A stretch of 64,000 bases of DNA from Alphaproteobacteria bacterium (GTDB taxonomy: Bacteria; Pseudomonadota; Alphaproteobacteria; UBA9219), in NCBI GenBank assembly GCA_009779135.1, contig WREW01000001.1, positions 237,498 to 301,497 on the forward strand. Reading direction: 5' to 3'. The position numbers were made by a program, and so were the translations under genes. The first letter of the stretch is position 1. The number at the start of each line of letters is the position of its first letter. This document shows positions 1 through 64,000 of the stretch, in pieces. Below the pieces are notes generated by a model that saw nothing but the letters and a program-made list of their open reading frames with translations, did no database searches and was not told the DNA's origin.

Positions 1-462
1 TACTGGCTCGCCGACTACATGGCACCGATGCAAAAAGAGCTTGTCAATCTTTACATCGCCTATTACGCCCGCCAAAAAGTCGGCGCGACCATTCATGCGC
101 CTTCGACATGTATTCCCGCCGGCGGATGGGAAATTATTTTGCTTGAAGAAGATGAAATCATTCTTGCGGATCGTCCCAAGCGGCTTGTGCGCATGATGAT
201 ACAAAAAGGAGCCGAGCGGCAGCTTGTTTATTACTGGTTTTATCAGCGCGGACGTTCTATACCGGATCGCTTGACGGCCAAGGCCTATTTGTTTTGGGAT
301 GCTTTGGTTCACGGGCAGACGCAAGGCGCCTTGATCCGCGTGATTACGCCTTTGGCGCAGGATGAAACGCCTAAGGCGGCGCAGGAACGTTTAAAAGATT
401 TTCTTGCGCAAAGCCTGCCGTCTCTTGATAGCTTTTTACCGCCTTTGGAGCGTTTGCCATGA
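1..462 (+). CDS. EpsI-domain protein (exosortase-associated), 5' end cut off
   Basis: The frame is open from base 1 and ends at a TGA overlapping the next start, so this is the 3' part of a gene cut by the window edge. About 153 codons are visible. The segment HAPSTCIPAGGWEI carries the conserved His and Cys-x-GGW signature of the EpsI (DUF3485) family. In known systems EpsI is encoded beside, or fused to the C-terminus of, an exosortase in exopolysaccharide loci, where it is thought to act at the inner membrane in export or surface sorting. The polysaccharide genes downstream fit that. Whether this is a stand-alone EpsI or the tail of an exosortase-EpsI fusion cannot be told without upstream sequence. 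The internal Met at base 19 is not the real start, because the family signature is already running before it. Confidence 0.8.
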   Translation, partial: YWLADYMAPMQKELVNLYIAYYARQKVGATIHAPSTCIPAGGWEIILLEEDEIILADRPKRLVRMMIQKGAERQLVYYWFYQRGRSIPDRLTAKAYLFWDALVHGQTQGALIRVITPLAQDETPKAAQERLKDFLAQSLPSLDSFLPPLERLP

Positions 463-1424
463 GCAAAAAGGGACTGTTCTTTTTTCTTGCCCTGCTGCTT
501 GCAAGCCAGAGCCTAAACGCCAAAGAAGGCGACTTGCCGCCCATTGCCGCGCAGGATGCCGGTTATATCGTGAAAACTTTCGACAGCACGTTTACAGCCG
601 CTGAGGTTGATTTCAAAGATACGCGCCAATCCGGCTTTAAATGGTATGTCGGGCGTTTTTTCAAATGGAAACCCACGCCGGAGGATTATTTTGGAACGCA
701 TGAAGACGGCGCGCTTCTGATTAAAACAGGTTTTGGCAATTCCAATATGGAAATTGCCACAGCAGCAAAGGCAAAAGGAAGCCGAAACTGGCTTGGCCGC
801 GCCTTTGGCGGCGGCGGTTATTTTGAAGCCGAGCTTGCGTTTGATCCGCAGGATGTTCGCAAACCCGACAGAAAAGGATGGCCTTCTTTCTGGGCCATGT
901 CGCTTGAACATCTGGCCCAGCTGCCGCAAAAACAGTGGGAAGGGCAGGGCAAGGGCTATGAGCATTTTATTGAGGTGGATATTTTCGAATATCTTTTTGA
1001 AGATTCCGAGGAAGACCGCTATATTTACAGCGCCACCATGCATGACTGGCATGGCGTGTGGAAACAGACCTGCCCGCAGATGGGATTTTGCGATCATCGC
1101 CTTCTTTGGAAACAGTCAAAAAGGCGCGTTCCCAAGGGCACGGATTTCACATCTTATCACAAATACGGCTTTTTGTGGATTCCGGCCACGGAAAAGACAA
1201 AAGGGTCCGCACAGTTTTTCTTTGACAGCAAACCCATCGGCGTGCTGACGACATGGTCTCTTTACGAAAACCAGCCGCCATCGCCTTACAAAAAAGCATG
1301 GACGATGGGCATTTTGGATCGTCACCATCTTGTTCTGGCGCTTGGCACGGGGATAGATCAGCCCATGCGCGTGCGCAGCGTCAAGGTTTGGCAGAAATCA
1401 GATGACCGGAACTGGGTTCAGTAA
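459..1424 (+). CDS. Secreted GH16-like glycoside hydrolase
   Basis: The 321-residue product has an N-terminal signal peptide (basic MSKK, hydrophobic core to about residue 20). Residues 170-180 read FIEVDIFEYLF, matching the E-x-D-x-x-E catalytic motif of family 16 hydrolases, with E172 as probable nucleophile and E177 as acid/base. The length and aromatic-rich jelly-roll pattern suit a single catalytic domain. Such enzymes cut beta-1,3 or beta-1,4 glycans. Inside a polymer operon it probably trims or releases the cell's own exopolysaccharide in the periplasm or outside. ATG overlaps the previous stop as ATGA, so it is translationally coupled to the EpsI gene. The specific substrate cannot be read from sequence. 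The fold call rests on the motif and context. Confidence 0.72.
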   Translation: MSKKGLFFFLALLLASQSLNAKEGDLPPIAAQDAGYIVKTFDSTFTAAEVDFKDTRQSGFKWYVGRFFKWKPTPEDYFGTHEDGALLIKTGFGNSNMEIATAAKAKGSRNWLGRAFGGGGYFEAELAFDPQDVRKPDRKGWPSFWAMSLEHLAQLPQKQWEGQGKGYEHFIEVDIFEYLFEDSEEDRYIYSATMHDWHGVWKQTCPQMGFCDHRLLWKQSKRRVPKGTDFTSYHKYGFLWIPATEKTKGSAQFFFDSKPIGVLTTWSLYENQPPSPYKKAWTMGILDRHHLVLALGTGIDQPMRVRSVKVWQKSDDRNWVQ

Positions 1425-2632
1425 TGCTTGTGAATCAGGAAAACAAAACCGCACAGAAAAAAGAACGGACGGAAGAAAGACGTGTCCGGAATCTCGCTAT
1501 GATGGTGGCGCTCAGTCTTGTGGTCGGATTTTTTGCGCTTTTCCGCCTTAAATCGCCGGTGATTCAGGAAATAGCCTTTTTGGCGCTCGTTATCCCCGCT
1601 TTGCTGCAGCTGCGCTACAAGCTTGCGGATCTGCAAAAGGTAAGGCAGGGTTTTATGCTGTCTTTGCTTTATCTTGTGCCTGTGGCGATGTCTTTTGCTT
1701 TTCATGCGGTGGAGTCGGGGCGGGTTTCTTTTTATAATCTTGTAATTCTCGGCAATCTTTATCTGGCGTTTCTTTTGGCCTGTTTGTTTGCCTCCGGCGT
1801 GCGCTTTGGTCTTGTGCGGCAGATTATGCTTTATACGGCGCTTTTTTCCCTGCCCTTGTTTTTATACGTCGCGTTTGCGCAGCGCGCGGCCATGATCTGG
1901 GGGCGCTGGACGCCTTTTCAGCTGCAGCCTAACTGGTGGGGCATGATGGTTTTAGGTTTTGCTTGGGGCGCCATGATGATAAAAAACGCGCCCGCCCGTG
2001 CTGCAGCGCTTATGGGCGCTTTTCTTTATATGGTCGCCTTGCAATCGCGTGGCTCGCTGGTGGCCTTGTTGCCGGTCATATTGCTCAGCAGCGGTTTTTT
2101 TATACCGCTTAACGCAAAAAAAATGGCGCTTGGGCTGCTTTTGTCGCTTTTGCTTTTGGCGGCAGGCGTTGTGACGGATCTTACCATGGAACGCGGCCTT
2201 CTTGAGCGCGCCGTTGATTATGTGGCCACGGATGTTTTTCTTGTCGATGATGAACAGCGCGGGTTGGGATCGGGCCTGACGGGACGGACGGAAGGCTACA
2301 AAATAGGCTGGCGGGTTTTTGCAGAGTCGCCCTTTTTCGGCGGAGGCTTTGGCGAATATGGCTTTATCCATAACGGCTTTTTGCTGACTTTGGCCGAAAG
2401 CGGCCTTTTAGCGCTTGGCGGGATGCTCTTTTTAATGGCCCGCGCCTTGACAGGCTTTGTAAAAGAGCGCAACTGGATCTCTCTGGGTCTTATGCTGAGC
2501 TACATCGCCGCGCTTTTGACCTTTCCGCGCTCCTTTAACATCAACATGACCGGATTCATGTTTATCATTTTGTTGATGCAAGGCTGCGCGCGAACCCCGC
2601 CGGAAAAGAAAAAATACAGGTTTACAACATGA
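1424..2632 (+). CDS. O-antigen ligase/polymerase family membrane protein (Wzy/WaaL-like)
   Basis: The 402-residue product has roughly ten hydrophobic segments after a charged N-terminus. The large periplasmic region holds the family hallmark area: QSRGSLVALLPV near residue 208, then LTGRTEGYKIGW and a Gly-rich GGGFGEYGFIHNGF stretch before the last membrane spans. Wzy-type polymerases and WaaL ligases share this Wzy_C architecture and move undecaprenyl-linked glycans in the periplasm. Beside a Wzx-like flippase and nucleotide-sugar genes, a polymerase role is the simplest reading, but ligase activity is not excluded. The start ATG shares one base with the preceding TAA, and the stop overlaps the next start, placing it within one transcript. 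Confidence 0.82.
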   Translation: MLVNQENKTAQKKERTEERRVRNLAMMVALSLVVGFFALFRLKSPVIQEIAFLALVIPALLQLRYKLADLQKVRQGFMLSLLYLVPVAMSFAFHAVESGRVSFYNLVILGNLYLAFLLACLFASGVRFGLVRQIMLYTALFSLPLFLYVAFAQRAAMIWGRWTPFQLQPNWWGMMVLGFAWGAMMIKNAPARAAALMGAFLYMVALQSRGSLVALLPVILLSSGFFIPLNAKKMALGLLLSLLLLAAGVVTDLTMERGLLERAVDYVATDVFLVDDEQRGLGSGLTGRTEGYKIGWRVFAESPFFGGGFGEYGFIHNGFLLTLAESGLLALGGMLFLMARALTGFVKERNWISLGLMLSYIAALLTFPRSFNINMTGFMFIILLMQGCARTPPEKKKYRFTT

Positions 2633-3552
2633 CTTATGCGCCGATCGCCGTTTTTGCTTATGACCGCGTGGATCATTTTGAAAAAATGATGGCCAGTTTG
2701 CGGGCCTGTCACGGCTTTGCGCAAAGTCCGGTGACGATTTTTCTTGACGGCGCCAAAGGCGCGCAGGATGCCCCGCGCGTTGAAGCGATGCGCAGCTTTG
2801 CGCGCAATCTCGGCCTTGCCAATGTTCAGCTGGTCGAGCGTGAAAAAAACATGGGCCTTAAAGCCTCCATTTTTGACGGCGTCAGCAAGCTTTGCCGCCA
2901 GCATGGCAAGGTTATTGTGCTTGAAGATGATCTTTTGGTTTCGCCTTGCATTTTGGATTATTTCAATGCGGCGCTTGAGCGCTACAAGGACGAAACGCGC
3001 ATCTGGAGCGTCATCGGCTACCAGTTTGACGTCCCCGCCTTGCGCGCGTATGACAAGGCGCTTATTTTGCCTTTTACGCATTGTTGGGGCTGGGCCACAT
3101 GGGATCGTGCTTTTTCAAAGTTTTCTTTGGATGTAGATGTCCCGCAGCGTGATTTCAATTCAAAAACTTTTCAGCGCTTTTTCGATGTGGGCGGCGTGCG
3201 CGATTATACCGCCATGCTGAAACTTGCCATGCAGGGCCGCATCAACAGCTGGTTCATCCGCTGGTACTACACGATCTTTTGCCGGCATGGCGTCAGTGTG
3301 TTTCCACCGGCAAGCTATGTCGCCAATATCGGCCTTGGCGCGGGCGGCACGCATGCCTCAGGACTTAATCCTTACCATCTTCTTGTGCGTCCTGCCCCTT
3401 TAAAGGAAGATCTTGTCACCTTGCCCGCAACATTCTGTGTGGATTACTGGGCTTTGGATCTGATGAGAAAATCTTGGGACGCAAAGGTTCAAAAAGGGAT
3501 CAGCTTTTTGGGCCGCATCAAGCGGATTTTAAAGGCTTTGCTCGGGAAATGA
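2629..3552 (+). CDS. Glycosyltransferase, GT-A fold (GNT-I/GT2-like)
   Basis: The 307-residue soluble protein opens with YAPIAVFAYDRVDHF, a GT-A nucleotide-sugar fold start. It has a strong acidic metal-binding motif VIVLEDDLLVS near residue 100, then the conserved THCWGWATWDRAF segment seen in bacterial GNT-I-like transferases. It would add a sugar to a lipid-linked intermediate on the cytoplasmic face. Donor and acceptor are not readable from sequence. GDP-mannose, GDP-fucose and UDP-glucuronate are the donors made by neighbouring genes. Its start overlaps the polymerase stop (ATGA), and its own stop overlaps the next ATG, so it is an internal gene of the five-gene operon. Confidence 0.8.
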   Translation: MTYAPIAVFAYDRVDHFEKMMASLRACHGFAQSPVTIFLDGAKGAQDAPRVEAMRSFARNLGLANVQLVEREKNMGLKASIFDGVSKLCRQHGKVIVLEDDLLVSPCILDYFNAALERYKDETRIWSVIGYQFDVPALRAYDKALILPFTHCWGWATWDRAFSKFSLDVDVPQRDFNSKTFQRFFDVGGVRDYTAMLKLAMQGRINSWFIRWYYTIFCRHGVSVFPPASYVANIGLGAGGTHASGLNPYHLLVRPAPLKEDLVTLPATFCVDYWALDLMRKSWDAKVQKGISFLGRIKRILKALLGK

Positions 3553-4394
3553 TAAAAAAACTCGCCACGCTCGTTCTTCAAGCTCTGCCGGATGCTCTGG
3601 CGCTGCATCTTTTGTTTTTCTATAAGCTCGGACGCTTTGGAAACTTTGCAAAACCGCGCACGCTGAATGAAAAAATAAACTGGCGCAAGCTTTACCAGCG
3701 TGATCCTCGTTTTTCTGTTTTTGCCGACAAGCTGGCCGTCAAGGACGAGATCGCAAAACTGATCGGCCCGCAACATGTTATTCCTACCCTTTGGTCGGGC
3801 GATCGGGGGAAAGACATTCCTTTTGACCAATTAAAGCCGCCTTATGTCATCAAAACCAATCACGGCTGCAATGACAGTATTTTTGTGAAAGACGCGCAGA
3901 CGCTTGATCGGAAGGCCGTTATAGAAGCTATCAACAAAAGCAACGCGGCTGTTTTCGGCCTCTTGCGGCGCGAATGGCTTTACTGGCACATCAAGCCGAA
4001 GATTTTGATTGAAACCATGTTGACGGACGAAAAGGGCGCGCCGCCCAAAGATTACAAGTTTTTCGTCTATCACGGCTATGTGCATTTTGTGCAGGTGGAT
4101 GAGGATCGTTTTGGCGCGCACCGCAGGGCGTTTTTCGATCATAACTGGAACAAGCTGCCTTTTACCATGAATTATCCTTTGCTTGAAGAAGATGTGGAAA
4201 AACCGGCCTCTTATGAACTTATGGTGGAACTTGCGACCCGCATCGGCAGTCTTTTTGATTTTGCGCGTGTGGATTTTTATGCGCCCGCGCAAGGTGTTTT
4301 CTTTGGTGAAGTGACCTTTTATCCCGCAAGCGGCATCGGACGCTTTCACCCCGATCTTTGGGATGAAGTTCTGGGGAAGCCTTGGGTTATTTAA
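3549..4394 (+). CDS. TupA-like ATP-grasp protein of polysaccharide synthesis
   Basis: I start at the ATG that overlaps the previous TGA (ATGA), giving 281 residues. A longer frame from base 3474 lies inside the glycosyltransferase gene and adds nothing family-like. The N-terminal pattern NEKINWRKLYQRDPRFS followed by DKLAVKDEI is typical of TupA-like ATP-grasp proteins. Later segments IKTNHGCND and KDYKFFVYHG fit the ATP/Mg-binding core. Family members occur in capsule, teichuronopeptide and exopolysaccharide clusters, where they may attach amino acids or other groups to the glycan; the reaction is rarely proven. It is the last gene of the operon, followed by a palindromic repeat and a convergent gene. 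Confidence 0.78.
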   Translation: MIKKLATLVLQALPDALALHLLFFYKLGRFGNFAKPRTLNEKINWRKLYQRDPRFSVFADKLAVKDEIAKLIGPQHVIPTLWSGDRGKDIPFDQLKPPYVIKTNHGCNDSIFVKDAQTLDRKAVIEAINKSNAAVFGLLRREWLYWHIKPKILIETMLTDEKGAPPKDYKFFVYHGYVHFVQVDEDRFGAHRRAFFDHNWNKLPFTMNYPLLEEDVEKPASYELMVELATRIGSLFDFARVDFYAPAQGVFFGEVTFYPASGIGRFHPDLWDEVLGKPWVI

Positions 4395-4396
4395 GT

Positions 4397-4515
4397 CCCC
4401 CTCTTGTCATTGCGAGGAAGGACTTCAGGCCTGACGCGGCAATCCCTACAACATCGCCGAGATTGCCGCGTCAATCCGGCTTCGCCGGCTTTCCTCGCAA
4501 TGACAATGGGGAGGG
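4397..4515. repeat. Dispersed palindromic repeat, family A, copy 1
   Basis: The outer arms TTGTCATTGCGAGGA and TCCTCGCAATGACAA are perfect inverted repeats. The inner arms GACGCGGCAAT and ATTGCCGCGTC pair around CCCTACAACATCGCCGAG. Flanking C-rich and G-rich runs extend the symmetry. It fills the gap between two convergent genes, where its transcript could fold in both directions and act as terminator or 3' mRNA protector. Confidence 0.88.
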
Positions 4516-4525
4516 GAGGATGGCT

Positions 4526-5962
4526 TTAGACGCGCTGACGGATTTTCTTCAGTAAGGATTTAAGCCGCTTTCTTTCCGAAAGCACCAAAACACCCCCATA
4601 AATAAACGCGCCAAGAACAACCATAATAACAAGGTTGAAAAAGGCCGCGCTTGGAACAAGAGGGCTTTGCGTAAAAAGCCAAAGCCCAATCATCATCACA
4701 AGACCGGAAAAAAGCGGAGAGGCCAGCGTTTTATAGCCTTCTTTCAAAGAAAGCCGCGCGCGTTTGCGCACCAGAAGGGAATAGCTTATCAAGGCCAGAA
4801 AGGTCACGATGGTTTTCCAGATCACAACCGCTTCAAAGCCATAAGCGACTGCGGCAAAACTACCCAGAACGCCGATGGTGACCACCATAGTTTGCGCGCG
4901 CAAGTAAGCGGCTGTTTGACGGCAGGCGCGTAAAATACTGCGCAAAATCGTGTTGATCGCAAAAGTAAAGGATGTCAGCGCAAAAATCTGCATCGCAAGC
5001 GCGCTGTCTTCCCATTGCTTGCCGAAAAGAAAAGGAATAAAAACGTCAGCCGTTAAAATCATGCCACCCACAACAGGGATCATAATAAGACCGGCGACAA
5101 AAAACGTCTGTTTGACAATGACTTTCTTTTGCGCGTGATCGTCGTCAAGCTCGGCCAGCGCCGGATAAATCACGGTCAGAACAGGCTGGATGATTCCGTC
5201 CTGAATCGCCCCGCAAACACGCGCCACAAAGGCATAATAGCCGACAGCCAGCGGCCCCAGAAAAAGGCCTAAAATAAAGCGCGGCGATTGCGTATCAAGA
5301 AAAGACACAAACAAAGTTCCTGTTTGCGCCAAGCCAAGCCGCAACATGTCGGCCATGGCTTTTGTTTTGAAAATAAGGCGTGGCCGCCAGCTTGATGTGA
5401 ACCAGAGCACAATCAAAATCGCACCTTGCGCGGTGATTTGCTGCAAAGCCAGCGAAAAAGCGCCAAACCCGTTCAGCACGGCCCAGATGCCCGCAATCCC
5501 GCCTGCCAGCGCGGCAAAAAAAGTGCGGATCGTAAAAATGCGAAAATCCATTGTCGCGGTAATCAGCGCGGTGGGCACGGCTGCCAATGAAAAAAGAAAA
5601 GGCAGCGGCGAAAAAGCCTGAAGCAAAGGCGCAAGCCGCTCATACTCGAACAAAAGCGCAAAAGGCTGCGCCAGAAAAAAGGACAAAAGACTCAAGGCAA
5701 ACCCTAGGCCGCTTATCATAAAAAACAGCGAGGAAAGTCGTTCTTCATCCCTGATGCGCATGCTGATAATGGCATCGACAAGGCCCAAAGTGACGTTGTT
5801 CATAAGCATCATCACCATGGTACACAAGGCCACAAGCCCGTATTCGGACGGGCCGATGATGCGCGCAATCACGGCAAAAACAACAAAAGACGAAATCTGC
5901 TGTGCGCCTTTTTCAAGGAACAGCCAGAAGGCGCCTTTCGCCATTTTCTTTTTAATGCTCAT
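4526..5962 (-). CDS. Wzx-like polysaccharide flippase (MATE/MOP superfamily)
   Basis: The 478-residue product is almost entirely hydrophobic, with 12-14 predicted spans. The N-terminal MAKGAFWLFLEKGAQQISSF and following VIARIIGPSEYGLVAL are typical of the polysaccharide-transport branch of the MOP exporter superfamily. Such flippases move undecaprenyl-diphosphate-linked repeat units from cytoplasm to periplasm for a Wzy polymerase. A Wzy-like gene lies in the facing operon. Its ATG overlaps the fcl stop (ATGA), so it is last in gmd-fcl-flippase. Sugar specificity cannot be inferred. Confidence 0.88.
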   Translation of the reverse strand: MSIKKKMAKGAFWLFLEKGAQQISSFVVFAVIARIIGPSEYGLVALCTMVMMLMNNVTLGLVDAIISMRIRDEERLSSLFFMISGLGFALSLLSFFLAQPFALLFEYERLAPLLQAFSPLPFLFSLAAVPTALITATMDFRIFTIRTFFAALAGGIAGIWAVLNGFGAFSLALQQITAQGAILIVLWFTSSWRPRLIFKTKAMADMLRLGLAQTGTLFVSFLDTQSPRFILGLFLGPLAVGYYAFVARVCGAIQDGIIQPVLTVIYPALAELDDDHAQKKVIVKQTFFVAGLIMIPVVGGMILTADVFIPFLFGKQWEDSALAMQIFALTSFTFAINTILRSILRACRQTAAYLRAQTMVVTIGVLGSFAAVAYGFEAVVIWKTIVTFLALISYSLLVRKRARLSLKEGYKTLASPLFSGLVMMIGLWLFTQSPLVPSAAFFNLVIMVVLGAFIYGGVLVLSERKRLKSLLKKIRQRV

Positions 5963-6906
5963 GAAGCTTTATGATCCAAAAACCATTGATAGGCAACTTT
6001 CAAACCATCCTCAAGCGATGTCGGGGCGCGCCAGCCCATCGCGTGCATGCGGCTGCTGTCCATCAGCTTGCGCGGCGTGCCGTCGGGTTTGGAATCGTCA
6101 AACAAAAAATCCCCTTCAAACCCGACAGTTTTTGCAATGGTTTTTGCCAACTGGAGGATCGTATACTCAAGGCCCGAGCCGACATTGATGTGCGGCTCGC
6201 CATCATAGTTTTCCATCAAAAACACCAGAGCATCCGCAAGATCATCCACATAAAGAAACTCGCGCAAAGGGCTGCCTGTCCCCCAAAGCTCCATGCTTGG
6301 GGCGCCGCTCTGCTTGGCCTTATGCGCTTTTTGAATAAGGGACGCTACGACATGACCTCCCTCAGGATCGTAATTATCGCCCGCGCCGAACAGATTGGTC
6401 GGCATCGCCGCGATAAAATTGCAGCCATATTGGCGGCGATAGGCCTGACACATTTTGATTCCGGCGATCTTGGCAAGCGCATACCATTCATTGGTCTGCT
6501 CAAGCGGGCCCGACAGCAGAGCTTCCTCCTTCATGGGCTGCGCGGCCATACGCGGATAAATGCAGGAAGATCCCAAAAATAAAAGTTTTTCGACCTTGTT
6601 GATATAAGCTGCATGGATGATGTTGGCTTCCATCATGAGATTGTCGTAAAGAAACGCGGCTGGGTAAGTATTGTTGGCCCAGATTCCTCCCACTTTGGCG
6701 GCGGCCAGAAAGATGCAGTCAGGCTTGTTTTTTTTGATCCAGCCTTCCACCTGATCCTGACGGCGCAAATCAAGTTCATCCTGCGTGGCGCAAAGAAGCG
6801 TGCAATTTTCTTTTTCCAAACGCCGCATCAGCGCAGCACCCACCATGCCGCGATGGCCGGCAACCCAGATTTTTTTGCCGGAAAGAGCGTATTTAGTCGT
6901 TTCCAT
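5959..6906 (-). CDS. fcl: GDP-L-fucose synthase (GDP-4-keto-6-deoxymannose epimerase/reductase)
   Basis: This 315-residue short-chain dehydrogenase has the NADP-binding motif GHRGMVG at residues 17-23, the GSSCIYP segment at 112-118, and the catalytic pair Y142 and K146 in YALAKIAG. It converts GDP-4-keto-6-deoxy-D-mannose to GDP-L-fucose in the cytosol, using the product of Gmd. The gmd gene lies directly upstream, and the two reading frames overlap by 14 bases, so the pair is co-transcribed. Family length and motif set are standard. The product would supply a deoxysugar for the exopolysaccharide. Confidence 0.94.
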
Positions 6907-7966
6907 GGTGGCGGAAACCTTTCTCTTGGGCGATCATCTTCAAATCCGCCGCCACCATTTCCTTGACCAGCGTGGCAAAGGGCGTTGTGTGTTTCCAGCC
7001 CAGCTTTTCATGCGCTTTTGTGGGATCGCCGATCAAAAGATCAACCTCGGTCGGGCGGAAATAACGCGGATCAATCGCAATCAAAGGCCGCCCTGTTTTG
7101 CTGTCAAGACCCTTTTCCTCAAGACCTTTGCCTTCCCAAGTGATCGAGATCCCGATTTCCGCAAAGGCCAGTTCAATGAAGCTGCGCACGCTGTTGGTTT
7201 CGCCCGTCGCCAGCACGAAATCCTCAGCCGTGTCTTGCTGCAAAATGCGCCACATGCCGTCCACATAATCGCGCGCATGCCCCCAGTCACGCTTGGCATC
7301 GATATTGCCGACATAAAGCATATCTTGCAGGCCGAGATGAATAGCCGCCACCGCGCGGGTGATCTTGCGCGTTACAAACGTCTCGCCGCGCACAGGGCTT
7401 TCATGATTAAAGAGAATACCATTGCAGGCAAACATGCCGTAAGCCTCGCGGTAATTCACCGTAATCCAGTAAGCGTAAAGCTTGGCTGCGGCATAAGGGC
7501 TGCGCGGATAAAAAGGCGTCGTTTCTTTTTGCGGGATCTCCTGCACCATACCATAAAGCTCGGAAGTCGAGGCCTGATAAAAGCGCGTTTGCTTTTCCAT
7601 CCCCAGAATACGAATCGCCTCCAAAAGCCTGAGCGTGCCGATGGCATCCGCATTGGCGGTGTATTCAGGAGTCTCAAAACTCACCTGAACATGACTCTGC
7701 GCGGCGAGATTATAGACTTCATCAGGCCGGATTTCGTTAACAAGGCGGATCAAATTAGTCGAGTCCGTCATGTCACCGTAATGCATACGAAAGCGAACAT
7801 CTTCGTCATGCGGATCCTGATAAAGATGATCCACGCGCGCGGAGTTGAAGGAAGAGGAGCGCCGTTTAAGTCCATGAACATCATAGCCTTTTTCCAATAA
7901 CAAGGCCGCCAGATAAGCGCCGTCCTGACCGGTGACGCCTGTGATAAGAGCTGTTTTTTTGCTCAC
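6893..7966 (-). CDS. gmd: GDP-mannose 4,6-dehydratase
   Basis: The 357-residue protein starts [16 protein letters not shown], with the Rossmann motif GVTGQDG at residues 10-16. It carries [15 protein letters not shown], which contacts cofactor and GDP in the Gmd family. STSELYG lies at 133-139, and the catalytic Tyr-Lys pair is Y158/K162. It dehydrates GDP-D-mannose to GDP-4-keto-6-deoxy-D-mannose, the first step to GDP-fucose or GDP-rhamnose. It is the first gene of the reverse operon. A good SD (AAGGAGCA on the minus strand) precedes the start. The substrate comes from manC, transcribed divergently next door. Confidence 0.95.
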
Positions 7967-7997
7967 TTTTTTGCTCCTTAAACATCAATCCATCTTG

Positions 7998-8011
7998 GGG
8001 TGAATACACCC
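7998..8011. promoter_or_regulatory. Small inverted repeat in gmd/manC divergent promoter region
   Basis: GGGTG-AATA-CACCC is a perfect five-base-pair inverted repeat 32 bases before gmd, in the only intergenic space between the divergent gmd and manC operons. It could be an operator half-pair or the tip of a 5' leader hairpin. There is no second copy nearby, so support is weak. Confidence 0.25.
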
Positions 8012-8148
8012 TTTTGTGCGTGTGTTCAACGGGTAACGCTGCGCGCAAGAGATAATATTTTCTGTTGAAATGATTACGTATGTTGTTAGGATTCGCCCGT
8101 CAGAAAAACAAAGCATTGAAACTTATAAGGCCTGCGTTAGAAACAAGC

Positions 8149-9636
8149 ATGAAGATTCTCCCTGTTATCCTTTCAGGCGGCTCCGGCACGCGCTTGTGGC
8201 CGGTGTCACGATCGGACTATCCCAAACAGCTCCAGCGCCTTGTCGGTGATGAGACGCTTTTGCAGCAAACGGTTTTGCGGCTTGAAGCTGCAGACGATAT
8301 TATGCAGCCTCTTATCATATGCGCCGAAGATCAGCGCTTTTTGGTAGCGCAGCAGCTGCAGGAAAAAAATATAAAAGCCTCTTTGATTATTCTGGAGCCA
8401 ACCGCGCGCAGCACGGCGCCTGCTTTGGCCACCGCCGCGCTTTGGGTGCAAGATCCAGAAAACACCATTCTGGTGGCGATGCCGGCGGATCACCATATCG
8501 ACAACAAGCAGGCTTTTCTTGAAAATATCCGCCATGCCGCCCAACTTGCCGCGCAAGGCTATTTGATGACTCTTGGAATCCCGCCGACCCATGCGCATAC
8601 GGGATATGGCTATATCGAGCGCGGATCAGCGCTTGATGCGCAGGCTTTTACAGTCAAACAGTTCAAGGAAAAACCGGACGCGCCCACCGCGCAGGCCTAT
8701 CTTGAAACAGGGCGCTATTTCTGGAATGCGGGCATTTTTGTTTTCCGCGCAGATCACTATCTTGCGGCGCTTGCCTGTCATGAGCCAAAGGTTCGGCAGG
8801 CCTGCCAAGCAGCGCTTGCCCGCGCCCGCGCGGATCTTGATTTTTTGCGGCTTGATAAAGAAGCTTTTATGCAGGCGCCCAATATCTCGATCGACTATGC
8901 CGTGATGGAAAAGGCCGACAATGCCGGCGTTCTCCCCGCCTCCTTTGCTTGGAACGATATCGGAAGCTGGCAGGCTTTATGGCAGATTGGGGACAAGGAT
9001 GAGCATGACAATGTCATCGCGGGCGATGTGATCGTCAAGGACACGGCGCGCAGTTTGATTCAAAGTGAAGACCGCCTGATTGCCGCTTTGGGGCTTGAAG
9101 ACATGCTGGTCATCGACACGCCCGATGCGCTGTTTGTTTCGCGCCTTGATAAAGCGGATGAGGTTAAGGATATTGTTGCGCATATCAAAGAAGATGGCCG
9201 CTCCGAAATCAAGGAGCATTTGCGCGTCTGGCGGCCTTGGGGTTATTATGAGCGTATCGATCAAGGCTCCCGTTTTCAGGTCAAGCAGATCATGGTCAGG
9301 CCAGGGGGAAAATTAAGCCTTCAAAAGCATCATCACCGCGCCGAGCATTGGATTGTTGTCAGCGGCACGGCCAAAGTTCAATGCGGCGAGGAGATCAAAA
9401 CCCTCAGCGCCAACCAGTCGATTTATATTCCTCAGGGCACCAAGCACCGGCTGGAAAATACAAGTCTTTTGCCTTTGTATCTTATCGAGGTGCAGTCCGG
9501 CGATTATCTCGGCGAAGATGATATTGTGCGGTTTGAAGATATTTACGCGCGCGTGGAAGCAACAGCGACGTTGTTTCAACAAGACGATGAAAGTGACGTT
9601 CACGAAGAAGAACAGGAAAGAAAGGTTTCCCTATGA
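8149..9636 (+). CDS. manC: Mannose-1-phosphate guanylyltransferase / mannose-6-phosphate isomerase
   Basis: Starting at the second Met gives 495 residues beginning MKILPVILSGGSGTRLWP, the usual N-terminus of the AlgA/ManC family. An ATG at 8080 would add 23 unrelated residues. The nucleotidyl-transfer signature is residues 9-18, with the conserved Lys in YPKQL just after. FKEKPDAP marks the sugar-binding region. The C-terminal 120 residues form a cupin (QKHHHRAEHWIVVSGTA), the type II phosphomannose isomerase domain. The bifunctional enzyme makes GDP-mannose from fructose-6-phosphate via mannose phosphate, feeding gmd. Its stop overlaps the ugd start as ATGA. Confidence 0.92.
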   Translation: MKILPVILSGGSGTRLWPVSRSDYPKQLQRLVGDETLLQQTVLRLEAADDIMQPLIICAEDQRFLVAQQLQEKNIKASLIILEPTARSTAPALATAALWVQDPENTILVAMPADHHIDNKQAFLENIRHAAQLAAQGYLMTLGIPPTHAHTGYGYIERGSALDAQAFTVKQFKEKPDAPTAQAYLETGRYFWNAGIFVFRADHYLAALACHEPKVRQACQAALARARADLDFLRLDKEAFMQAPNISIDYAVMEKADNAGVLPASFAWNDIGSWQALWQIGDKDEHDNVIAGDVIVKDTARSLIQSEDRLIAALGLEDMLVIDTPDALFVSRLDKADEVKDIVAHIKEDGRSEIKEHLRVWRPWGYYERIDQGSRFQVKQIMVRPGGKLSLQKHHHRAEHWIVVSGTAKVQCGEEIKTLSANQSIYIPQGTKHRLENTSLLPLYLIEVQSGDYLGEDDIVRFEDIYARVEATATLFQQDDESDVHEEEQERKVSL

Positions 9637-10940
9637 GAATAGTAATGTTAGGGGCAGGCTATGTCGGCCTCGTCTCAGGTGCTTGTTTTGCCGAGTTTGG
9701 TGTTGATGTAACCTGTGTTGATCCCGACAAAGGGAAAATTGACCGGCTTCATCAGGGCATGATCCCCATTTACGAACCCGGGCTTGATGATCTGGTCAAG
9801 AAAAATGTCGAGGCCAAGCGTCTTAATTTCAAAACCGGTTTGGACCAGTGCGAAACCGGTGCGGATGCCGTGTTTATTGCGGTCGGAACCCCCACACGGC
9901 GCGGTGACGGGCATGCGGATCTTTCTTATGTCTATCAGGCGGCCAAGGATATTGCCGGCTATTTAAAGGAAGATCACTTTACAGTGATCGTCACGAAATC
10001 CACCGTGCCCATCGGCACAGGGCGGGAGGTTGAGCGAATTATACGCGCTGAAAATCCCAAAGCTGATTTTGCCGTCGCCTCAAACCCTGAGTTTTTGCGC
10101 GAAGGCGCGGCCATCGGCGATTTTATGCGCCCTGATCGCGTGGTGTTCGGCACCTCTGATGAACGCGGCGCGCAGGTGATGCGGGCGCTTTACAGGCCTC
10201 TTTATCTGATTGAAACGCCGATTGTGCAGACGACCTTGGAAAGCTCCGAGCTTATCAAGTACGCAAGCAACGCTTTTCTTGCCGTCAAGATCACCTTTAT
10301 CAATGAAATAGCCGATCTTTGTGAAAAAGTCGGCGCGGATGTCCAAGAGGTGGCGCGCGGCATCGGACTTGATGGCCGCATCGGCAAAAAGTTTTTACAT
10401 GCAGGCCCGGGCTATGGCGGTTCCTGTTTTCCTAAAGATACACTGGCGCTTGTCAAAACGGCGCAGGATAAAGGCGCGCCCGTGCGGATTGTCGAAACGG
10501 TTGTCGATATCAACGACAAACGTAAACAAGCCATGGCTGGCCGCGTGATTGAAGCGGCCTCGGGCAGCGTGAAAGGCAAAACCGTGGCTGTTTTGGGCGT
10601 TTCTTTCAAGCCCAACACGGACGATATGCGCGATTCTGTGGCTCTGGACGTTATTCCCGCGCTTCAAAAAGCGGGCGCAAAAATCAAGGCCTTTGATCCG
10701 GTTGCGATGGAAGAAGCCGGCAAGCTTTTGTCTGATGTGACATGGGCCCAAGGCACTTATGAGGCTTTGGACGGCGCCGATGTCGCCGTGATCCTGACTG
10801 AATGGAATGAGTTCCGCGCCCTTGACTTCAAACGTGTCAAGAAGCTGATGAAAAGTCCGGTGCTTGTGGATCTACGCAACATTTACAAACCGCAGGAAGT
10901 TTTAAATCAGGGCTTTGCCTACAGCTCCATAGGCCGGTAA
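9633..10940 (+). CDS. ugd: UDP-glucose 6-dehydrogenase
   Basis: The 435-residue product begins MRIVMLGAGYVG with the NAD motif at 7-12. It has VGTPTRRGDGHADLSYV, K209 in ELIKYASN, and the catalytic cysteine C265 in GPGYGGSCFPKD. These mark the UDP-glucose/GDP-mannose dehydrogenase family, and overall similarity points to the UDP-glucose branch. It oxidises UDP-glucose twice to UDP-glucuronate in the cytosol, giving an acidic sugar donor. Translation is coupled to manC by ATGA overlap. GDP-mannose dehydrogenase activity is the alternative, given the manC partner, but I judge it less likely. Confidence 0.88.
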   Translation: MRIVMLGAGYVGLVSGACFAEFGVDVTCVDPDKGKIDRLHQGMIPIYEPGLDDLVKKNVEAKRLNFKTGLDQCETGADAVFIAVGTPTRRGDGHADLSYVYQAAKDIAGYLKEDHFTVIVTKSTVPIGTGREVERIIRAENPKADFAVASNPEFLREGAAIGDFMRPDRVVFGTSDERGAQVMRALYRPLYLIETPIVQTTLESSELIKYASNAFLAVKITFINEIADLCEKVGADVQEVARGIGLDGRIGKKFLHAGPGYGGSCFPKDTLALVKTAQDKGAPVRIVETVVDINDKRKQAMAGRVIEAASGSVKGKTVAVLGVSFKPNTDDMRDSVALDVIPALQKAGAKIKAFDPVAMEEAGKLLSDVTWAQGTYEALDGADVAVILTEWNEFRALDFKRVKKLMKSPVLVDLRNIYKPQEVLNQGFAYSSIGR

Positions 10941-11603
10941 AAAAGCGCGCTTTGAAGGGCGCGTTTCACGAAGCGTTCTTAAAGCCGCAAAATCCTCGGG
11001 CTCTGCGCAAACGGCCACGTCAATATGAAAGGGCCAGTCAAAACGCTTGGGCTTCATGACCGTAAAGGAAGGCGTCTGCGCGCCGTCTTGCGTAAAACCT
11101 GAAGAGGCGAGCAATCCTTTGATGATGTGCGCATCCGAAATAGACAAGACGGAGCCGTCTTCATTTCCGTTATTTTGAAAGTTCATGCGGAAGTGAAGTT
11201 TTTCCTGCGACTTGTCCGGCGTGACAGCGCAAGAGGTTTGCGCGCGCGGCCTGCCGTGAAAACTGTTGTAAAAAGCAGAGATTTCCTTTTCGCCCATCAC
11301 GCTTAAAAGCTGGAAGCAATTATGTTGAAAAGCAGCAAGGCTTTCCTGTGTGCAGGATAAGGGATGAAACAACAGCTCCATCCGCGCGGCATGATAGGCG
11401 ACAGCCAGACAGGATTTCCCGTGAAAGAAGTCTCGGGCGGCCTGCACAAACCACGCAGAGCGCACAGGCGCGGCCTGCAGGATCGTCCGGGCAGGCCATG
11501 ACATTTTCACCTCGGAATCCTCAAGCACGTTATGACATGCGATCAGCTTTCCAAAACACGCTGTAAACTCGAAAGATGAAACATCAAAAGCAGACTGTGT
11601 CAT
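10902..11603 (-). CDS. Hypothetical protein, 233 residues
   Basis: I do not recognise this protein. It is soluble, of average composition, without signal peptide, membrane span or known motif. It is fairly rich in Phe, His and Cys, and ends ...AFLPAYGAVGKALI. Its last 39 bases overlap the 3' end of ugd on the opposite strand, so the two transcripts converge. Its start lies about 110 bases from the CtrA box of the motA promoter region, so a shared divergent regulatory region is possible. Reading-frame length and codon pattern resemble neighbours, which supports a real gene, though no function can be assigned. Confidence 0.6.
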   Translation of the reverse strand: MTQSAFDVSSFEFTACFGKLIACHNVLEDSEVKMSWPARTILQAAPVRSAWFVQAARDFFHGKSCLAVAYHAARMELLFHPLSCTQESLAAFQHNCFQLLSVMGEKEISAFYNSFHGRPRAQTSCAVTPDKSQEKLHFRMNFQNNGNEDGSVLSISDAHIIKGLLASSGFTQDGAQTPSFTVMKPKRFDWPFHIDVAVCAEPEDFAALRTLRETRPSKRAFLPAYGAVGKALI

Positions 11604-11716
11604 AAAAACATGCCCTTTGGAGAGAAGCGCAACAAAAATATCCTTTATTTTCTAGAGTTTTCTTAAAACTTGCGCAAGAAAAAGACACTTGGCTGGGTCT
11701 ATATTTTTCCCCTTTG

Positions 11717-11756
11717 TTAAAGCGATGTTAACGAAAAGATCGTTAAGTCTGAATAA
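11717..11756 (+). promoter_or_regulatory. CtrA box and probable promoter of the motA operon
   Basis: TTAA-AGCGATG-TTAAC at 11717-11732 is a perfect match to the alphaproteobacterial CtrA consensus TTAA-N7-TTAAC. Its right half (TTAACG, 11728-11733) could serve as the -35 element, with GAATAA at 11751-11756 after 17 bases as -10. TTAACG also pairs with CGTTAA at 11741-11746 as an inverted repeat. CtrA control of motility genes is well established in alphaproteobacteria. Confidence 0.65.
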
Positions 11757-11806
11757 GAGTGTCTTAACCTTCTGCCTAAGGCCTGATCGTGGCAGGAGGT
11801 GCCCTT

Positions 11807-11854
11807 ATGGACTGTTTTGGCTTCTTTTTCCGGTTTCTGGCTTCATGCAGTTAA
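11807..11854 (+). CDS. Short leader ORF overlapping the motA start
   Basis: A perfect SD (AGGAGG, 11794-11799) lies seven bases before this ATG, while the motA ATG at 11845 has no SD of its own. The ORF encodes MDCFGFFFRFLASCS (15 codons, five of them Phe) and stops at 11852-11854, ten bases past the motA start codon, in another frame. Terminating ribosomes could re-initiate at motA, coupling its translation to the leader. There is no attenuator-like terminator between them. It may be only a translational coupling device. Confidence 0.5.
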   Translation: MDCFGFFFRFLASCS

Positions 11855-12720
11855 GCTTTATCATCGGTTTCATTGTCGTTTTTGCGACTACGCTGGGAGG
11901 CTATCTTGCCGAAGGCGGGCATCTTGCGCCCTTAATTGATGCCGCGCCCCCTGAAATCCTGATTATGGGCGGCACAGCCGCAGGCGGCTTTATCATCGCC
12001 AACACCCGCGCCATTAAAAGGCGCGTGCGTAAATCCATGGTGCTTTTATTCAAAAAGCCCAAATATGACAAAAACTCGTATATTGAGCTTCTTTCTCTTA
12101 TGTATCAGATGTTTAAGCTTGCCAAGACCAAAGGCATGCTGGCGCTTGAAGCCCATATTGAAAACCCCAATGACAGCTTGATTTTCCAGACCTTCCCGGG
12201 CTTTTTAGGCAATCATCACGCGGTTGAGTTTTTCTGTGATTATTTACGTCTTTTCACCCTTGGCGCCGACAAGCCTTTTGAGATTGAAGCTTTGATGGAT
12301 GAAGAGCTTGACGTCCATCATGCCGAAAATGACTCGGTTTCCACGGCCATTCAGAATGTCGCCGATTCCATGCCCGCCATCGGTATTGTGGCCGCCGTGC
12401 TGGGCGTGATCCACACCATGGGCGCTATTTCCGAGCCGCCCGAGGTTCTGGGCCGCCTGATCGGCGGCGCGCTTGTCGGAACTTTTATGGGTGTGTGGAC
12501 GTCTTATGGTTTTATCGGCCCTGTCGGGAACTTTCTGAAATCCACGCTTGATGCGGAATCGCGTTATTTGACATGCCTGAAAGTGGGGATGCTGGCGCAT
12601 CTTCAAGGTTTTGCGCCCTCGATTTCAATAGAATATGCGCGTAAAGCGCTTTTAACGGACGTCCGCCCAAGCTTCACCGAAGTGGAAGAAGCAACCCAAG
12701 CGCTTTCCGCGCCGTCATAG
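11845..12720 (+). CDS. motA: Flagellar motor stator protein MotA
   Basis: The product is 291 residues from the ATG at 11845, beginning MQLSFIIGFIVVFATTLGGY. An upstream in-frame ATG at 11689 would add 52 residues read through the promoter and is rejected. Four membrane spans, a large cytoplasmic loop (roughly residues 50-150) and the segment DSMPAIGIVAAVLGVIHTMG with its conserved prolines are MotA hallmarks. With MotB it forms the proton channel that drives flagellar rotation. motB follows after ten bases. The SD belongs to the overlapping leader ORF, so initiation probably depends on it. Confidence 0.92.
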   Translation: MQLSFIIGFIVVFATTLGGYLAEGGHLAPLIDAAPPEILIMGGTAAGGFIIANTRAIKRRVRKSMVLLFKKPKYDKNSYIELLSLMYQMFKLAKTKGMLALEAHIENPNDSLIFQTFPGFLGNHHAVEFFCDYLRLFTLGADKPFEIEALMDEELDVHHAENDSVSTAIQNVADSMPAIGIVAAVLGVIHTMGAISEPPEVLGRLIGGALVGTFMGVWTSYGFIGPVGNFLKSTLDAESRYLTCLKVGMLAHLQGFAPSISIEYARKALLTDVRPSFTEVEEATQALSAPS

Positions 12721-12730
12721 CGGGGCGCTT

Positions 12731-13675
12731 ATGGCCGACAAAAACCAGCCCATTATCATTATCAAGCGCAGGAAAAAAGGCGGGCATGGCGGCCATCACG
12801 GCGGCGCTTGGAAAGTCGCTTATGCCGATTTTGTCACGGCCATGATGGCGTTTTTCCTTATGCTCTGGCTTTTGAACGTCACAACCTCGGATCAGCGTAA
12901 AGGCATTGCCGATTACTTTGCGCCGGTCTCTATTTCGCGCTCGGAAGGCGGCTCGGGCGGGGTGATGGCGGGCATGAGCATCTCCGCGCCCTTTGGGGCG
13001 GATATTTCGACAGCCGCGCCCCCGGGCACGGAAGAGCGGGCGGTTGCCACGGTCGGCGAAGGGCAGGAAGGCGATGAACAGATCCCTGAAAAGAGCGAAG
13101 AGTCGGCCAATCTTGAAGCCAAAGATCAGGTCACGCGCGAAGCCGTAAATCTGGCCAAGGCGATGCGCGAAGAAGAAGACCGCTTTCAGGAAACTGAAAG
13201 CGCGTTGATGCGCCGGCTTTTTGAAACGCCCGGCATGAGCGATCTGGCCCAGCAGCTTATCATCGACCGCACGCCAGAGGGTCTCAGGATTCAAATCGTG
13301 GATCGTGACAAGTTTTCCATGTTTCCTTCCGGATCTTCAAATCCCTATCAGCGAGGGCGGGATCTTTTGCGGCTGGTGGGCAGTGTGATTGCGCAGCTTC
13401 CCAACAGGATTTCCGTGACAGGCCATACGGACAGCAGGCCTTTTGCGCTGGGATCGCGGCGTGATAATTGGGATCTTTCAACCGACCGCGCCAATGTCAG
13501 CCGCAGCGAGTTAAGAGCAGGCGGCGTGACGGATGACCGCATTGCGCGCGTGGTAGGCCTTGCCGACAAAGATCCTTTCGTGATCGATAACCCCGAAGAT
13601 CCGCGCAACCGCCGCATCAGCATCGTGCTCCTGCGTCAGGTCAAACAGCCACAAGCAGCGCCCGCGCCGAAATAA
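12731..13675 (+). CDS. motB: Flagellar motor stator protein MotB
   Basis: The 314-residue protein has a basic, Gly/His-rich N-terminus, then one membrane span with the proton-carrying aspartate D33 in VAYADFVTAMMAFFL. A low-complexity acidic periplasmic linker (about 75-150) follows, then a C-terminal OmpA-like peptidoglycan-binding domain with VTGHTDSRPF and RNRRISIVLLR. It anchors the stator to the cell wall. Directly after motA in one operon. It is followed by a repeat cluster and the convergent flaF gene. Confidence 0.94.
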   Translation: MADKNQPIIIIKRRKKGGHGGHHGGAWKVAYADFVTAMMAFFLMLWLLNVTTSDQRKGIADYFAPVSISRSEGGSGGVMAGMSISAPFGADISTAAPPGTEERAVATVGEGQEGDEQIPEKSEESANLEAKDQVTREAVNLAKAMREEEDRFQETESALMRRLFETPGMSDLAQQLIIDRTPEGLRIQIVDRDKFSMFPSGSSNPYQRGRDLLRLVGSVIAQLPNRISVTGHTDSRPFALGSRRDNWDLSTDRANVSRSELRAGGVTDDRIARVVGLADKDPFVIDNPEDPRNRRISIVLLRQVKQPQAAPAPK

Positions 13676-13690
13676 CCCCCTCTCTCTCCC

Positions 13691-13792
13691 TGTCATTGGC
13701 AGGAAAGCCGCCGCAGGCGGCTTGACGCGGCAATCCCTGCAACATCGCCGAGATTGCCGCGTCAGGCCTTACGGCCTTCATTGCAATGACAA
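13691..13792. repeat. Dispersed palindromic repeat, family A, copy 2
   Basis: Outer arms TGTCATTGGCAGGAA and TTGCAATGACA are imperfect inverted repeats. Inner arms GACGCGGCAAT and ATTGCCGCGTC are perfect around CCCTGCAACATCGCCGAG, as in copy 1. It lies between the convergent motB and flaF genes and has decayed more at its ends than other copies. Confidence 0.85.
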
Positions 13793-13800
13793 TAGAAGCC

Positions 13801-13858
13801 CTCTCCCCTCGCGGGGAAGGGTTAGGCCTTTAAACCCTCCCCCCTTGCGGGGGAGGGT
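13801..13858. repeat. Two GC-rich hairpins beside the family A repeat
   Basis: CCCCTCGCGGGG (13805-13816) and ACCCTCCCCCC-TTG-CGGGGGAGGGT (about 13834-13858) are two adjacent perfect or near-perfect stem-loops. With the family A copy they fill the motB/flaF gap and would fold in the 3' ends of both transcripts. They are probably terminator or stabiliser elements of a separate repeat type. Confidence 0.7.
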
Positions 13859-13871
13859 GGGGGGTAACCTA

Positions 13872-14300
13872 TTAAACCGACGTTGTCACCGACGGCATAT
13901 CGCCACCGACTGGCGGGGGCATGGGGGGTTGGTCTTCCGGCTTTTTGCTCAGCCCCGCCGCGATCGTGCGGTTCAGTGCAATCAAGCTGCTCAGCAACGT
14001 CTTGTCGTTCGTGGACATCGCCCGAAAGGTTGTTTTGTCGATATAGCAGCTAATATTCAACAAAAGCTGTTTGAGATCCAAAGGCAAAGGATTGTCTTTT
14101 TCACAAAGACAAGCCTGAAAAAGCGTCCAGAGCTGCTGGTTATGACGCAGGGCGTCAAACAAGGCGTCCTCTGTCGCGCTGTCCTGACGTGCAGCCTCAA
14201 GACGCGAAGCGCAGCTCAAAAGCGCATGGGCTTCTGTTTCGCGCAAGGATTCCTCGCCGCGTTGATGGGAGCTGTAAGCCGAAGCAACTGTTTTATTCAT
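13872..14300 (-). CDS. flaF: Flagellar biosynthesis regulator FlaF
   Basis: The 142-residue product matches the FlaF family: SSHQRGEESLRETEAHALLS near the start, then ALRHNQQLWTLFQACL and NPLPLDLKQLLLNIS, ending with LIALNRTIAAGL. A Pro/Gly-rich tail of about 20 residues follows. In Caulobacter, FlaF promotes flagellin synthesis or stability opposite to FlbT. The SD AGGAGG is strong. It is downstream of flbT in the same direction, as in other alphaproteobacteria, and this pair next to flagellin is a clear class marker. Confidence 0.9.
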   Translation of the reverse strand: MNKTVASAYSSHQRGEESLRETEAHALLSCASRLEAARQDSATEDALFDALRHNQQLWTLFQACLCEKDNPLPLDLKQLLLNISCYIDKTTFRAMSTNDKTLLSSLIALNRTIAAGLSKKPEDQPPMPPPVGGDMPSVTTSV

Positions 14301-14317
14301 GATATCCTCCTGCTTGT

Positions 14318-14731
14318 TTAAGGCGCGTTTGTAACCATGGAAGAGTTCTCTTTGATTTTCTTTTCTTCCTCCAAAAGGCCGTGCGCCATGCGCAAGGCTT
14401 TAAAGGCATTGCCTTCATTCAGATGTTGGATGATGGAGTCCACATTGTCTTTCAGCCCCGGGTAAAGCGTGCCGAAGCTTTTAAGGGTATTGATGACCAA
14501 AGCATCCATAGGTTCACCTTTACCCTTAAATAGGTAAACAACCTGTAAAAGAAAGTAAATATTTGAAACATCTGACTCATCGCGCTTTTCGATGTTCATC
14601 AGATAGTCATCACGCAGAACGGGGCTGTCGGATAGAACCAAAAGCTCAGCCGGCCGCGTGCCGACATTTTTAAGGATAGCTCCGCCGGCAAAGATCTTGC
14701 CTTCGGGTTTGATGCGGATTTTAAGGGGCAT
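14318..14731 (-). CDS. flbT: Flagellin mRNA regulator FlbT
   Basis: The 137-residue protein begins MPLKIRIKPEGKIFAGGAIL and carries VGTRPAELLVLSD, then YFLLQVVYLF and a helical C-terminal half, the standard FlbT layout. In Caulobacter, FlbT binds the 5' untranslated region of flagellin mRNA and destabilises it, linking flagellin output to hook completion. Here it sits after the flagellin gene and its terminator, and before flaF. A candidate RNA target, a hairpin in the flagellin leader, is visible at 15701-15717. Confidence 0.92.
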   Translation of the reverse strand: MPLKIRIKPEGKIFAGGAILKNVGTRPAELLVLSDSPVLRDDYLMNIEKRDESDVSNIYFLLQVVYLFKGKGEPMDALVINTLKSFGTLYPGLKDNVDSIIQHLNEGNAFKALRMAHGLLEEEKKIKENSSMVTNAP

Positions 14732-14772
14732 AAGATCGACTCCTTCGATAGTTAAAGCTCGGCTCTTTCCGG

Positions 14773-14833
14773 CTTTTTTGCTTTTTCTTGAGGAAAAAGC
14801 AAAAAGATTGAGCGTGGAGTTTCCCCCACGCTC
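14773..14833. terminator. Double hairpin terminator after flagellin
   Basis: Read on the minus strand, GAGCGTGG pairs with CCACGCTC (14810-14833) and is followed by a U-rich run just after the flagellin stop: a rho-independent terminator. Directly beyond it, CTTTTTTGCTTTTTC and GAAAAAGCAAAAAG form a second long A/T palindrome. It should end most flagellin transcripts before flbT, so flbT-flaF would be expressed at a lower level. Confidence 0.78.
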
Positions 14834-14857
14834 TCTCTTTTACAGTCTTTCTTAGAC

Positions 14858-15676
14858 TTAGAACAGACGCAGGATCGCCTGAGCTTGCTGACCCGAAATA
14901 CCAAGGGCAACGATACCCAAGGCGCTTTGAGCCTGCAGAGCCTGAAGATTTGCGCCTTCCTCGTTCGTGTCCGCCAGAATAAGATTATCCGACGCTGTTT
15001 GAAGCGTTGTAATAATGCTATTCGTATATTCCTGACGGGTCTGGAGCAAGGTGTTGTTCGCACCAAGGCTTGCCGCTGTTGTACGCAACGTGGTCAACGC
15101 TGTTTTCAACAGAACTTGGTCCGCCTGCATGTCCGCCGCAAGGGCCCAAGAGTTTGTCGCTGTGTCAATAGCAAGCGTTGTCGAGTCCGAGTTAATACCT
15201 GTGATGGAAAGACTTGTCGTACCCGTGGCGTTAAAGTTGACCGTCAAGGTGTCCGTGGACTTCAACAGGTTGATACCGTTGAAGGTCGCGTCATCGACAA
15301 GACCGTCAAGCTGCGTGGCAAGTGCCGCATAAGACGTGGCCAAAGTGGCACGCGCCGCAGCGTCACCGTTTTGCATTGCCTGGTTAAGAAGACCCTGCAT
15401 CTGCTGAACAACGGATGTGATCGCGTCAATCGTTTTGGAAGCAGCTTCCACCGTTTTGATCGCTGTTGACATACCGTCTTTCAGAGCCGCGAGGTCGTTC
15501 GCGTTATCTAAGAAGCCCTTCGAAGTGAAGTACGCCGAAGCGTTATCAAGCGAAGAGTTGACTTTACGGCCTGTAGCAAGACGTTCCTGTGTTTGCCCCA
15601 AAAGTTTGGACGTGTTTTGAAGCGACAGCAGGTTCGCACGAGCAGCCGTACCTAGAGAGATATCACCGATAGCCAT
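14858..15676 (-). CDS. Flagellin
   Basis: From the ATG at 15676, preceded by AAGGAG nine bases upstream, the product is 272 residues starting MAIGDISLGTAARANLLSLQ. An ATG six codons upstream has no SD. The N-terminal D0/D1 helices include ERLATGRKVNSSLDNASAY. The middle is a short Thr/Ser-rich variable domain, and the C-terminal helix ends with ALGISGQQAQAILRLF. It is a small alphaproteobacterial-type flagellin with no Cys and little surface domain. It is the main filament subunit, secreted unfolded through the flagellar export system. No other flagellin gene is in the window. Confidence 0.95.
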   Translation of the reverse strand: MAIGDISLGTAARANLLSLQNTSKLLGQTQERLATGRKVNSSLDNASAYFTSKGFLDNANDLAALKDGMSTAIKTVEAASKTIDAITSVVQQMQGLLNQAMQNGDAAARATLATSYAALATQLDGLVDDATFNGINLLKSTDTLTVNFNATGTTSLSITGINSDSTTLAIDTATNSWALAADMQADQVLLKTALTTLRTTAASLGANNTLLQTRQEYTNSIITTLQTASDNLILADTNEEGANLQALQAQSALGIVALGISGQQAQAILRLF

Positions 15677-15700
15677 GTTAAGAACTCCTTTCAAGAGTAT

Positions 15701-15717
15701 CGCGGACTCCTTCCGCG
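15701..15717 (-). promoter_or_regulatory. Flagellin 5' leader hairpin with SD-like loop
   Basis: On the minus strand, CGCGGA-AGGAG-TCCGCG forms a perfect six-base-pair stem whose loop is AGGAG, mimicking the real SD (AAGGAG) 11 to 16 bases further on. It lies about 25 bases before the flagellin ATG. FlbT acts on flagellin leaders in relatives, which makes this a candidate binding or folding site. Function is inferred. Confidence 0.5.
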
Positions 15718-15733
15718 GGTTTGTTGGTGCTAT

Positions 15734-16007
15734 CCATTATGACGCTAAATGATGAAAATCGGCTTAACAACGAAAGAAAAAAGAAATATTTTTAAAAGTT
15801 GCTGTGGATTCAAAATGATAAAATAATTGGTAAAGAAACTGTTAAAAAATCAACCTCTCCCGCGCGTCCATTTCTGCCACCGGCGCTGAAAAAACAGATG
15901 ATGTTGTTATTCAAAAGCTTGCCAAAAAGAAGTAATAAAAAATAAAGATGTATTAAGAAAACATGTTGATTTCAAAGAACATTTTTTCGGATCACAGAAT
16001 AAAAAGC
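15734..16007. other. AT-rich divergent intergenic region, nothing else recognised
   Basis: This stretch between flagellin and the 16091 gene is AT-rich with many A runs. It contains no ORF of note, no CtrA box and no convincing sigma-54 (GG-N10-GC) or sigma-28 element. GGTGGCAGAAATGGACGCGC on the minus strand near 15870 is sigma-54-like but has the wrong spacing. The flagellin promoter must lie here but I cannot place it. Confidence 0.5.
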
Positions 16008-16037
16008 TTGTCAAGAGCTAAAAAATATGCTATGATA
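16008..16037 (+). promoter_or_regulatory. Sigma-70-type promoter for the 98-residue protein gene
   Basis: TTGTCA (16008-16013) and TATGAT (16032-16037) are separated by 18 bases, each one mismatch from consensus. A transcript would start near 16044, just before the hairpin at 16052. It is one of the best-matching sigma-70 promoters in the window, set in an AT-rich upstream tract. Confidence 0.6.
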
Positions 16038-16051
16038 AAAAAGTAGAAGTG

Positions 16052-16073
16052 GCACTTTGTCTGTAAAGTGCCG
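16052..16073 (+). promoter_or_regulatory. Perfect hairpin in the leader of the 16091 gene
   Basis: GGCACTTT-GTCTGT-AAAGTGCC is a perfect eight-base-pair inverted repeat with a six-base loop, eight bases after the expected transcript start and 17 bases before the ATG. It has no U-tract, so it is not a terminator. It could be an RNA regulator site, an mRNA 5' stabiliser or a DNA operator. Confidence 0.6.
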
Positions 16074-16090
16074 AAAAAAGGTTAGGACAA

Positions 16091-16387
16091 ATGGACAGCA
16101 TCAACAGCATACAAACGGCCAGCACGCCACCGCCTCGTGCCGCAGCCCCTCAGGGCCCGTCACGCAGCGCTATGCCTGCGCATGCGATTGATACAGCCGC
16201 GCCGCTTTCGCCGCGTGCCGTATCCGATCCTGTCGCGGGTGTCGTGGTGATGGAATATTTGTCTTCAACCGGTGAGGTTAGCGATCGGTTTCCGTCATCA
16301 ACAGTGCTTGCTTATTTGCGTTCGGGCCTGTCGGCAGACGGCACACCTTCGCGCGACCCGGGCGAGGCCGTAAAAACGGAAGCCTAA
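16091..16387 (+). CDS. Small conserved-looking protein beside flagellin (98 residues)
   Basis: I recognise no named domain. The product has a Pro/Ala-rich disordered first half and a compact second half from about residue 42: PRAVSDPVAGVVVMEYLSST, then FPSSTVLAYLRSGL. Short proteins with this DP-AGV...EYL...P-S-VLAYLR pattern occur near flagellar genes in relatives, as far as I recall, so a motility role is a reasonable guess. It is a single-gene unit with its own promoter, leader hairpin and terminator, divergent from flagellin. AGGA lies three bases before the ATG. Confidence 0.7.
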   Translation: MDSINSIQTASTPPPRAAAPQGPSRSAMPAHAIDTAAPLSPRAVSDPVAGVVVMEYLSSTGEVSDRFPSSTVLAYLRSGLSADGTPSRDPGEAVKTEA

Positions 16388-16434
16388 AGAGGGATGCCTC
16401 TTGTCGGGCTTTTTAGCTGCGGATCAAAAGATCC

Positions 16435-16461
16435 AAGCCGCCGTGAGGCGGCTTATTTTTT
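16435..16461 (+). terminator. Rho-independent terminator
   Basis: AAGCCGCC-GTGA-GGCGGCTT is a perfect eight-base-pair stem with a tetraloop, followed by ATTTTTT. It ends the 16091 transcript. The facing aroB gene stops five bases beyond, so it may also act on that transcript, though the T-tract favours the plus strand. Confidence 0.9.
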
Positions 16462-16465
16462 AACT

Positions 16466-17578
16466 TCACAAAAACCGCGCCCATACAGCCCGCACCAAGG
16501 CGGCGTCAACATCCTTTGCGACAAAAGCCTGACCGACGCCGCGCGCTAAAACCAAGTTTAACTGGCCGGCAAGGGCTTTTTTGTCATGCGCCATCAGGGT
16601 CATGAGCTGCTCAATCGTATAATCACCGGCGCTTGGGCGGACGGGCAGGCCGATTTCCTCAAAGTGACGCAATACGCGCGCCGCGTCTTCAGCCGGACAC
16701 AGCCCCATGGCCACCGAAAGGTCAAACGCCATCACCATGCCGATGGCGACCGCCTCGCCATGCAAAAGCCTGTCGCTGTAGCCGCTCGCTTTTTCAAGCG
16801 CATGCGCAAAACTATGGCCTAAGTTTAAAAGCGCACGGACGCCGGACTCTTTTTCATCCTTGATGACGATGGAAGACTTGCAAAGACAGCTTTTATGTAC
16901 AGCCGTAATGCGCGCGGACGTATCGCCGAACAAAAGCAAAGCGGCATGCTTTTCGCACCAAGAAAAGAAAGCGGAATCTTCAATAAGGCCGTATTTAACG
17001 ACCTCGGCGTAGCCGTTAAGAACATGCCGCGCGGGCAAAGAGTCAAGTGTTGCGACATCCGCCAAAACCAGACAAGGCTGATAAAAAGCGCCGATGGTGT
17101 TTTTGCCGAAATCGCTGTTGATACCCGTTTTGCCGCCCACGGAACTATCGACCTGCGCCAAAAGCGTTGTCGGCACCTGAACAAAATCAAGACCGCGCAG
17201 CGTGACGGACGCCGCAAAGCCGACCAGATCGCCGATCACGCCCCCGCCCAAAGCGATCAAAAGCGTGCGCCTGTCCACATCGCGGTCAAACAGCGCCGCA
17301 AGAAGGGATTCAAGCACGGAAAAGCTTTTGGCCGCTTCGCCGGACTCTACAATAACAGAAGGCAGAAGCTGAAAATCATGCGCGCTTAAAACCGCCTCAA
17401 GACGCTGTAGAAAAAGCGGCGCGACAATGTTGTCGGTGATGATGACGCAACGCCTTGGCCCCGTGACGGCGTGAATAAGGTCACCGGCCTGCGCCAAAAG
17501 ATTTTCGCCGATCACAATATCATAGTGATGCGCCGCGCGCTCAAGCGTCAGGGGGATGGTTTGTGTGCTGTTCATCAA
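16466..17578 (-). CDS. aroB: 3-dehydroquinate synthase
   Basis: The 370-residue product shows the AroB NAD-binding stretch ALGGGVIGDLVGFAASVTLRG near residues 104-124, QVPTTLLAQVDSSVGGKTGI directly after, and the metal-site GHSFAHALE and HGEAVAIGM segments. It cyclises DAHP to 3-dehydroquinate, the second shikimate-pathway step, in the cytosol using NAD and a divalent metal. It is coupled to aroK upstream (ATGA-type overlap at 17575-17578), the usual aroK-aroB order in proteobacteria. Confidence 0.96.
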   Translation of the reverse strand: MMNSTQTIPLTLERAAHHYDIVIGENLLAQAGDLIHAVTGPRRCVIITDNIVAPLFLQRLEAVLSAHDFQLLPSVIVESGEAAKSFSVLESLLAALFDRDVDRRTLLIALGGGVIGDLVGFAASVTLRGLDFVQVPTTLLAQVDSSVGGKTGINSDFGKNTIGAFYQPCLVLADVATLDSLPARHVLNGYAEVVKYGLIEDSAFFSWCEKHAALLLFGDTSARITAVHKSCLCKSSIVIKDEKESGVRALLNLGHSFAHALEKASGYSDRLLHGEAVAIGMVMAFDLSVAMGLCPAEDAARVLRHFEEIGLPVRPSAGDYTIEQLMTLMAHDKKALAGQLNLVLARGVGQAFVAKDVDAALVRAVWARFL

Positions 17579-18144
17579 TCATCCTTTGCGGGAAAAAGGG
17601 CTGCCTGCAAGGCAAAAAGAGCTTCATGCAGTGTCTGTTCAATGGAAGATCTGCTCTGTATATGAAGATGCGCCTGCGCGTAAAGGGGCTCGCGCTTTTC
17701 CATCATGGCGCGCAGCAAAAGTGCAGGATCTTCACCGGTGCGCAGCAAAGGGCGGTTATTGTTGCGGTTTGTGCGTTTAAGCAAAACGTCAAAATCGGCG
17801 CGCAGCCAGATCGAAAGGCCTTTATCCTGAATGATCCGGCGTGTCGGCTCCTGCGCAAAAGCGCCGCCGCCTGTGGCTATAACAAGCTTTTCGCCGGACA
17901 AAAGCCGCGCAATCACGCGCCGCTCGCTGTCGCGGAAAGCGCTTTCGCCCAATTGCGCAAAAATCTGCGGAACGGTCATGGCGGCCGCTTTTTCAATCTC
18001 GCGGTCTGAATCCGCAAAAGGCCAGCCTAAATAAGCGGCTATCTTGCGCCCGATCGTGCTTTTTCCGGCCCCCGGCATGCCTGTCAAAACAATGGGACGA
18101 TTAAGCCGTGTTACAAGATCTTCGGCGCGGGGCAAGCTCTTCAT
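17575..18144 (-). CDS. aroK: Shikimate kinase
   Basis: The 189-residue P-loop kinase has Walker A GMPGAGKST at residues 22-30, the shikimate-binding DSDREIEK, RDSERRVI and GGGAF segments, and the lid arginine in NRNNNRPLL. It phosphorylates shikimate at the 3-hydroxyl using ATP in the chorismate pathway. Length is normal with a short N-terminal extension before the P-loop. It is first in the aroK-aroB operon, divergent from xerD with 67 bases between. Confidence 0.95.
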   Translation of the reverse strand: MKSLPRAEDLVTRLNRPIVLTGMPGAGKSTIGRKIAAYLGWPFADSDREIEKAAAMTVPQIFAQLGESAFRDSERRVIARLLSGEKLVIATGGGAFAQEPTRRIIQDKGLSIWLRADFDVLLKRTNRNNNRPLLRTGEDPALLLRAMMEKREPLYAQAHLHIQSRSSIEQTLHEALFALQAALFPAKDD

Positions 18145-18211
18145 GATGTCCTGCTTCTTTTAAGGAAGGCTCCCATTAAAGCAACCTCTTGCGGGGAAAG
18201 CAACAACAGCT

Positions 18212-19204
18212 ATGATAAGGGGACATTTAACCTTGGAAAATCAGCCCATGCCTGTGCCCGATATACCGCAGCCGGCTTATATGGATGCCTTTTTGGATAT
18301 GATGCTGGCCGAACGCGGCGCCTCGGCCAATACGCGCGCCGCCTATGCGCGGGATCTGATGGACGCGCAGGCCTTTACCGTCACGCGCGGCCTCAGTCTT
18401 GAGCAGGCCGCCGAGGATGATGTCCGCGCTTATATAGGCCAACTGAAGAAAGCCTCGGCACGGACGCTTGCGCGGCGCCTTTCGGCTTTGCGGCAGTATT
18501 TCAGGTTTTTGCTTTCCGAGAGAAAACGCGCCGAAGATCCCACGCGAACGATCGAGTTCCCGCGTCAGGGAAAAACCCTCCCCAAATATCTAAGCGAGGA
18601 TGAGGTTTGGGCGCTGATGAAGGTGGTCGCCAAAATGAAAGGCTATCAGGGCGCGCGCCTTCGCGCGATGACCGAGCTTGTTTACGCTTCTGGTCTGCGC
18701 GTCAGCGAACTTGTGGGTTTGCCGGTCAGCTCTGTGTTGTTTGAGCGCAATCTTGTCTATGTCCGCGGCAAAGGCGGGCATGAGCGCACCGTCCCGCTCG
18801 GCCAGCCCGCGCTTGAAGCTCTGAAAGAGTGGATGATCTGGCGCGATGAAAAACAGGAGCAGGAGCGACAGCTGCGGCGCGAGCGTTTCCAAAAAAGCGC
18901 ATTTTTATTTCCTTCCAAAGCTGCAAAAACAGGCGCCATCACAAGGCAGAGATTTTTTCAACTTTTAAAAGATCTCGGCCCTCTGGCCGGAATCGACCGC
19001 GCAAGACTTAGCCCGCATGTTTTGCGTCATGCCTTTGCCACGCATATGATTGAACATGGCGCAGATCTGCGCAGCGTGCAAACCATGCTAGGGCATGCGG
19101 ATATCGCCACCACGCAAATCTATACGCATGTAGCTTCGGATCGCCTGACCAAAACCGTCATCAAACATCATCCGTTGGCTTCAAAACGCTTTGCCAAGAA
19201 ATGA
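18212..19204 (+). CDS. xerD: Site-specific tyrosine recombinase XerD
   Basis: The 330-residue frame contains the full catalytic set of tyrosine recombinases: R163 (SGLRVSEL), K187 (RGKGGHERT), H269 and R272 (HVLRHAF), H295 (LGHADI) and Y304 (QIYTHV). The N-terminal core-binding SAM-like domain spans about 25-110. With XerC it resolves chromosome dimers at dif. Length, the conserved C-terminal motifs and the housekeeping setting beside aroKB favour the chromosomal enzyme over a phage integrase. The start is uncertain: ATG 18212 lacks an SD, while AAGGGGA precedes TTG 18233 and ATG 18248 is also possible. Confidence 0.88.
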   Translation: MIRGHLTLENQPMPVPDIPQPAYMDAFLDMMLAERGASANTRAAYARDLMDAQAFTVTRGLSLEQAAEDDVRAYIGQLKKASARTLARRLSALRQYFRFLLSERKRAEDPTRTIEFPRQGKTLPKYLSEDEVWALMKVVAKMKGYQGARLRAMTELVYASGLRVSELVGLPVSSVLFERNLVYVRGKGGHERTVPLGQPALEALKEWMIWRDEKQEQERQLRRERFQKSAFLFPSKAAKTGAITRQRFFQLLKDLGPLAGIDRARLSPHVLRHAFATHMIEHGADLRSVQTMLGHADIATTQIYTHVASDRLTKTVIKHHPLASKRFAKK

Positions 19205-19219
19205 GATAACGCCCCCATT

Positions 19220-19264
19220 TTGTCATCCTCGGGTAAGCACGAAGCGGTTGCCCGAGGATGACAA
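19220..19264. repeat. Dispersed palindromic repeat, family B, short copy 1
   Basis: TTGTCATCCTCGGG and CCCGAGGATGACAA are perfect 14-base inverted arms around TAAGCACGAAGCGGTTG. It is the short version of family B, lacking the inner GGGGATCTGACGTTAG part seen in other copies. Located 3' of xerD, it can fold as a strong hairpin and may end or protect that transcript. Confidence 0.88.
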
Positions 19265-19353
19265 AGTGGGAGGGGGCTGAGAAAGTTTCTCTTAATGTTT
19301 TTGTGTATGATATTAGGAGTTTTCGTTTTCTCTCTTCTCAAAGGAGTTTTCCG

Positions 19354-20118
19354 ATGACCAGCTATAACCTTGGTTTTTTGGCCCTTGTGAACGTTTTAGT
19401 TCTTACCCTCCCCCTAGCGGGTGAGGCGCACGCACAGGCGACGTTCTGTGACCCCGCAAAACAGGATTGTATCGGACAGCTCTGTAATAACGCAAAAGGC
19501 ACCACAAGGCTGGATGCCAGCAGACAGAACATTATAGCTTGTCTTGAATCAGCAACATCCATCGGCAACTGGTATTGGAAACTCGGCTCGGTAACCCAGA
19601 GGACCTGCCCTACCGGGCAGACGATGCAGGGCATTAAGAATGGCGAGCCTGTTTGTGTGCAAACAGATATGACCTGCCCTGCTGGTCAGGTGATGCAAAG
19701 TATTGCTAACGGCATGCCTGTTTGCGTTGCTGCCGCGGTACCCGCTGGCGTTAACTGCGGCGCTGGTCAAGTACTGCAAGGTATCGTCGATGGCGAGCCT
19801 GTTTGTGTTACTGCTGCGGGCGGTGGCGGTGTTGGTTCTATGTTTGTCGCTCTGTTCACCGGCCCTGTTCGTGGTGATACTGGGTGTGACCCTTATGATT
19901 TAAGGTACCCTCCTTATATCCCTTCTTTTCCTCCCCCTACTTTTAGTCCTTCAATACCTCCTAGGTGTCACGTACCCAATTATATGACAGGCGCTTGCAG
20001 TTGCCCTTCAGGCACCCGCGCACAAGGGCTAAGTTGTGTTGCTGGGGAGAGGTCAAATCAAGGATACGCTTCCAATCTTCATATTTTTTATCTCTATTAC
20101 ATTTGCGTGCCGTCATAA
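19354..20118 (+). CDS. Secreted Cys-rich protein with three tandem repeats
   Basis: AAGGAG sits eight bases before the ATG at 19354, giving 254 residues. An upstream in-frame ATG at 19258 lies inside the repeat and is rejected. A signal peptide (MTSYNLGFLALVNVLVLTLP, cut near AHA-QA) leads to an exported chain. Three repeats follow: CPTGQTMQGIKNGEPVCV, CPAGQVMQSIANGMPVCV and CGAGQVLQGIVDGEPVCV, each with paired cysteines likely to form a disulphide. A Pro-rich segment and a further Cys-rich C-terminus (CSCPSGTRAQG) follow. I do not know its function. Cys-GQ-x-NG-x-C modules are seen in surface and adhesin-like proteins, so a cell-surface role is a guess. Confidence 0.72.
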   Translation: MTSYNLGFLALVNVLVLTLPLAGEAHAQATFCDPAKQDCIGQLCNNAKGTTRLDASRQNIIACLESATSIGNWYWKLGSVTQRTCPTGQTMQGIKNGEPVCVQTDMTCPAGQVMQSIANGMPVCVAAAVPAGVNCGAGQVLQGIVDGEPVCVTAAGGGGVGSMFVALFTGPVRGDTGCDPYDLRYPPYIPSFPPPTFSPSIPPRCHVPNYMTGACSCPSGTRAQGLSCVAGERSNQGYASNLHIFYLYYICVPS

Positions 20119-20155
20119 TGCCCAGTGTGTGTGAAGGGCGCTAACGAAAAAGACC

Positions 20156-22879
20156 CTAACCACCCGCCCCGTGGCAGTGCTTATACTTCTTCCCGCTGCC
20201 GCAGGGGCAGGGGGCATTGCGGGGTGTGTGAGTCCAGCTTGAGGAGTCATTCGGATTAAACACCGTGCGCACAGGTTTGCGCGCCAGTTCATAATGGCCT
20301 TGCGCCGCTTGATCCAAAGCTCCGTCTTGGGATGCGGCAGTACCGGAAAGCTCCATCATTTCCTGCTGGCGCTGTTTTGCAATATATTCTTCCAAAGTCG
20401 GCACACGCACCTCAATGTGCAAAAGCGCTTTGATAACCTGCTGCCGCACATCATCAAGCATCAGGTGGAAAAGCTCAAAAGACTCGCGGCTATATTCGTT
20501 GAAGGGATCGCGCTGGCCATAGCCGCGCAGATGAATGCCTTGCCTGAGCTGGTCAAGCGCCAGAAGATGATCCTTCCAGGCCACATCCAAAAGCCCCAGC
20601 AGCGCGGCTTTTTCAGCCAGAGCCATGCGCTCAGGCCCCACAAGCTTGCGTTTTTCGGCCATGCTGTCCGCGGCGACTTTGTTCAGGCGCTCTTCAATTT
20701 CGGTTTCCGCAATGCCGTCTTCTTTTGTCCAGCTTTCGATGGGAAGATCAAGCGCAAGGATTTCCTTGCTTTTATCCTTGAGGCCCTGAATATCCCACTG
20801 CTCATAATAAGAGTGGGGCGGAATAGCGGCCGCAACCATTTTCTGAATAACATCCATGCGAAGCTGCGCGATTTCTTCGCTGACTTCATCAGCTTCCATA
20901 ATGGTCTTGCGCTGCTCATAAACAACCTTGCGCTGGTCATTCATCACATTGTCGAACTTGAGCAGGTTTTTGCGGATGTCAAAATTGCGCTCTTCCACCT
21001 TCTTCTGCGCTTTTTCAAGCGCGGCTGAAATCCAGGGATGCGCGATTTTCTCGCCATCGCGCAGACCTAAAGAGGCCAACACATTTTCCATCCGCGCCGA
21101 GCCGAAAATGCGCATCAGATCATCTTCCAAAGAAAGATAAAACTTGGATGAGCCGGGATCGCCCTGACGGCCTGAACGGCCACGCAGCTGGTTGTCGATG
21201 CGGCGGGATTCATGGCGCTCCGTGCCGATCACAAAAAGCCCGCCCGCGCCGAGAGCTTTCAGCGCATCAGCGGCAATGTCGGCGCGAACTTCATCAACCG
21301 TGCGCGCGCGCGCCTGTTCGTCCGTGATGCCTTCAAGCTCATGTTCAAGCCGCATGTCAAGATTGCCGCCAAGCTGAATATCCGTACCGCGCCCCGCCAT
21401 ATTGGTGGCGATTGTCACAGTCCCCGAACGGCCAGCTTGCGCGATAATTTGCGCTTCCTGTTCGTGATAGCGCGCGTTAAGGACATTATGGCGAATGCCG
21501 TCTTTCTTCAAAAGGCCCGAGAGCGTTTCAGATTTTTCAATAGAGACCGTGCCCACCAAAACAGGCTGGCCGCGCATCTGGCAGTCTTTGATCTGCGCCA
21601 CGATCGCTGCGTATTTTTCCTTGATGGTGCCATAGACCTCGTCTTCCATATCCACGCGCGCGGGCGGCAGATTGGTGGGAACGGAGACCACCTCAAGACC
21701 GTAAATCTCGCCGAACTCAGCCGCTTCGGTCATGGCTGTGCCGGTCATGCCCGCAAGCTTGGGATAAAGGCGGAAATAATTTTGAAAAGTGATCGACGCC
21801 AGAGTCTGGTTTTCGCGTTGAATGGTTACACGCTCCTTGGCTTCGAGCGCCTGATGAAGCCCGTCCGAAAAGCGCCGTCCGTCCATCATGCGGCCTGTGA
21901 ACTCGTCAATGATAATCACCTTGTCATCCTTGACGATATAATCGACATCCCGCGAAAAAAGCTTGTGCGCGCGCAAGGCCTGATTGACATGATGCACAAC
22001 AGCGATATTTTGCGCGTCATAAAGCCCGCCCCCGGGCGTTAAAAGATCCGCCCCGCCCAAAAGCCGCTCGATCGTTTCATTGCCAGCCTCGGTCAGAGTC
22101 ACGGTTTTTGATTTTTCGTCCTTTTCGTAATCTTCTTCTTTCAAATGAGGAATCAGCCCGTCAATCGTCCTGTAAAGCTCGGAAGAATCCTCAGCAGGGC
22201 CCGAGATGATAAGAGGCGTGCGCGCCTCATCAATCAAAATGCTATCGACCTCATCGACAATCGCGTAATTGAAGGGGCGCTGGCATAAATCAGGGGCTTC
22301 GAACTTCATATTGTCACGCAGATAATCAAAGCCGAACTCGTTGTTCGTGCCGTAGGTTACATCGGCATTATAGGCCTCCTGCCGCTGCGCATCATCCATG
22401 CCGTGAACAATGCAGCCCACGCTCATCCCAAGAAAACGGTAAATGCGGCCCATCCAGATGCTGTCGCGTTTGGCGAGATAATCGTTGACCGTCACCACAT
22501 GCACGCCTTTGCCGGAAAGCGCGTTAAGATAAACCGGCAAAGTGGCCACCAAAGTCTTGCCTTCACCCGTTTTCATTTCGGCAATGCGCCCGTCATGCAA
22601 AACCATGCCCCCGCGCAGCTGCACATCATAGTGACGCTGCCCCATCACGCGACGCGAGGCCTCGCGCACGGTGGCAAAAGCCTCGGGCAAAAGATCGTCC
22701 AGAGTCTCCCCCTGCGCAAGGCGGGCTTTGAAAAGGGCTGTCTGGCCCCGCAAGGCCTCATCACTCAGCGCAGCGATCTGAGGCTCCAGCGCATTGATGG
22801 CCGCCACGTTTGAATCCTGCCTGTGCAGAATGCGGTCATTGTGAGATCCGAAGATTTTGCGCGCCAAAGCCGAGAGCAT
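20156..22879 (-). CDS. secA: Preprotein translocase ATPase SecA
   Basis: From the ATG at 22879 the product is 907 residues, starting [17 protein letters not shown] start 32 codons earlier adds non-homologous sequence. Walker A is KTGEGKT at 103-109, and the [16 protein letters not shown] segment is Walker B plus neighbouring SecA signature. GTDIQLGGN and [20 protein letters not shown] mark motor domain 2. The C-terminal zinc site [14 protein letters not shown] binds SecB and phospholipid. It drives export of unfolded proteins through SecYEG. Monocistronic, divergent from a glycosyltransferase gene. Confidence 0.97.
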
Positions 22880-23070
22880 AAGAAACCTCAACATCAGAAA
22901 AGAAAAAGACCCTATAAAAAGAGGAAGATTCCTCTTTCCCCTTGGTGTTCTCTTATATGAGGCCTTGCCTGCCATAAGACAAGGGTCTTGGTGAAAAGAT
23001 TAAGGGCGACAAAAGCCGCGCTTTTGGTTAATCTCGGCAGGAGAGAAAAGAGGCGGCCAAAGGCAAACCC

Positions 23071-23949
23071 ATGCGCACACAAGACGTCATTTCCGTAATT
23101 ATTGTGACTTTTCACACAGGGCCGGCCCTTTTTCGCGCCATTGACTCTGTTTTGAATCAAGGCGGCGCTTTCGAGCTTGTGGTCGTCAACAACGGCAATC
23201 CTAGAGATGTTGAAGATCATCTGATCGCGCGTTTTAAAACAGATCCCAAAGTTCGGCTGATGACGGGCCATGGCGCCATAGGTCTCGCGCGCGGCTGCAA
23301 TCTGGGCGCGCGCGTCGCGCAGGGAACAAAGCTCCTTTTTCTAAGCCCTTACGCCATTTTACCGGCAAAGACGCTGGAGCGGCTTTTGCAGACGGATCAG
23401 GAGCAAGACGGGACGTTTATTCTAGGTGGCCGCCTTGTGGATAAAAAAGGGCGGCTTTTGAATGAGACCTGTCGGCCCCTGATTACGCCCAAAACCATTC
23501 TTAAAGGCATATGGGGCCAGCCTTTTCGCGCGCCCGCAGCGCTAAGAAAAGCGCTTGCCGGAAAAGACCCCGTAGAAGTCCCCGCGCTTTCAAGAGCCTT
23601 TCTCTTCGTCCGCAGCAAGGATTTTAAAACCCTAGGCGGGTTTGATGAGCGGTTTAAGCTTCACGCCGGTGTGATGGACTTTTGCGTGCGGTTTAAGGAG
23701 CAGCTGAAGGGCACCATTCTGGTTCTCCCCGCCTTGACGGTCAGGCTGGGCAAGATGCATGAGCACACCTCTTTTATGCGGGAAAAGGCGAAAATAAGCG
23801 ACATACGGCTTTATCTCCGCCTGCATGTGACGGGCATCTTCAGGGGGCTGTGGCTGGGGCTTGCCGATTTGTCCCTTGGGATAAGGTTTTTACTGCGGCT
23901 TTTGCGCCTGACGGCCTGCGGCAAGTTACGCTTTAACCTGCCGGAATAA
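23071..23949 (+). CDS. Glycosyltransferase family 2 protein
   Basis: The 292-residue protein starts DVISVIIVTFHTGPALFRAI with GT-A fold, VVNNGN in place of the usual VDNxS, and GLARGCNLGARVAQG as the nucleotide-sugar region. The acidic metal site is weak: FLSPYAIL replaces the usual DxD-like NPD segment, which is odd. A helical, basic C-terminus (residues 245-292) probably lies on the membrane. It resembles rhamnosyltransferase-type GT2 enzymes. It stands alone between secA and ribosomal genes, away from the polysaccharide island, so its glycan target is unknown. Confidence 0.75.
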   Translation: MRTQDVISVIIVTFHTGPALFRAIDSVLNQGGAFELVVVNNGNPRDVEDHLIARFKTDPKVRLMTGHGAIGLARGCNLGARVAQGTKLLFLSPYAILPAKTLERLLQTDQEQDGTFILGGRLVDKKGRLLNETCRPLITPKTILKGIWGQPFRAPAALRKALAGKDPVEVPALSRAFLFVRSKDFKTLGGFDERFKLHAGVMDFCVRFKEQLKGTILVLPALTVRLGKMHEHTSFMREKAKISDIRLYLRLHVTGIFRGLWLGLADLSLGIRFLLRLLRLTACGKLRFNLPE

Positions 23950-23963
23950 CCCTCCCCCTCTCT

Positions 23964-24062
23964 CGTCATCCTCGGGCAACTGCAAAGCGGTTGAACCGGG
24001 GATCTGACGTTAGCCCGGCGCCAGATCCCCGGGTTCTTGCTTTGCAAGCCCCGAGGATGACA
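23964..24062. repeat. Dispersed palindromic repeat, family B, copy 2
   Basis: Outer arms CGTCATCCTCGGG and CCCCGAGGATGACA, middle arms CCGGGGATCTG and CAGATCCCCGGG around ACGTTAGCCCGGCGC, plus a CAAAGCGG/TGCTTTGC-like pair. Flanked by CCTCCCCCTC and GGAGGGGGA, which extend the stem. It lies 3' of the glycosyltransferase gene and before rplM. Confidence 0.9.
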
Positions 24063-24193
24063 AGGAGGGGGAAGTAGATCGGTATCATTTTACCACACAC
24101 AAAAAACCCCGTGAAAGTCCATTCGCACTTGACTTATGGCGCGGTCGTCTTTAAAAAACGCCGAGATCTTTGTATCAAGAAAGGGATTTTTCA

Positions 24194-24697
24194 ATGGCCG
24201 CGCGGATCAGACTTTCCAAGGCAAGCGTGCAAAGCAAAGGCTTTGCGCTCAAGCCTGCCCAAGTCGAAAAGAAATGGGTTCTTTTTGACGCTCAGGACAT
24301 GGTGCTCGGGCGCCTCGCCAGCGCGATTGCGCATGTTCTTCGCGGCAAGGACAAAGCCGCCTTTACCCCTTCGGTGGATTGCGGCGACAATGTCATCGTG
24401 ATTAACGCAGAAAAAGTGGTCATGACCGGCAAAAAAGCGACCGAAAAAAAGTTTTTCTGGCACACAGGCTATGTCGGTGGAATCAAGGAGCGCACACGCG
24501 CTGAAATCCTTGCCGGTGCGCACCCTGAACGTGTGATTGAAAAAGCCGTTGAACGCATGCTGCCACGCGGGCCTTTGGGGCGCCGCCAGCTTGGCAATCT
24601 GAAAGTTTATGCGGGCGCCACGCATCCCCATACGGCGCAAAATCCGGTGAAAATTGACTTCGCCGCCGCCAATCCCAAAAACAAAAGGACTTCGTAA
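24194..24697 (+). CDS. rplM: 50S ribosomal protein L13
   Basis: The start is the ATG at 24194, eight bases after AAGGGA; an ATG eight codons upstream has no SD. The 167-residue product contains [20 protein letters not shown], the conserved [12 protein letters not shown] and [18 protein letters not shown]. It binds domain II/VI regions of 23S rRNA early in 50S assembly. About 20 N-terminal residues precede the usual L13 start, a mild extension. It forms the common rplM-rpsI operon, with two bases before the next gene. Confidence 0.97.
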
Positions 24698-24699
24698 AC

Positions 24700-25227
24700 A
24701 TGGTAACGACACGGAAATCTTCTCTTGCGGGAATTAAAGCGGCTGTAAAAGAGCAGCAGGCTGTCACAGAAGAAACAAAAGCGCCCGCGCCAAAAGAAAC
24801 AACGGAAACCGCGCGCGTTTATGAACGCAAACTGGATCCTCAGGGCCGCGCGCAGGCGACAGGCAAGCGTAAAAACGCCGTAGCGCGCGTATGGATCAAG
24901 CCGGGCAACGGCAAGATTATTGTCAACAGCAAGGATGTGGCTGTTTATTTCGCGCGTCCTGTTTTGCAGATGGTGGTCAACCAGCCTTTCATGGTCACCG
25001 CGCGGGAAGGGCAGTTTGATGTTGTGTGCCTTGTGACCGGTGGAGGTCTTTCGGGGCAGGCGGGCGCTGTCAAACACGGCATTTCCAAAGCGCTTGTTAA
25101 TTTCGAGCCGGATCTGCGCGCTGTTCTCAAGACCGCAAAGTTCCTGACTCGCGATTCGCGCGTGGTTGAGCGCAAGAAATACGGTCGCGTCAAAGCCCGC
25201 CGCCGCTTCCAGTTCTCCAAGCGTTAA
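24700..25227 (+). CDS. rpsI: 30S ribosomal protein S9 with N-terminal extension
   Basis: The 175-residue protein has a typical S9 body from about residue 48: [19 protein letters not shown], then [20 protein letters not shown], and the basic C-terminal tail [13 protein letters not shown] that reaches the ribosomal P site. The first 45 or so residues are charged and disordered-looking ([13 protein letters not shown]), longer than the roughly 130-residue E. coli protein. Extensions of this kind are common in alphaproteobacteria. Co-transcribed with rplM. Confidence 0.97.
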
Positions 25228-25332
25228 GCTGCAAGGCCATACGTTTGTGAGTTGGGCGCAAAAAAAGACTTGAAACGCCGCGCAAAAAAACCCAAGTAAA
25301 GGGAGCGGCCAACCAAGAAACGGGAAAAAAGC

Positions 25333-25890
25333 ATGAGCGCCTCACAGACTTCTGATGAAGAATTGCCGCCGACAACGGACGATCAACAGCAGGACGCGCA
25401 AACCGCGCCCGAGCCGGACGAGGCCGCCCAGCTCAAAGACCAGCTTTTGCGCGCCATGGCCGAGACGGAAAACACGCGCAGGCGGTTGCAAAAGGAAATT
25501 GAGGAAGCCAAGGCCTACGGCATGGTCAACTTTGCGCGCGAGATGCTGGCCGTGGCGGACAATCTGGGCCGCGCCTTACAGGCCGCGCAGGAAAGCGGCA
25601 AACAGAGCGAGGCCTTTAAAAGTCTGGTTCAGGGCGTTGAAGCCACCCAAAGACAATTAACGGCCGCTTTTGAAAAGTTCAGCGTCAAAAAAATGGAAAG
25701 TCTGGGCAAGCCTTTTGATCCTAATTTCCATCAGGTGATGACGGAAAACGAAGACCCATCCAAACCTGCGGGCATGATTATAGCGGTGCTTCAGGACGGC
25801 TATATGATAAAAGACCGTCTTTTGCGCGAAGCCATGGTCGCCGTCGCCAAAGGTGGCCCCCCCAAAACCAAGGTCGATACCTCAGCCTAA
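25333..25890 (+). CDS. grpE: Nucleotide exchange factor GrpE
   Basis: The 185-residue product has an acidic disordered N-terminus, a long coiled-coil helix (QLLRAMAETENTRRRLQKEI) with the GrpE pattern, and the C-terminal beta domain with PFDPNFHQVM and GYMIKDRLLREAMVAV. GrpE homodimers release ADP from DnaK and act as a thermosensor in the cytosol. dnaK is not adjacent here. A family A repeat remnant and a tRNA gene follow. Confidence 0.95.
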   Translation: MSASQTSDEELPPTTDDQQQDAQTAPEPDEAAQLKDQLLRAMAETENTRRRLQKEIEEAKAYGMVNFAREMLAVADNLGRALQAAQESGKQSEAFKSLVQGVEATQRQLTAAFEKFSVKKMESLGKPFDPNFHQVMTENEDPSKPAGMIIAVLQDGYMIKDRLLREAMVAVAKGGPPKTKVDTSA

Positions 25891-25907
25891 CCCCCCCAAT
25901 CTCCTCA

Positions 25908-25950
25908 TTGTCATTGCGAGAAAGGCCTAAAGGCCTTCCTCGAGAAGGAC
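25908..25950. repeat. Dispersed repeat, family A, truncated copy 3
   Basis: TTGTCATTGCGAGAAAGGCC and GGCCTTCCTCGAGAAGGA keep only the outer arms of family A, with AAGGCCT-AAAGGCCTT as the central palindrome. The inner GACGCGGCAAT part is gone, so this is a deleted relic downstream of grpE. Confidence 0.7.
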
Positions 25951-25981
25951 AGCTTTTCCCCCCAACCACACATTTTTGGTC

Positions 25982-26009
25982 TTGTAATTCCCGTCTATCT
26001 TAGTATCTT
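25982..26009 (+). promoter_or_regulatory. Possible tRNA-Ala promoter
   Basis: TTGTAA (25982-25987) and TATCTT (26004-26009) are 16 bases apart and end 18 bases before the mature tRNA 5' end. Both are moderate matches to sigma-70 elements. Confidence 0.35.
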
Positions 26010-26027
26010 AGCGCGGACTTGACATGT

Positions 26028-26103
26028 GGGGCCATAGCTCAGCTGGGAGAGCGCAACAATGGCATTGTTGAGGTCAGGGGTTCGATCCCCCTTGGCTCCA
26101 CCA
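26028..26103 (+). tRNA. tRNA-Ala (anticodon GGC)
   Basis: All four arms fold cleanly: acceptor GGGGCCA/TGGCTCC, D arm GCTC...GAGC, anticodon stem CAACA/TGTTG with loop ATGGCAT, and T arm AGGGG-TTCGATC-CCCCT. The third base pair is G3-U70, the alanine identity element. The discriminator is A and CCA is encoded. Length is 76 bases. The anticodon GGC reads GCC and GCU codons. No integrase or repeat suggests it has served as an insertion site. Confidence 0.97.
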
Positions 26104-26119
26104 TTTTTCATAAAAAATC

Positions 26120-26704
26120 TCAAAACCACTTATCTTCCGGCGAAAACCGCGCCGTGTTTTCGTGGCCCAAAGCGGGCATCAGTTGCTCGAGGCTTTCGAT
26201 CACCTCATAGAGCTGCTCATTATTGGCCGGCGCAAATTGCGCGGCGATAATATGGCGGATCAGGCCGAGCAGGGGATTCCAAAACTCTTGCGCGTTGAAA
26301 ATAACAATAGGCTTGTTGTGAAGGCCGAGTTGTTTCCATGTCAGAATCTCAAAAACTTCCTCAAGCGTTCCAAGTCCGCCCGGCAGAACAACAAAACCAT
26401 CCGCTTTTTCCGCCATCATCATTTTCCGCGTATGCATGGTATCGACCACATGAAGCTCGCTCAATGTGCGATGTTCGATTTCACGCGCTTGCATATGATG
26501 AGGGATGATCCCGATCACGGTTCCGCCGGCATGCAGCGCGCCATCGGCAACCTCACCCATCAGGCCGCTGCGCCCGCCGCCGTAAATCAGGCGGATTTTT
26601 TGCGTGCCGAGCAACGTACCCACACGGTACGCCAGTGTGCGATAGTAAGGATCAACCGTGGCCGAAGAGCCGCAATAAATACAAACGGATTGAAGTGCAG
26701 ACAT
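26120..26704 (-). CDS. LOG family protein (nucleotide 5'-monophosphate phosphoribohydrolase)
   Basis: The 194-residue Rossmann-like protein contains GGGRSGLMGEVADGAL near residues 42-57 and the catalytic signature PGGLGTLEEVFE near 108-119, both diagnostic of the LOG/YvdD family (formerly called lysine decarboxylases). Family enzymes cleave ribose-5-phosphate from cytokinin nucleotides or AMP; the bacterial substrate is usually unproven. It begins ICIYCGSS, the standard start. It lies convergent with the tRNA gene and downstream of an unknown gene in the same direction. Confidence 0.9.
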   Translation of the reverse strand: MSALQSVCIYCGSSATVDPYYRTLAYRVGTLLGTQKIRLIYGGGRSGLMGEVADGALHAGGTVIGIIPHHMQAREIEHRTLSELHVVDTMHTRKMMMAEKADGFVVLPGGLGTLEEVFEILTWKQLGLHNKPIVIFNAQEFWNPLLGLIRHIIAAQFAPANNEQLYEVIESLEQLMPALGHENTARFSPEDKWF

Positions 26705-26719
26705 GAAACCCTCAATATA

Positions 26720-27172
26720 TCATAGATGTGCGCCGATCAACCTAATATAAGGCCGCGCTTTTTGCAAAAAAGAAACCAAAGCTTCAAAAAGCGCGTAAGG
26801 AGGCGGCGGATTTGACAGAGCAAAGCGTTCTTTCACAATGATCCGCAGGGAAGAGTCCACACCGAAATGAACGCCTTTCAGCGCCTTGGTGGCGTAAAGG
26901 ATGGTCGCCAAAGCCCGCCTTTTCTCGCGGTCTTGAATGGAATAGGGCAGGTAGCCGAGGGTGCTCCAGATCTCAAGATAGGGCTTGTCCTTTTCGGTGA
27001 TGTTGCGGGCAAAGAAAGGAATCCCCTCAACCGTAAAGGTCACCTGACTGGAAGGGGGAAGCGTCAATATGGGAATGTTTTCCAGAGCCTCTAAAAGCGT
27101 ATTTTTCTCGCCCGCAGGCACCGCAGTCTGCGTTTCAATGCTAAAACGGGAAAGGAGAGCTTGCAGGCGCAT
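26720..27172 (-). CDS. Hypothetical protein, 150 residues
   Basis: I do not recognise a named family. The protein is soluble and mixed alpha/beta, with GYLPYSIQDREKRRALATIL followed by FGVDSSLRIIVKERFAL and a C-terminal helix FEALVSFLQKARPYI. The size and alternating strand-helix pattern recall small dimeric chaperones of the CesT/YbjN type, but that is only a structural impression. It starts about 60 bases from a perfect CtrA box on the other side of its start, and may share a control region with psd. The LOG gene follows after 15 bases. Confidence 0.62.
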   Translation of the reverse strand: MRLQALLSRFSIETQTAVPAGEKNTLLEALENIPILTLPPSSQVTFTVEGIPFFARNITEKDKPYLEIWSTLGYLPYSIQDREKRRALATILYATKALKGVHFGVDSSLRIIVKERFALSNPPPPYALFEALVSFLQKARPYIRLIGAHL

Positions 27173-27230
27173 AACAAAGAAAACCGGAGGGCAGGAAGGC
27201 TTGAAGACCCCCAGTTTAGAGGATCCTTCT

Positions 27231-27246
27231 TTAACAGCTCTTTAAC
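27231..27246. promoter_or_regulatory. Perfect CtrA box between the 26720 gene and psd
   Basis: TTAA-CAGCTCT-TTAAC is an exact match to TTAA-N7-TTAAC in a divergent intergenic gap. TATAGG at 27259-27264 is a possible -10 toward psd, but its 11-base spacing from the box is short. The reverse complement also reads TTAA-N7-TTAA, so the regulated direction is unclear. Confidence 0.6.
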
Positions 27247-27321
27247 GTCCATCCTTGCTATAGGGCGCGGATTTGGCTAGCCTGCAGGCAACGTCCCCTT
27301 ATCGCCCAGAAGGAGCCCCTT

Positions 27322-28029
27322 ATGAAAAATGCTGATATCACAACCTTACTGCATCCGGCTGGACGGCCTTTTGTGGCCATTGCGGCGGTTTTGGCCCTGC
27401 TTTTTATCTGGCTTTTTGGGACGGCGGGATTCTTTGTGGGCCTTATTCTTGTAAGCTGGGTGGTTTATTTCTTCCGCGATCCGCCCCGCACGACCCCTGT
27501 ACGGGCGGGACTTGTGATCGCGCCGGCGGATGGGCGCGTGATTATGATTAAGCAGGTAAAACCCGAAGCGGATCTGGGTTTGGGCGAGGAGGAGCTCACG
27601 CGCATCAGTATTTTCCTGAATGTCTTTGATGTGCATGTCAACCGCGTGCCGGTGGATGGGACGATCACACATGTCCGCTATCGCGCGGGAAAGTTTTTTA
27701 ACGCCTCGCTCGACAAAGCCAGTGAGGATAATGAGCGCAACGCTGTGGCGATGACGATGGAGGGCGAGCATCCTTATACGGGCCAGACCATAGGCGTGGT
27801 ACAGATCGCCGGCCTTATAGCGCGCCGCATTTTATGCGCCGTGCAGCCCGGCCATAAGCTTTTGGCGGGTGAGCGTTTCGGGTTGATCCGCTTTGGAAGC
27901 CGAACGGATGTCTATCTTCCGCGCGGCATGACGCCGCTTGTCTGTGTCGGCCAGCGCACCATAGGGGGCGAGACGGTGCTTGCCGATGCGCAAGCCTCGG
28001 AAGCCCCGCGCAAGGGTGAGGTTCGCTGA
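27322..28029 (+). CDS. psd: Phosphatidylserine decarboxylase proenzyme
   Basis: The 235-residue protein has two N-terminal hydrophobic segments (about 16-50), the motif APADGRV at 67-73, the conserved FLNVFDVHVNRVP stretch at 98-110, and the self-cleavage pair G192-S193 in IRFGSRTDVYLP, where serine becomes the pyruvoyl group. It belongs to the short PSD family of alphaproteobacteria. It makes phosphatidylethanolamine from phosphatidylserine at the inner membrane. Its stop overlaps the pssA start, so the two consecutive pathway enzymes are translationally coupled. AAGGAG precedes the ATG. Confidence 0.93.
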   Translation: MKNADITTLLHPAGRPFVAIAAVLALLFIWLFGTAGFFVGLILVSWVVYFFRDPPRTTPVRAGLVIAPADGRVIMIKQVKPEADLGLGEEELTRISIFLNVFDVHVNRVPVDGTITHVRYRAGKFFNASLDKASEDNERNAVAMTMEGEHPYTGQTIGVVQIAGLIARRILCAVQPGHKLLAGERFGLIRFGSRTDVYLPRGMTPLVCVGQRTIGGETVLADAQASEAPRKGEVR

Positions 28030-28799
28030 TGACAAGTGACAATAATAAAAGCGTGAATGAGCGGCGGACTTTTCCGCTTGCCCGTCTTTTGCCCAATGTT
28101 CTGACGATGATGTCGCTGTTTGCGGGTCTGACGGCCGTGCGTTTTGCCATGCAGGCGCGGTGGGATATGGCGGCGCTTGCGATTGTCATTGCGGCTGTTT
28201 TTGATGTGCTGGATGGCCGCGTGGCGCGCATGCTTAACACCTCAAGCAAGTTCGGGGCCGAGCTTGATTCACTGGCCGACCTGACAAGCTTTGGCGTGGC
28301 CCCTAGCTTTGTGCTTTATCTCTGGGCGATGCAGACAGGCGCTTATGGTTTTGGCTGGGCGGCGGTGCTGGTATTTACGGCCTGTTCGGCTTTGCGCCTT
28401 GCGCGCTTTAACACGATGCTGGAAGACCGCGAAGCGCCCAAATGGACGAAAAGCTACTTTACCGGCGTGCCCGCGCCGGCGGGCGCGGGGCTTGCGCTGT
28501 TGCCTTTATTTATCTATCTGGCGCTTGGCGCGGATTTCAAGATCTATCCCGTTCTGCAGGCCATATGGATGTTTTGCGCAGGGGCCCTGATGGTCAGCCG
28601 CATCCCGACCGTTGCGATGAAAGGGCGGCGCGTGGCGCCCATTTTTGTGATGCCGATCATGGGGCTTGTCTGTTTGATCGGCGTCGGGCTTTTTACCCAT
28701 ATCTGGGCCACGCTTTCGATGATTACGGTGATTTATATCTTTTCCTTGCCGCTGGGATGGATGGCCTACAGGCGGCGTGAGCGGATGGAACAAAAATGA
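28029..28799 (+). CDS. pssA: CDP-diacylglycerol-serine O-phosphatidyltransferase
   Basis: The 256-residue membrane protein has the complete CDP-alcohol phosphatidyltransferase motif: D59-xx-D62-G-xx-A66-R67, G76, D80 and D84. About seven spans follow the soluble N-terminus RRTFPLARLLPNVLTMMS. It joins serine to CDP-diacylglycerol, producing the substrate of the Psd enzyme encoded upstream. The start shares one base with the psd stop (TGATG), and the kdsA ATG overlaps its stop (ATGA). Confidence 0.93.
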   Translation: MTSDNNKSVNERRTFPLARLLPNVLTMMSLFAGLTAVRFAMQARWDMAALAIVIAAVFDVLDGRVARMLNTSSKFGAELDSLADLTSFGVAPSFVLYLWAMQTGAYGFGWAAVLVFTACSALRLARFNTMLEDREAPKWTKSYFTGVPAPAGAGLALLPLFIYLALGADFKIYPVLQAIWMFCAGALMVSRIPTVAMKGRRVAPIFVMPIMGLVCLIGVGLFTHIWATLSMITVIYIFSLPLGWMAYRRRERMEQK

Positions 28800-29635
28800 A
28801 AACCGTTTCCTTAAAAACGCCGGAAGGGAAAGCCCTTCCTATTGCGAACAATCGCAAACTGACTTTTATCGCCGGCCCCTGTCAGATGGAATCCCGCCAG
28901 CAGGCTTTGGAAATGAGCGCGGCTTTGGCCGAGCTTGCGAAAAAATATGATGCAGGGATGATTTTTAAAACATCCTTTGACAAAGCCAACAGGAGCTCAG
29001 TCACAACGCAGCGCGGCATGGGGCTGCAAGCGGCCCTGCCGATTTTGGCCGAGGTGCGGCAGACATCAGGCCTTCCCGTGCTTACCGACATTCATGATGT
29101 CAGTCAGGTCAGCGCGGTGGCGGAAGCTGTCGATATTTTACAGATACCGGCTTTTCTTTGCCGCCAGACGGATCTTTTGCTGGCGGCAGGACAAACTGGC
29201 CGCGTTATAAACATCAAAAAGGGCCAGTTTCTGGCGCCTTGGGATATGAAGAATGTGGCCGCCAAAGTAGCCTCGACAGGCAATGAAAATATTTTGCTGT
29301 GCGAACGCGGCGTAAGTTTCGGATATAACACGCTGGTGTCGGATATGCGCGCTTTGCCCATTATGGCGCAGACGGGCTATCCTGTGATTTTTGATGCCAC
29401 CCATTCGGTGCAGCAGCCGGGCGGCCAAGGCGATCGCAGCGGCGGGGAGCGGCATTTTGTACCGGTTTTGGCCCGCGCGGCTGTTTCTGTGGGGGTAGCG
29501 GGCGTTTTTCTGGAAACCCACCCCGACCCCGACAAAGCCCCCTCAGACGGCCCCAATATGGTTGTTTTCAAGGACTTCCCCCTGCTGATGGAGGAGCTTT
29601 TAGCCTATGACGCCCTGACCAAGAGCCGGTATTAG
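28796..29635 (+). CDS. kdsA: 3-deoxy-8-phosphooctulonate synthase (Kdo-8-phosphate synthase)
   Basis: This 279-residue TIM-barrel enzyme shows FIAGPCQMESRQQALEMS, KTSFDKANRSS, TDIHDVSQV, IPAFLCRQTDLL and FDATHSVQQPGG, all KdsA landmarks. It condenses arabinose-5-phosphate and phosphoenolpyruvate in the cytosol, giving the precursor of Kdo in lipid A-core. The partner gene kdsD, which makes arabinose-5-phosphate, is elsewhere in this window (37663). It ends an operon with psd and pssA, which groups envelope phospholipid and LPS precursor synthesis. Confidence 0.95.
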   Translation: MKTVSLKTPEGKALPIANNRKLTFIAGPCQMESRQQALEMSAALAELAKKYDAGMIFKTSFDKANRSSVTTQRGMGLQAALPILAEVRQTSGLPVLTDIHDVSQVSAVAEAVDILQIPAFLCRQTDLLLAAGQTGRVINIKKGQFLAPWDMKNVAAKVASTGNENILLCERGVSFGYNTLVSDMRALPIMAQTGYPVIFDATHSVQQPGGQGDRSGGERHFVPVLARAAVSVGVAGVFLETHPDPDKAPSDGPNMVVFKDFPLLMEELLAYDALTKSRY

Positions 29636-29700
29636 TTTCTTTACTTTATTGTGCTATAGTAAGGACGTTGCTTTATTCATTTTGGCGGGAAGGGGTTCAT

Positions 29701-30363
29701 ATGACTTCAACTGAACAAAATATTTTCCGGCACATAGAGAATCTCGAGGCGTCCTTCAAGGATCAGCCGACAGATCTGCTTATCAACGAAGCTGTCAAGG
29801 ATGATTTTGAAACGCGCGTAGCCGTGCGTGAAGTCCTTGGAAAAAGGGCCAAGAATGAACCTGAAGAAATAACGCAGGCGCACCACGCGACCATTGACAA
29901 GATCATAAAAACAAGTGAAGGCCGCAAGCTTTTATCCGCCATTCAGTTGAAACTGTCTGTGTCGCAGGAAGATGCGCCCGCTCGCGCCTCGCTTATCAAG
30001 AAACTCAACAAACTCGCCGCCACAAATATGGACGAGAATATACGCGAGAGCGCCATGGAATGGCAAACGCGCGTGATGAGAAAAGAGGACATCACGCCAA
30101 ACTTTATTGCAAATACTTTGCGGGCCGCTTTTTATGACAGGTTTGGTTTTGTCCGCGTTGCCGGATGCCAGAGTCTTAAAAAAATAGCTGCGTTTAAAGA
30201 GGATGCCATAAATGAGATGCTTCCTGCCATTGAGGCCGCCATCAGCAGCGGGGAACCGGCGCGCAGCACAGCCGAAGATTTAAAAGAGTTTTTTGACGAA
30301 AAAGGGCACATTGCCCCGCCGAGGAAAAACCGCGCGCGCCATCGACACGCGCCGCACCTCTGA
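29701..30363 (+). CDS. Hypothetical alpha-helical protein, 220 residues
   Basis: GAAGGGG lies seven bases before the ATG at 29701, which I take as the start. The chain is nearly all helix. Repeating helix-pair patterns (RVAVREVLGKRA, ARASLIKKLNKLA, FVRVAGCQSLKKIA, ARSTAEDLKEFF) resemble HEAT/ARM-like repeats, as in scaffold proteins. It has no signal peptide or catalytic motif and ends in a very basic tail (RKNRARHRHAPHL). It lies alone after kdsA, stopping two bases before the convergent parC stop. No function can be assigned. Confidence 0.65.
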   Translation: MTSTEQNIFRHIENLEASFKDQPTDLLINEAVKDDFETRVAVREVLGKRAKNEPEEITQAHHATIDKIIKTSEGRKLLSAIQLKLSVSQEDAPARASLIKKLNKLAATNMDENIRESAMEWQTRVMRKEDITPNFIANTLRAAFYDRFGFVRVAGCQSLKKIAAFKEDAINEMLPAIEAAISSGEPARSTAEDLKEFFDEKGHIAPPRKNRARHRHAPHL

Positions 30364-30365
30364 TT

Positions 30366-32606
30366 TCACCCGTCAAACCGATTGCTGCGGCTAAAGCCGG
30401 TTGGCACAACGCGCCCTGCGCCCGCGCGATCACCTTGCCATGCGCGCAGATCTTTTTCCGTGCGCGTGCGCTCGCCGCTCTGCCAGCTTAGGCCGTTTGC
30501 GAAATTAAAGCTTTTTATGTCAGACAGCTTGCCGTCCTTGTAGCGCTGCAAAATCACGCCTTTGCCGCGCGCCATCACGGGAAGCTGTTCAGACGGAAAC
30601 ACCAAAAGCTTGCGGTTTGTGCCGATCACGGCGATGGAATCGCCTTCAAGAAGGGCGAAAGTGCAGGCTTTTTCTTTGCCGCTGACATTTAAAATCTGCT
30701 TGCCCGCGCGGGTCTGGGCCAGAACATCTTTGGCCTCCACGACAAAACCACGCCCGTCCGTGCTGGCGATAATATAGCGCACATCCGCATCATAGCGCGT
30801 CATGGCGATGATTTCGGAATCCTGCGGCAGATCCACCATCAGCCGCACCGGCTCCCCGAAACTGCGGCCCGAAGGAAGCTTGTCGCCGGAAAGCGTATAA
30901 AAGCGGCCATTGCTGCCGAAAAGGAGGATCTTGTCCGTTGTCTCCGCTTCAAAGACAAACATTTCCTCATCGCCTTCCTTGTAGCGGATGGTTGCGTTGT
31001 CCAGATCATGGCCGCGCAAGGCGCGCACCCATCCTTTATCGGAAAGAACGATGGTGATATTTTCGCGTGTCACAGGCGCTTCAAAAGAAACATCCGCAAG
31101 CAAGGGAGCCTCTTTCAGCAAAGTACGCCGCGCCCCGAGCGCCGTATTTTTTCCGAAAGTTTTTTTAAGAAAGCCCAGCTCCTCATCAATATATTGCCAG
31201 CGCAAACCTTCATCGCCCAGAAGTTTTTTAAGATCCTGACGCAGGGAAGCGAGTTCTTTTTGTTCGCCCTTGATCTCCATTTCCTCAAGTTTACGTAACG
31301 CGCGCAGCCGCATATTCAAAATAGCCTCGGCCTGCGTGTCGTTAAGGGAAAAGCTTTTCATCAAAACAGGCTTGGGTTCGTCCTGCGTGCGGATGATCTT
31401 GATGACTTTGTCAAGATTAAGATAGGCCGCAAGATAGCCGGCCAGAATATCAAGCCGCTCTTCAATTTTTTTAAGGCGGAAGGTCGAACGTCTTACCAAA
31501 ACATTCTGCCGGTGATCGAGATAAGCCTGCAAAGCCTGCCTTAGATCCATCACTTGCGGCACGCCATCCTTGTCAAGCGCGTTCATATTCAGGGAAATCC
31601 TGCTTTCAAGATCGGTCAGGCGGAAAAGCTGCTCCATCAAAAGATCAGGATCGACATTGCGTGTTTTGGGAACAAGAACGAGCCGTATATCGCTGGCTGA
31701 CTCATCGCGCACATCATCCAAAAGCGGCAATTTGCGGTTTGTCAAAAGCTCGGCAATTTTTTCAATCAGACGCGATTTTTGCACAAGATAAGGGATCTGC
31801 GTGACCACAATTTGCCAGCCGCCGCCTTTAAGCTCTTCTTTTTCCCACAAGGCGCGAAGGCGGAACGCGCCGCGTCCGGTTTTATAGGCCTCGATAATCG
31901 CCGCGCGCGGCTCAATCAAAACGCCGCCCGTGGGGAAGTCGGGGCCTTGGACAAAACTCACCAGCCGCTCGATACCGGCTGCGGGCGTTTTAATTAAAAG
32001 CCGCATGGCATCGCAAAGCTCAGCCACATTATGAGGCGGGATAAAGGTCGCCATCCCCACGGCAATCCCCGAAGCGCCATTGGCCAGAAGATTGGGAAAG
32101 GCCGCAGGTAAAACCACCGGCTCATGCCCCGCCCCGTCATAAGTGTCACGGAAATCAACGGAATCTTCGTCAATGCCGTCAAGCAAAAGCCGCGCCACTT
32201 CCGTCAGGCGCGCCTCGGTATAGCGCATGGCGGCGGCGCTGTCGCCGTCAATATTGCCGAAATTGCCTTGGCCTTCAATCAGCGGGTAGCGCTGGTTAAA
32301 ATCCTGCGCAAGCCGCACAAGCGCATCATAAATCGAAGAATCGCCATGCGGATGATATTTGCCCATCACATCCCCCACCACACGCGCGGATTTTTTAGGG
32401 GGAAGGTTGGGGGCCAGTTTTAATTCGCGCATGGCGTAAAGCAACCGCCTATGCACCGGCTTCATCCCGTCACGCACATCAGGGAGTGAACGCGCCATGA
32501 TGGTCGAAAGCGCATAAGAAAGATAACGCGACCCCAAAGCATCATAAAGTCTGGTGTCATGAACAGGCGGCAGCGGCGCGTCAATTTTTGTGTTACGCTT
32601 TGACAT
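30366..32606 (-). CDS. parC: DNA topoisomerase IV subunit A
   Basis: From the ATG at 32606 the product is 746 residues, beginning [21 protein letters not shown] longer frame reads back into recO. The winged-helix active site has R-Y129 in [11 protein letters not shown], and the quinolone-determining region is [14 protein letters not shown] with S90 and D94. The C-terminal half is a GyrA-like beta-pinwheel, and ParC rather than GyrA is favoured by lack of a clear GyrA-box (QRRGGKG). With ParE it decatenates sister chromosomes. It follows recO in the same direction. Confidence 0.93.
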
Positions 32607-32652
32607 AGTCGTTAAACAATCCCGAAAACTATTGATTCGCTTTCCAGAAAAC

Positions 32653-33438
32653 TTAGGCCGCCTTAGACGCCTGCGCAATCTCTGAAGCCTCTTTTTCAAG
32701 GCGGTTTCTGTAAAAATCCACAAGCCGCTGGCGGGCAAAGGGCATAGAGGCGCCCGCCGCTATCAAACGACCCTGCTGGGGATGCGCAAACACATAAAGT
32801 TTTAAAAAGTGCCCTGTTAAATCAAGGCCTTTTAAAATATCCGCCGTATCCCAAACGCCTGTCCCGCACAAAAAGGAGGGTAAAGGCAAAAGCCGGTCTT
32901 GATAAGGCATGGCGGTTTCTCGGCTCACCGCGCGTCCGGTGCGGGGGCTGACATGGGTCAAATCCTTTTGCGCGCCCGTGACGGCGCAGCAGCTGAAATC
33001 CATCCCGTAACCAAGCACGTGCAAAAGCCCGATTTCAAACGAGACATAAGCCGGCGCCCATAAGGTCTGATCTTCCAAAGACAGCAGCGCCGCCAGCGCA
33101 TCATAAAGCATCTGCATAGGCTGGCGCTCCGCTGCGCTGATCTGCGTGACGGCAGCCGCGCTGTTGATAAGCGCCAGCACCTCGGTATTATCAAGCCAGC
33201 GCGCCGCAAAGGGCGTGGCAAGCTCCATCTGATAAGTCCCCAGATGCTCAGCCAGCCGCGCGCGCCAGCGGAGTTTGACATGATTGCCCGTTTGGAGGAC
33301 AGGCTGCATCCTGCTGCCTTGCCCGCCCGGGACAAGACCGGCATAGCAGCCATGCTGCGCCGTCATCACATGCACCAACGCCGCATGCTCGCCATGAGTC
33401 TGCGCCGCCAGAATCAGCCCGTCATCATTCCATTCCAT
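32653..33438 (-). CDS. recO: DNA repair protein RecO
   Basis: I prefer the internal ATG (33438), giving 261 residues starting [20 protein letters not shown], the usual RecO N-terminus. An ATG six codons upstream is possible; neither has a clear SD. The OB-fold N-terminal domain (to about 80) is followed by a helical domain. One cysteine pair, FSCCAVTG, is present near the usual zinc-finger position, but the second CxxC found in many RecO proteins is missing. RecO loads RecA with RecR and anneals DNA on SSB-coated strands. parC follows 47 bases downstream. Confidence 0.9.
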
Positions 33439-33484
33439 AGCGCCAAGCTCTAGCATGGAAGGGGTTGAGAAAAAATAAAGATTT

Positions 33485-35062
33485 TTAAGATGTCGCCGCC
33501 GCGCGCGAGGCCTTTGTGTCCATCCGGTTAACCACGCGGTTTTTAGGGAAGGTCGCGGTCACAGTCGTGCCTTTGCCATAGGTGCTTTCGATGGTGAGTG
33601 TGCCGCCATGGAGCTCGGTCAGCGCGCGGGTAAGGGGAAGGCCAAGGCCTGTCCCCTGATTTTTGCGGCTGAGTGCGCTTTCAATCTGGCCGAAGGGGGC
33701 CAGAGCGATAGGAATCTCCTCGGGCTTCATCCCGATTCCGGTGTCGCGCACCACGATTTTAATCGTGCCGGACGGGTCGTGCAGGGCGGTAAGAAAAACC
33801 TGTCCGCCTTCGGGCGTAAACTTGATGGCATTGGTCAGGAGATTGGTTAAAATCTGTTTGACGGCGCGCTCTTCGACACGGATATGGGGGATGTCGGGGG
33901 CGACCTCCACGGAAAGCTTGATCTTGCCTTGCTTGGCGCGCGCGGCGACCAGACGGAAAACCGCATGAACAAGCGCATCAACCTCAAGCACGCTTTCGGC
34001 AAGCTCGCGCTTGCCGGCTTCAATCTTGGACATATCGAGAATATCGTTAATCAAAGACAAAAGAAGCTGCCCGCTGTCATGAATATCACCGGCATATTCG
34101 ACATATTGCGGCTGACCGACAGCGCCGAAAAGCTGGTCGCGGATAATCTCGGAAAAACCGATGATAGCGTTCAAAGGCGTACGCAGCTCGTGACTCATAT
34201 TGGCCAGAAACTCGGATTTGCTGCGGTTGGCGAAATCAGCCTGTTCCTTGGTCTGCAGCATTTCAGCTTCAGCGTGAACGCGCTCGGTAATATCGGAAAA
34301 TGTGCATTCATAGTGAACAATATCGCCCATCGGATCGCGCACGGCATGGCCCGTCATCACCACCCAGATCTGCCTGCCTTCCTTGTCTGAAAGAGATGTT
34401 TCCTGCCTTTGCTGATTGCCCTGCTTTAAACTTTCAAACCAGCTTTTGCGAATCGCGCGGTCAACGAAAAGCCGCCCATGCAGATCAGGCTGCGCCAAAA
34501 GAAGATCCTGCACCGTATCGTACCCCAGCATCAAAGCCATGGTCTTGTTGGCGTTCGTCCACTCGCCCGTCAAGGCGATCTGGCAGATTCCGATGCCGGC
34601 ATTTTCAAAAATAGCGCGGTATTTCTGCTCACTCTCCCGCAAGGCATGCGCCATCATTTTTTCTTCATTTACGCGGCGGCTGAGCTCGCTGTTGGCCTTG
34701 CGCAGAGAAAGGGCAAGGGTCGTGATTTCCCCCGATTTTGAGCGGACGCGGTAAAGGTAATAAACCATTAAAAGCGTCACCGTGCTGCCTGAAATCAAAA
34801 GCAGAAAGGGAGTCGCCGTCAAAATTGCGGAAAGGAAGCCAAGGCGCTCCATAAGATCCACAACGCCTTTTTGCGCCAGCCACGCTTGCAGCGCTGCAAA
34901 GGCAAACCCCACAGTCGCCACGGCGGCCAGAAGCGTCAAAAACCCTACCCCGCCGAGCGCCCAGTCATGAGGCCAGAACATAGGCGCCCGCGAAGGCTCC
35001 AGATTTTTTTTCGAACGCACAAAGATCATGGAGAAAGGAAAAAAGGGTGGAGTAATCCACAC
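33485..35062 (-). CDS. Membrane-bound PAS histidine kinase
   Basis: In GTG-start numbering (525 residues) two membrane segments lie at about 36-62 and 76-104. A PAS domain occupies 142-260 ([19 protein letters not shown], ending [15 protein letters not shown]). The HisKA H-box is [11 protein letters not shown] with H291. The ATPase domain has N-box [10 protein letters not shown]1 DTGIGM and G2 GTGLGL. There is no receiver, so it needs a separate response regulator. The receiver-phosphatase gene divergent from its operon is the obvious partner. ATG 35029 is an alternative start. It follows the 102-residue gene by one base gap, so both are expressed together. Confidence 0.9.
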
Positions 35063-35063
35063 T

Positions 35064-35372
35064 CTAATTCAAAACATCTTCCAATTTCAAGTCTATCAAA
35101 TACTCAACCGCGTGCATGTAATCCGTGCTGCGGAGTTTTTCCAGATTTTCGATGCCGAAACGTGTTTCAACGATCGCCTGCACCGTCTCGGGAAGGGCGC
35201 TTTGCCGGTGGGCCACATAGGCCGCCAGCGCATGGATGGACGTCAGCTCACGCGCATTCACATAAACAGGCGCTTGCGACAGGTCGCTGTGATAGGCCTG
35301 CGCATCATCATAGACGCTTTTGGCGCGCGGCCATGAGGAAGGAAGGCGTTTTCCTTGTTTTTCCTGAGCCAT
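35064..35372 (-). CDS. Small hypothetical protein co-transcribed with the histidine kinase
   Basis: This 102-residue acidic protein has no signal peptide or membrane span and no domain I can name. The C-terminal half is helical ([40 protein letters not shown]). It ends one base before the kinase GTG, a spacing that implies translational coupling and a shared job. It could modulate kinase or relay activity, but this is inference from position only. Confidence 0.6.
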
Positions 35373-35489
35373 AAAAAAATCCTTTGATGGTGTGAAAACC
35401 CCTAAAATCTAAGGTAATGACCGGCACCTTATAGAAAAAACACCCCTCTGGCAATGAAAGGGAAACAGTTTCATGCCCCGCGCGAAAAA

Positions 35490-35504
35490 ACACGCTTTGC
35501 GTGT
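35490..35504. promoter_or_regulatory. Inverted repeat between divergent signalling operons
   Basis: ACACGC-TTT-GCGTGT is a perfect six-base-pair inverted repeat in the 285-base gap between the kinase operon and the receiver-phosphatase operon. It could be an operator for both directions or a short hairpin. TTGACG at 35589-35594 is a possible -35 toward the phosphatase gene, but no good -10 follows. The rest of the gap shows nothing I can name. Confidence 0.35.
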
Positions 35505-35657
35505 ATATCCTTCAATAACTTGCCTTTCCCCTGCGTGGGTATGCGCCAAGGCAGTTTTTTGTTAACCATCAAGCCTGTAACGTGGGTTGACGGCCCGCGC
35601 TTTTGGCGCTAATTCTAAATAACCGAAACAAAAACAATAAGAAAAAGGTTTTCGCGC

Positions 35658-36809
35658 GTGTCCCAAGACGCTTTATCGCCCCAAAAATCCTTGCCTGAGT
35701 TTGCGCGCGGCCATGTCGTTATTGTGGATGACGACCCGACCAACCGCGTGTTGCTGCGCAACTTATGCGAGAAGCTCGGCATAGGCATTATTGACGAGGC
35801 CGAAGATGGCAATGTCGCTTATGAGATCATCACGCGCTTTCAGCCGGATCTGATTTTGCTTGATGTGCGCATGCCGCGCATGGACGGGCTTGAGCTGATG
35901 AAGCGCCTGCGCAAAGACCCTGTCTTTGACCGGCTTTCGATTCTGGTGCAGACCAGCATGCAGAGCGAAGAGGATCATGTGCGCTGCTTTAATTCCGGCG
36001 CCACGGACGTCATCACCCGTCCTTTTCATCTGGCCGAGCTTAAAGCGCGCATTACGGCGCATTTGCGTTCAGCCATCGCCGCGCGGGTTTTGTTTGATTT
36101 CCGCAAAAGGATTCAGGCGCATATCGAAATCACGCATACTTTTCTGGATGCGGTGCTGCCCTCGTCCGAGACGATTGAAGCGCTTGCGTATGATTACGGC
36201 GTCAGCATTTCTTCCGTTTACAGACCGCATGACGAGATCGGCGGCGATCTTTGGACTCTGCGCGCGCTTTCCGATGACCTGCTTGGGCTTGTGCTGGTGG
36301 ATGCCAGCGCGCACGGTCTTGCAGGCGCCATCAATACGCTGCGCGTGGATTGTCTTGTTCAGGAATATATGGAGGATCTTTATGATCCCGGGATTTTTCT
36401 TGGCAAGCTGGATGCGGCCATGGCCAAGATTTCTTATGGCCAGCTTTTTGCCGGCGCTTGCGCGCTTACTTTTCATAAAAAAACGGGGCAGGTGCTTTAT
36501 GCCGGCTCTGCCATTCCTTATCCTTTCCACATTACGGGCCAGAAAGTGCATGTGATGAAAACGCGCGGCCTTCCTTTGGGGTCCGGCGCTGTGCAGGTTG
36601 AAACGCAAAGCATCACCATGGCCAAGGGCGATACGCTGGTTCTTTACAGCGACGGCTGGTCGGAAAGCATCATACGCACCCCTGAAGATATACTTCTTCA
36701 TGCCGATCTTGGTGCGCCTTTTCTGGCCGAAACTCTGGCGCCCAAGGGCGACATCATTGACGACATGACCTTAATCACACTTCAAAGGAGGTTTACCGAT
36801 GGGATTTGA
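35658..36809 (+). CDS. Response regulator with PP2C/SpoIIE-type phosphatase domain
   Basis: The GTG-start product is 383 residues. The receiver domain (19-135) has acidic D24-D26, phosphoacceptor D69 in LILLDVRMPRMDG and T99. The near-invariant lysine is arginine (R121 in ITRPF), which is unusual. The C-terminal SpoIIE/RsbU phosphatase domain (about 180-380) keeps the metal-site aspartates: DEIGGDLW, LVDASAHGL, LYSDGWSES and DDMTLITL. Family proteins dephosphorylate STAS anti-anti-sigma factors when the receiver is phosphorylated. The next gene encodes such a STAS protein, overlapping by 11 bases, so this is an RsbU/HsbR-like element controlled by the neighbouring kinase. Confidence 0.9.
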   Translation: MSQDALSPQKSLPEFARGHVVIVDDDPTNRVLLRNLCEKLGIGIIDEAEDGNVAYEIITRFQPDLILLDVRMPRMDGLELMKRLRKDPVFDRLSILVQTSMQSEEDHVRCFNSGATDVITRPFHLAELKARITAHLRSAIAARVLFDFRKRIQAHIEITHTFLDAVLPSSETIEALAYDYGVSISSVYRPHDEIGGDLWTLRALSDDLLGLVLVDASAHGLAGAINTLRVDCLVQEYMEDLYDPGIFLGKLDAAMAKISYGQLFAGACALTFHKKTGQVLYAGSAIPYPFHITGQKVHVMKTRGLPLGSGAVQVETQSITMAKGDTLVLYSDGWSESIIRTPEDILLHADLGAPFLAETLAPKGDIIDDMTLITLQRRFTDGI

Positions 36810-37116
36810 ATTTCAACGCAAGGATGATGATCTTGTTGTGAATCTTACAGGCGTTCTGACTTTTCATCATCACAAGGAAGGCGAGCATCTCGTCAAACAA
36901 ATCACGACCATGGTCGATAAAGGAGAAATAAAGATCGTACGTCTGAACTTTGAGAATGTCACGCGCATGGACAGTCACTGGCTTGGCGTTCTGATCCGCA
37001 TTTTAAGGCGCGTGCGCGACAAAGGCGGAACCTTTATCGTTGAAAAGCCCAATCAGGATCTTATGAAGCTTTTCGACATTGTTGAACTTGGCCGTATTGC
37101 AGAAATAAGGACATAA
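36799..37116 (+). CDS. STAS-domain anti-sigma factor antagonist (RsbV-like)
   Basis: The 105-residue single STAS domain reads LVVNLTGVLTF...RLNFENVTRMDSHWLGVLIRIL. The phosphorylation loop keeps D58-S59, but the next two positions, normally S/T-G, are H60-W61. S59 is the likely phosphoacceptor. Such proteins bind and neutralise an RsbW-type kinase when unphosphorylated. AAGGAGG seven bases before the ATG gives strong initiation inside the end of the phosphatase gene. The predicted kinase follows after five bases. Confidence 0.88.
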   Translation: MGFEFQRKDDDLVVNLTGVLTFHHHKEGEHLVKQITTMVDKGEIKIVRLNFENVTRMDSHWLGVLIRILRRVRDKGGTFIVEKPNQDLMKLFDIVELGRIAEIRT

Positions 37117-37121
37117 AAGTC

Positions 37122-37616
37122 ATGAATGAACCCGCCATCAAAAAGTTCGGTCTTCTCAAAGGTGAAGACTACGCTCCGGCCATCAAAGCCATGGAGCATC
37201 CGGATACATTTTACAAAGCTCTTTTCGATAAGCAGGCTTTGTGGGATCCGGCGACCATTGACCGCGTGCTGCAAAGCTTTCCGCAAGGCTTGATCGATGA
37301 GACGGATTTATTCCTGATTCTGGCCGAATGCATCGCCAACGCCGTTTTGCACGGTCAGGCCGAGATTTTAGGCTTTCACGCGCGCAAAAGAGGCTCAGTC
37401 CTGCTTCTGTCTTTTTATCAGATTCCTGCCATGCAGATGCGGGTCGGGATTGTGCTTTCTTTAGCGCGGGCCGGACAGATCAGGGAATGCACGGCGGAAA
37501 TCCCGGGCGGCCTTGGCTTTCCCATCCTGCTGCGTCTGGTGGATAAGATAACGATCAGCAATGATTACAAACGCTTGCAGCTTTGGATGCAGGAAAAAAG
37601 TGCAAAAACCGCTTGA
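37122..37616 (+). CDS. RsbW-like ATPase-fold protein (partner-switch kinase/anti-sigma type)
   Basis: The 164-residue protein has an HATPase_c_2-like core. The N-box is LAECIANAVLHG with E69 and N73, and the C-terminal G2-like stretch is PGGLGFPILLRLVDKI. The G1 box, normally D-x-G-x-G/A, is absent: the position reads SFYQIPAMQMRVG. ATP binding or kinase activity may therefore be weakened or altered. The first 50 residues are an extra N-terminal region. By order (phosphatase, STAS, this gene) it should be the partner-switch kinase or anti-sigma factor. No sigma factor gene is adjacent, so its final target is unknown. Confidence 0.75.
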   Translation: MNEPAIKKFGLLKGEDYAPAIKAMEHPDTFYKALFDKQALWDPATIDRVLQSFPQGLIDETDLFLILAECIANAVLHGQAEILGFHARKRGSVLLLSFYQIPAMQMRVGIVLSLARAGQIRECTAEIPGGLGFPILLRLVDKITISNDYKRLQLWMQEKSAKTA

Positions 37617-37662
37617 GAAAAAACACGATGTGGCCCTATAAGAGAGCAACAGGAGGCTGCCC

Positions 37663-38628
37663 GTGACCCATGATCTCGATATTTTAGAAAGAGGCCGCAA
37701 GGTTCTTTTACAGGAAAGCGAAGCTTTAAGCCGTCAGGCGCAGCTTTTGGATGACAGCTTTGTCAAAGCCGTGCGGTTAATTATCGATTGCAATGGCCGC
37801 GTGATTGTCACGGGCATGGGCAAAAGCGGCCATATCGCGCGCAAGATTGCGGCGACTTTGGCCTCGACAGGACAGCCTTCGCATTTTGTGCATCCCGGGG
37901 AGGCAGGGCATGGCGATCTTGGCATGATCGTCAAAGGCGATGTTGTCATAGCGATTTCCAACAGCGGCGAGGCGGCAGAATTGGCCGCTATTTTGCACTA
38001 CAGCCGGAGATTTTCTATTCCGCTGATTGCGATCACAAGCGGCCATGAAAGCACGCTTGCGGTGGCCGGCGATATTATTTTGCTTTTGCCCAAGGAACCG
38101 GAAGTCGGCGCAGGAGGTCTTGCGCCGACGACATCAACAACCATGACGCTGGCGCTTGGTGACGCTTTGGCCGTGGCTGTCTTTGAAAGTCGCGGCTTTT
38201 CGCCTGAAGATTTCAAAAACTTTCACCCGGGCGGCAAATTGGGCCGCGCTTTGCTGCGGGTTGAGGAAATCATGCACCCGCGCGAGTCCCTGCCGCTTGT
38301 AAAGAAAACAGACACAATGGACCATGTTCTGGTTGTGATGACGGAAAAAGGCTTTGGCTGTGCGGGCGTTGTGGATGAAACGGGCCATCTTGAAGGCATC
38401 ATTACAGATGGCGATCTCCGGCGGCATATGAGCAAGGATCTTGTGCAAAAAACCGCCGCCAGCCTGATGACGCGCCATCCCATGACCGTGGCCCCACGCC
38501 TGATGGCGGTTGAAGCGCTTAATATCCTGAACGAAAAAAAGCGCACGCAGGTGTTTGTTGTGGACTCACAAAATATACCGGTGGGGATCCTGCATATTCA
38601 TGACCTGCTGCGTGCGGGGATTTCGTGA
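37663..38628 (+). CDS. kdsD: D-arabinose-5-phosphate isomerase
   Basis: A GTG start with AGGAGG six bases upstream gives 321 residues. The SIS domain (about 35-175) contains VIVTGMGKSGHIARKIAATL, the key GEAGHGDLGM and SNSGEAAEL segments. Two C-terminal CBS domains follow (IMHPRESLPLV..., LMTRHPMTVAP...). The enzyme interconverts ribulose-5-phosphate and arabinose-5-phosphate, feeding KdsA for Kdo synthesis. It lies 46 bases after the partner-switch genes and may be read from their transcript, although the functional link is not evident. Confidence 0.94.
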   Translation: MTHDLDILERGRKVLLQESEALSRQAQLLDDSFVKAVRLIIDCNGRVIVTGMGKSGHIARKIAATLASTGQPSHFVHPGEAGHGDLGMIVKGDVVIAISNSGEAAELAAILHYSRRFSIPLIAITSGHESTLAVAGDIILLLPKEPEVGAGGLAPTTSTTMTLALGDALAVAVFESRGFSPEDFKNFHPGGKLGRALLRVEEIMHPRESLPLVKKTDTMDHVLVVMTEKGFGCAGVVDETGHLEGIITDGDLRRHMSKDLVQKTAASLMTRHPMTVAPRLMAVEALNILNEKKRTQVFVVDSQNIPVGILHIHDLLRAGIS

Positions 38629-39216
38629 GGGGGCCAATGGCCCGCCAAGCATCCACGCGCCTAACTCATCGTCATAGACCCATGTTTGCAGCAAAGTAAA
38701 GGCAGGGGCATCACCATACATAAAACGACCCCTTGGATTATCATTGGCAAGATCAAAAGCCTTGTCCGCAATTTGCTCTAATGGTTTGCCGTTAACTTCA
38801 ATTTCATATTGCATCAATTTTGCCCAACGCGCGGTAAAATCAATCATTCTTTTCTCAAAAAAAGAGTCCCCACAAACATCGACAATTGTACGCCATGCGT
38901 CGGGATCTTTAAGTTTAAGGGGCGTGGCCGCGACAATATTTTGTACAGCTGCCGCTTTGACGGTTTTCAGCGTATCCAAAACCTTTACCGTAACAGGCGC
39001 GTCAACCCCGCGCAGGAAAAAATCAACACGCGCAACCTGCGCGGAAGGCATAAGACAAAGCGCCGCCCGCGCAACCTCTTCAATATCATAACCGCCCTTG
39101 ACCTTGGCCGTGGCGCGTCTTTCATCACTTTCGGCGGACGGCTCGATGATTTTAATATCCCGAAACGGGTTCAACAAATTGGGCGGATTTGCGTTGGAAG
39201 ATATAGAAAGTTTCAT
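38566..39216 (-). CDS. Hypothetical protein, 216 residues
   Basis: I do not recognise this protein. It is soluble, lacks a signal peptide, and has segments ARAALCLMPSAQVARVDFFL, DPDAWRTIVDVCGDSFFEKR and FTARWAKLMQYEIEVNG that suggest a mixed alpha/beta domain. Its 3' end overlaps kdsD by 63 bases on the opposite strand, and a family A repeat lies just upstream of its start. Real coding is supported by length and absence of a better frame, but the start and the overlapping tail are uncertain. Confidence 0.6.
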   Translation of the reverse strand: MKLSISSNANPPNLLNPFRDIKIIEPSAESDERRATAKVKGGYDIEEVARAALCLMPSAQVARVDFFLRGVDAPVTVKVLDTLKTVKAAAVQNIVAATPLKLKDPDAWRTIVDVCGDSFFEKRMIDFTARWAKLMQYEIEVNGKPLEQIADKAFDLANDNPRGRFMYGDAPAFTLLQTWVYDDELGAWMLGGPLAPSRNPRTQQVMNMQDPHRYIL

Positions 39217-39260
39217 CCCTCAACCCTACAAACTTTCCTAGAAAATTGAAAGCAATTTAT

Positions 39261-39366
39261 ATGTCACCCGCGAGGAAAGCCCCAAGGCCTGACGCGGCAA
39301 TCTCGTTAACCATGTTGCCGAGATTGCCGCGTCAAGCCGCCTTCGGCGGCTTTCCTCGCAATGACA
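39261..39366. repeat. Dispersed palindromic repeat, family A, copy 4
   Basis: Inner arms GACGCGGCAATCTCG and GAGATTGCCGCGTC are intact around TTAACCATGTTGC. The outer right arm TTTCCTCGCAATGACA is perfect, while the left arm has changed to TGTCACCCGCGAGGAAA. It lies 3' of the DotB-like gene and 5' of the 216-residue gene, both on the minus strand. Confidence 0.86.
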
Positions 39367-39386
39367 GTTTTTTTGGGTTTTATTCG

Positions 39387-40403
39387 CTAATAAGCCTTTT
39401 TCGGCGGCTTGGAGAGCGTGTTGTTGCTTTGGATGGTGTTCATCCGCGCGATTTGCTTGTCGATATAGGAATTAATCATCCCGACACGGTTTTCGCGGAT
39501 CAGCGCGCGGATGGGATCGCCGTTATTGCCTTCCTCGGTGACGATATAGCGCAAAAACGGCCCCGATGTGTTGAGCGTCTGGTGCATGGCCCCCGTCAAG
39601 CCCTGCGCCAGCAAAAAATTGGCCGTTGAAGCCCCCATGGCCTGTTCCGCCAGATGCACAAGGCCCATCAGGCTTTCCTCAATAGATCCGGCATGGATGG
39701 TGGTGATGACAAGATGTCCTGTTGTTGAAGCGCGCAGGATTTGTTCCGCCGCGCGGGGCGAGCGAACCTCACCCACCAAAAGAAACCGTGGCGTCCAGCG
39801 CAAAGCGCGTTTCAAGGGCGAGGCCCAGTCTTCATCCTTGTTGACCTGAACCTGATAGCAATAGCCATATTCACCCACAGCACCGCCCAGAGCATATTCA
39901 ACAGGATCTTCCACCGTGATGCCGACTCCGCCGAAAGCGACCATAAAATCATTCAAAAGACCGAACGCCGTGGTGGTCTTACCCTGACCCGTGGCCCCTG
40001 AAATCACAATCAACCCGTCGCGCGTGCCAAGACGCCGCAGATGCGTGCAGATATGGGGCGCAAAAGAAAGATCCTCAAGCCGTGGCACTTTGGTGTTGAT
40101 ATAGCGCAAACAGACCCAGTCTTCGCTGTTGGCCAGACGCTGGTAGGAAAGACGGAAACGCTGCCCGCCATATTCAAAAGACGTGTCAGGATTTTCAATT
40201 TGCCCGCGCAGGAGCGAGGCGACTTTTTCCACCTCTTCCATATATTCAGGCGGAACGGGGCGAGTCCAGTTATTGGTGTGATCACGCACCGGCGTGCGGT
40301 AGCGCGCTTGCCCGGGCTGGTCAATGCGCAAATAAAGATCCATAAAAGAAAGATCAGACAGCTTCACAGGCCCCTGATTTTTTTTCACAGTTTCATCAAA
40401 CAT
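39387..40403 (-). CDS. DotB/PilT-type secretion ATPase, catalytic-looking copy
   Basis: A GTG codon precedes the ATG at 40403 in frame; either may start translation (338-339 residues). Walker A is GATGQGKTT at 137-145, the Asp box is ITVEDPVEY, Walker B is FLLVGEVRSP, and the His box is TTGHLVITTIHAGS. All residues expected of a working PilT/DotB/TraJ hexameric ATPase are present. Such ATPases power type IV pilus retraction or Dot/Icm-like type IVB secretion. No pilin or secretion partner is in the window. It lies 21 bases after a paralogue, in an operon begun by pyrC. Confidence 0.87.
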   Translation of the reverse strand: MFDETVKKNQGPVKLSDLSFMDLYLRIDQPGQARYRTPVRDHTNNWTRPVPPEYMEEVEKVASLLRGQIENPDTSFEYGGQRFRLSYQRLANSEDWVCLRYINTKVPRLEDLSFAPHICTHLRRLGTRDGLIVISGATGQGKTTTAFGLLNDFMVAFGGVGITVEDPVEYALGGAVGEYGYCYQVQVNKDEDWASPLKRALRWTPRFLLVGEVRSPRAAEQILRASTTGHLVITTIHAGSIEESLMGLVHLAEQAMGASTANFLLAQGLTGAMHQTLNTSGPFLRYIVTEEGNNGDPIRALIRENRVGMINSYIDKQIARMNTIQSNNTLSKPPKKAY

Positions 40404-40427
40404 CACGTCAAGGCCTTTCAGGACAGA

Positions 40428-41441
40428 TCACTTGCGAATGGGTGGCAGCGGCGGCAGCGGAGGACGAGGCTGCTGCATCGCGGGTGGAGGAGATTTCGGC
40501 ATCTGGTGGGCAAGACGCGCGGCGACGCGGTCGATGTAAGTTGACATCATGCCGATTTTATTTTCGCGGATCAGCGCGCGCACGGGATCTGCGGCTGCGC
40601 CTTCTTCCGTAAAGAGGTAATGCACAAAGGGGCCGTCTTCTTTCAGCGTCTGGTGGATCAGCGCGGTCATCGCGCCGCCCAGAATATCGCGCGTCCCCGC
40701 GCCCATGGCCGGTTCAGCCAGATAGAGCAGGGAGGTCAAAGCCTCTTCAGGCGTGCTGCCGTGAATGGTTGTAATCACAGTGTGCCCTGTTGCGGCGGCC
40801 TGAATAAGCTGTTTGGCGGCTTCAGGCGTGCGGACATTGCCGACAAAAAGATAACGCGGATTCCAGCGTGCGGCATGCTCGATCATATCCGCCCAGGCCT
40901 CGGCCCCGTTCACTTCAAGCTGAAAACATTGCCCGAGCGTGCCATGGCGGCCTTTGAGAATATATTCAATCGGGCTTTCCACCGTAAAAGCAAGACCGCC
41001 GTAAGTTTCCAGAAAATGCACCAGCAAAGCCGCCGCCGTGGTGGTTTTGCCTTGTCCTGATGAGCCAGAAATCACAATCAGCCCCGCGCGTTCCCCCAAT
41101 GAACCGATATGGTTGAGGATATGAGGCGCAAAACCGAGATTCTGAAACTTCATAAGCTCGGCATTAATACGTTGGGCGCAGGCCCAGACGGAGCCGTCCG
41201 CCATTTTTTGCTGCATGACAATCATGCGCACGCCATCCACGGTCATGGCGCCTTCATTGCTGTCTTTCAGCGTGGCGCGCACATTCACGCCGAACTGCTC
41301 CACCACAGGCCAGAATGCCTCAGGCACGATCTGGTTGACCATGGTTTGCCCCTGCTCTTGCGAGCGGTAAAGGGGCGTGTCCGGCTGATCCAACCGGACA
41401 TAGAGATTGACAAAGGGAAGCTGATGAAGCGGTGCAGACAT
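40428..41441 (-). CDS. DotB/PilT-type ATPase paralogue with altered catalytic residues
   Basis: The 337-residue product aligns along its length with the next gene's protein. Walker A SGSSGQGKTTT and His box TGHTVITTIHGST are kept. The Asp box is TVESPIEY instead of TVEDPVEY, and the Walker B glutamate is asparagine (YLFVGNVRTP versus FLLVGEVRSP). It can probably bind nucleotide but is likely poor at hydrolysis. A Pro-rich tail (PPPAMQQPRPPLPPLPP) is unique to this copy. A mixed hexamer or regulatory partner is the natural guess. It begins 12 bases after pyrC. Confidence 0.84.
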   Translation of the reverse strand: MSAPLHQLPFVNLYVRLDQPDTPLYRSQEQGQTMVNQIVPEAFWPVVEQFGVNVRATLKDSNEGAMTVDGVRMIVMQQKMADGSVWACAQRINAELMKFQNLGFAPHILNHIGSLGERAGLIVISGSSGQGKTTTAAALLVHFLETYGGLAFTVESPIEYILKGRHGTLGQCFQLEVNGAEAWADMIEHAARWNPRYLFVGNVRTPEAAKQLIQAAATGHTVITTIHGSTPEEALTSLLYLAEPAMGAGTRDILGGAMTALIHQTLKEDGPFVHYLFTEEGAAADPVRALIRENKIGMMSTYIDRVAARLAHQMPKSPPPAMQQPRPPLPPLPPIRK

Positions 41442-41453
41442 GAGTGAAAAACC

Positions 41454-42509
41454 TTAACAGGAAGATGAAGGCTCTACAAGCCGCCAGAGGGGCGGCTGCG
41501 TCAAAGGAAAGCTTATAATTTCTGCGCCCTCGTCCGTTAAGATCGGCTTAAAAGGGGCAGGGGACTCATCTGTCTTTTCAAGCGTTATCGTGCCCGTATT
41601 GGGTGCAACGCCGTAAAAAGCTGCGCCGTTATGGCTAAGAAAGGCGGCAAGCTTGTCAAGGGCGCCTTCTTTTTCAAAAGCTTGCGCGTAAAGCCCCAAA
41701 GCATGCGGCGCTGAAAAAATACCGCCCGCGCCGGAAGAGCTTTCTTTGGCCGCGCGCGGATGCGGGGCGCTGTCGGTGCCGGCAAAAAACTGACTCGCGC
41801 CGGAAGTGGCGGCCTTGAGGACGGCCAGGCGATCTTCTTCCCTTTTCAAAACGGGCAGGCAAAAATGATGAGGCTTGAGCCCGCCTTCAAAAATGGCGTT
41901 GCGGCTGAGCGTGATATGATGGCAGGTGATGGTGGCGGCAAGGTCTGCCCCTGCCTCTTGAACATAATTGACGGCATGGCGGGTTGTGACATGCTCCAAA
42001 ATGATTTTAAGCGCGGGAAATTGCTTGCGCAGCGGGATCAGGATTTTATCGACAAAAACAGCCTCGCGGTCAAAGAAATCGACTGCCGGATCCGCCACCT
42101 CGCCATGGATCGAAAGAGGCATACCGATTTTTTCCATGCGCTCAAAGACGGCAATTAAGGCCTCAAACCGGCTGACCCCATGCTGGGCATTGGTCGTGGC
42201 CCCTTGGGGATAAAGCTTGGCCGCAAAAAGATCACCATTTTGAAAGCCTTGCGCCAGATCATCAGCATTTGTGTGATCGGTAAGGTAAAGCGTCATCAGC
42301 GGCGTGAAATCGCAATTTTCAGGCAGCGAGGACAAAATGCAGTCACGATAAGCCCGCGCCAGCGCTGCGGATGTAATAGGCGTGTGAAGATTGGGCATCA
42401 CAAGAGCGCGGGCAAAGGCGCGGGCGGTATAGGGCAAAACGGCCCTTAAAATAGCCCCATCGCGTAAATGGACATGCCAGTCATCAGGGCGGGGAAGGGT
42501 CAGAATCAT
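41454..42509 (-). CDS. pyrC: Dihydroorotase (PyrC type)
   Basis: The 351-residue amidohydrolase has the metal ligands H12 and H14 (DDWHVHLRDG), the lysine K98 that is carboxylated (AAKLYPQGATTN), H135 (SIHGEV), H173 (LEHVTT) and D246 (GTDSAPH). This is the E. coli-like class II enzyme. It interconverts carbamoyl aspartate and dihydroorotate in pyrimidine synthesis. It is the first gene of a unit that continues into the two secretion-type ATPases, an odd grouping, and is divergent from hisS. Confidence 0.95.
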   Translation of the reverse strand: MILTLPRPDDWHVHLRDGAILRAVLPYTARAFARALVMPNLHTPITSAALARAYRDCILSSLPENCDFTPLMTLYLTDHTNADDLAQGFQNGDLFAAKLYPQGATTNAQHGVSRFEALIAVFERMEKIGMPLSIHGEVADPAVDFFDREAVFVDKILIPLRKQFPALKIILEHVTTRHAVNYVQEAGADLAATITCHHITLSRNAIFEGGLKPHHFCLPVLKREEDRLAVLKAATSGASQFFAGTDSAPHPRAAKESSSGAGGIFSAPHALGLYAQAFEKEGALDKLAAFLSHNGAAFYGVAPNTGTITLEKTDESPAPFKPILTDEGAEIISFPLTQPPLWRLVEPSSSC

Positions 42510-42622
42510 AGTTTCAGCCTATACCATAAGCTGCTTGCGATAAAGAGAGGCTTTTTTACGCGCGGCGAAGGCGTTATAAAGAAGAATCTCAACAAAACAA
42601 TGCGGGACGGAAAGTTTAAAAA

Positions 42623-43966
42623 ATGGCCTTTATTCAACCGCGTACACCTGCCGGAACCTTGGAGCTTTTGCCGCAGGATCAGCAGGTGCATCAATATATG
42701 CTGGATGTGATTCGCAAAAACTATGAAAAGTTCGGCTTTATAGGAATCGAAACGCCGGTTTTCGAGATCAAAGATATGCTCTTGACCAAATCAGGCGGTG
42801 AAACCGAGCAGCAGGTTTATCTGGTTCAATCCACCGGCGCGCAAAAGCAGGGGCAGGAGGCTGATCTTGCGCTGCGTTTTGATCTGACGGTGCCGCTTGC
42901 GCGCTATGTGGCGCAGCATGAACGCGAACTTGCCTTTCCTTTCCGGCGCTATCAGATCCAGCGCGTCTATCGCGGCGAGCGTCCGCAAAAAGGCCGCGCG
43001 CGGGAGTTTTATCAATGCGACATTGACGTCATCGGCAAGGATAAATTGGATGCCGGCTATGACGCCGAAATGCCGGCCATTATTGTTGAGATTTTCACAG
43101 CGCTGGGGCTTGAAGATTTTACGATCCATTTCAACAACCGCAAAGTCCTGCAAGGGCTTTTGAACGCTATGGGCGTTCGTGATGATGAGACGAAAAAACT
43201 GATTTTGCGCGAGATCGACAAGCGCGATAAAATCGGCGATGACAATGTCGCGCAAGCCCTGCAAAAACTGGGCCTCACGCGCGAAAACATCGAAAAGCTT
43301 TTGGCTCTGCTTTCTTATCAAGGCTCAAAGGACGAAGTTCTCGAAAAGCTCCGCGCCATGGAGATCAAAGAGCCGCTTTTTGAGGAAGGCGTGGCCGCGC
43401 TTGCTTTGATGGTGCAATCGCTGCGCGCCCTTGGCGTGGCGGAAAAGTTTACGCGCATTAATCTGGGCATCGCGCGGGGTCTCGATTATTACACAGGCAC
43501 GGTTTATGAAACGCTGCTTGATAAAGCGCCTAAGATAGGCTCCATCTGCTCGGGCGGGCGTTATGAAAATCTGGCCTCGCTTTATACGCGCTCAAAACTG
43601 CCCGGCGTGGGGATCTCAATCGGTTTAACGCGGCTTTATGAGATTTTGGAAGAATTAAATCTTCTGCCGACCGCGCCTGCAACCGTGCAGATTTTTATTC
43701 CGCTTTTGGCCCCCGATCTTCGCGCCGATACGCTGGTGCTTGCCAAAACATTGCGCGCGCAGGGCTTCACTGTCGAAACCTATCTCGAAGACGCCAAGCT
43801 TGAAAAGCAAATGAAATACGCCGCCAAAAAAGAAATCCCCTTTGTTCTTTTGCTGGGCGCGGAAGAAAAGCAAAAAAACATTGTGCAACTTCGGGACATG
43901 AACAGCAAAACACAAACGGAAATCCCGCGCGATCAGCTGATGGCCTCGCTGAAAAACCTCTTATAA
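42623..43966 (+). CDS. hisS: Histidine-tRNA ligase
   Basis: The 447-residue class II synthetase shows the HisRS starts RTPAGTLELLPQDQ and FGFIGIETPVFE, motif 2 with FRRYQIQRVYRGERPQKGRAREFYQCDIDV, the histidine-specific GLDYYTGTVYE, and motif 3 in GVGISIGLTRLYE. The C-terminal anticodon domain begins near residue 350. It charges tRNA-His. The frame is intact and full length. The large PBP-like gene follows after 14 bases and may share its transcript. Confidence 0.96.
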   Translation: MAFIQPRTPAGTLELLPQDQQVHQYMLDVIRKNYEKFGFIGIETPVFEIKDMLLTKSGGETEQQVYLVQSTGAQKQGQEADLALRFDLTVPLARYVAQHERELAFPFRRYQIQRVYRGERPQKGRAREFYQCDIDVIGKDKLDAGYDAEMPAIIVEIFTALGLEDFTIHFNNRKVLQGLLNAMGVRDDETKKLILREIDKRDKIGDDNVAQALQKLGLTRENIEKLLALLSYQGSKDEVLEKLRAMEIKEPLFEEGVAALALMVQSLRALGVAEKFTRINLGIARGLDYYTGTVYETLLDKAPKIGSICSGGRYENLASLYTRSKLPGVGISIGLTRLYEILEELNLLPTAPATVQIFIPLLAPDLRADTLVLAKTLRAQGFTVETYLEDAKLEKQMKYAAKKEIPFVLLLGAEEKQKNIVQLRDMNSKTQTEIPRDQLMASLKNLL

Positions 43967-43980
43967 GGGGACAAAACACC

Positions 43981-46900
43981 ATGTCGCCGCCGCGCCATAA
44001 AAAAAAGGCAGTTGCTCCACCCGCGCGGCGTCCCAAGGCATCTTCAAAAACAACGCGCAAAAAAAAGCCCTACAAGCCTTATCGCATGCGCATGCCCGGC
44101 GCGATCCTTTTGATTCTTTTTGTCATGATGTTCGGTTTTGGCGGCGTGATAGGATCTTTTTGCGCCGAGGAAATTAAAACATCCAGACTTCAGGCGCATT
44201 ATCTTTCTCGTATCGCCAAAGACATCACCTTTGAAATGAAGGAAGGCAAGACGCCCGGCCATTATATTCCTGCATTCGGCCCCTACAACCAGCGTCTGGG
44301 CTATAGCGGTCTTCCCGCTTTTTTCAAGGCGCTTGAGAAAGAAGGCTACAGCATCGCTGCGCAAATGCGCGCGTCACCCATGTATGACCGCGTGATTGCC
44401 GAAGGTTTTTACCCCATTTACCGCCCCAAAACCGTCACCGGCCTGACGATCAAGGATCGCAGCGGCCATCTGCTTTACAGCGCGCAATTTCCCGCGCATG
44501 TTTTTCCGACATTTGAAAGCGTCCCGCCGCTTCTTATTGATACGCTTTTGTTCATTGAAGACCGCGAAGTTCTGAAAGACGGCGCGTTCAGCCACAATCC
44601 CGCCATTGAATGGAGCCGTTTCTTTTACGCGGCTTTCGGACAGGGGCTGCGGTATTTTATGCCTCACATCAACTTTGGCGGCGGAAGCACGCTTGCCACA
44701 CAGATTGAAAAGTTCCGCTTTTCGCCCGGGGGACAGACCAGAGATATTTTTGAAAAAATCCGCCAGATCGTTTCCGCCAGCCTGCGCGTTTATCAGGATG
44801 GCGAGGACACAAGGGAGGCGCGCAAAAAAATAATTCTGGATTACCTCAACAGCACCCCTTTAAGCGCGCGGCAGAACTTCGGCGAGATTCACGCCATAGG
44901 CGACGGGCTTTGGACTTGGTTCGGGCATGATATTGCGACAATAACGGCGGCTTTGAATCTGCCTGAAAGCGACCCTGAATCGTTGCGCGCCAAAGCCACG
45001 CTTTACCGCGATGTGCTCGGCCTTATTCTCGCGCAACGCCGCCCGAGCTATTATCTTTTAACCGACCGCGCGGCTTTGGATGTTTTGACGGATCAGACTT
45101 TGGACAATCTTTTAAAAGGCGGTGTGATTTCGCCGGTTCTGCGCGATGCCTCGCGCAGCGCAAGATTTCGCTTTTTGCCCAATCCGCCGGCCATGCAGCC
45201 GGTTTCTTTCCTCGACCAAAAAGCGCCCAATGCCCTGCGCGCGCAGCTTCTCAAAACATTGGGCGTTGCCAATCTTTATGCGCTTGACCGGCTGGATCTG
45301 ACAGCCGACAGCACGCTGGATCAGAAGGTTCAAAAAGAACTTATCATTTTTCTTAAAAATATGAGCAACCCCGAACATGTGGAGCGCATCGGCCTTTACG
45401 GCCACCAACTTTTGCAGCCGGAAAGCGATATAAGTCAGGTTCGCTGGAGCGTTTTGCTTTATGAAAAGGGCGATGCCGGCAATTTGCTGCGGCTTCAGGC
45501 GGACAATATTGACGAGCCTTTGGATATGAATGACGGGGCCAAGCTGGATCTCGGCTCCACCGCCAAACTGCGCACGCTTGTTACTTATCTTGAAATTATC
45601 GGCGAACTCCACCGCCGCTATGCAGGGCTTTCAATCGAGGATCTCAAGGAACTGGCGCACGAAGCGCCGGATGCCTTAACGCTTTGGGCCACGACATGGC
45701 TTGCCGCTTATCCCGAAGCGTCTTTGGATGATATGCTTGAAGCGGCGCTTGATCGCAAATACGCAGCTGACCCGCAGGAGGTCTTTTTCACAGGCGGCGG
45801 CCAGCATGTTTTTTCCAACTTTTCAAAAACGGATAATGGACGCATTGTCGATCTGCGCGTGGCCTTGCGCGATTCCATCAATCTTGTTTTTGTGCGTTTG
45901 ATGCGCGACATCGTCAACTACACCATCGCACAAGGCCAGCAAACAAGGCAGGAGCTTTTAAGCGATTCCGACCATCCCGCGCGGCGCGAATATCTCGAAC
46001 GCTATGCCGACAATGAAGGGCAAGTTTTTCTCGGGCGTTATGTCAAAGACTATAACAACCTTGATCGCGCGCAGATTGTCGAGCGCATTGCGCGGCGCGG
46101 GCATAGAGGCGCAACGGCGCGCGCCATCCTGTTCCGCGCGGTGGATCCTACGGCGCCTTTCGGAACCTTTGTGCATTATATGCGGGATGTGGCCGGTCTG
46201 ACGCTGGATCAGGAAAAACTCCGCGCGCTTTTCAACAATTATCCGCCCGAGCGCTATAATCTGTCGGATCGCGCTTATATCACGGGCACAAACCCGCTTG
46301 AGCTTTGGCTGGCCTCGTACAAAATCGCAAATCCGGCAGCCACGCGCAGCGCTATTTTAGCCGTCAGCCGTCCTGTGCGGATTGAAAGCTATGCGTGGCT
46401 GTTTCATCCCAAAAGAAAAGGCGCGCAGGATACGCGCATTCGTATCTTGCTGGAGCTGGACGCTTTCGCGCGCATCCAGCAGCGCTGGGCGCGGCTTGGT
46501 TATCCTTTTGACAGGCTGGTGCCGAGCTTTGCCACATCCATCGGCACATCAGCCGACCGCCCGGGCGCTTTGGCGGAGTTTGTCGGAATCCTCGTCAATG
46601 ACGGCATGCGCAAGCCCATGATGAAGTTTGAGCGTTTGCATTTTGCCAAAGACACCCCTTACGAGACGATCCTCACCCCCGCCAAAGAAACAGGCCTGCG
46701 CGTTTTGGATCCCGCCGTGGCGCGCGCGGCGCGGCGCGTGATGATGGAGGTCGTCCAAAGCGGCACGGCGCGGCGGCTTTATGGAGTCTATACCAATGAA
46801 AAAGGCCAGCCGCTTGTGGTCGGCGGAAAAACAGGAACAGGCGATCATCGCTATGATGAATACGGCCCCGGGCACAGGCTGATTTCCTCGCGCGTGGTCA

Positions 46901-47238
46901 ACCGCACGGCCACGCTGGTGTTTTTTATCGGCGACCGCTTTTTCGGCACAATCACCGCACATGTGGCCGGCCCAAAAGCTGGCGATTATAAGTTCACAAG
47001 CGCCCTGTCCTCACAAATGCTGAAATCCCTTGCGCCCGTGCTCCAGCCCCTCATCGCCCGCCCGGGATTGTTGGAAGATAAAGATGTTCTTTTGACTATA
47101 GAGCAACCCGCCACATTGCCGCAGGAACCGCCGCAGAAACCGGAAATCAAAAAACCACCAAAACCCACAACGCCGCCCAAACAAACGCCAATCCGGACTT
47201 ACGATCAGGATCTCTTGATGGACGTGCTGCCGCGTTAA
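43981..47238 (+). CDS. Large divergent class A penicillin-binding-protein-like protein
   Basis: The 1085-residue protein has a basic cytoplasmic N-terminus and one membrane anchor (about 38-60). A GT51-like domain (about 180-340) has FIEDRE at 192-197, GGSTLATQIEKF at 234-245 and FEKIRQIVSASLRV at 257-270. The transpeptidase domain has S526-TAK529, S632-I-N634 and K950-TG. The roughly 315-residue distance between SxN and KTG is long and implies an inserted helical domain. GT motifs depart from classic PBPs: the usual glutamate of the R-K-x-x-E motif appears as Gln262. The C-terminus is Pro/Lys-rich. It should act in periplasmic peptidoglycan synthesis, perhaps mainly as a transpeptidase. Confidence 0.82.
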   Translation: MSPPRHKKKAVAPPARRPKASSKTTRKKKPYKPYRMRMPGAILLILFVMMFGFGGVIGSFCAEEIKTSRLQAHYLSRIAKDITFEMKEGKTPGHYIPAFGPYNQRLGYSGLPAFFKALEKEGYSIAAQMRASPMYDRVIAEGFYPIYRPKTVTGLTIKDRSGHLLYSAQFPAHVFPTFESVPPLLIDTLLFIEDREVLKDGAFSHNPAIEWSRFFYAAFGQGLRYFMPHINFGGGSTLATQIEKFRFSPGGQTRDIFEKIRQIVSASLRVYQDGEDTREARKKIILDYLNSTPLSARQNFGEIHAIGDGLWTWFGHDIATITAALNLPESDPESLRAKATLYRDVLGLILAQRRPSYYLLTDRAALDVLTDQTLDNLLKGGVISPVLRDASRSARFRFLPNPPAMQPVSFLDQKAPNALRAQLLKTLGVANLYALDRLDLTADSTLDQKVQKELIIFLKNMSNPEHVERIGLYGHQLLQPESDISQVRWSVLLYEKGDAGNLLRLQADNIDEPLDMNDGAKLDLGSTAKLRTLVTYLEIIGELHRRYAGLSIEDLKELAHEAPDALTLWATTWLAAYPEASLDDMLEAALDRKYAADPQEVFFTGGGQHVFSNFSKTDNGRIVDLRVALRDSINLVFVRLMRDIVNYTIAQGQQTRQELLSDSDHPARREYLERYADNEGQVFLGRYVKDYNNLDRAQIVERIARRGHRGATARAILFRAVDPTAPFGTFVHYMRDVAGLTLDQEKLRALFNNYPPERYNLSDRAYITGTNPLELWLASYKIANPAATRSAILAVSRPVRIESYAWLFHPKRKGAQDTRIRILLELDAFARIQQRWARLGYPFDRLVPSFATSIGTSADRPGALAEFVGILVNDGMRKPMMKFERLHFAKDTPYETILTPAKETGLRVLDPAVARAARRVMMEVVQSGTARRLYGVYTNEKGQPLVVGGKTGTGDHRYDEYGPGHRLISSRVVNRTATLVFFIGDRFFGTITAHVAGPKAGDYKFTSALSSQMLKSLAPVLQPLIARPGLLEDKDVLLTIEQPATLPQEPPQKPEIKKPPKPTTPPKQTPIRTYDQDLLMDVLPR

Positions 47239-47258
47239 AGAGCCAGCCCTATATCCCT

Positions 47259-47343
47259 CGTCATCCTCGGTCAATCGCGAAGCGGTTGAGCAGGGGATCT
47301 GACGTTAGCTCCCGTCTTCTTGCTCAGCACACCCCGAGGATAA
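47259..47343. repeat. Dispersed palindromic repeat, family B, copy 3, entering a coding region
   Basis: The outer arms CGTCATCCTCGG and CCGAGGATAAC are slightly decayed; the inner part GGGGATCTGACGTTAG is recognisable, but its partner has been altered to CTCCCGTCTTCTTGC. It spans the stop codon and last 23 codons of the minus-strand membrane protein gene and lies 3' of the PBP-like gene. Confidence 0.84.
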
Positions 47344-48008
47344 CATTCAAGGGTTGCACCGCTGAATTGGCAATTTTCCGGAATCGGAGTTTTCTCCACA
47401 GAACGCGATAAAACAAAGATGATGAAAACGAAAGGCACGACCAAAGCCAATACAAGCAACGCAATATTTAGCTTTCTAAATCGCAGAGGACTGCTTCTTG
47501 TCAGGATGCAGCGCAGCCCATAACCGAGAAGCCCGATGATGATGGGAACGATGAAAAGAAACGGAAGATCCTGTATATTATACTTCCCTGTAAACGAATC
47601 CGGTGTTATAAACACGGAAAGAAAAAGAGCTAAATGAAAATAATACAAAATATTTCCAAAGAGTGGTGAAAAAGGTGGAAAAACACTATTGCCAGTCCGA
47701 GCATAACATATGCCCCATACACCGATGAGAAAGAAGAAAAGCCAAGAAAAATACAAAAAAACTGTTGGAAGGATTCTATCGCTAGTGGGAGGACAACAGT
47801 GGTGAGCCAAGAACGAAACAGGGTTGGAACCCCAGACTATTGATCTTGCCGGGCAAGCACAACCATGAAAAATCTCAGAAAACAAATCCGTAAAGAGATA
47901 AAGAATACCAGGAGAAATCAACACGGCTAACGTAACTATCCAGATACCCAGAACATAGAAAAACGCCCTGCCCAAGCGCTTCATTATCCCCTTCACCTTT
48001 TCCGCCAT
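47271..48008 (-). CDS. AT-rich multi-spanning membrane protein, unknown function
   Basis: The 245-residue product has five or so hydrophobic segments (IWIVTLAVLISPGILYLF, FLYFSWLFFFLIGVWGI, ILYYFHLALFLSVFI, FLFIVPIIIGLLGYG, IALLVLALVVPFVFIIF) and a Cys-rich loop HGCACPARS...HHCCPP. I do not recognise the family. The DNA is visibly more AT-rich than its neighbours, with different codon use, which hints at transfer or relaxed selection. An ATG eight codons inside (47984) also has an SD (AAGGGG). The last 23 residues, ...GVLSKKTGANVRSPAQPLRD, are encoded by the family B repeat, so the original C-terminus has been replaced or extended. Confidence 0.6.
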   Translation of the reverse strand: MAEKVKGIMKRLGRAFFYVLGIWIVTLAVLISPGILYLFTDLFSEIFHGCACPARSIVWGSNPVSFLAHHCCPPTSDRILPTVFLYFSWLFFFLIGVWGICYARTGNSVFPPFSPLFGNILYYFHLALFLSVFITPDSFTGKYNIQDLPFLFIVPIIIGLLGYGLRCILTRSSPLRFRKLNIALLVLALVVPFVFIIFVLSRSVEKTPIPENCQFSGATLECYPRGVLSKKTGANVRSPAQPLRD

Positions 48009-48108
48009 AGCCCTCTCCCTGTAAATCCGCCTGAAAACCCTATCTTACCCCCCGTTCGAACTCAACTAATATTTGCCAAATGCTCTTATTCTTTTTATTC
48101 TAAAGCGC

Positions 48109-48654
48109 ATGATGAAGAAAATGGCTTTGATGGCGTTTGCCCTGTTGCTTGCGCCCCACCCAGCGCAAGCTCAACCCCAGCCCGAGTCGCTGGGGACATT
48201 CGGCTATTGGGAAACCTATAAAATGCGCGAAAGTCAGGGGCTTGTTTGTTATATGTCAATCACCGCCCCGCCGCCGAGCAAAGAGGGCAACAAAACTCGC
48301 CGCGGGCAGGTTGTTTTGATGATCGCCCACCGTCCGGCTGAAAAGGCTGTGAATGTTGTCAGCTACACAGCCGGCCTGCGCTACAAAAGCGCAAGCGATC
48401 TTATCGTCAAAGCTGACGGGCAAGAGTTCAGTCTTTTCACGCAAGGCAATGCCGCATGGGCGCGTGATCCGGCGACAGATCAGGCTTTGACAAATGCGCT
48501 AAGGCGGGCCGCCCGCGCCACCTTTTGGGGGATGAGCGCTCAGGGTGAGCGTATCGCTGACGCCGTCAATCTTAAAGGCAGCGCCAAAGCCTATGAGGCG
48601 ATCTCGCAGGCCTGCGCGGTTCCCTTTGAAAAACTTACATCTTCGGGCAAATAA
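48109..48654 (+). CDS. IalB-family exported protein
   Basis: The 181-residue protein begins MMKKMALMAFALLLAPHPAQA, a clear signal peptide cut near AQA-QP. A second ATG (48112) is equally possible, and an upstream ATG at 48073 lacks signal character. The mature part shows the invasion-associated locus B pattern: WETYKMRESQGLVCYMS, a central beta region, DQALTNALRRAARATFWGMS and a final QAC, with two cysteines likely paired. IalB proteins are periplasmic or membrane-linked in many alphaproteobacteria, and most are not tied to invasion. It stands between the unknown membrane protein gene (divergent) and rlmN. Confidence 0.82.
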   Translation: MMKKMALMAFALLLAPHPAQAQPQPESLGTFGYWETYKMRESQGLVCYMSITAPPPSKEGNKTRRGQVVLMIAHRPAEKAVNVVSYTAGLRYKSASDLIVKADGQEFSLFTQGNAAWARDPATDQALTNALRRAARATFWGMSAQGERIADAVNLKGSAKAYEAISQACAVPFEKLTSSGK

Positions 48655-48703
48655 AACGTAAGTTTTGACAAAAGCCCGTTTAAAAAGGCATAGAAAAACC
48701 CTT

Positions 48704-49876
48704 ATGACGATGGACACGCACAATATCGAAGGCCACGCCGCGCGCTTCGCCCCGCCGCAAGCGCCCCAAGACGGCCCCCTTAATCTGGTCGGCCTGACGC
48801 TTGAAGAAATACAAAAAGCGATCAAAGCGCTGGATCTGGAAAGCTTTCGCGCCAAACAGATTTGGACGGCGCTTTATTGCCACGGCCTTCGTGATTTTGA
48901 GCAGATGACAACCCTTGCGCGGCCCGTCCGCCAGAAACTTGCGGATCATTTTTTTATAGGAAGGCCCGAAATCAAAGCCATGCAAAAATCCGTGGACGGA
49001 TCATGCAAATGGCTTTTGGCGATGGAGGACGGACATGAGATCGAGATGGTCTATATTCCCGAAGAAGACCGCGGCGCTTTATGCGTTTCTTGTCAGGTCG
49101 GCTGCACCAACAGCTGCACTTTTTGCCATACGGGAACCATGCGCCTTGTAAGAAATCTTTCTGCGGCTGAGATCGTCATGCAGGTGATGATCGCGCGTGA
49201 TGAGCTTAAAGACTGGAAAGTGCCCGCGCTTGAAAAAAGAAAACTCTCAAACCTTGTCTTGATGGGGATGGGCGAGCCGCTTTTCAATTACGACAATGTC
49301 GCCAAAGCGCTGAAAATCATTATGAATGACAGTGGTCTTGCTTTGGGGCGGCGCAAAATCACGCTTTCCACCTCGGGCGTTGTGCCGATGATGGAGCGTT
49401 GCGGGCGTGAGCTTGGCGTAAATCTTGCGATCAGCCTTCACGCGGTTTCGGATGAAGTGCGCAGCCGGCTTGTGCCGCTGAACAAAAAATATCCGATCAA
49501 GGATCTTTTGCAGGCATGCAGAAATTACCCCGCGGCCAGCAACGCGCGGCGGATCACCTTTGAATATGTCATGCTCAAAGGCATCAATGACAGCATGGAA
49601 GACGCCCGCGCGCTGGTAAAGCTTTTGCGCGGCATTCCGGCGAAGATCAATCTTCTCCCCTACAACAACTGGCCCGGAAGCCCTTATGAGGGTTCAGATG
49701 AAAAAACCATGCAGACTTTCGGCGATTACCTCAACGCCCAAGGCTACGCCAGCCCCGTCCGCTCCCCAAGAGGCCGCGACATCATGGCCGCCTGCGGGCA
49801 ACTAAAGTCGGCTTCGGTTCGCTCCCCTCTCTTGTCATCCTCGGGCAACCGCGAAGCGGTTGAGCCGGGGATCTGA
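48704..49876 (+). CDS. rlmN: 23S rRNA (adenine2503-C2)/tRNA methyltransferase RlmN
   Basis: From ATG 48704 (48710 is also possible) the product is 390 residues. The radical-SAM cluster cysteines are C134, C138 and C141 in GCTNSCTFCHTG, and the N-terminal HhH-like domain is LESFRAKQIWTALYCHG. The C-terminal catalytic cysteine is in RGRDIMAACGQLK. It methylates A2503 of 23S rRNA and A37 of some tRNAs. After CGQLK the last residues, ending SSSGNREAVEPGI, come from the family B repeat that contains the stop codon, so the enzyme carries a foreign tail beyond its essential cysteine. Confidence 0.95.
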   Translation: MTMDTHNIEGHAARFAPPQAPQDGPLNLVGLTLEEIQKAIKALDLESFRAKQIWTALYCHGLRDFEQMTTLARPVRQKLADHFFIGRPEIKAMQKSVDGSCKWLLAMEDGHEIEMVYIPEEDRGALCVSCQVGCTNSCTFCHTGTMRLVRNLSAAEIVMQVMIARDELKDWKVPALEKRKLSNLVLMGMGEPLFNYDNVAKALKIIMNDSGLALGRRKITLSTSGVVPMMERCGRELGVNLAISLHAVSDEVRSRLVPLNKKYPIKDLLQACRNYPAASNARRITFEYVMLKGINDSMEDARALVKLLRGIPAKINLLPYNNWPGSPYEGSDEKTMQTFGDYLNAQGYASPVRSPRGRDIMAACGQLKSASVRSPLLSSSGNREAVEPGI

Positions 49877-49932
49877 CGTTAGCCTAACGTCAGATCCCCG
49901 GGTTCTTGCTGTGCAAGCCCCGAGGATGACAA
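49832..49932. repeat. Dispersed palindromic repeat, family B, copy 4, inside two coding ends
   Basis: TTGTCATCCTCGGG and CCCCGAGGATGACAA are perfect outer arms. GGGGATCTGACGTTAG and CTAACGTCAGATCCCC are perfect inner arms around a two-base centre. It is the best-preserved copy. It supplies the stop codon and tail of rlmN on one strand and the stop codon and tail of the acetyltransferase on the other. Confidence 0.93.
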
Positions 49933-50814
49933 AAAGAATGAGCCTTCTTTCAAGATCGCAGAACACCAGTCCGCAGTGCGCCGAAAACCAAGAGATTCAT
50001 AAGTCCGAATGGCATCAGGGCGCGAGGCGGAAAGTACGGCGGTGCGCAAATCAGGATATTCCTGCATCAAGGTTTTAAGGCCATATCCCGCCACCGCTCG
50101 CCCATAACCTTGATTGCGCAGATCCATGAACGTAAAGACAGGGCCTATAATCACCACGCCAGAAACGCAGCTTTCAATGCCGCAGAAGGAAACAAGAGCG
50201 CCCGCTTTCTCCAGCATAAAGGTCCATCCGTTCTTTAACCGAAGATCAACTTCCTTCTCGATCGAAGCTTTTATCTCCGGCGTCGACGTAACATTTTTGG
50301 TTTCCATGTTAAAAGCCATGCGTCCATCAATCAGCAAAGCACGGTCTTTTTCTTCGGCAAGCCGCAAAGAAGGATCTTCCGGCAAAGCTGGCAGCCGTAG
50401 ATTCTCAAGATCAAGACGGAAATTACCGCCCTCTCTGTACCCGCGAAACACGTCCGGCGGCAACGCAAGAGCCGCGATAACAGCATCCACATGCAGTGTA
50501 GGACCGTCAACAGCTTCAAGCAAACCGCCCCGTTTGACAATAGCCGTCCGTGCCGCTTGCGCCAAAAGCGGCAAACTATCCGGATTTTCCGCATAAATAC
50601 GAATCTTATTGGCCCATGAATAGGACAAAACCCCGACAAGCCGCTGCCCTTCAAACGCGCCGAAATATTCAGCCTCAAGCGGCCTGCCTTCATAAACAAG
50701 TCCGGCAACCTGAGCTTCCGCGCGTATAATATCAGCCATCACCGTGCATGGCGCCAAAAAAGCGTCAAGCGCGGCAGCATCTGTTGGAAACAAGGGGCGT
50801 GTGGTGAGAGTCAT
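49879..50814 (-). CDS. GNAT-family N-acetyltransferase
   Basis: The 311-residue protein has an N-terminal degenerate acetyltransferase-like region (to about 165) and a C-terminal GNAT domain. VIIGPVFTFMDLRNQGYGRAVAGYG contains the acetyl-CoA loop R-N-Q-G-Y-G-R-A, and AIRTYESLGFRRT is the final GNAT motif. Two-part proteins of this kind acetylate small molecules or proteins; the substrate is unknown. The last 17 or so residues, LSSSGLAQQEPGDLTLG, are encoded by the family B repeat. It is convergent with rlmN. Confidence 0.8.
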   Translation of the reverse strand: MTLTTRPLFPTDAAALDAFLAPCTVMADIIRAEAQVAGLVYEGRPLEAEYFGAFEGQRLVGVLSYSWANKIRIYAENPDSLPLLAQAARTAIVKRGGLLEAVDGPTLHVDAVIAALALPPDVFRGYREGGNFRLDLENLRLPALPEDPSLRLAEEKDRALLIDGRMAFNMETKNVTSTPEIKASIEKEVDLRLKNGWTFMLEKAGALVSFCGIESCVSGVVIIGPVFTFMDLRNQGYGRAVAGYGLKTLMQEYPDLRTAVLSASRPDAIRTYESLGFRRTADWCSAILKEGSFFLSSSGLAQQEPGDLTLG

Positions 50815-50823
50815 TATAAAAAC

Positions 50824-52146
50824 CTACGCCAGCACTTCAACGCGGTTGCGGCCTTCGCGTTTGGCGGCGAAAAGGGCGTCGTCGGCGCGGTTGAGCAGGT
50901 CGTCAATGCCGGTGTCGGTCGGGCGCAGGGCGCTGACGCCAAGGCTTGTGGTCATGTGAAACGCTCCCTTTTCAGAAGGCACTTCCGTTTGCGCGACATG
51001 CGCTAAAAGACGCAAAGCCACATCTTTGGCCGCTTCCAAAGAAGTTTCGGGAAGGATGATCGCAAACTCTTCACCGCCCAAACGGCCCATAATATCGGAT
51101 TCACGCAAGGATTTGAAACTGGCGCGAACCAGCGTTTCAAGCGCGCGGTCGCCTGTGGCATGCCCATAGGTGTCATTGACATTTTTAAAGTGATCCAAAT
51201 CAACCATAATCAGGGAAAGATCGCGCGAAAAACGCCGCGCGCGCCTTATTTCCTGTTCGGCCTGAATCATAAAAAAGCGCCTGTTGCTAAGGCTTGTCAG
51301 CGGGTCGGTATTGGCCTGATGGAACAATTCATCTTCAAGCTTCTTGCGCGCGGAGACATCATTCAGAGCAATCAAAAGCGCCGGCTGATCTTCATGATTC
51401 ATGGTGATTGCCGCCACTTCAGCCGTAAAGGCATGGCCGAGCGCGGATCGAACTTTAACTTCGATTTCATGAAGATCAGAAACCCGATCCAGCATCGCGT
51501 GAAGCTTGTCCCATTCCTGCGGATCAACAAGATAATCCTGCGCGCATGAACGCAGCAGCGGCCCCGCGCTTTGCTGAAGCAGAAAACAAAGCTTGCGGTT
51601 GACAAAAAGAAACCGCCCATCACTGCGGCGCGTGATGCAAAGAGGAACGGGAAGTATTTCTAAAATGGCGCGCAGTTTTTGTTCATTGGCAAGCAAAAGC
51701 TGTTCAAGCTTGATGTTGGGCGTCATGTCAAAAGCGCAGATATGAACGGCTTGCTGCTCATCCCAGTCGATCTTGCGCGCAATCACGGTCAGCCAGAGAT
51801 CGCGCCCGTCTTGCGACAACACCTGCACGCGCGCATGCTGCGATGTTTTGTCGCTGCGCATAAAGTCGTTATATTGCGCCTCAATCTGCGGCCAGTTTTC
51901 TTGAGGGAAAAGAGAGCGGATAAGGGGAAGATCCGTAATAGCCTGCGGCGTTTCAAAACCAAGAAGATCAGCAAAAGCCGTGTTGGCGTAAAGAGGTTTA
52001 AAATTGCTGTGAACCAGAATCCCTTGGGCGGATTGCTCAATCATATCCCGAAAATTAGGCAAAATGCCGTCATCCAGCCGCCTTGGCCGCCGCCGCCTTT
52101 CATCATCTGTGTCATCTGTTGAGCGTTTTTTTCCCATGTTGTGCAT
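50824..52146 (-). CDS. Diguanylate cyclase with two PAS-like domains
   Basis: The 440-residue soluble protein has a basic, disordered start, PAS-like domains at about 30-150 and 155-270 (FRDMIEQSAQGILVHSNFKP, LRAILEILPVPLCITRRSDG), and a GGDEF domain at 275-438. The active site is GGEEF at 357-361. An intact inhibitory site RESD (348-351) lies five residues upstream, so product feedback is likely. It makes cyclic di-GMP in response to a cytosolic signal. In a flagellated, polysaccharide-producing cell it would favour attachment. ATG 52137 is an alternative start. No EAL domain is present. Confidence 0.93.
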   Translation of the reverse strand: MHNMGKKRSTDDTDDERRRRPRRLDDGILPNFRDMIEQSAQGILVHSNFKPLYANTAFADLLGFETPQAITDLPLIRSLFPQENWPQIEAQYNDFMRSDKTSQHARVQVLSQDGRDLWLTVIARKIDWDEQQAVHICAFDMTPNIKLEQLLLANEQKLRAILEILPVPLCITRRSDGRFLFVNRKLCFLLQQSAGPLLRSCAQDYLVDPQEWDKLHAMLDRVSDLHEIEVKVRSALGHAFTAEVAAITMNHEDQPALLIALNDVSARKKLEDELFHQANTDPLTSLSNRRFFMIQAEQEIRRARRFSRDLSLIMVDLDHFKNVNDTYGHATGDRALETLVRASFKSLRESDIMGRLGGEEFAIILPETSLEAAKDVALRLLAHVAQTEVPSEKGAFHMTTSLGVSALRPTDTGIDDLLNRADDALFAAKREGRNRVEVLA

Positions 52147-52200
52147 TATAACAGAAGAAAAAGCAGAAAATAAAGGGCAATAAAGCCCTACCTCCTCCCA

Positions 52201-52292
52201 TTGTCATTGCGAGGAAAGCCGGCTTGACGCAGCAATCCCAGAAACATCGTCGAGATTGCCGCGTCGGGCCTTGCGGCCCTCCTCGCAATGAC
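52201..52292. repeat. Dispersed palindromic repeat, family A, copy 5
   Basis: TTGTCATTGCGAGGA and TCCTCGCAATGACA form the outer stem. The inner left arm has changed to GACGCAGCAAT opposite ATTGCCGCGTC. It lies between ubiE and the diguanylate cyclase gene, both on the minus strand, just 3' of ubiE. Confidence 0.88.
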
Positions 52293-52319
52293 ATGTTCCC
52301 GCAAGGGGATAAGGGCTTA

Positions 52320-53072
52320 TTAAAGCTTCCATCCCGTATGAACAGCCACAAACCCACCGGCCATCTTGCGCCATGTTACGGCTTCAAACCCTGCTTTTTC
52401 CATACGTTTTTGAAGTTTTTGCGGGTTTGGAAACGTGCGGATGCTTTCGGCAAGATACTGGTAGGCCTCCCGCGTGCCTGCCAAACGCTGCCCCAGAAAA
52501 GGGATCACCTGAAAACTATAAAGATCATAAAGCGGCGCCAGCGCAGGCGAAACATCCGGCGAAAACTCCATACAGAAAAAGCGCCCGCCTGTGTCCAGAG
52601 TGCGGTAAAGCTCGGCCAAAGCGGTGTCGATATGCGTAACATTGCGCAGGCCAAAAACGATGCAGCTTAAATCAAAACCATCATCCTCAAAGGGCAGGGC
52701 TTCGGCATAGGCCTCTACCCAGCGGATATTTTCAAGCAGACCTTCATCTATGGCGCGCGCGGCGCCGATATCCATCATGGCGCGGCTTGGATCGCACACT
52801 GTGATGAAAGCTTTTTGCGCCGTGGCCCGCGCCATGCGCCGCGCCATATCCCCTGTGCCGCCGGCAAGATCCAAAATGCGCTCGCTCGCAAGGGGGCGCA
52901 TGCGGCGCACAAGAAAATCTTTCCACAAACGATGAAGGCCTAAAGACATGACGTCATTCATCATGTCATAGCGCTGCGCCACAGTTGAAAAAACATCATT
53001 CACGCGGCGCGTTTTTTCCCAAGGATCGACAGATGTAAAGCCGAAAATATTTTTTTCAGGATTGCGCATCAT
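52320..53072 (-). CDS. ubiE: Demethylmenaquinone/demethoxyubiquinone C-methyltransferase
   Basis: The start is one of two adjacent ATGs (53072 or 53069), one base after the upstream gene's stop, giving about 250 residues beginning MMRNPEKNIFGFTSVDP. Longer frames lie inside the glycosyltransferase gene. FSTVAQRYDMMNDVMSLGLH is the UbiE start signature, ILDLAGGTGDMA is the SAM motif, and FGLRNVTHID plus GGRFFCMEFS complete the set. It methylates the quinone ring in ubiquinone (and menaquinone) synthesis. Coupling to a glycosyltransferase gene is unusual for ubiE and may be incidental. Confidence 0.95.
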   Translation of the reverse strand: MMRNPEKNIFGFTSVDPWEKTRRVNDVFSTVAQRYDMMNDVMSLGLHRLWKDFLVRRMRPLASERILDLAGGTGDMARRMARATAQKAFITVCDPSRAMMDIGAARAIDEGLLENIRWVEAYAEALPFEDDGFDLSCIVFGLRNVTHIDTALAELYRTLDTGGRFFCMEFSPDVSPALAPLYDLYSFQVIPFLGQRLAGTREAYQYLAESIRTFPNPQKLQKRMEKAGFEAVTWRKMAGGFVAVHTGWKL

Positions 53073-53073
53073 T

Positions 53074-54282
53074 TTAGGCAGCAGAGCGTTTTGTTTTTTG
53101 ACGAGGTGCGTCCGTGCGCAACATGCGGTCATAAAGAGCGAACAAGCTGTCGCGCCAGCTTTCCATGGGAAACATCTCCTCCATGAAAGCGCGCGTACAT
53201 TCGGCCACGTCAATTCTTCTGTGCAGGCCCATCGCAAGAACATCGCGCAGAGCCTTGATAAGGGCATTTTTATCCTCGATGGGCAAAAGCCAGCCTGTTT
53301 TGTTTTCCTCAATCAACTCGGCATTAGCCCCGCAGCAGCTCACCAAAACCGGACGCCCGATGGCCTGCGCGGCTAAAATCTCGGGCGCCTGTCCGCGCGC
53401 CATGGCGTTAAGCGCTAAAACAGCGCTGGAAAGCCAGCAGGCCGCCGGCCAGTCCATGCAGTTTTCCGGCATCACAACGCGGCCCTCAAGCCCGCACGCC
53501 GTCACTTGACGCTCCAGCTTGGCGCGCATCCCGGGATGCTGCTTGTCCTGCCCGATCAAAACGGCGCACAGATCCGTGTCTTTCAAATCATGCAGCGCTT
53601 CAAGCAACATTTGATGTCCGAACCCGGGCGCAAAGGGCGTGGCCATGATAATCAAAGTCGCCTGTTCGGGCAGACGCCAAAGATTGCTGAGGGCGTGAAT
53701 CCGCTCGGGACTCACCCGCGAAGGATCAAACCATTGAAGATCGACACCCGGGCGGATGTGATAAAGATGATCGGTCTGAACCTTAAAATCTTCCCGCAGA
53801 TGGTTAAGCATAAACAAGGAAGGCACGCGGAAAAAAGCCCCACGCGCGGCGGCAAGATGCAAAAGTTTGGTTGTGCTTTTGTTGATTACGACAGGCTCGG
53901 TCAAATCAACCAGCAAGGGCAAGTGGCGGCGCGTCATAAGTTTTAGCGCTGTTCCTAAAACCTCAAACCCGTGCGCGTGAATCAAAACCGGACGCTCGCG
54001 CTCGATCAGCTTTTCAAGATGCACGCGGTTGCGCCAGCTTTGATAAGAACTTGTCGTCCCCAAAGGCAGCTGCGTGTGACGCACGGCAGCGCGCTCGGCC
54101 TCAAGCACCAAAGATCCCCCCGCGCTTGCCACCAGAGGACGCCAGCCGCAGCGGTGAGTCTGAATAGCAAGGTCAACGACTTCGCGGCCCATGGCGTGCA
54201 AAGCCAGATCAGCCGTCAGATGAAGCACCGCCGTTCTTTTTTGCGGCGCGGCGCCCCTTTGAAGTTTATTGACAAGAGCCAT
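53074..54282 (-). CDS. Glycosyltransferase, GT4-like (GT-B fold)
   Basis: I choose the internal ATG at 54282 (402 residues). An ATG seven codons earlier overlaps the divergent gene. The protein has the GT-B layout: an N-terminal acceptor domain with VLHLTADLALHAMGREVVDL and HAHGFEVLGTALKLM, then a donor domain with LIIMATPFAPGFGHQMLLEAL, AVLIGQD and the E-x7-E-like RGQAPEILAAQAIGRPVL. It uses an activated nucleotide-sugar, probably for a surface glycan. Its stop lies one base before ubiE. Confidence 0.85.
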   Translation of the reverse strand: MALVNKLQRGAAPQKRTAVLHLTADLALHAMGREVVDLAIQTHRCGWRPLVASAGGSLVLEAERAAVRHTQLPLGTTSSYQSWRNRVHLEKLIERERPVLIHAHGFEVLGTALKLMTRRHLPLLVDLTEPVVINKSTTKLLHLAAARGAFFRVPSLFMLNHLREDFKVQTDHLYHIRPGVDLQWFDPSRVSPERIHALSNLWRLPEQATLIIMATPFAPGFGHQMLLEALHDLKDTDLCAVLIGQDKQHPGMRAKLERQVTACGLEGRVVMPENCMDWPAACWLSSAVLALNAMARGQAPEILAAQAIGRPVLVSCCGANAELIEENKTGWLLPIEDKNALIKALRDVLAMGLHRRIDVAECTRAFMEEMFPMESWRDSLFALYDRMLRTDAPRQKTKRSAA

Positions 54283-54305
54283 AGGGCATGCCCTCAATAT
54301 CAACT

Positions 54306-55058
54306 ATGAATCAGGAACTACATTACCTTACTTTACCGGATCGTAAACTTGCCTATCAACAGCGCAATGCGCCTTGTCAGGAAGAAAAGCGTACATCCGT
54401 CTTTTTTCTGGGCGGTTTCGCTTCCGATATGGAAGGGACTAAAGCAACCGCTTTGGATCAGTATTGTCATGAAACCGGTTATGGCTATACAAGGTTTGAT
54501 TATCGCGGTCACGGGCTTTCCGAGGGCCGTTTTGAGGACGGGACGCTTGGCGACTGGCTGGACGATGCCTGTCAGGTTTTTGATCGCCTTACCAAAGGGC
54601 CCCAGCTTGTCATAGGCTCCTCGATGGGCGGATGGCTCGGCCTTTTGCTGGCGCGGGCAAGGCCGCAGAGGGTCGCGGGATTAATCGGGATTGCGGCGGC
54701 GCCTGATTTTACGGAAGACCTTATACGCCCCTCCATGACGGACGCGCAGAAAGAGGCTTACGCGCGGGACGGCTATTTCTACGAATCGCATGATTTAAAC
54801 CTGCCCATCACGAAAAACTTTATGGAAGAAAGCCTTAATCATCTTGTTTTAAGGGAAAGCTTTAAGCTTGATTGTCCGGTTCACCTGATTCACGGCCAGC
54901 GCGATCAAGAAGTTCCTTGGCAGACCGCGTTGCGCACAGCCGCGCATATCGGGCAGGAGGCCGTAAAAATCACGCTTGTCAAGGATGGCGACCATCGCCT
55001 TTCGCGCCCGCAGGATCTTGCCTTTTTATACAGCAGCCTTGAAGACCTGATGCCATAG
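54306..55058 (+). CDS. Alpha/beta hydrolase
   Basis: The 250-residue product from ATG 54306 (54288 is an alternative) has a full alpha/beta-hydrolase triad: S106 in VIGSSMGGW, D200 in HGQRDQEVP and H230 in KDGDHRLSR. The oxyanion region is FLGGFASDMEGTKA, and FDYRGHGLSEG follows. It resembles the ABHD10-like/acyl-thioesterase branch common in alphaproteobacteria. Substrate is unknown; small esters or thioesters are likely. Divergent from the glycosyltransferase gene and ended by a strong hairpin. Confidence 0.85.
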   Translation: MNQELHYLTLPDRKLAYQQRNAPCQEEKRTSVFFLGGFASDMEGTKATALDQYCHETGYGYTRFDYRGHGLSEGRFEDGTLGDWLDDACQVFDRLTKGPQLVIGSSMGGWLGLLLARARPQRVAGLIGIAAAPDFTEDLIRPSMTDAQKEAYARDGYFYESHDLNLPITKNFMEESLNHLVLRESFKLDCPVHLIHGQRDQEVPWQTALRTAAHIGQEAVKITLVKDGDHRLSRPQDLAFLYSSLEDLMP

Positions 55059-55060
55059 AA

Positions 55061-55094
55061 AAACGGCGGTCTTTTGAGAAGACCGCCGTTTTTT
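55061..55094. terminator. Bidirectional rho-independent terminator
   Basis: AAACGGCGGTCTT and AAGACCGCCGTTT form a perfect 13-base-pair stem with a five-base loop, with A and T runs on the two sides. It lies between the stops of the hydrolase (plus) and bactofilin (minus) genes and would end both transcripts. Confidence 0.92.
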
Positions 55095-55118
55095 GGCTGT
55101 GAGTTTTATCAAAAACCT

Positions 55119-55757
55119 TTAGGCGCCAGCTGCGGTCTTGCGCGCAAAGGGTGTTGTTTCTTCATCATCATCCAGTATTTCCTGCATGGCCGTAAACTTG
55201 GCGGCGCTTTTGAACGAAGGGCCCGCCACAGCGCTGCCCGCGCCGACCACCTGCATCTCACCGATAATCTGGCCGCCGGCGCTGACTTCCAGCTCGCCAT
55301 ATTTGATAATGCCGGTGATGCGTCCGGTTCCCCGAATGGTCAGCCTGCCATGCACGGTGAGATCACCGTCATAACGTCCGGCAATATCGGCATTTTCAAT
55401 TTCAACAGAGCCACGGAACTGGCCGGATTCGGTAATCTCAAGCAGCTTGCCGTCTGTGAGTTTGGCATCAACCTTGCCTTCGACAACAAGAACGTCACAG
55501 GCGGAAATCTCACCCGTCAGGGAGAGGCCTTTGCCGACGGTCAAAGTGCGTTCGTCAGAAGTATCAAGACCTTTGGGCACAGAGGGCCGAGCGCGCTGCT
55601 GTTCCATACTGCCAGGACGGCGCCGCCCGGGAAGAGGGCTGGGAGCCGCCATAACGCGCGGCTGCGGGACATCAATCGAACGCGGCGTCGTAGCGGATTG
55701 AGCGGTTGCGCTTTCTTGTTCTCCGGTGTTGGTTTCTTCGTCTCTGCGTCCGAACAT
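55119..55757 (-). CDS. Bactofilin family cytoskeletal protein
   Basis: From the ATG at 55757, preceded by AAGGGG, the protein is 212 residues. The first 75 residues are disordered and Pro/Arg-rich. The core (about 80-180) is a right-handed beta-helix with regular hydrophobic steps: LTVGKGLSLTGEISACDVLV, EGKVDAKLTDGKLLEI, GSVEIENADIAGRYDGDLTV and GRLTIRGTGRITGIIKYGEL. Bactofilins polymerise without nucleotide into membrane-associated filaments that place cell-wall, stalk or motility machinery. A short acidic tail ends the protein. Convergent with the hydrolase gene. Confidence 0.93.
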   Translation of the reverse strand: MFGRRDEETNTGEQESATAQSATTPRSIDVPQPRVMAAPSPLPGRRRPGSMEQQRARPSVPKGLDTSDERTLTVGKGLSLTGEISACDVLVVEGKVDAKLTDGKLLEITESGQFRGSVEIENADIAGRYDGDLTVHGRLTIRGTGRITGIIKYGELEVSAGGQIIGEMQVVGAGSAVAGPSFKSAAKFTAMQEILDDDEETTPFARKTAAGA

Positions 55758-56026
55758 ATTCAATTCCCCTTTCGAAACGAGCAAGTTAAAAGCTTATGAA
55801 GCCAGCTTCAGCTGCCAGCTTTTCTAGGGTTCTTCTCTATCATGGAGGCGGGATTTTAGGCAAGGGTTTTGCCGCGCGGCAGGCCGTGGATTATGGGGAT
55901 AACTCGATTTCTGGGGGTAAAACAGCTACATGCAGCGCGCTTTATTTTTTGATCTTTGCGCAGCTATCCGCCATAACAAACCCGTGCGTACAGCCGAAAC
56001 GAATCACCTCAAGGAAAAGGGTTTTT

Positions 56027-57028
56027 ATGACGCAGACATTCGATCACGATATTTGTGCCGTGGGTCATGCCATTATAGATGTGCTGGCCGAATGCGCGGA
56101 CGAAAGGCTGGAGACTTTAGGCATTGCAAAAGGCGCGATGACTTTGATTGAGGAAGACCGCGCAGCGTTTTTACGCGCCCAGATGGGCGAGGTCGTGGAA
56201 ATGCCGGGCGGCTCGGCAGCCAACACGACCGCCGGAATTGCCCTGCTTGGCGGAAAGCCCGCTTTTATCGGCAAGGCCAAGGATGATGCTTTGGGCGATA
56301 TATTTACAAGATTCATGAAAGAAGAAGGCGTAACATTTCAAACATCTTTAGCCAAAGAAGGCCCGCCCACGGGGCAATGCCTGATTTTTGTATCGCCTGA
56401 CGCGCAGCGCAGCATGAACACTTATCTCGGCTGCGCAGGGGATTTAGGGCCCGAGGATATAGAGCCTTCTCTGCTTGCGGCGTCGCGGCTTACTTTTCTT
56501 GAAGGCTATTTGTTTGACAAGCCCAAAGCGCAGGAAGCGTTTTTCAAAGCCGCGCGTTGCGCGCATGAAGCAAACCGGCATGTGGCCTTGAGCCTGTCGG
56601 ATGTTTTTTGTGTCAACCGGCACCGCCAGACTTTTTTGACTCTGGCGCGTGATGAGGTGGATATTCTGCTTGCCAATGAATATGAGCTGATGGCCCTTTA
56701 CGGTGCCGCATCGGCGCAAGAAGCTGTGGCGCAAGCGCGGTTTGATTGCCCCTGTGTTGTTTGCACGCGCAGTGAAAAAGGCGCATTGATTGCTGTTGAG
56801 GATCAGCTTATCACAATCAAAGCGCATTCGGTTGAAAAACCTGTTGACACAACAGGCGCAGGCGATCTGTTCGCGGCGGGTTTTCTCTACGGCCTTGCGC
56901 ATGATTATGATCCGGCCAAAGCAGGACAATTAGGCGTTATAACAGCAGCAGAAATCATCACCCATTACGGCGCGCGCCCGCAGGAAGACCTCGCCGCTTT
57001 TGCGCGTAGAGCAGGTTTTGTTTTTTAG
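56027..57028 (+). CDS. Adenosine kinase / PfkB-family carbohydrate kinase
   Basis: The ATG at 56027 follows AAGGAAAAGG and gives 333 residues; an open frame continues upstream but has no family similarity. The PfkB fold shows VEMPGGSAANTTAGIALLGG near the N-terminus and the catalytic DTTGAGDLFAAGFLYGL with its aspartate base. Adenosine-kinase-like proteins of this kind are common in alphaproteobacteria and phosphorylate adenosine or a related nucleoside. The exact substrate is inferred. It ends convergent with folC, sharing stop-codon bases. Confidence 0.88.
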   Translation: MTQTFDHDICAVGHAIIDVLAECADERLETLGIAKGAMTLIEEDRAAFLRAQMGEVVEMPGGSAANTTAGIALLGGKPAFIGKAKDDALGDIFTRFMKEEGVTFQTSLAKEGPPTGQCLIFVSPDAQRSMNTYLGCAGDLGPEDIEPSLLAASRLTFLEGYLFDKPKAQEAFFKAARCAHEANRHVALSLSDVFCVNRHRQTFLTLARDEVDILLANEYELMALYGAASAQEAVAQARFDCPCVVCTRSEKGALIAVEDQLITIKAHSVEKPVDTTGAGDLFAAGFLYGLAHDYDPAKAGQLGVITAAEIITHYGARPQEDLAAFARRAGFVF

Positions 57029-58332
57029 ACTCTTTGATTCCCCGCCAGCGCATAACCGACAAGATAAAGCGATCCCGTCACAAGCACGCGCTTGGGCGCT
57101 GTCCCTTGCTGGCCAAGATCACAAAGCGCGGCTTCAAGATTTGGCATGGCTTTGACATCCGCAAAACCCAAGCCACTTACGCATAAAGCCAGATCCTGCG
57201 CCGGAAAACTTTTGGGCCCGCCCTCAATCGCTATCGTGCGGATGCTGCGCAAAAAGGGCAAAAGCGGCGTAAGAAACGCTACAGGATCTTTGGATTGCAG
57301 CATGCCGAACACAAGATCAAAAGGCCCTTGGTCATGAATAAACCAATCCTGCAACTGCGCGCCCAGCGCCTCACCGGCTGAATCATTATGCCCGCCGTCA
57401 AGCCACAGCTCTGTTGCTTGCGGCAGGCAGGCTTTAAGCTTGCCTTGATCGATCATCTGCAAACGCCCGGGCCAAACAACATTTTTCATGCCGGTTTTAA
57501 TCGCTTCATCAGAAATCATGTCAGGCAAGGCTTCAACAGCGGCCAGCGCAAGACCGGCATTCTGGATCTGATGCGCGCCGATCAAGGCCGGCAGGGGAAT
57601 GTCTGTTATCACGCGCTGGCGACCATGAAAAATAAAATGATGATCGTCTTGGTGTTCCACAGACCAATCTTCATCCGCCAAACGCAGATCGGCTTGGCAT
57701 TTTTGTGCTTCCTGACGAAGCGTGCGCCGTATAAGAGGATCTGGGCCGCCCGCGCTGACGCAAAGACCCTGCGCGCGCATAATACCGGCTTTTTCCCGCG
57801 CAATTTGATCGAGCGTGGATCCGAGATAGTCCATGTGATCGTATGAAATGCGCGAAATCACGCTGACCAGAGGATGCGGCACGACATTAACGGCATCAAG
57901 CCGTCCGCCAAGGCCGATTTCAAGAATGGTGTAATCGGCCTTATGCTCTACAAAAGCCGTCATAGCCACAGCCGTGAAAGCTTCAAAAGGCGAAACACCG
58001 CTGTCCGCCAAAGCGGCGCATTTGGTCAAAAGCGCGGCAAGCTCATCCTCATCAATCAATTTTCCCGCAAGGCGGATGCGTTCATGCAGCGTGATAAGAT
58101 GGGGCGAAGTATAGACATGAACTTTCTTGCCCGCGCTTTCCAGTATGGCGCGCAAAAAAGCGCAAGTGGAGCCTTTTCCATTGGTTCCCCCCACCAGAAT
58201 GGGATTGGGCAAATGAAGATGCGGGTTGCCGAGTTTTTCAAGCAGCTCAAAATAAGGGGGCCGCAGGCCCAGCGTCATATCCGCGCCATGCGCTTTGGCG
58301 AACGCATCGAAAAGTTCTTGGGAAGAAAGCAT
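57025..58332 (-). CDS. folC: Bifunctional folylpolyglutamate synthase / dihydrofolate synthase
   Basis: The 435-residue ligase of the Mur superfamily has the P-loop GGTNGKGSTCAFLRAIL near residue 47, YTSPHLITLHERIRL, TILEIGLGGRLDAVN and SYDHMDYLGSTLDQIAREKAG. It adds glutamate to dihydropteroate and to folates in the cytosol. Its ATG overlaps the accD stop (ATGA), the classic accD-folC operon. All motifs are intact and the length is normal. Confidence 0.95.
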   Translation of the reverse strand: MLSSQELFDAFAKAHGADMTLGLRPPYFELLEKLGNPHLHLPNPILVGGTNGKGSTCAFLRAILESAGKKVHVYTSPHLITLHERIRLAGKLIDEDELAALLTKCAALADSGVSPFEAFTAVAMTAFVEHKADYTILEIGLGGRLDAVNVVPHPLVSVISRISYDHMDYLGSTLDQIAREKAGIMRAQGLCVSAGGPDPLIRRTLRQEAQKCQADLRLADEDWSVEHQDDHHFIFHGRQRVITDIPLPALIGAHQIQNAGLALAAVEALPDMISDEAIKTGMKNVVWPGRLQMIDQGKLKACLPQATELWLDGGHNDSAGEALGAQLQDWFIHDQGPFDLVFGMLQSKDPVAFLTPLLPFLRSIRTIAIEGGPKSFPAQDLALCVSGLGFADVKAMPNLEAALCDLGQQGTAPKRVLVTGSLYLVGYALAGNQRV

Positions 58333-59243
58333 CAGCGTTTGGCCTTGGCCCCGTGCGGGGGCGGCGGCAGGATTTTTGTAGGCGCGGCAAGCGCTCCGTC
58401 AGACAAAAGCCCGATCACGCGGATAAGTGTATCGCGCAGCTCAAAGCGCGTAACGACCATATCAATCATGCCGTGCTCAAGCAGATAAGCGGGGCGCTGA
58501 AACCCCGGCGGCAGAGTTTCCCTGATCGTGCTTTCAATCACACGCGCGCCGGCAAACCCGATCCGCGCGCCCTTTTCCGCAATGTGAATGTCGCCGACCA
58601 TCGCAAAAGACGCCGTCACGCCGCCCGTTGTCGGATCTGTGAAAACAATAATATAAGGAAGACCGGCATCCTTCACTTTTTTGGCGGCAATAATGCTGCG
58701 CGGCATTTGCATCAGGGAAAGCATACCTTCCTGCATGCGCGCCCCGCCTGAAGCTGCCACCACAATCAAAGCCGCGCGGTTGGCCACAGCCTTTTGCGCC
58801 GCCGTGACAAGCCCTTCGCCCACGGCCATGCCCATCGAGCCGCCCATAAAAGCAAAGTTAAACGCCGCCACCACGCTGCTGCGTTTGCCCATCAAACCCT
58901 CGGCCACCAAAAGCGCGTCATTCTGGCCTGTCTGGCTTTGCGCTTCTTTAAGGCGCTCGCTGTAGCGTTTTTGATCGCGGAACTTGAGAGGGTCGGCCAG
59001 AACTTTGGGGATCTCGACCAGCGTATAAAGCCCTTCATCAAAAAGCATCGCAAAGCGTTCCTTGGGATCAAGGCGCATGTGATGGCCGCAATGATGGCAA
59101 ACATGCGCATGCTCGGAAAGCTCGCGCTTGAAAAGCATCGCTCCGCAACCCGGGCATTTTTCCCATAGATTGTCAGGAACCTCTTTTTGGCTCCCGACCA
59201 GAGCGCGGATTTTGGGACGGACAAAATTGGTAAGCCAGTTCAT
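58332..59243 (-). CDS. accD: Acetyl-CoA carboxylase carboxyltransferase subunit beta
   Basis: From the ATG at 59243 the product is 303 residues, starting MNWLTNFVRPKIRALVG. A Met ten codons upstream is less like the family. The zinc finger is CPGCG...CHHCG, followed by RLDPKERFAMLFDEG. The crotonase-fold core shows GGSMGMAVGEGL, SGGARMQEG and DPTTGGVTASFAMVGD. With AccA it transfers carboxyl from biotin to acetyl-CoA, the first step of fatty acid synthesis. It is coupled to folC downstream. Confidence 0.96.
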   Translation of the reverse strand: MNWLTNFVRPKIRALVGSQKEVPDNLWEKCPGCGAMLFKRELSEHAHVCHHCGHHMRLDPKERFAMLFDEGLYTLVEIPKVLADPLKFRDQKRYSERLKEAQSQTGQNDALLVAEGLMGKRSSVVAAFNFAFMGGSMGMAVGEGLVTAAQKAVANRAALIVVAASGGARMQEGMLSLMQMPRSIIAAKKVKDAGLPYIIVFTDPTTGGVTASFAMVGDIHIAEKGARIGFAGARVIESTIRETLPPGFQRPAYLLEHGMIDMVVTRFELRDTLIRVIGLLSDGALAAPTKILPPPPHGAKAKR

Positions 59244-59362
59244 GGGGCCGCATGCTAAACCAGAGCGCGCCATGATGCCAGCGTGAAATCATTATCGCCT
59301 TTATTTTTATAGGGATAATAGGGATTGGCTTTTGAAAGACAAAAGCTTATAGTGAGGCCATC

Positions 59363-59893
59363 ATGCGGACATCCCCCTTGCTTTGTCTTGAGATTGAGCT
59401 GGCATCTTGGCATACGCTCAAAGCGCTTGCCAAAACGCTGAAGGCGGCACGCCTTGCCGTGCAGGACGCCTTGCCCGTTTCGCTTCAACCCATCGCGCAA
59501 AAAGCGCAGGTGACGCTTTTGCTGACAAGTGACAAAAAAATACGCGCCTTAAACAAAGCCTATCGCGGCGTGGACAAAGCCACCAATGTCCTGTCTTTTC
59601 CGCAATATGAGCGCAAAGACCTGCCGGCCGCCGCCCGTTTAAGTCCGGATGTGCTTTATCTTGGCGATATTGCTGCCACTTGGGGCGTTGTGATAAAAGA
59701 ATCCAAAGCGGAAGGCAAAATGCCGCTTCATCATGTGACGCATCTTTTTATTCATGGTCTTTTGCATCTTTGGGGCTATGACCATGACACACCTGCGCGT
59801 GCTTCGCGCATGGAAAAGATGGAGCGTCAAATTATGAAGACTTTGGATTTACCCGATCCTTACATCTTGGGAGTTCGACAAAAAAGAACATGA
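59363..59893 (+). CDS. ybeY: Endoribonuclease YbeY (16S rRNA maturation)
   Basis: The 176-residue metalloprotein has the H131-x3-H135-x5-H141 zinc motif in FIHGLLHLWGYDHD, preceded by DKATNVLSFPQYE and YLGDIAATWGVV, all standard. It processes the 3' end of 16S rRNA and supports ribosome quality control. It starts the ybeY-corC-lnt run that is common in proteobacteria, with ATGA overlap into the next gene. Divergent from accD. Confidence 0.95.
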   Translation: MRTSPLLCLEIELASWHTLKALAKTLKAARLAVQDALPVSLQPIAQKAQVTLLLTSDKKIRALNKAYRGVDKATNVLSFPQYERKDLPAAARLSPDVLYLGDIAATWGVVIKESKAEGKMPLHHVTHLFIHGLLHLWGYDHDTPARASRMEKMERQIMKTLDLPDPYILGVRQKRT

Positions 59894-60783
59894 ATAAAGC
59901 ACAGCAAAAGCCTCCCCCTGCGGCTGAAAGAGAAGGGGAAGAAGATCCCGCCAGTCCTTTGAGAAAGCTTTGGTGCCGCATGCGCCGCAAGCCCCGCCTT
60001 GCCGCCGTTCATGAGGCGGTGGATGAGCTTTTGGACGCCTGTGACGGCAAAAAAGGCCCTGCGGTCGAACGCACGCTTCTTGATAATGTGCTCTCCCTGC
60101 GCGACAAAACGCTTGAAGATTGCATGGTGCCGCGCGCTGCAATCATAGCCATTGAAGCGGACAGCTCATGGCAGGATCTTGTTGCCCTTATGGTTGAACA
60201 TACGCATTCGCGCATTCCCGTTTATCGTGAAACGCTGGATGAAACCATCGGCATGGCGCATATGAAGGATGTCCTTATCAGCATGGCGCAGAACAAAACG
60301 GGCAAAATCAGGGATCTTTTAAGGCCTGTTCTTTTTATGCCGCCTTCCATGCGGGCGGCCTCGCTTTTGATTCACATGCGCATCACGCGCCAACATATGG
60401 CGATGGTGGTGGATGAATTCGGCGGCATTGACGGGCTTGTGACCATGGAAGACCTTGTTGAGGAAATTGTCGGTGATATTGATGACGAGCATGACGATCC
60501 CGCAACGCCTTGGGTGATTGCACGCAATGATGGGACTTTGCTTGTGGATGCCGCCATGCCGATCAAGGATTTTGAATCTTATGTAGGCCCTTTATTGACA
60601 GCCAAGGAACATGAAGTCATCGACACGGTGGCTGGCTATGTTTTCCATCTGGTCGGCCATATTCCGCAGATCGGGCAGACCATTGAAGGGAAGGGCGGCA
60701 TTTTATTTGATGTGCTCGAAACGGATTTAAGCCGCATTCGCCGCGTCCGCGTCCGCCCTGCCGCAAGGGCTGCGCATGACTAA
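59890..60783 (+). CDS. corC: CorC/HlyC-family CBS-domain protein
   Basis: The 297-residue soluble protein has a CBS pair (about 78-205: [60 protein letters not shown]) and a C-terminal CorC_HlyC domain (about 215-295). There is no membrane DUF21 domain, so this is the short CorC type linked to magnesium/cobalt efflux in E. coli and often placed beside ybeY and lnt. The start overlaps the ybeY stop as ATGA. Its end overlaps lnt by eight bases. Confidence 0.92.
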
Positions 60784-62299
60784 ACGCAAAATGCTTGCTG
60801 CTTGCGCTCTGGGCGCTCTCAGCGCTCTGGCATTTGCGCCGTTCAATCTATGGCCGCTTTTATGGTTTGCCTTTCCGGCTCTTTATCTTTTGGTTATGCA
60901 CGCGGAAAAAAAACGGCAGGCTTTTGCGTTTGGATGGAGCTTTGCTTTCGGGCAGCTTGTGGTCAGTTTTCACTGGATCGCCGGCGCGCTTTTTGTCGAT
61001 ATTCATAGTTTTTGGTGGGCGCTCCCTTTTGCGATTGCGGGCCTGCCGGCGTTTTTTGCCCTTTATTATGGTCTGGCGGCGATGGCTTCTTATGCCTTAG
61101 GTCTGCGCGGCGGACAGGGGATTTTTGCCTTTGCGTTTTTCTGGTTTCTCGCCTCCTTGGCGCGCGCGCGGCTTTTAACAGGCTTTCCTTGGAATATTGA
61201 AGGCTATGTCTGGGCCGACTGGCTTGCGGTTTTGCAAAGCGTCAGTTTGGCCGGCATTGAAGGCCTAACCTTGGCGACCATCTTGTTTGCGCTTTTGCCG
61301 GTTTGTTTTTTTGTCATCGCAAAACGCAAGCACGCCGCTTTGTTTTTCGGCCTTGGCATAAGCCTTTTTGCTTTGCTGGCCGCATGGGGACAGATGCGCC
61401 TTCATCAGGCGCAAGAAAATTACGCGGAGCATGTTTATATACGCCTTGTGCAGCCCGATCTCCGGCAGGTTTTAAAGTGGCAGCCGGAGCAGGCGCGTAA
61501 AAATCTTGATGATCTGATGGCGCTTAGCTTTGAGGCGCCCGCGCAAAGGCCATTGACGCATTATGTCTGGCCGGAAACAGCCGCCGCTTACAAGCTTGCG
61601 CAGGAAACAGAGCTCCGAAAGCACATCGCGCAGGCCATGCAGTCAGGTTCGATTCTTTTGACAGGAGTCCTTCGCACGCAAAAAAATGTCGCGGATGAGC
61701 AACTTTATTACAATTCCCTTATTGCCATCGACTCGCAAGCCAACGTCATTGCAGGCTATGACAAGTATCATCTTGTGCCTTTCGGCGAGTATATGCCGTT
61801 TTCTTTTTTACGGTCTGTTCCTTCTTTGGCCATGATGGGAACGCCATTCACGCCAGGGCCGGGCCCGCGCACCCTTCGCGTTCCGAATCTACCGCCCTTC
61901 AGCCCCTTGATTTGCTATGAAGCGATCTTTTCGGGCGCCGTAACGGAAAGAGAAGACCCCCCAAAATTGCTTGTAAATATTACCAACGACGCTTGGTATG
62001 AGGGCACGATAGGCCCCATACAGCACTTTTTAATTGCAAGAACCCGCGCTGTTGAGGAGGGACTTCCCCTTATGCGTGTGTCCAATATGGGCGTTACAGG
62101 GGTCTTTGACGCCTATGGAAAACCCGTTGCCATGATCGCGCAAAAGGACGGAAAATCGTTTGTTGACAGTATGTTGCCTAAGGCCCTGCCGGAGCTGACT
62201 CCCATGGCGCGCCATGGGGAAAAGACCCTTTTAACCCTTGTTATTTTCATGGCTTTAACCATAGCCGGACATAAATTGTTTTGGAATCGGAAGAAATAA
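60776..62299 (+). CDS. lnt: Apolipoprotein N-acyltransferase
   Basis: The 507-residue protein has about seven N-terminal membrane spans (to about 205) and a periplasmic nitrilase domain with the triad E267 (WPETA), K330 (YDKYHLVPFGEY) and C380 (LICYEAIF), then a final membrane helix. It transfers a fatty acid to the N-terminal diacylglyceryl cysteine of lipoproteins at the inner membrane, the last maturation step before Lol sorting. Translationally linked to corC. Confidence 0.96.
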   Translation: MTKRKMLAACALGALSALAFAPFNLWPLLWFAFPALYLLVMHAEKKRQAFAFGWSFAFGQLVVSFHWIAGALFVDIHSFWWALPFAIAGLPAFFALYYGLAAMASYALGLRGGQGIFAFAFFWFLASLARARLLTGFPWNIEGYVWADWLAVLQSVSLAGIEGLTLATILFALLPVCFFVIAKRKHAALFFGLGISLFALLAAWGQMRLHQAQENYAEHVYIRLVQPDLRQVLKWQPEQARKNLDDLMALSFEAPAQRPLTHYVWPETAAAYKLAQETELRKHIAQAMQSGSILLTGVLRTQKNVADEQLYYNSLIAIDSQANVIAGYDKYHLVPFGEYMPFSFLRSVPSLAMMGTPFTPGPGPRTLRVPNLPPFSPLICYEAIFSGAVTEREDPPKLLVNITNDAWYEGTIGPIQHFLIARTRAVEEGLPLMRVSNMGVTGVFDAYGKPVAMIAQKDGKSFVDSMLPKALPELTPMARHGEKTLLTLVIFMALTIAGHKLFWNRKK

Positions 62300-62303
62300 T
62301 TGG

Positions 62304-62319
62304 ACAAGATTAGTCTTGT
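62304..62319. promoter_or_regulatory. Inverted repeat upstream of the XRE regulator gene
   Basis: ACAAGA-TTAG-TCTTGT is a perfect six-base inverted repeat, five bases after the lnt stop and 108 bases before the regulator start. There is no T-tract, so it is not a classical terminator. An operator for the XRE protein is possible, because such regulators often bind short palindromes near their own genes. The rest of the 128-base gap is AT-rich without other features. Confidence 0.35.
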
Positions 62320-62427
62320 ATGTAATAATTAATTTTAGTGTTTTCTTTTCTTTCAAAAACATTCATACATGCGTGTGGGACAACGTAATAAAATTGCGGA
62401 TGTATGGAGAAAGTCAGGTAGTCAGAT

Positions 62428-62883
62428 ATGAAACGATTCGAAAAAGACGAAGGCCCTCATCCTGTTGACGTTCATGTTGGCGCGCGCCTGCGTTTGCGCA
62501 GGCATCTTTTAGGCATGAGCCAAGATCAGCTCGGGCGGGCGATTGGATTAACCTTTCAACAAGTTCAGAAATACGAGCGCGGCGCCAACCGCATGAGCGC
62601 AAGCCGCCTTTATGACTTCGCGCGGATTATGGACGTCCCCATCACCTATTTCTTTGAGGAGATGGAAGAGGGCAGCGCCCAGACCGTGATGGGCTTTGCT
62701 GAAAAGGAGCAAACGCCGCTTGAAGATGAGGCGCTCGCTGAAAAAGAGATGCTGCGCCGGCGTGAAACGCTGGAAATGATCCGCGCCTATTACAGGCTCA
62801 AGGATCGCAAGACGCGCCGCAAGCTTTATGAGATGATTAAAGCCATGGTTCAGATTCAGGACGCCGATATAACGGAAAGCTGA
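62428..62883 (+). CDS. XRE-family helix-turn-helix regulator
   Basis: The 151-residue protein has an N-terminal XRE domain (about 15-75): HVGARLRLRRHLLGMSQDQL, the recognition helix GLTFQQVQKYERGANRM and SASRLYDFARIMDVPITYFF. The C-terminal half is a charged helical region (LRRRETLEMIRAYYRLKDRK). Regulators of this type upstream of metK are frequent in alphaproteobacteria, though their targets vary. It probably binds DNA as a dimer. GGAGAAAG precedes the start at some distance, so translation signals are weak. Confidence 0.88.
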   Translation: MKRFEKDEGPHPVDVHVGARLRLRRHLLGMSQDQLGRAIGLTFQQVQKYERGANRMSASRLYDFARIMDVPITYFFEEMEEGSAQTVMGFAEKEQTPLEDEALAEKEMLRRRETLEMIRAYYRLKDRKTRRKLYEMIKAMVQIQDADITES

Positions 62884-62988
62884 TTTCTCCATTGATTTTC
62901 GGTTTGCTTTGTTGACCTTCCTGCGCAAAGGTGCTGATATAAAAGCCCCCGCGTAAAGAGTCCGTTGAACATTGCAAAGGAAAAACCC

Positions 62989-64000
62989 ATGACCACTGGC
63001 CGCGCGCCTTTTTTATTTACATCTGAATCCGTTGGCGAAGGACACCCTGATAAGGTCTGCGATCGCATCTCTGATGCTCTGGTGGATCTTTTTATGAAGG
63101 AAGATCCGCAGGCCCGCGTGGCGATTGAAGCGCTGGCCACAACGGATCTTGTCGTGATCTCGGGCGAAATCCGTGGGCCTGAAAGCATCACGCCCAAGGA
63201 AATGGAAAACGCCGCGCGTGAAGCGATCCGCGAAATAGGTTATGCCCAGCGCGGCTTTCACTGGCAGTGGGTGAATATTCAAACGCATGTCCACGCGCAA
63301 TCGGGCGACATCGCGCAAGGCGTCGATGCCGCGCATGGAAAAGACGAAGGCGCGGGCGATCAGGGCATCATGTTCGGCTATGCGTGCGATGAAACGCCGA
63401 CCTATATGCCCGCAACCATTTGTTATGCGCATAAGATCTTGCAGCTGATTTCTGAAGACCGCCATAGCGGTAAACTGCCGATGCTTGGGCCTGATGCGAA
63501 AAGTCAGGTCACGCTGGAATATGTCGATGGCCGCCCGTGCCGCGCTGCGCGTATTGTGGTCTCCACGCAGCATGATGAGCAGATCGATCAGGCGCAGGTG
63601 CGTGAGATTGTCCGCCCCTATGTCCTCAAAGCCCTGCCTGAAGGCTTTATGTGTGAGGAGCCTTATTTTTACGTCAACCCGACCGGACGCTTTGTGATCG
63701 GCGGCCCCGCAGGCGATACCGGCTTAACGGGGCGCAAGATTATTGTGGACACCTATGGCGGCGCCGCGCCGCATGGGGGCGGCGCTTTTTCGGGCAAAGA
63801 TCCCACCAAAGTCGATCGCTCGGCGGCCTATATCGCGCGCTATATGGCGAAAAATGTTGTGGCGGCAGGCATTGCGGATCGCTGTACCATCCAGCTGGCT
63901 TACGCCATCGGCGTGACGGAGCCTTTGGCCGTTTACGCCAACACACACGGCACAAACCATGTGGATGACCGCAATCTGGTGGATGTTTTGCGCCAGCTCG
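62989..64000 (+). CDS. metK: S-adenosylmethionine synthetase, 3' end cut off
   Basis: The reading frame opens at ATG 62989, eight bases after AAAGG, and runs to the window edge, so 337 codons are seen and the C-terminus is missing. It begins [20 protein letters not shown], the MetK substrate-binding start ([10 protein letters not shown]). [17 protein letters not shown], the signature hexa-/nonapeptide, is near residue 118, and [19 protein letters not shown] lies near 260. It makes SAM from methionine and ATP. The 105-base leader after the XRE gene has no riboswitch I can name with confidence. Confidence 0.96.

Follow-up and report, generated by a model that had tools for sequence, protein, structure and literature searches.

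A tandem pair of PilT-like ATPases

The window (the whole stretch of 64,000 nucleotides analysed here) contains two ATPase genes in tandem on the minus strand, as a sequence-only reading of the same DNA had reported. Gene A (positions 40428..41441), which is transcribed first, encodes a protein of 337 aa that is altered at its active site and predicted to be non-hydrolysing, and gene B (39387..40406) encodes an intact PilT-like ATPase of 339 aa in which all catalytic residues are present. Both proteins belong to the T2SSE superfamily (PF00437), with scores of 74.8 bits for A and 96.1 bits for B against a gathering cut-off of 24.9. The best NCBIfam model for both is PilT/PilU (TIGR01420), at about one third of its cut-off (A 96.7 and B 111 vs 319.1 bits); the models for DotB (TIGR02524; 52.8 bits each vs 463.3) and TraJ (A 72.5 and B 71.2 vs 368.3) yield even lower scores relative to their own cut-offs. 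When a profile of canonical relatives of A and B was compared with solved structures, PilT scored highest (126 bits), followed by PilU (102), GspE (84) and DotB (80), and the match to PilT takes in a segment that reads VRALIREN in A and IRALIREN in B and aligns with AIRNLIREN of PilT. AIRNLIRE is described as a motif of the PilT family in the excerpt of PMC6153414 available to us. PilT was also the top Foldseek match (TM about 0.5) of an AlphaFold model of A with a mean pLDDT of 64.5, which is too weak for placing single residues.

Directly upstream of A lies a syntenic amidohydrolase gene, probably encoding dihydroorotase (pyrC; 41454..42509, minus strand; PF01979). Across 12 loci (11 at most, as L041 and L047, both of 44,462 bases, appear to be the same contig), the conserved neighbours of the pair are pyrC, hisS, a transglycosylase gene and an RlmN-like gene. 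This neighbourhood gave no lead as to what the pair does.

Residues lost and retained in A

A has ESPIEY and VGNVR where B has EDPVEY and VGEVR, and Walker A is intact in both. Alignment and codons thus bear out the observation that A lacks the Asp-box Asp and the Walker B Glu while B is intact. In the Asp box of A (40962..40979) E155 is kept and D156 is replaced by Ser (AGC), and at codon 202 (40836..40838) the catalytic Walker B Glu is replaced by Asn (AAT). Under the standard genetic code AGC differs from any Asp codon, and AAT from any Glu codon, at two or more bases, so single sequencing errors do not explain either change.

The pair had been said to differ exactly where catalysis matters; the residues named were the right ones, but A has lost more than these. 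Codon 74 (41220..41222; Arg to Ile) aligns with the first arginine finger and codon 90 (41172..41174; Arg to Gln) with the second, in profile alignments both to PilT and to the DotB encoded in this genome; R189H, E210K, G229S and others are further changes. In Legionella pneumophila DotB the finger positions are Arg104 and Arg123, which, in the ATP state, have been proposed as contacts of the gamma-phosphate (PMC6153414, in part). We compared A with 79 homologous sequences, comprising 29 A, 31 B (including those of this genome and of genome G012), 16 third paralogues (including that of this genome; matches in G004, G020, G022 and G030 were not counted) and three more distant proteins. R74, R90, K132, E155, E202 and H227 are invariant in all 79, D156 is kept in 77 and H220 in 76. 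The A of this genome has I74, Q90, S156 and N202, and it retains Walker A (residues 126-134; 41040..41066), K132, E155, and H220 and H227 of the His box (40761..40784). The Walker B Glu and the two arginine fingers are therefore all absent from A (E202N, R74I, R90Q) and all present in B, and the loss of catalytic residues is special to this A among the A/B homologues.

The Asp box had been cited as one of the sites of lost function. D156 is indeed gone, but in PilB it is the Glu of this box that coordinates Mg, and this residue is kept in A as E155; the Glu after Walker B activates water, and it and the two fingers are completely conserved across PilT-like ATPases (PMC5424180, as far as the accessible portion of that paper goes). 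On the roles of these residues in PilB and DotB, A appears to retain the set that serves binding and to have lost mostly the set that serves hydrolysis, a post hoc reading of the alignment. A should still bind Mg-ATP, since it keeps the P-loop, the His box and the Asp-box Glu that coordinates Mg, and should neither hydrolyse ATP nor sense its gamma-phosphate, given the loss of the Walker B Glu, both finger residues and the Asp-box Asp.

A and B orthologues across the order

We compared 33 genomes of the order and six of the genus, this genome (1.55 Mb, 40 contigs) being counted in both. The A-B tandem is found in 30 of the 33, this one included. The exceptions are G012, in which pyrC directly adjoins B and A is cleanly absent; G013 (62% complete), which gave no match; and G032 (89% complete), in which only a third-paralogue-like match was found. 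The three nearest named loci by sequence carry the labels Micavibrio (n = 2) and Rhodospirillaceae (n = 1), and the nearest relatives share only about 60-64% identity. In a tree of 87 rows (PilT rows having been cut from 14 to 6, and PilB- and PilQ-like rows left out), the 30 A sequences group together (SH-aLRT 91), as do the 30 B sequences with the G012 copy (100), and the A/B duplication groups apart from PilT; how A/B branch with respect to PilT and DotB is unsure, as the DotB row sits on a very long branch. We regard A and B as an old tandem of PilT-like motor ATPases that is typical of this alphaproteobacterial order, and the ancestral pair would have been catalytic in both members.

The Asp of the Asp box and the Glu of Walker B are found in all 29 other A orthologues, the five others of the genus among them, and the altered residues are thus private to this genome among those examined. 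The suggestion that the E-to-N and D-to-S changes might be conserved in orthologous pairs does not hold at the level of either order or genus, and a conserved pair of one dead and one active member is ruled out by the very outcome that the sequence-only reading had named as refuting it. Since relatives in other species kept the catalytic residues, the altered state looks like a recent species-level change, and not a design feature of the pair. What survives of the proposed catalytic/regulatory pair is an intact paralogue beside one that is probably dead and still constrained; it is not a property of the pair in general.

The Pro-rich C-terminal tail of A (40431..40505), which ends in PPLPPLPPIRK, had been taken as unique to the altered copy. 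It is instead a trait of the genus: the end PLPPLPPIR[K/R] is common to all six members, and since the five catalytically normal A orthologues have it too, the tail does not mark the altered copy. The linker that precedes this end varies freely among the genus members, which suggests that the end is a short binding motif still needed by A.

A third, catalytically normal PilT-like paralogue lies elsewhere in this genome (L037:10686-11660, contig C15), directly behind fliP in a flagellar cluster. Its distribution in the order is patchy. The position behind fliP is seen in this genome and at four loci of the same genus; fliP was not found in the available stretches of the other 11 third-paralogue loci searched. 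The copies in G018 and G020 have in-frame stops.

Constraint on A

Among the 82 columns that are invariant in the other 29 A sequences, ten are changed in this A, compared with two at most in any other A; in B of the same genome one of 101 is changed. With smaller sets of sequences, the changed invariant columns in this genome number 20 of 113 in A, 2 of 136 in B, 28 of 160 in pyrC (a count that rests on six sequences only), 19 of 191 in hisS, 39 of 368 in the transglycosylase gene and 9 of 144 in the RlmN-like gene. As invariant columns have changed in the other genes too, this genome represents a fast lineage, and such changes are not confined to A. Terminal branch lengths (A 0.52, hisS 0.47, transglycosylase 0.44, pyrC 0.40, RlmN-like gene 0.27, B 0.20) indicate that the overall rate of A is close to that of its housekeeping neighbours. 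Within the A clade, this A has the longest end branch (0.67, vs 0.10 and 0.14 for its sisters); taken with the fast genome and the changes in pyrC, this makes some loss of constraint on A likely.

The 337 codons of A form an open frame free of stops. In neutral simulations run to 25% amino-acid change, stop codons averaged 3.8, and only five of 200 runs ended without one. Of the 216 residues invariant in the genus, A has kept 174 (B, 217 of 243); these include all 15 immediately ahead of the P-loop and 10 of the 11 tail residues.

Candidate machines for the pair

The sequence-only reading found no pilus or secretion genes nearby. This holds for the window proteins that were scanned (8 + 20, part of the window's ORFs), SecA (20156-22975) being the general translocase, but elsewhere the genome has a Dot/Icm-like locus and two loci for type IV filaments. 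The Dot/Icm-like locus, a chromosomal locus of the type IVB secretion kind (about 128-156 kb on contig C1; L038, L065), encodes DotD, DotC, its own DotB, two DotI/IcmL proteins, DotH and a TrbI-domain protein that falls under the Pfam cut-off, intermixed with a secretin, PilO, T2SSE, T2SSF and a PilS-like prepilin; we take this last set to resemble the thin-pilus genes of IncI plasmids. A second secretin/T2SSE/T2SSF locus lies on contig C4.

The DotB of this genome is a separate gene (L038:7993-9366) beside dotD-dotC, whereas A and B lie beside pyrC and unrelated genes; neither can be the genome's DotB, and the earlier label of DotB/PilT-type ATPases is right at the level of the superfamily only. 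Elimination, together with the segment resembling AIRNLIRE, points to A, B and the third paralogue as candidates to drive retraction or act as motors at the type IV filaments of this genome. The machine served by the pair would probably be a retractile type IV filament, because both A and B carry the PilT-like segment. Among 32 genomes searched, 28 of them from the order, 24 gave a match to DotH and 25 to DotC, in every case within the order. The 2011 genome paper on Micavibrio aeruginosavorus, in the part available to us, reports no evidence of a type IV secretion system (PMC3189940).

Comparison with known systems places the pair nearest to the PilT/PilU tandem of type IVa pili, which likewise pairs two motor ATPase paralogues of similar length; PilT is also the best solved-structure match, by profile for the relatives and by fold for A, and shares its characteristic segment with both proteins. 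According to an excerpt of PMC6762196, PilU of Vibrio cholerae works only with PilT, and A would by analogy depend on B as its active partner. The two systems differ in that A and B score far under the PilT/PilU cut-off, lie outside any pil locus and group apart from PilT in the tree, and in that the Walker B Glu lost from A is still present in PilU (E202 by the V. cholerae numbering; PMC6762196, same excerpt). With DotB of Dot/Icm type IVB systems the pair shares superfamily and fold, in a genome that has a Dot/Icm-like locus; the separate DotB gene and the low DotB scores of A and B set them apart. TraJ of IncI-type plasmids has the superfamily in common with A and B, which remain far below its cut-off.

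Interpretation

We consider it probable (roughly 0.6) that A is a species-specific pseudo-ATPase, which would bind but not hydrolyse ATP, is still under selection and is most likely a structural or regulatory partner of the active B. On this reading of the alignments, the change of A into a pseudo-ATPase took place only in this genome's lineage, among those examined. Against it we count the longest end branch of A, the fast genome, the changes in pyrC and the pLDDT of 64.5 for the model of A; the altered residues are seen in a single genome, and no second one is known.

The main rival, which we hold possible but clearly less probable, is that A is on its way to being lost: dispensable beside B and sometimes a third paralogue, it would have lost catalysis first, with loss of the gene to come as in G012. 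That relative, with pyrC directly beside B and no A between them, indicates that A may be on the way out, and the in-frame stops in third paralogues of G018 and G020, the long end branch of A and the small genome point in the same direction. Simple decay is weakened, however, by the open frame without frameshift, the overall rate of A, which is similar to that of essential neighbours, the stops predicted under neutrality, and the retention of most genus-invariant residues and of the tail motif. Random decay or sequencing error is thus an unlikely source of the changes in A. Error in sequencing or assembly is by itself the least credible of the explanations: the changes come from one genome of 40 contigs without a close strain for comparison, but they involve at least two base changes at several codons and leave the frame open, and A lies on a 302-kb contig with conserved synteny. 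It is also improbable, if somewhat less so, that A retains some ATPase activity through a rearranged site, for example with another acidic residue in place of the Walker B Glu and R91 in place of R90. R91 adjoins the position of the lost R90, both E155 and the His box are still there, and a distant homologue (L085) has D156S in an otherwise normal site, so that this change alone need not be fatal; yet none of the 79 other homologues departs from the catalytic Glu or from Arg at either finger position, and the portion of PMC5424180 available describes these residues as completely conserved across PilT-like ATPases.

If A is a pseudo-ATPase partner of B, the two might co-assemble as a natural mixed-ring motor, in which here part of the ring would consist of ATP-locked, non-hydrolysing subunits, leaving the motor with fixed catalytic positions. 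We hold this to be rather doubtful, and mixed rings have been argued against for PilT/PilU (PMC6762196, in the excerpt available). Were it true, the tandem found across the order would encode a PilT-like motor that is obligately heteromeric, of a kind that we did not find described in the excerpts of papers available to us. The pair bears on whether paralogous retraction ATPases assemble into mixed or separate rings. A species where most of the hydrolytic set has gone from one partner, with body and tail still constrained, offers a natural experiment: should A and B still co-assemble, it would test how many active subunits a PilT-like motor needs. Our literature search found no reports on Micavibrio with DotB, on inactive PilT paralogues or on degenerate Walker motifs in pilus motors. 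The case also illustrates that a residue change seen in a single genome should be checked against orthologues before a conserved division of labour is proposed.

Other genes in the window

Downstream of the pair, on what is a bacterial chromosome, a gene for a 216-aa protein (38566-39216, minus strand) matches Tad4, an inhibitor of Thoeris anti-phage defence (31.3 bits, cut-off 25); it is not conserved in the 12 (11 at most) neighbour loci compared. A response regulator with a SpoIIE phosphatase, a STAS protein and a third small protein are encoded in a row at 35658-37616 (plus strand), presumably as a partner-switching regulatory module. The transglycosylase gene (43981-47238, plus strand) encodes a protein of 1085 aa with a transglycosylase domain and no matched transpeptidase domain, and is conserved beside hisS in the order.
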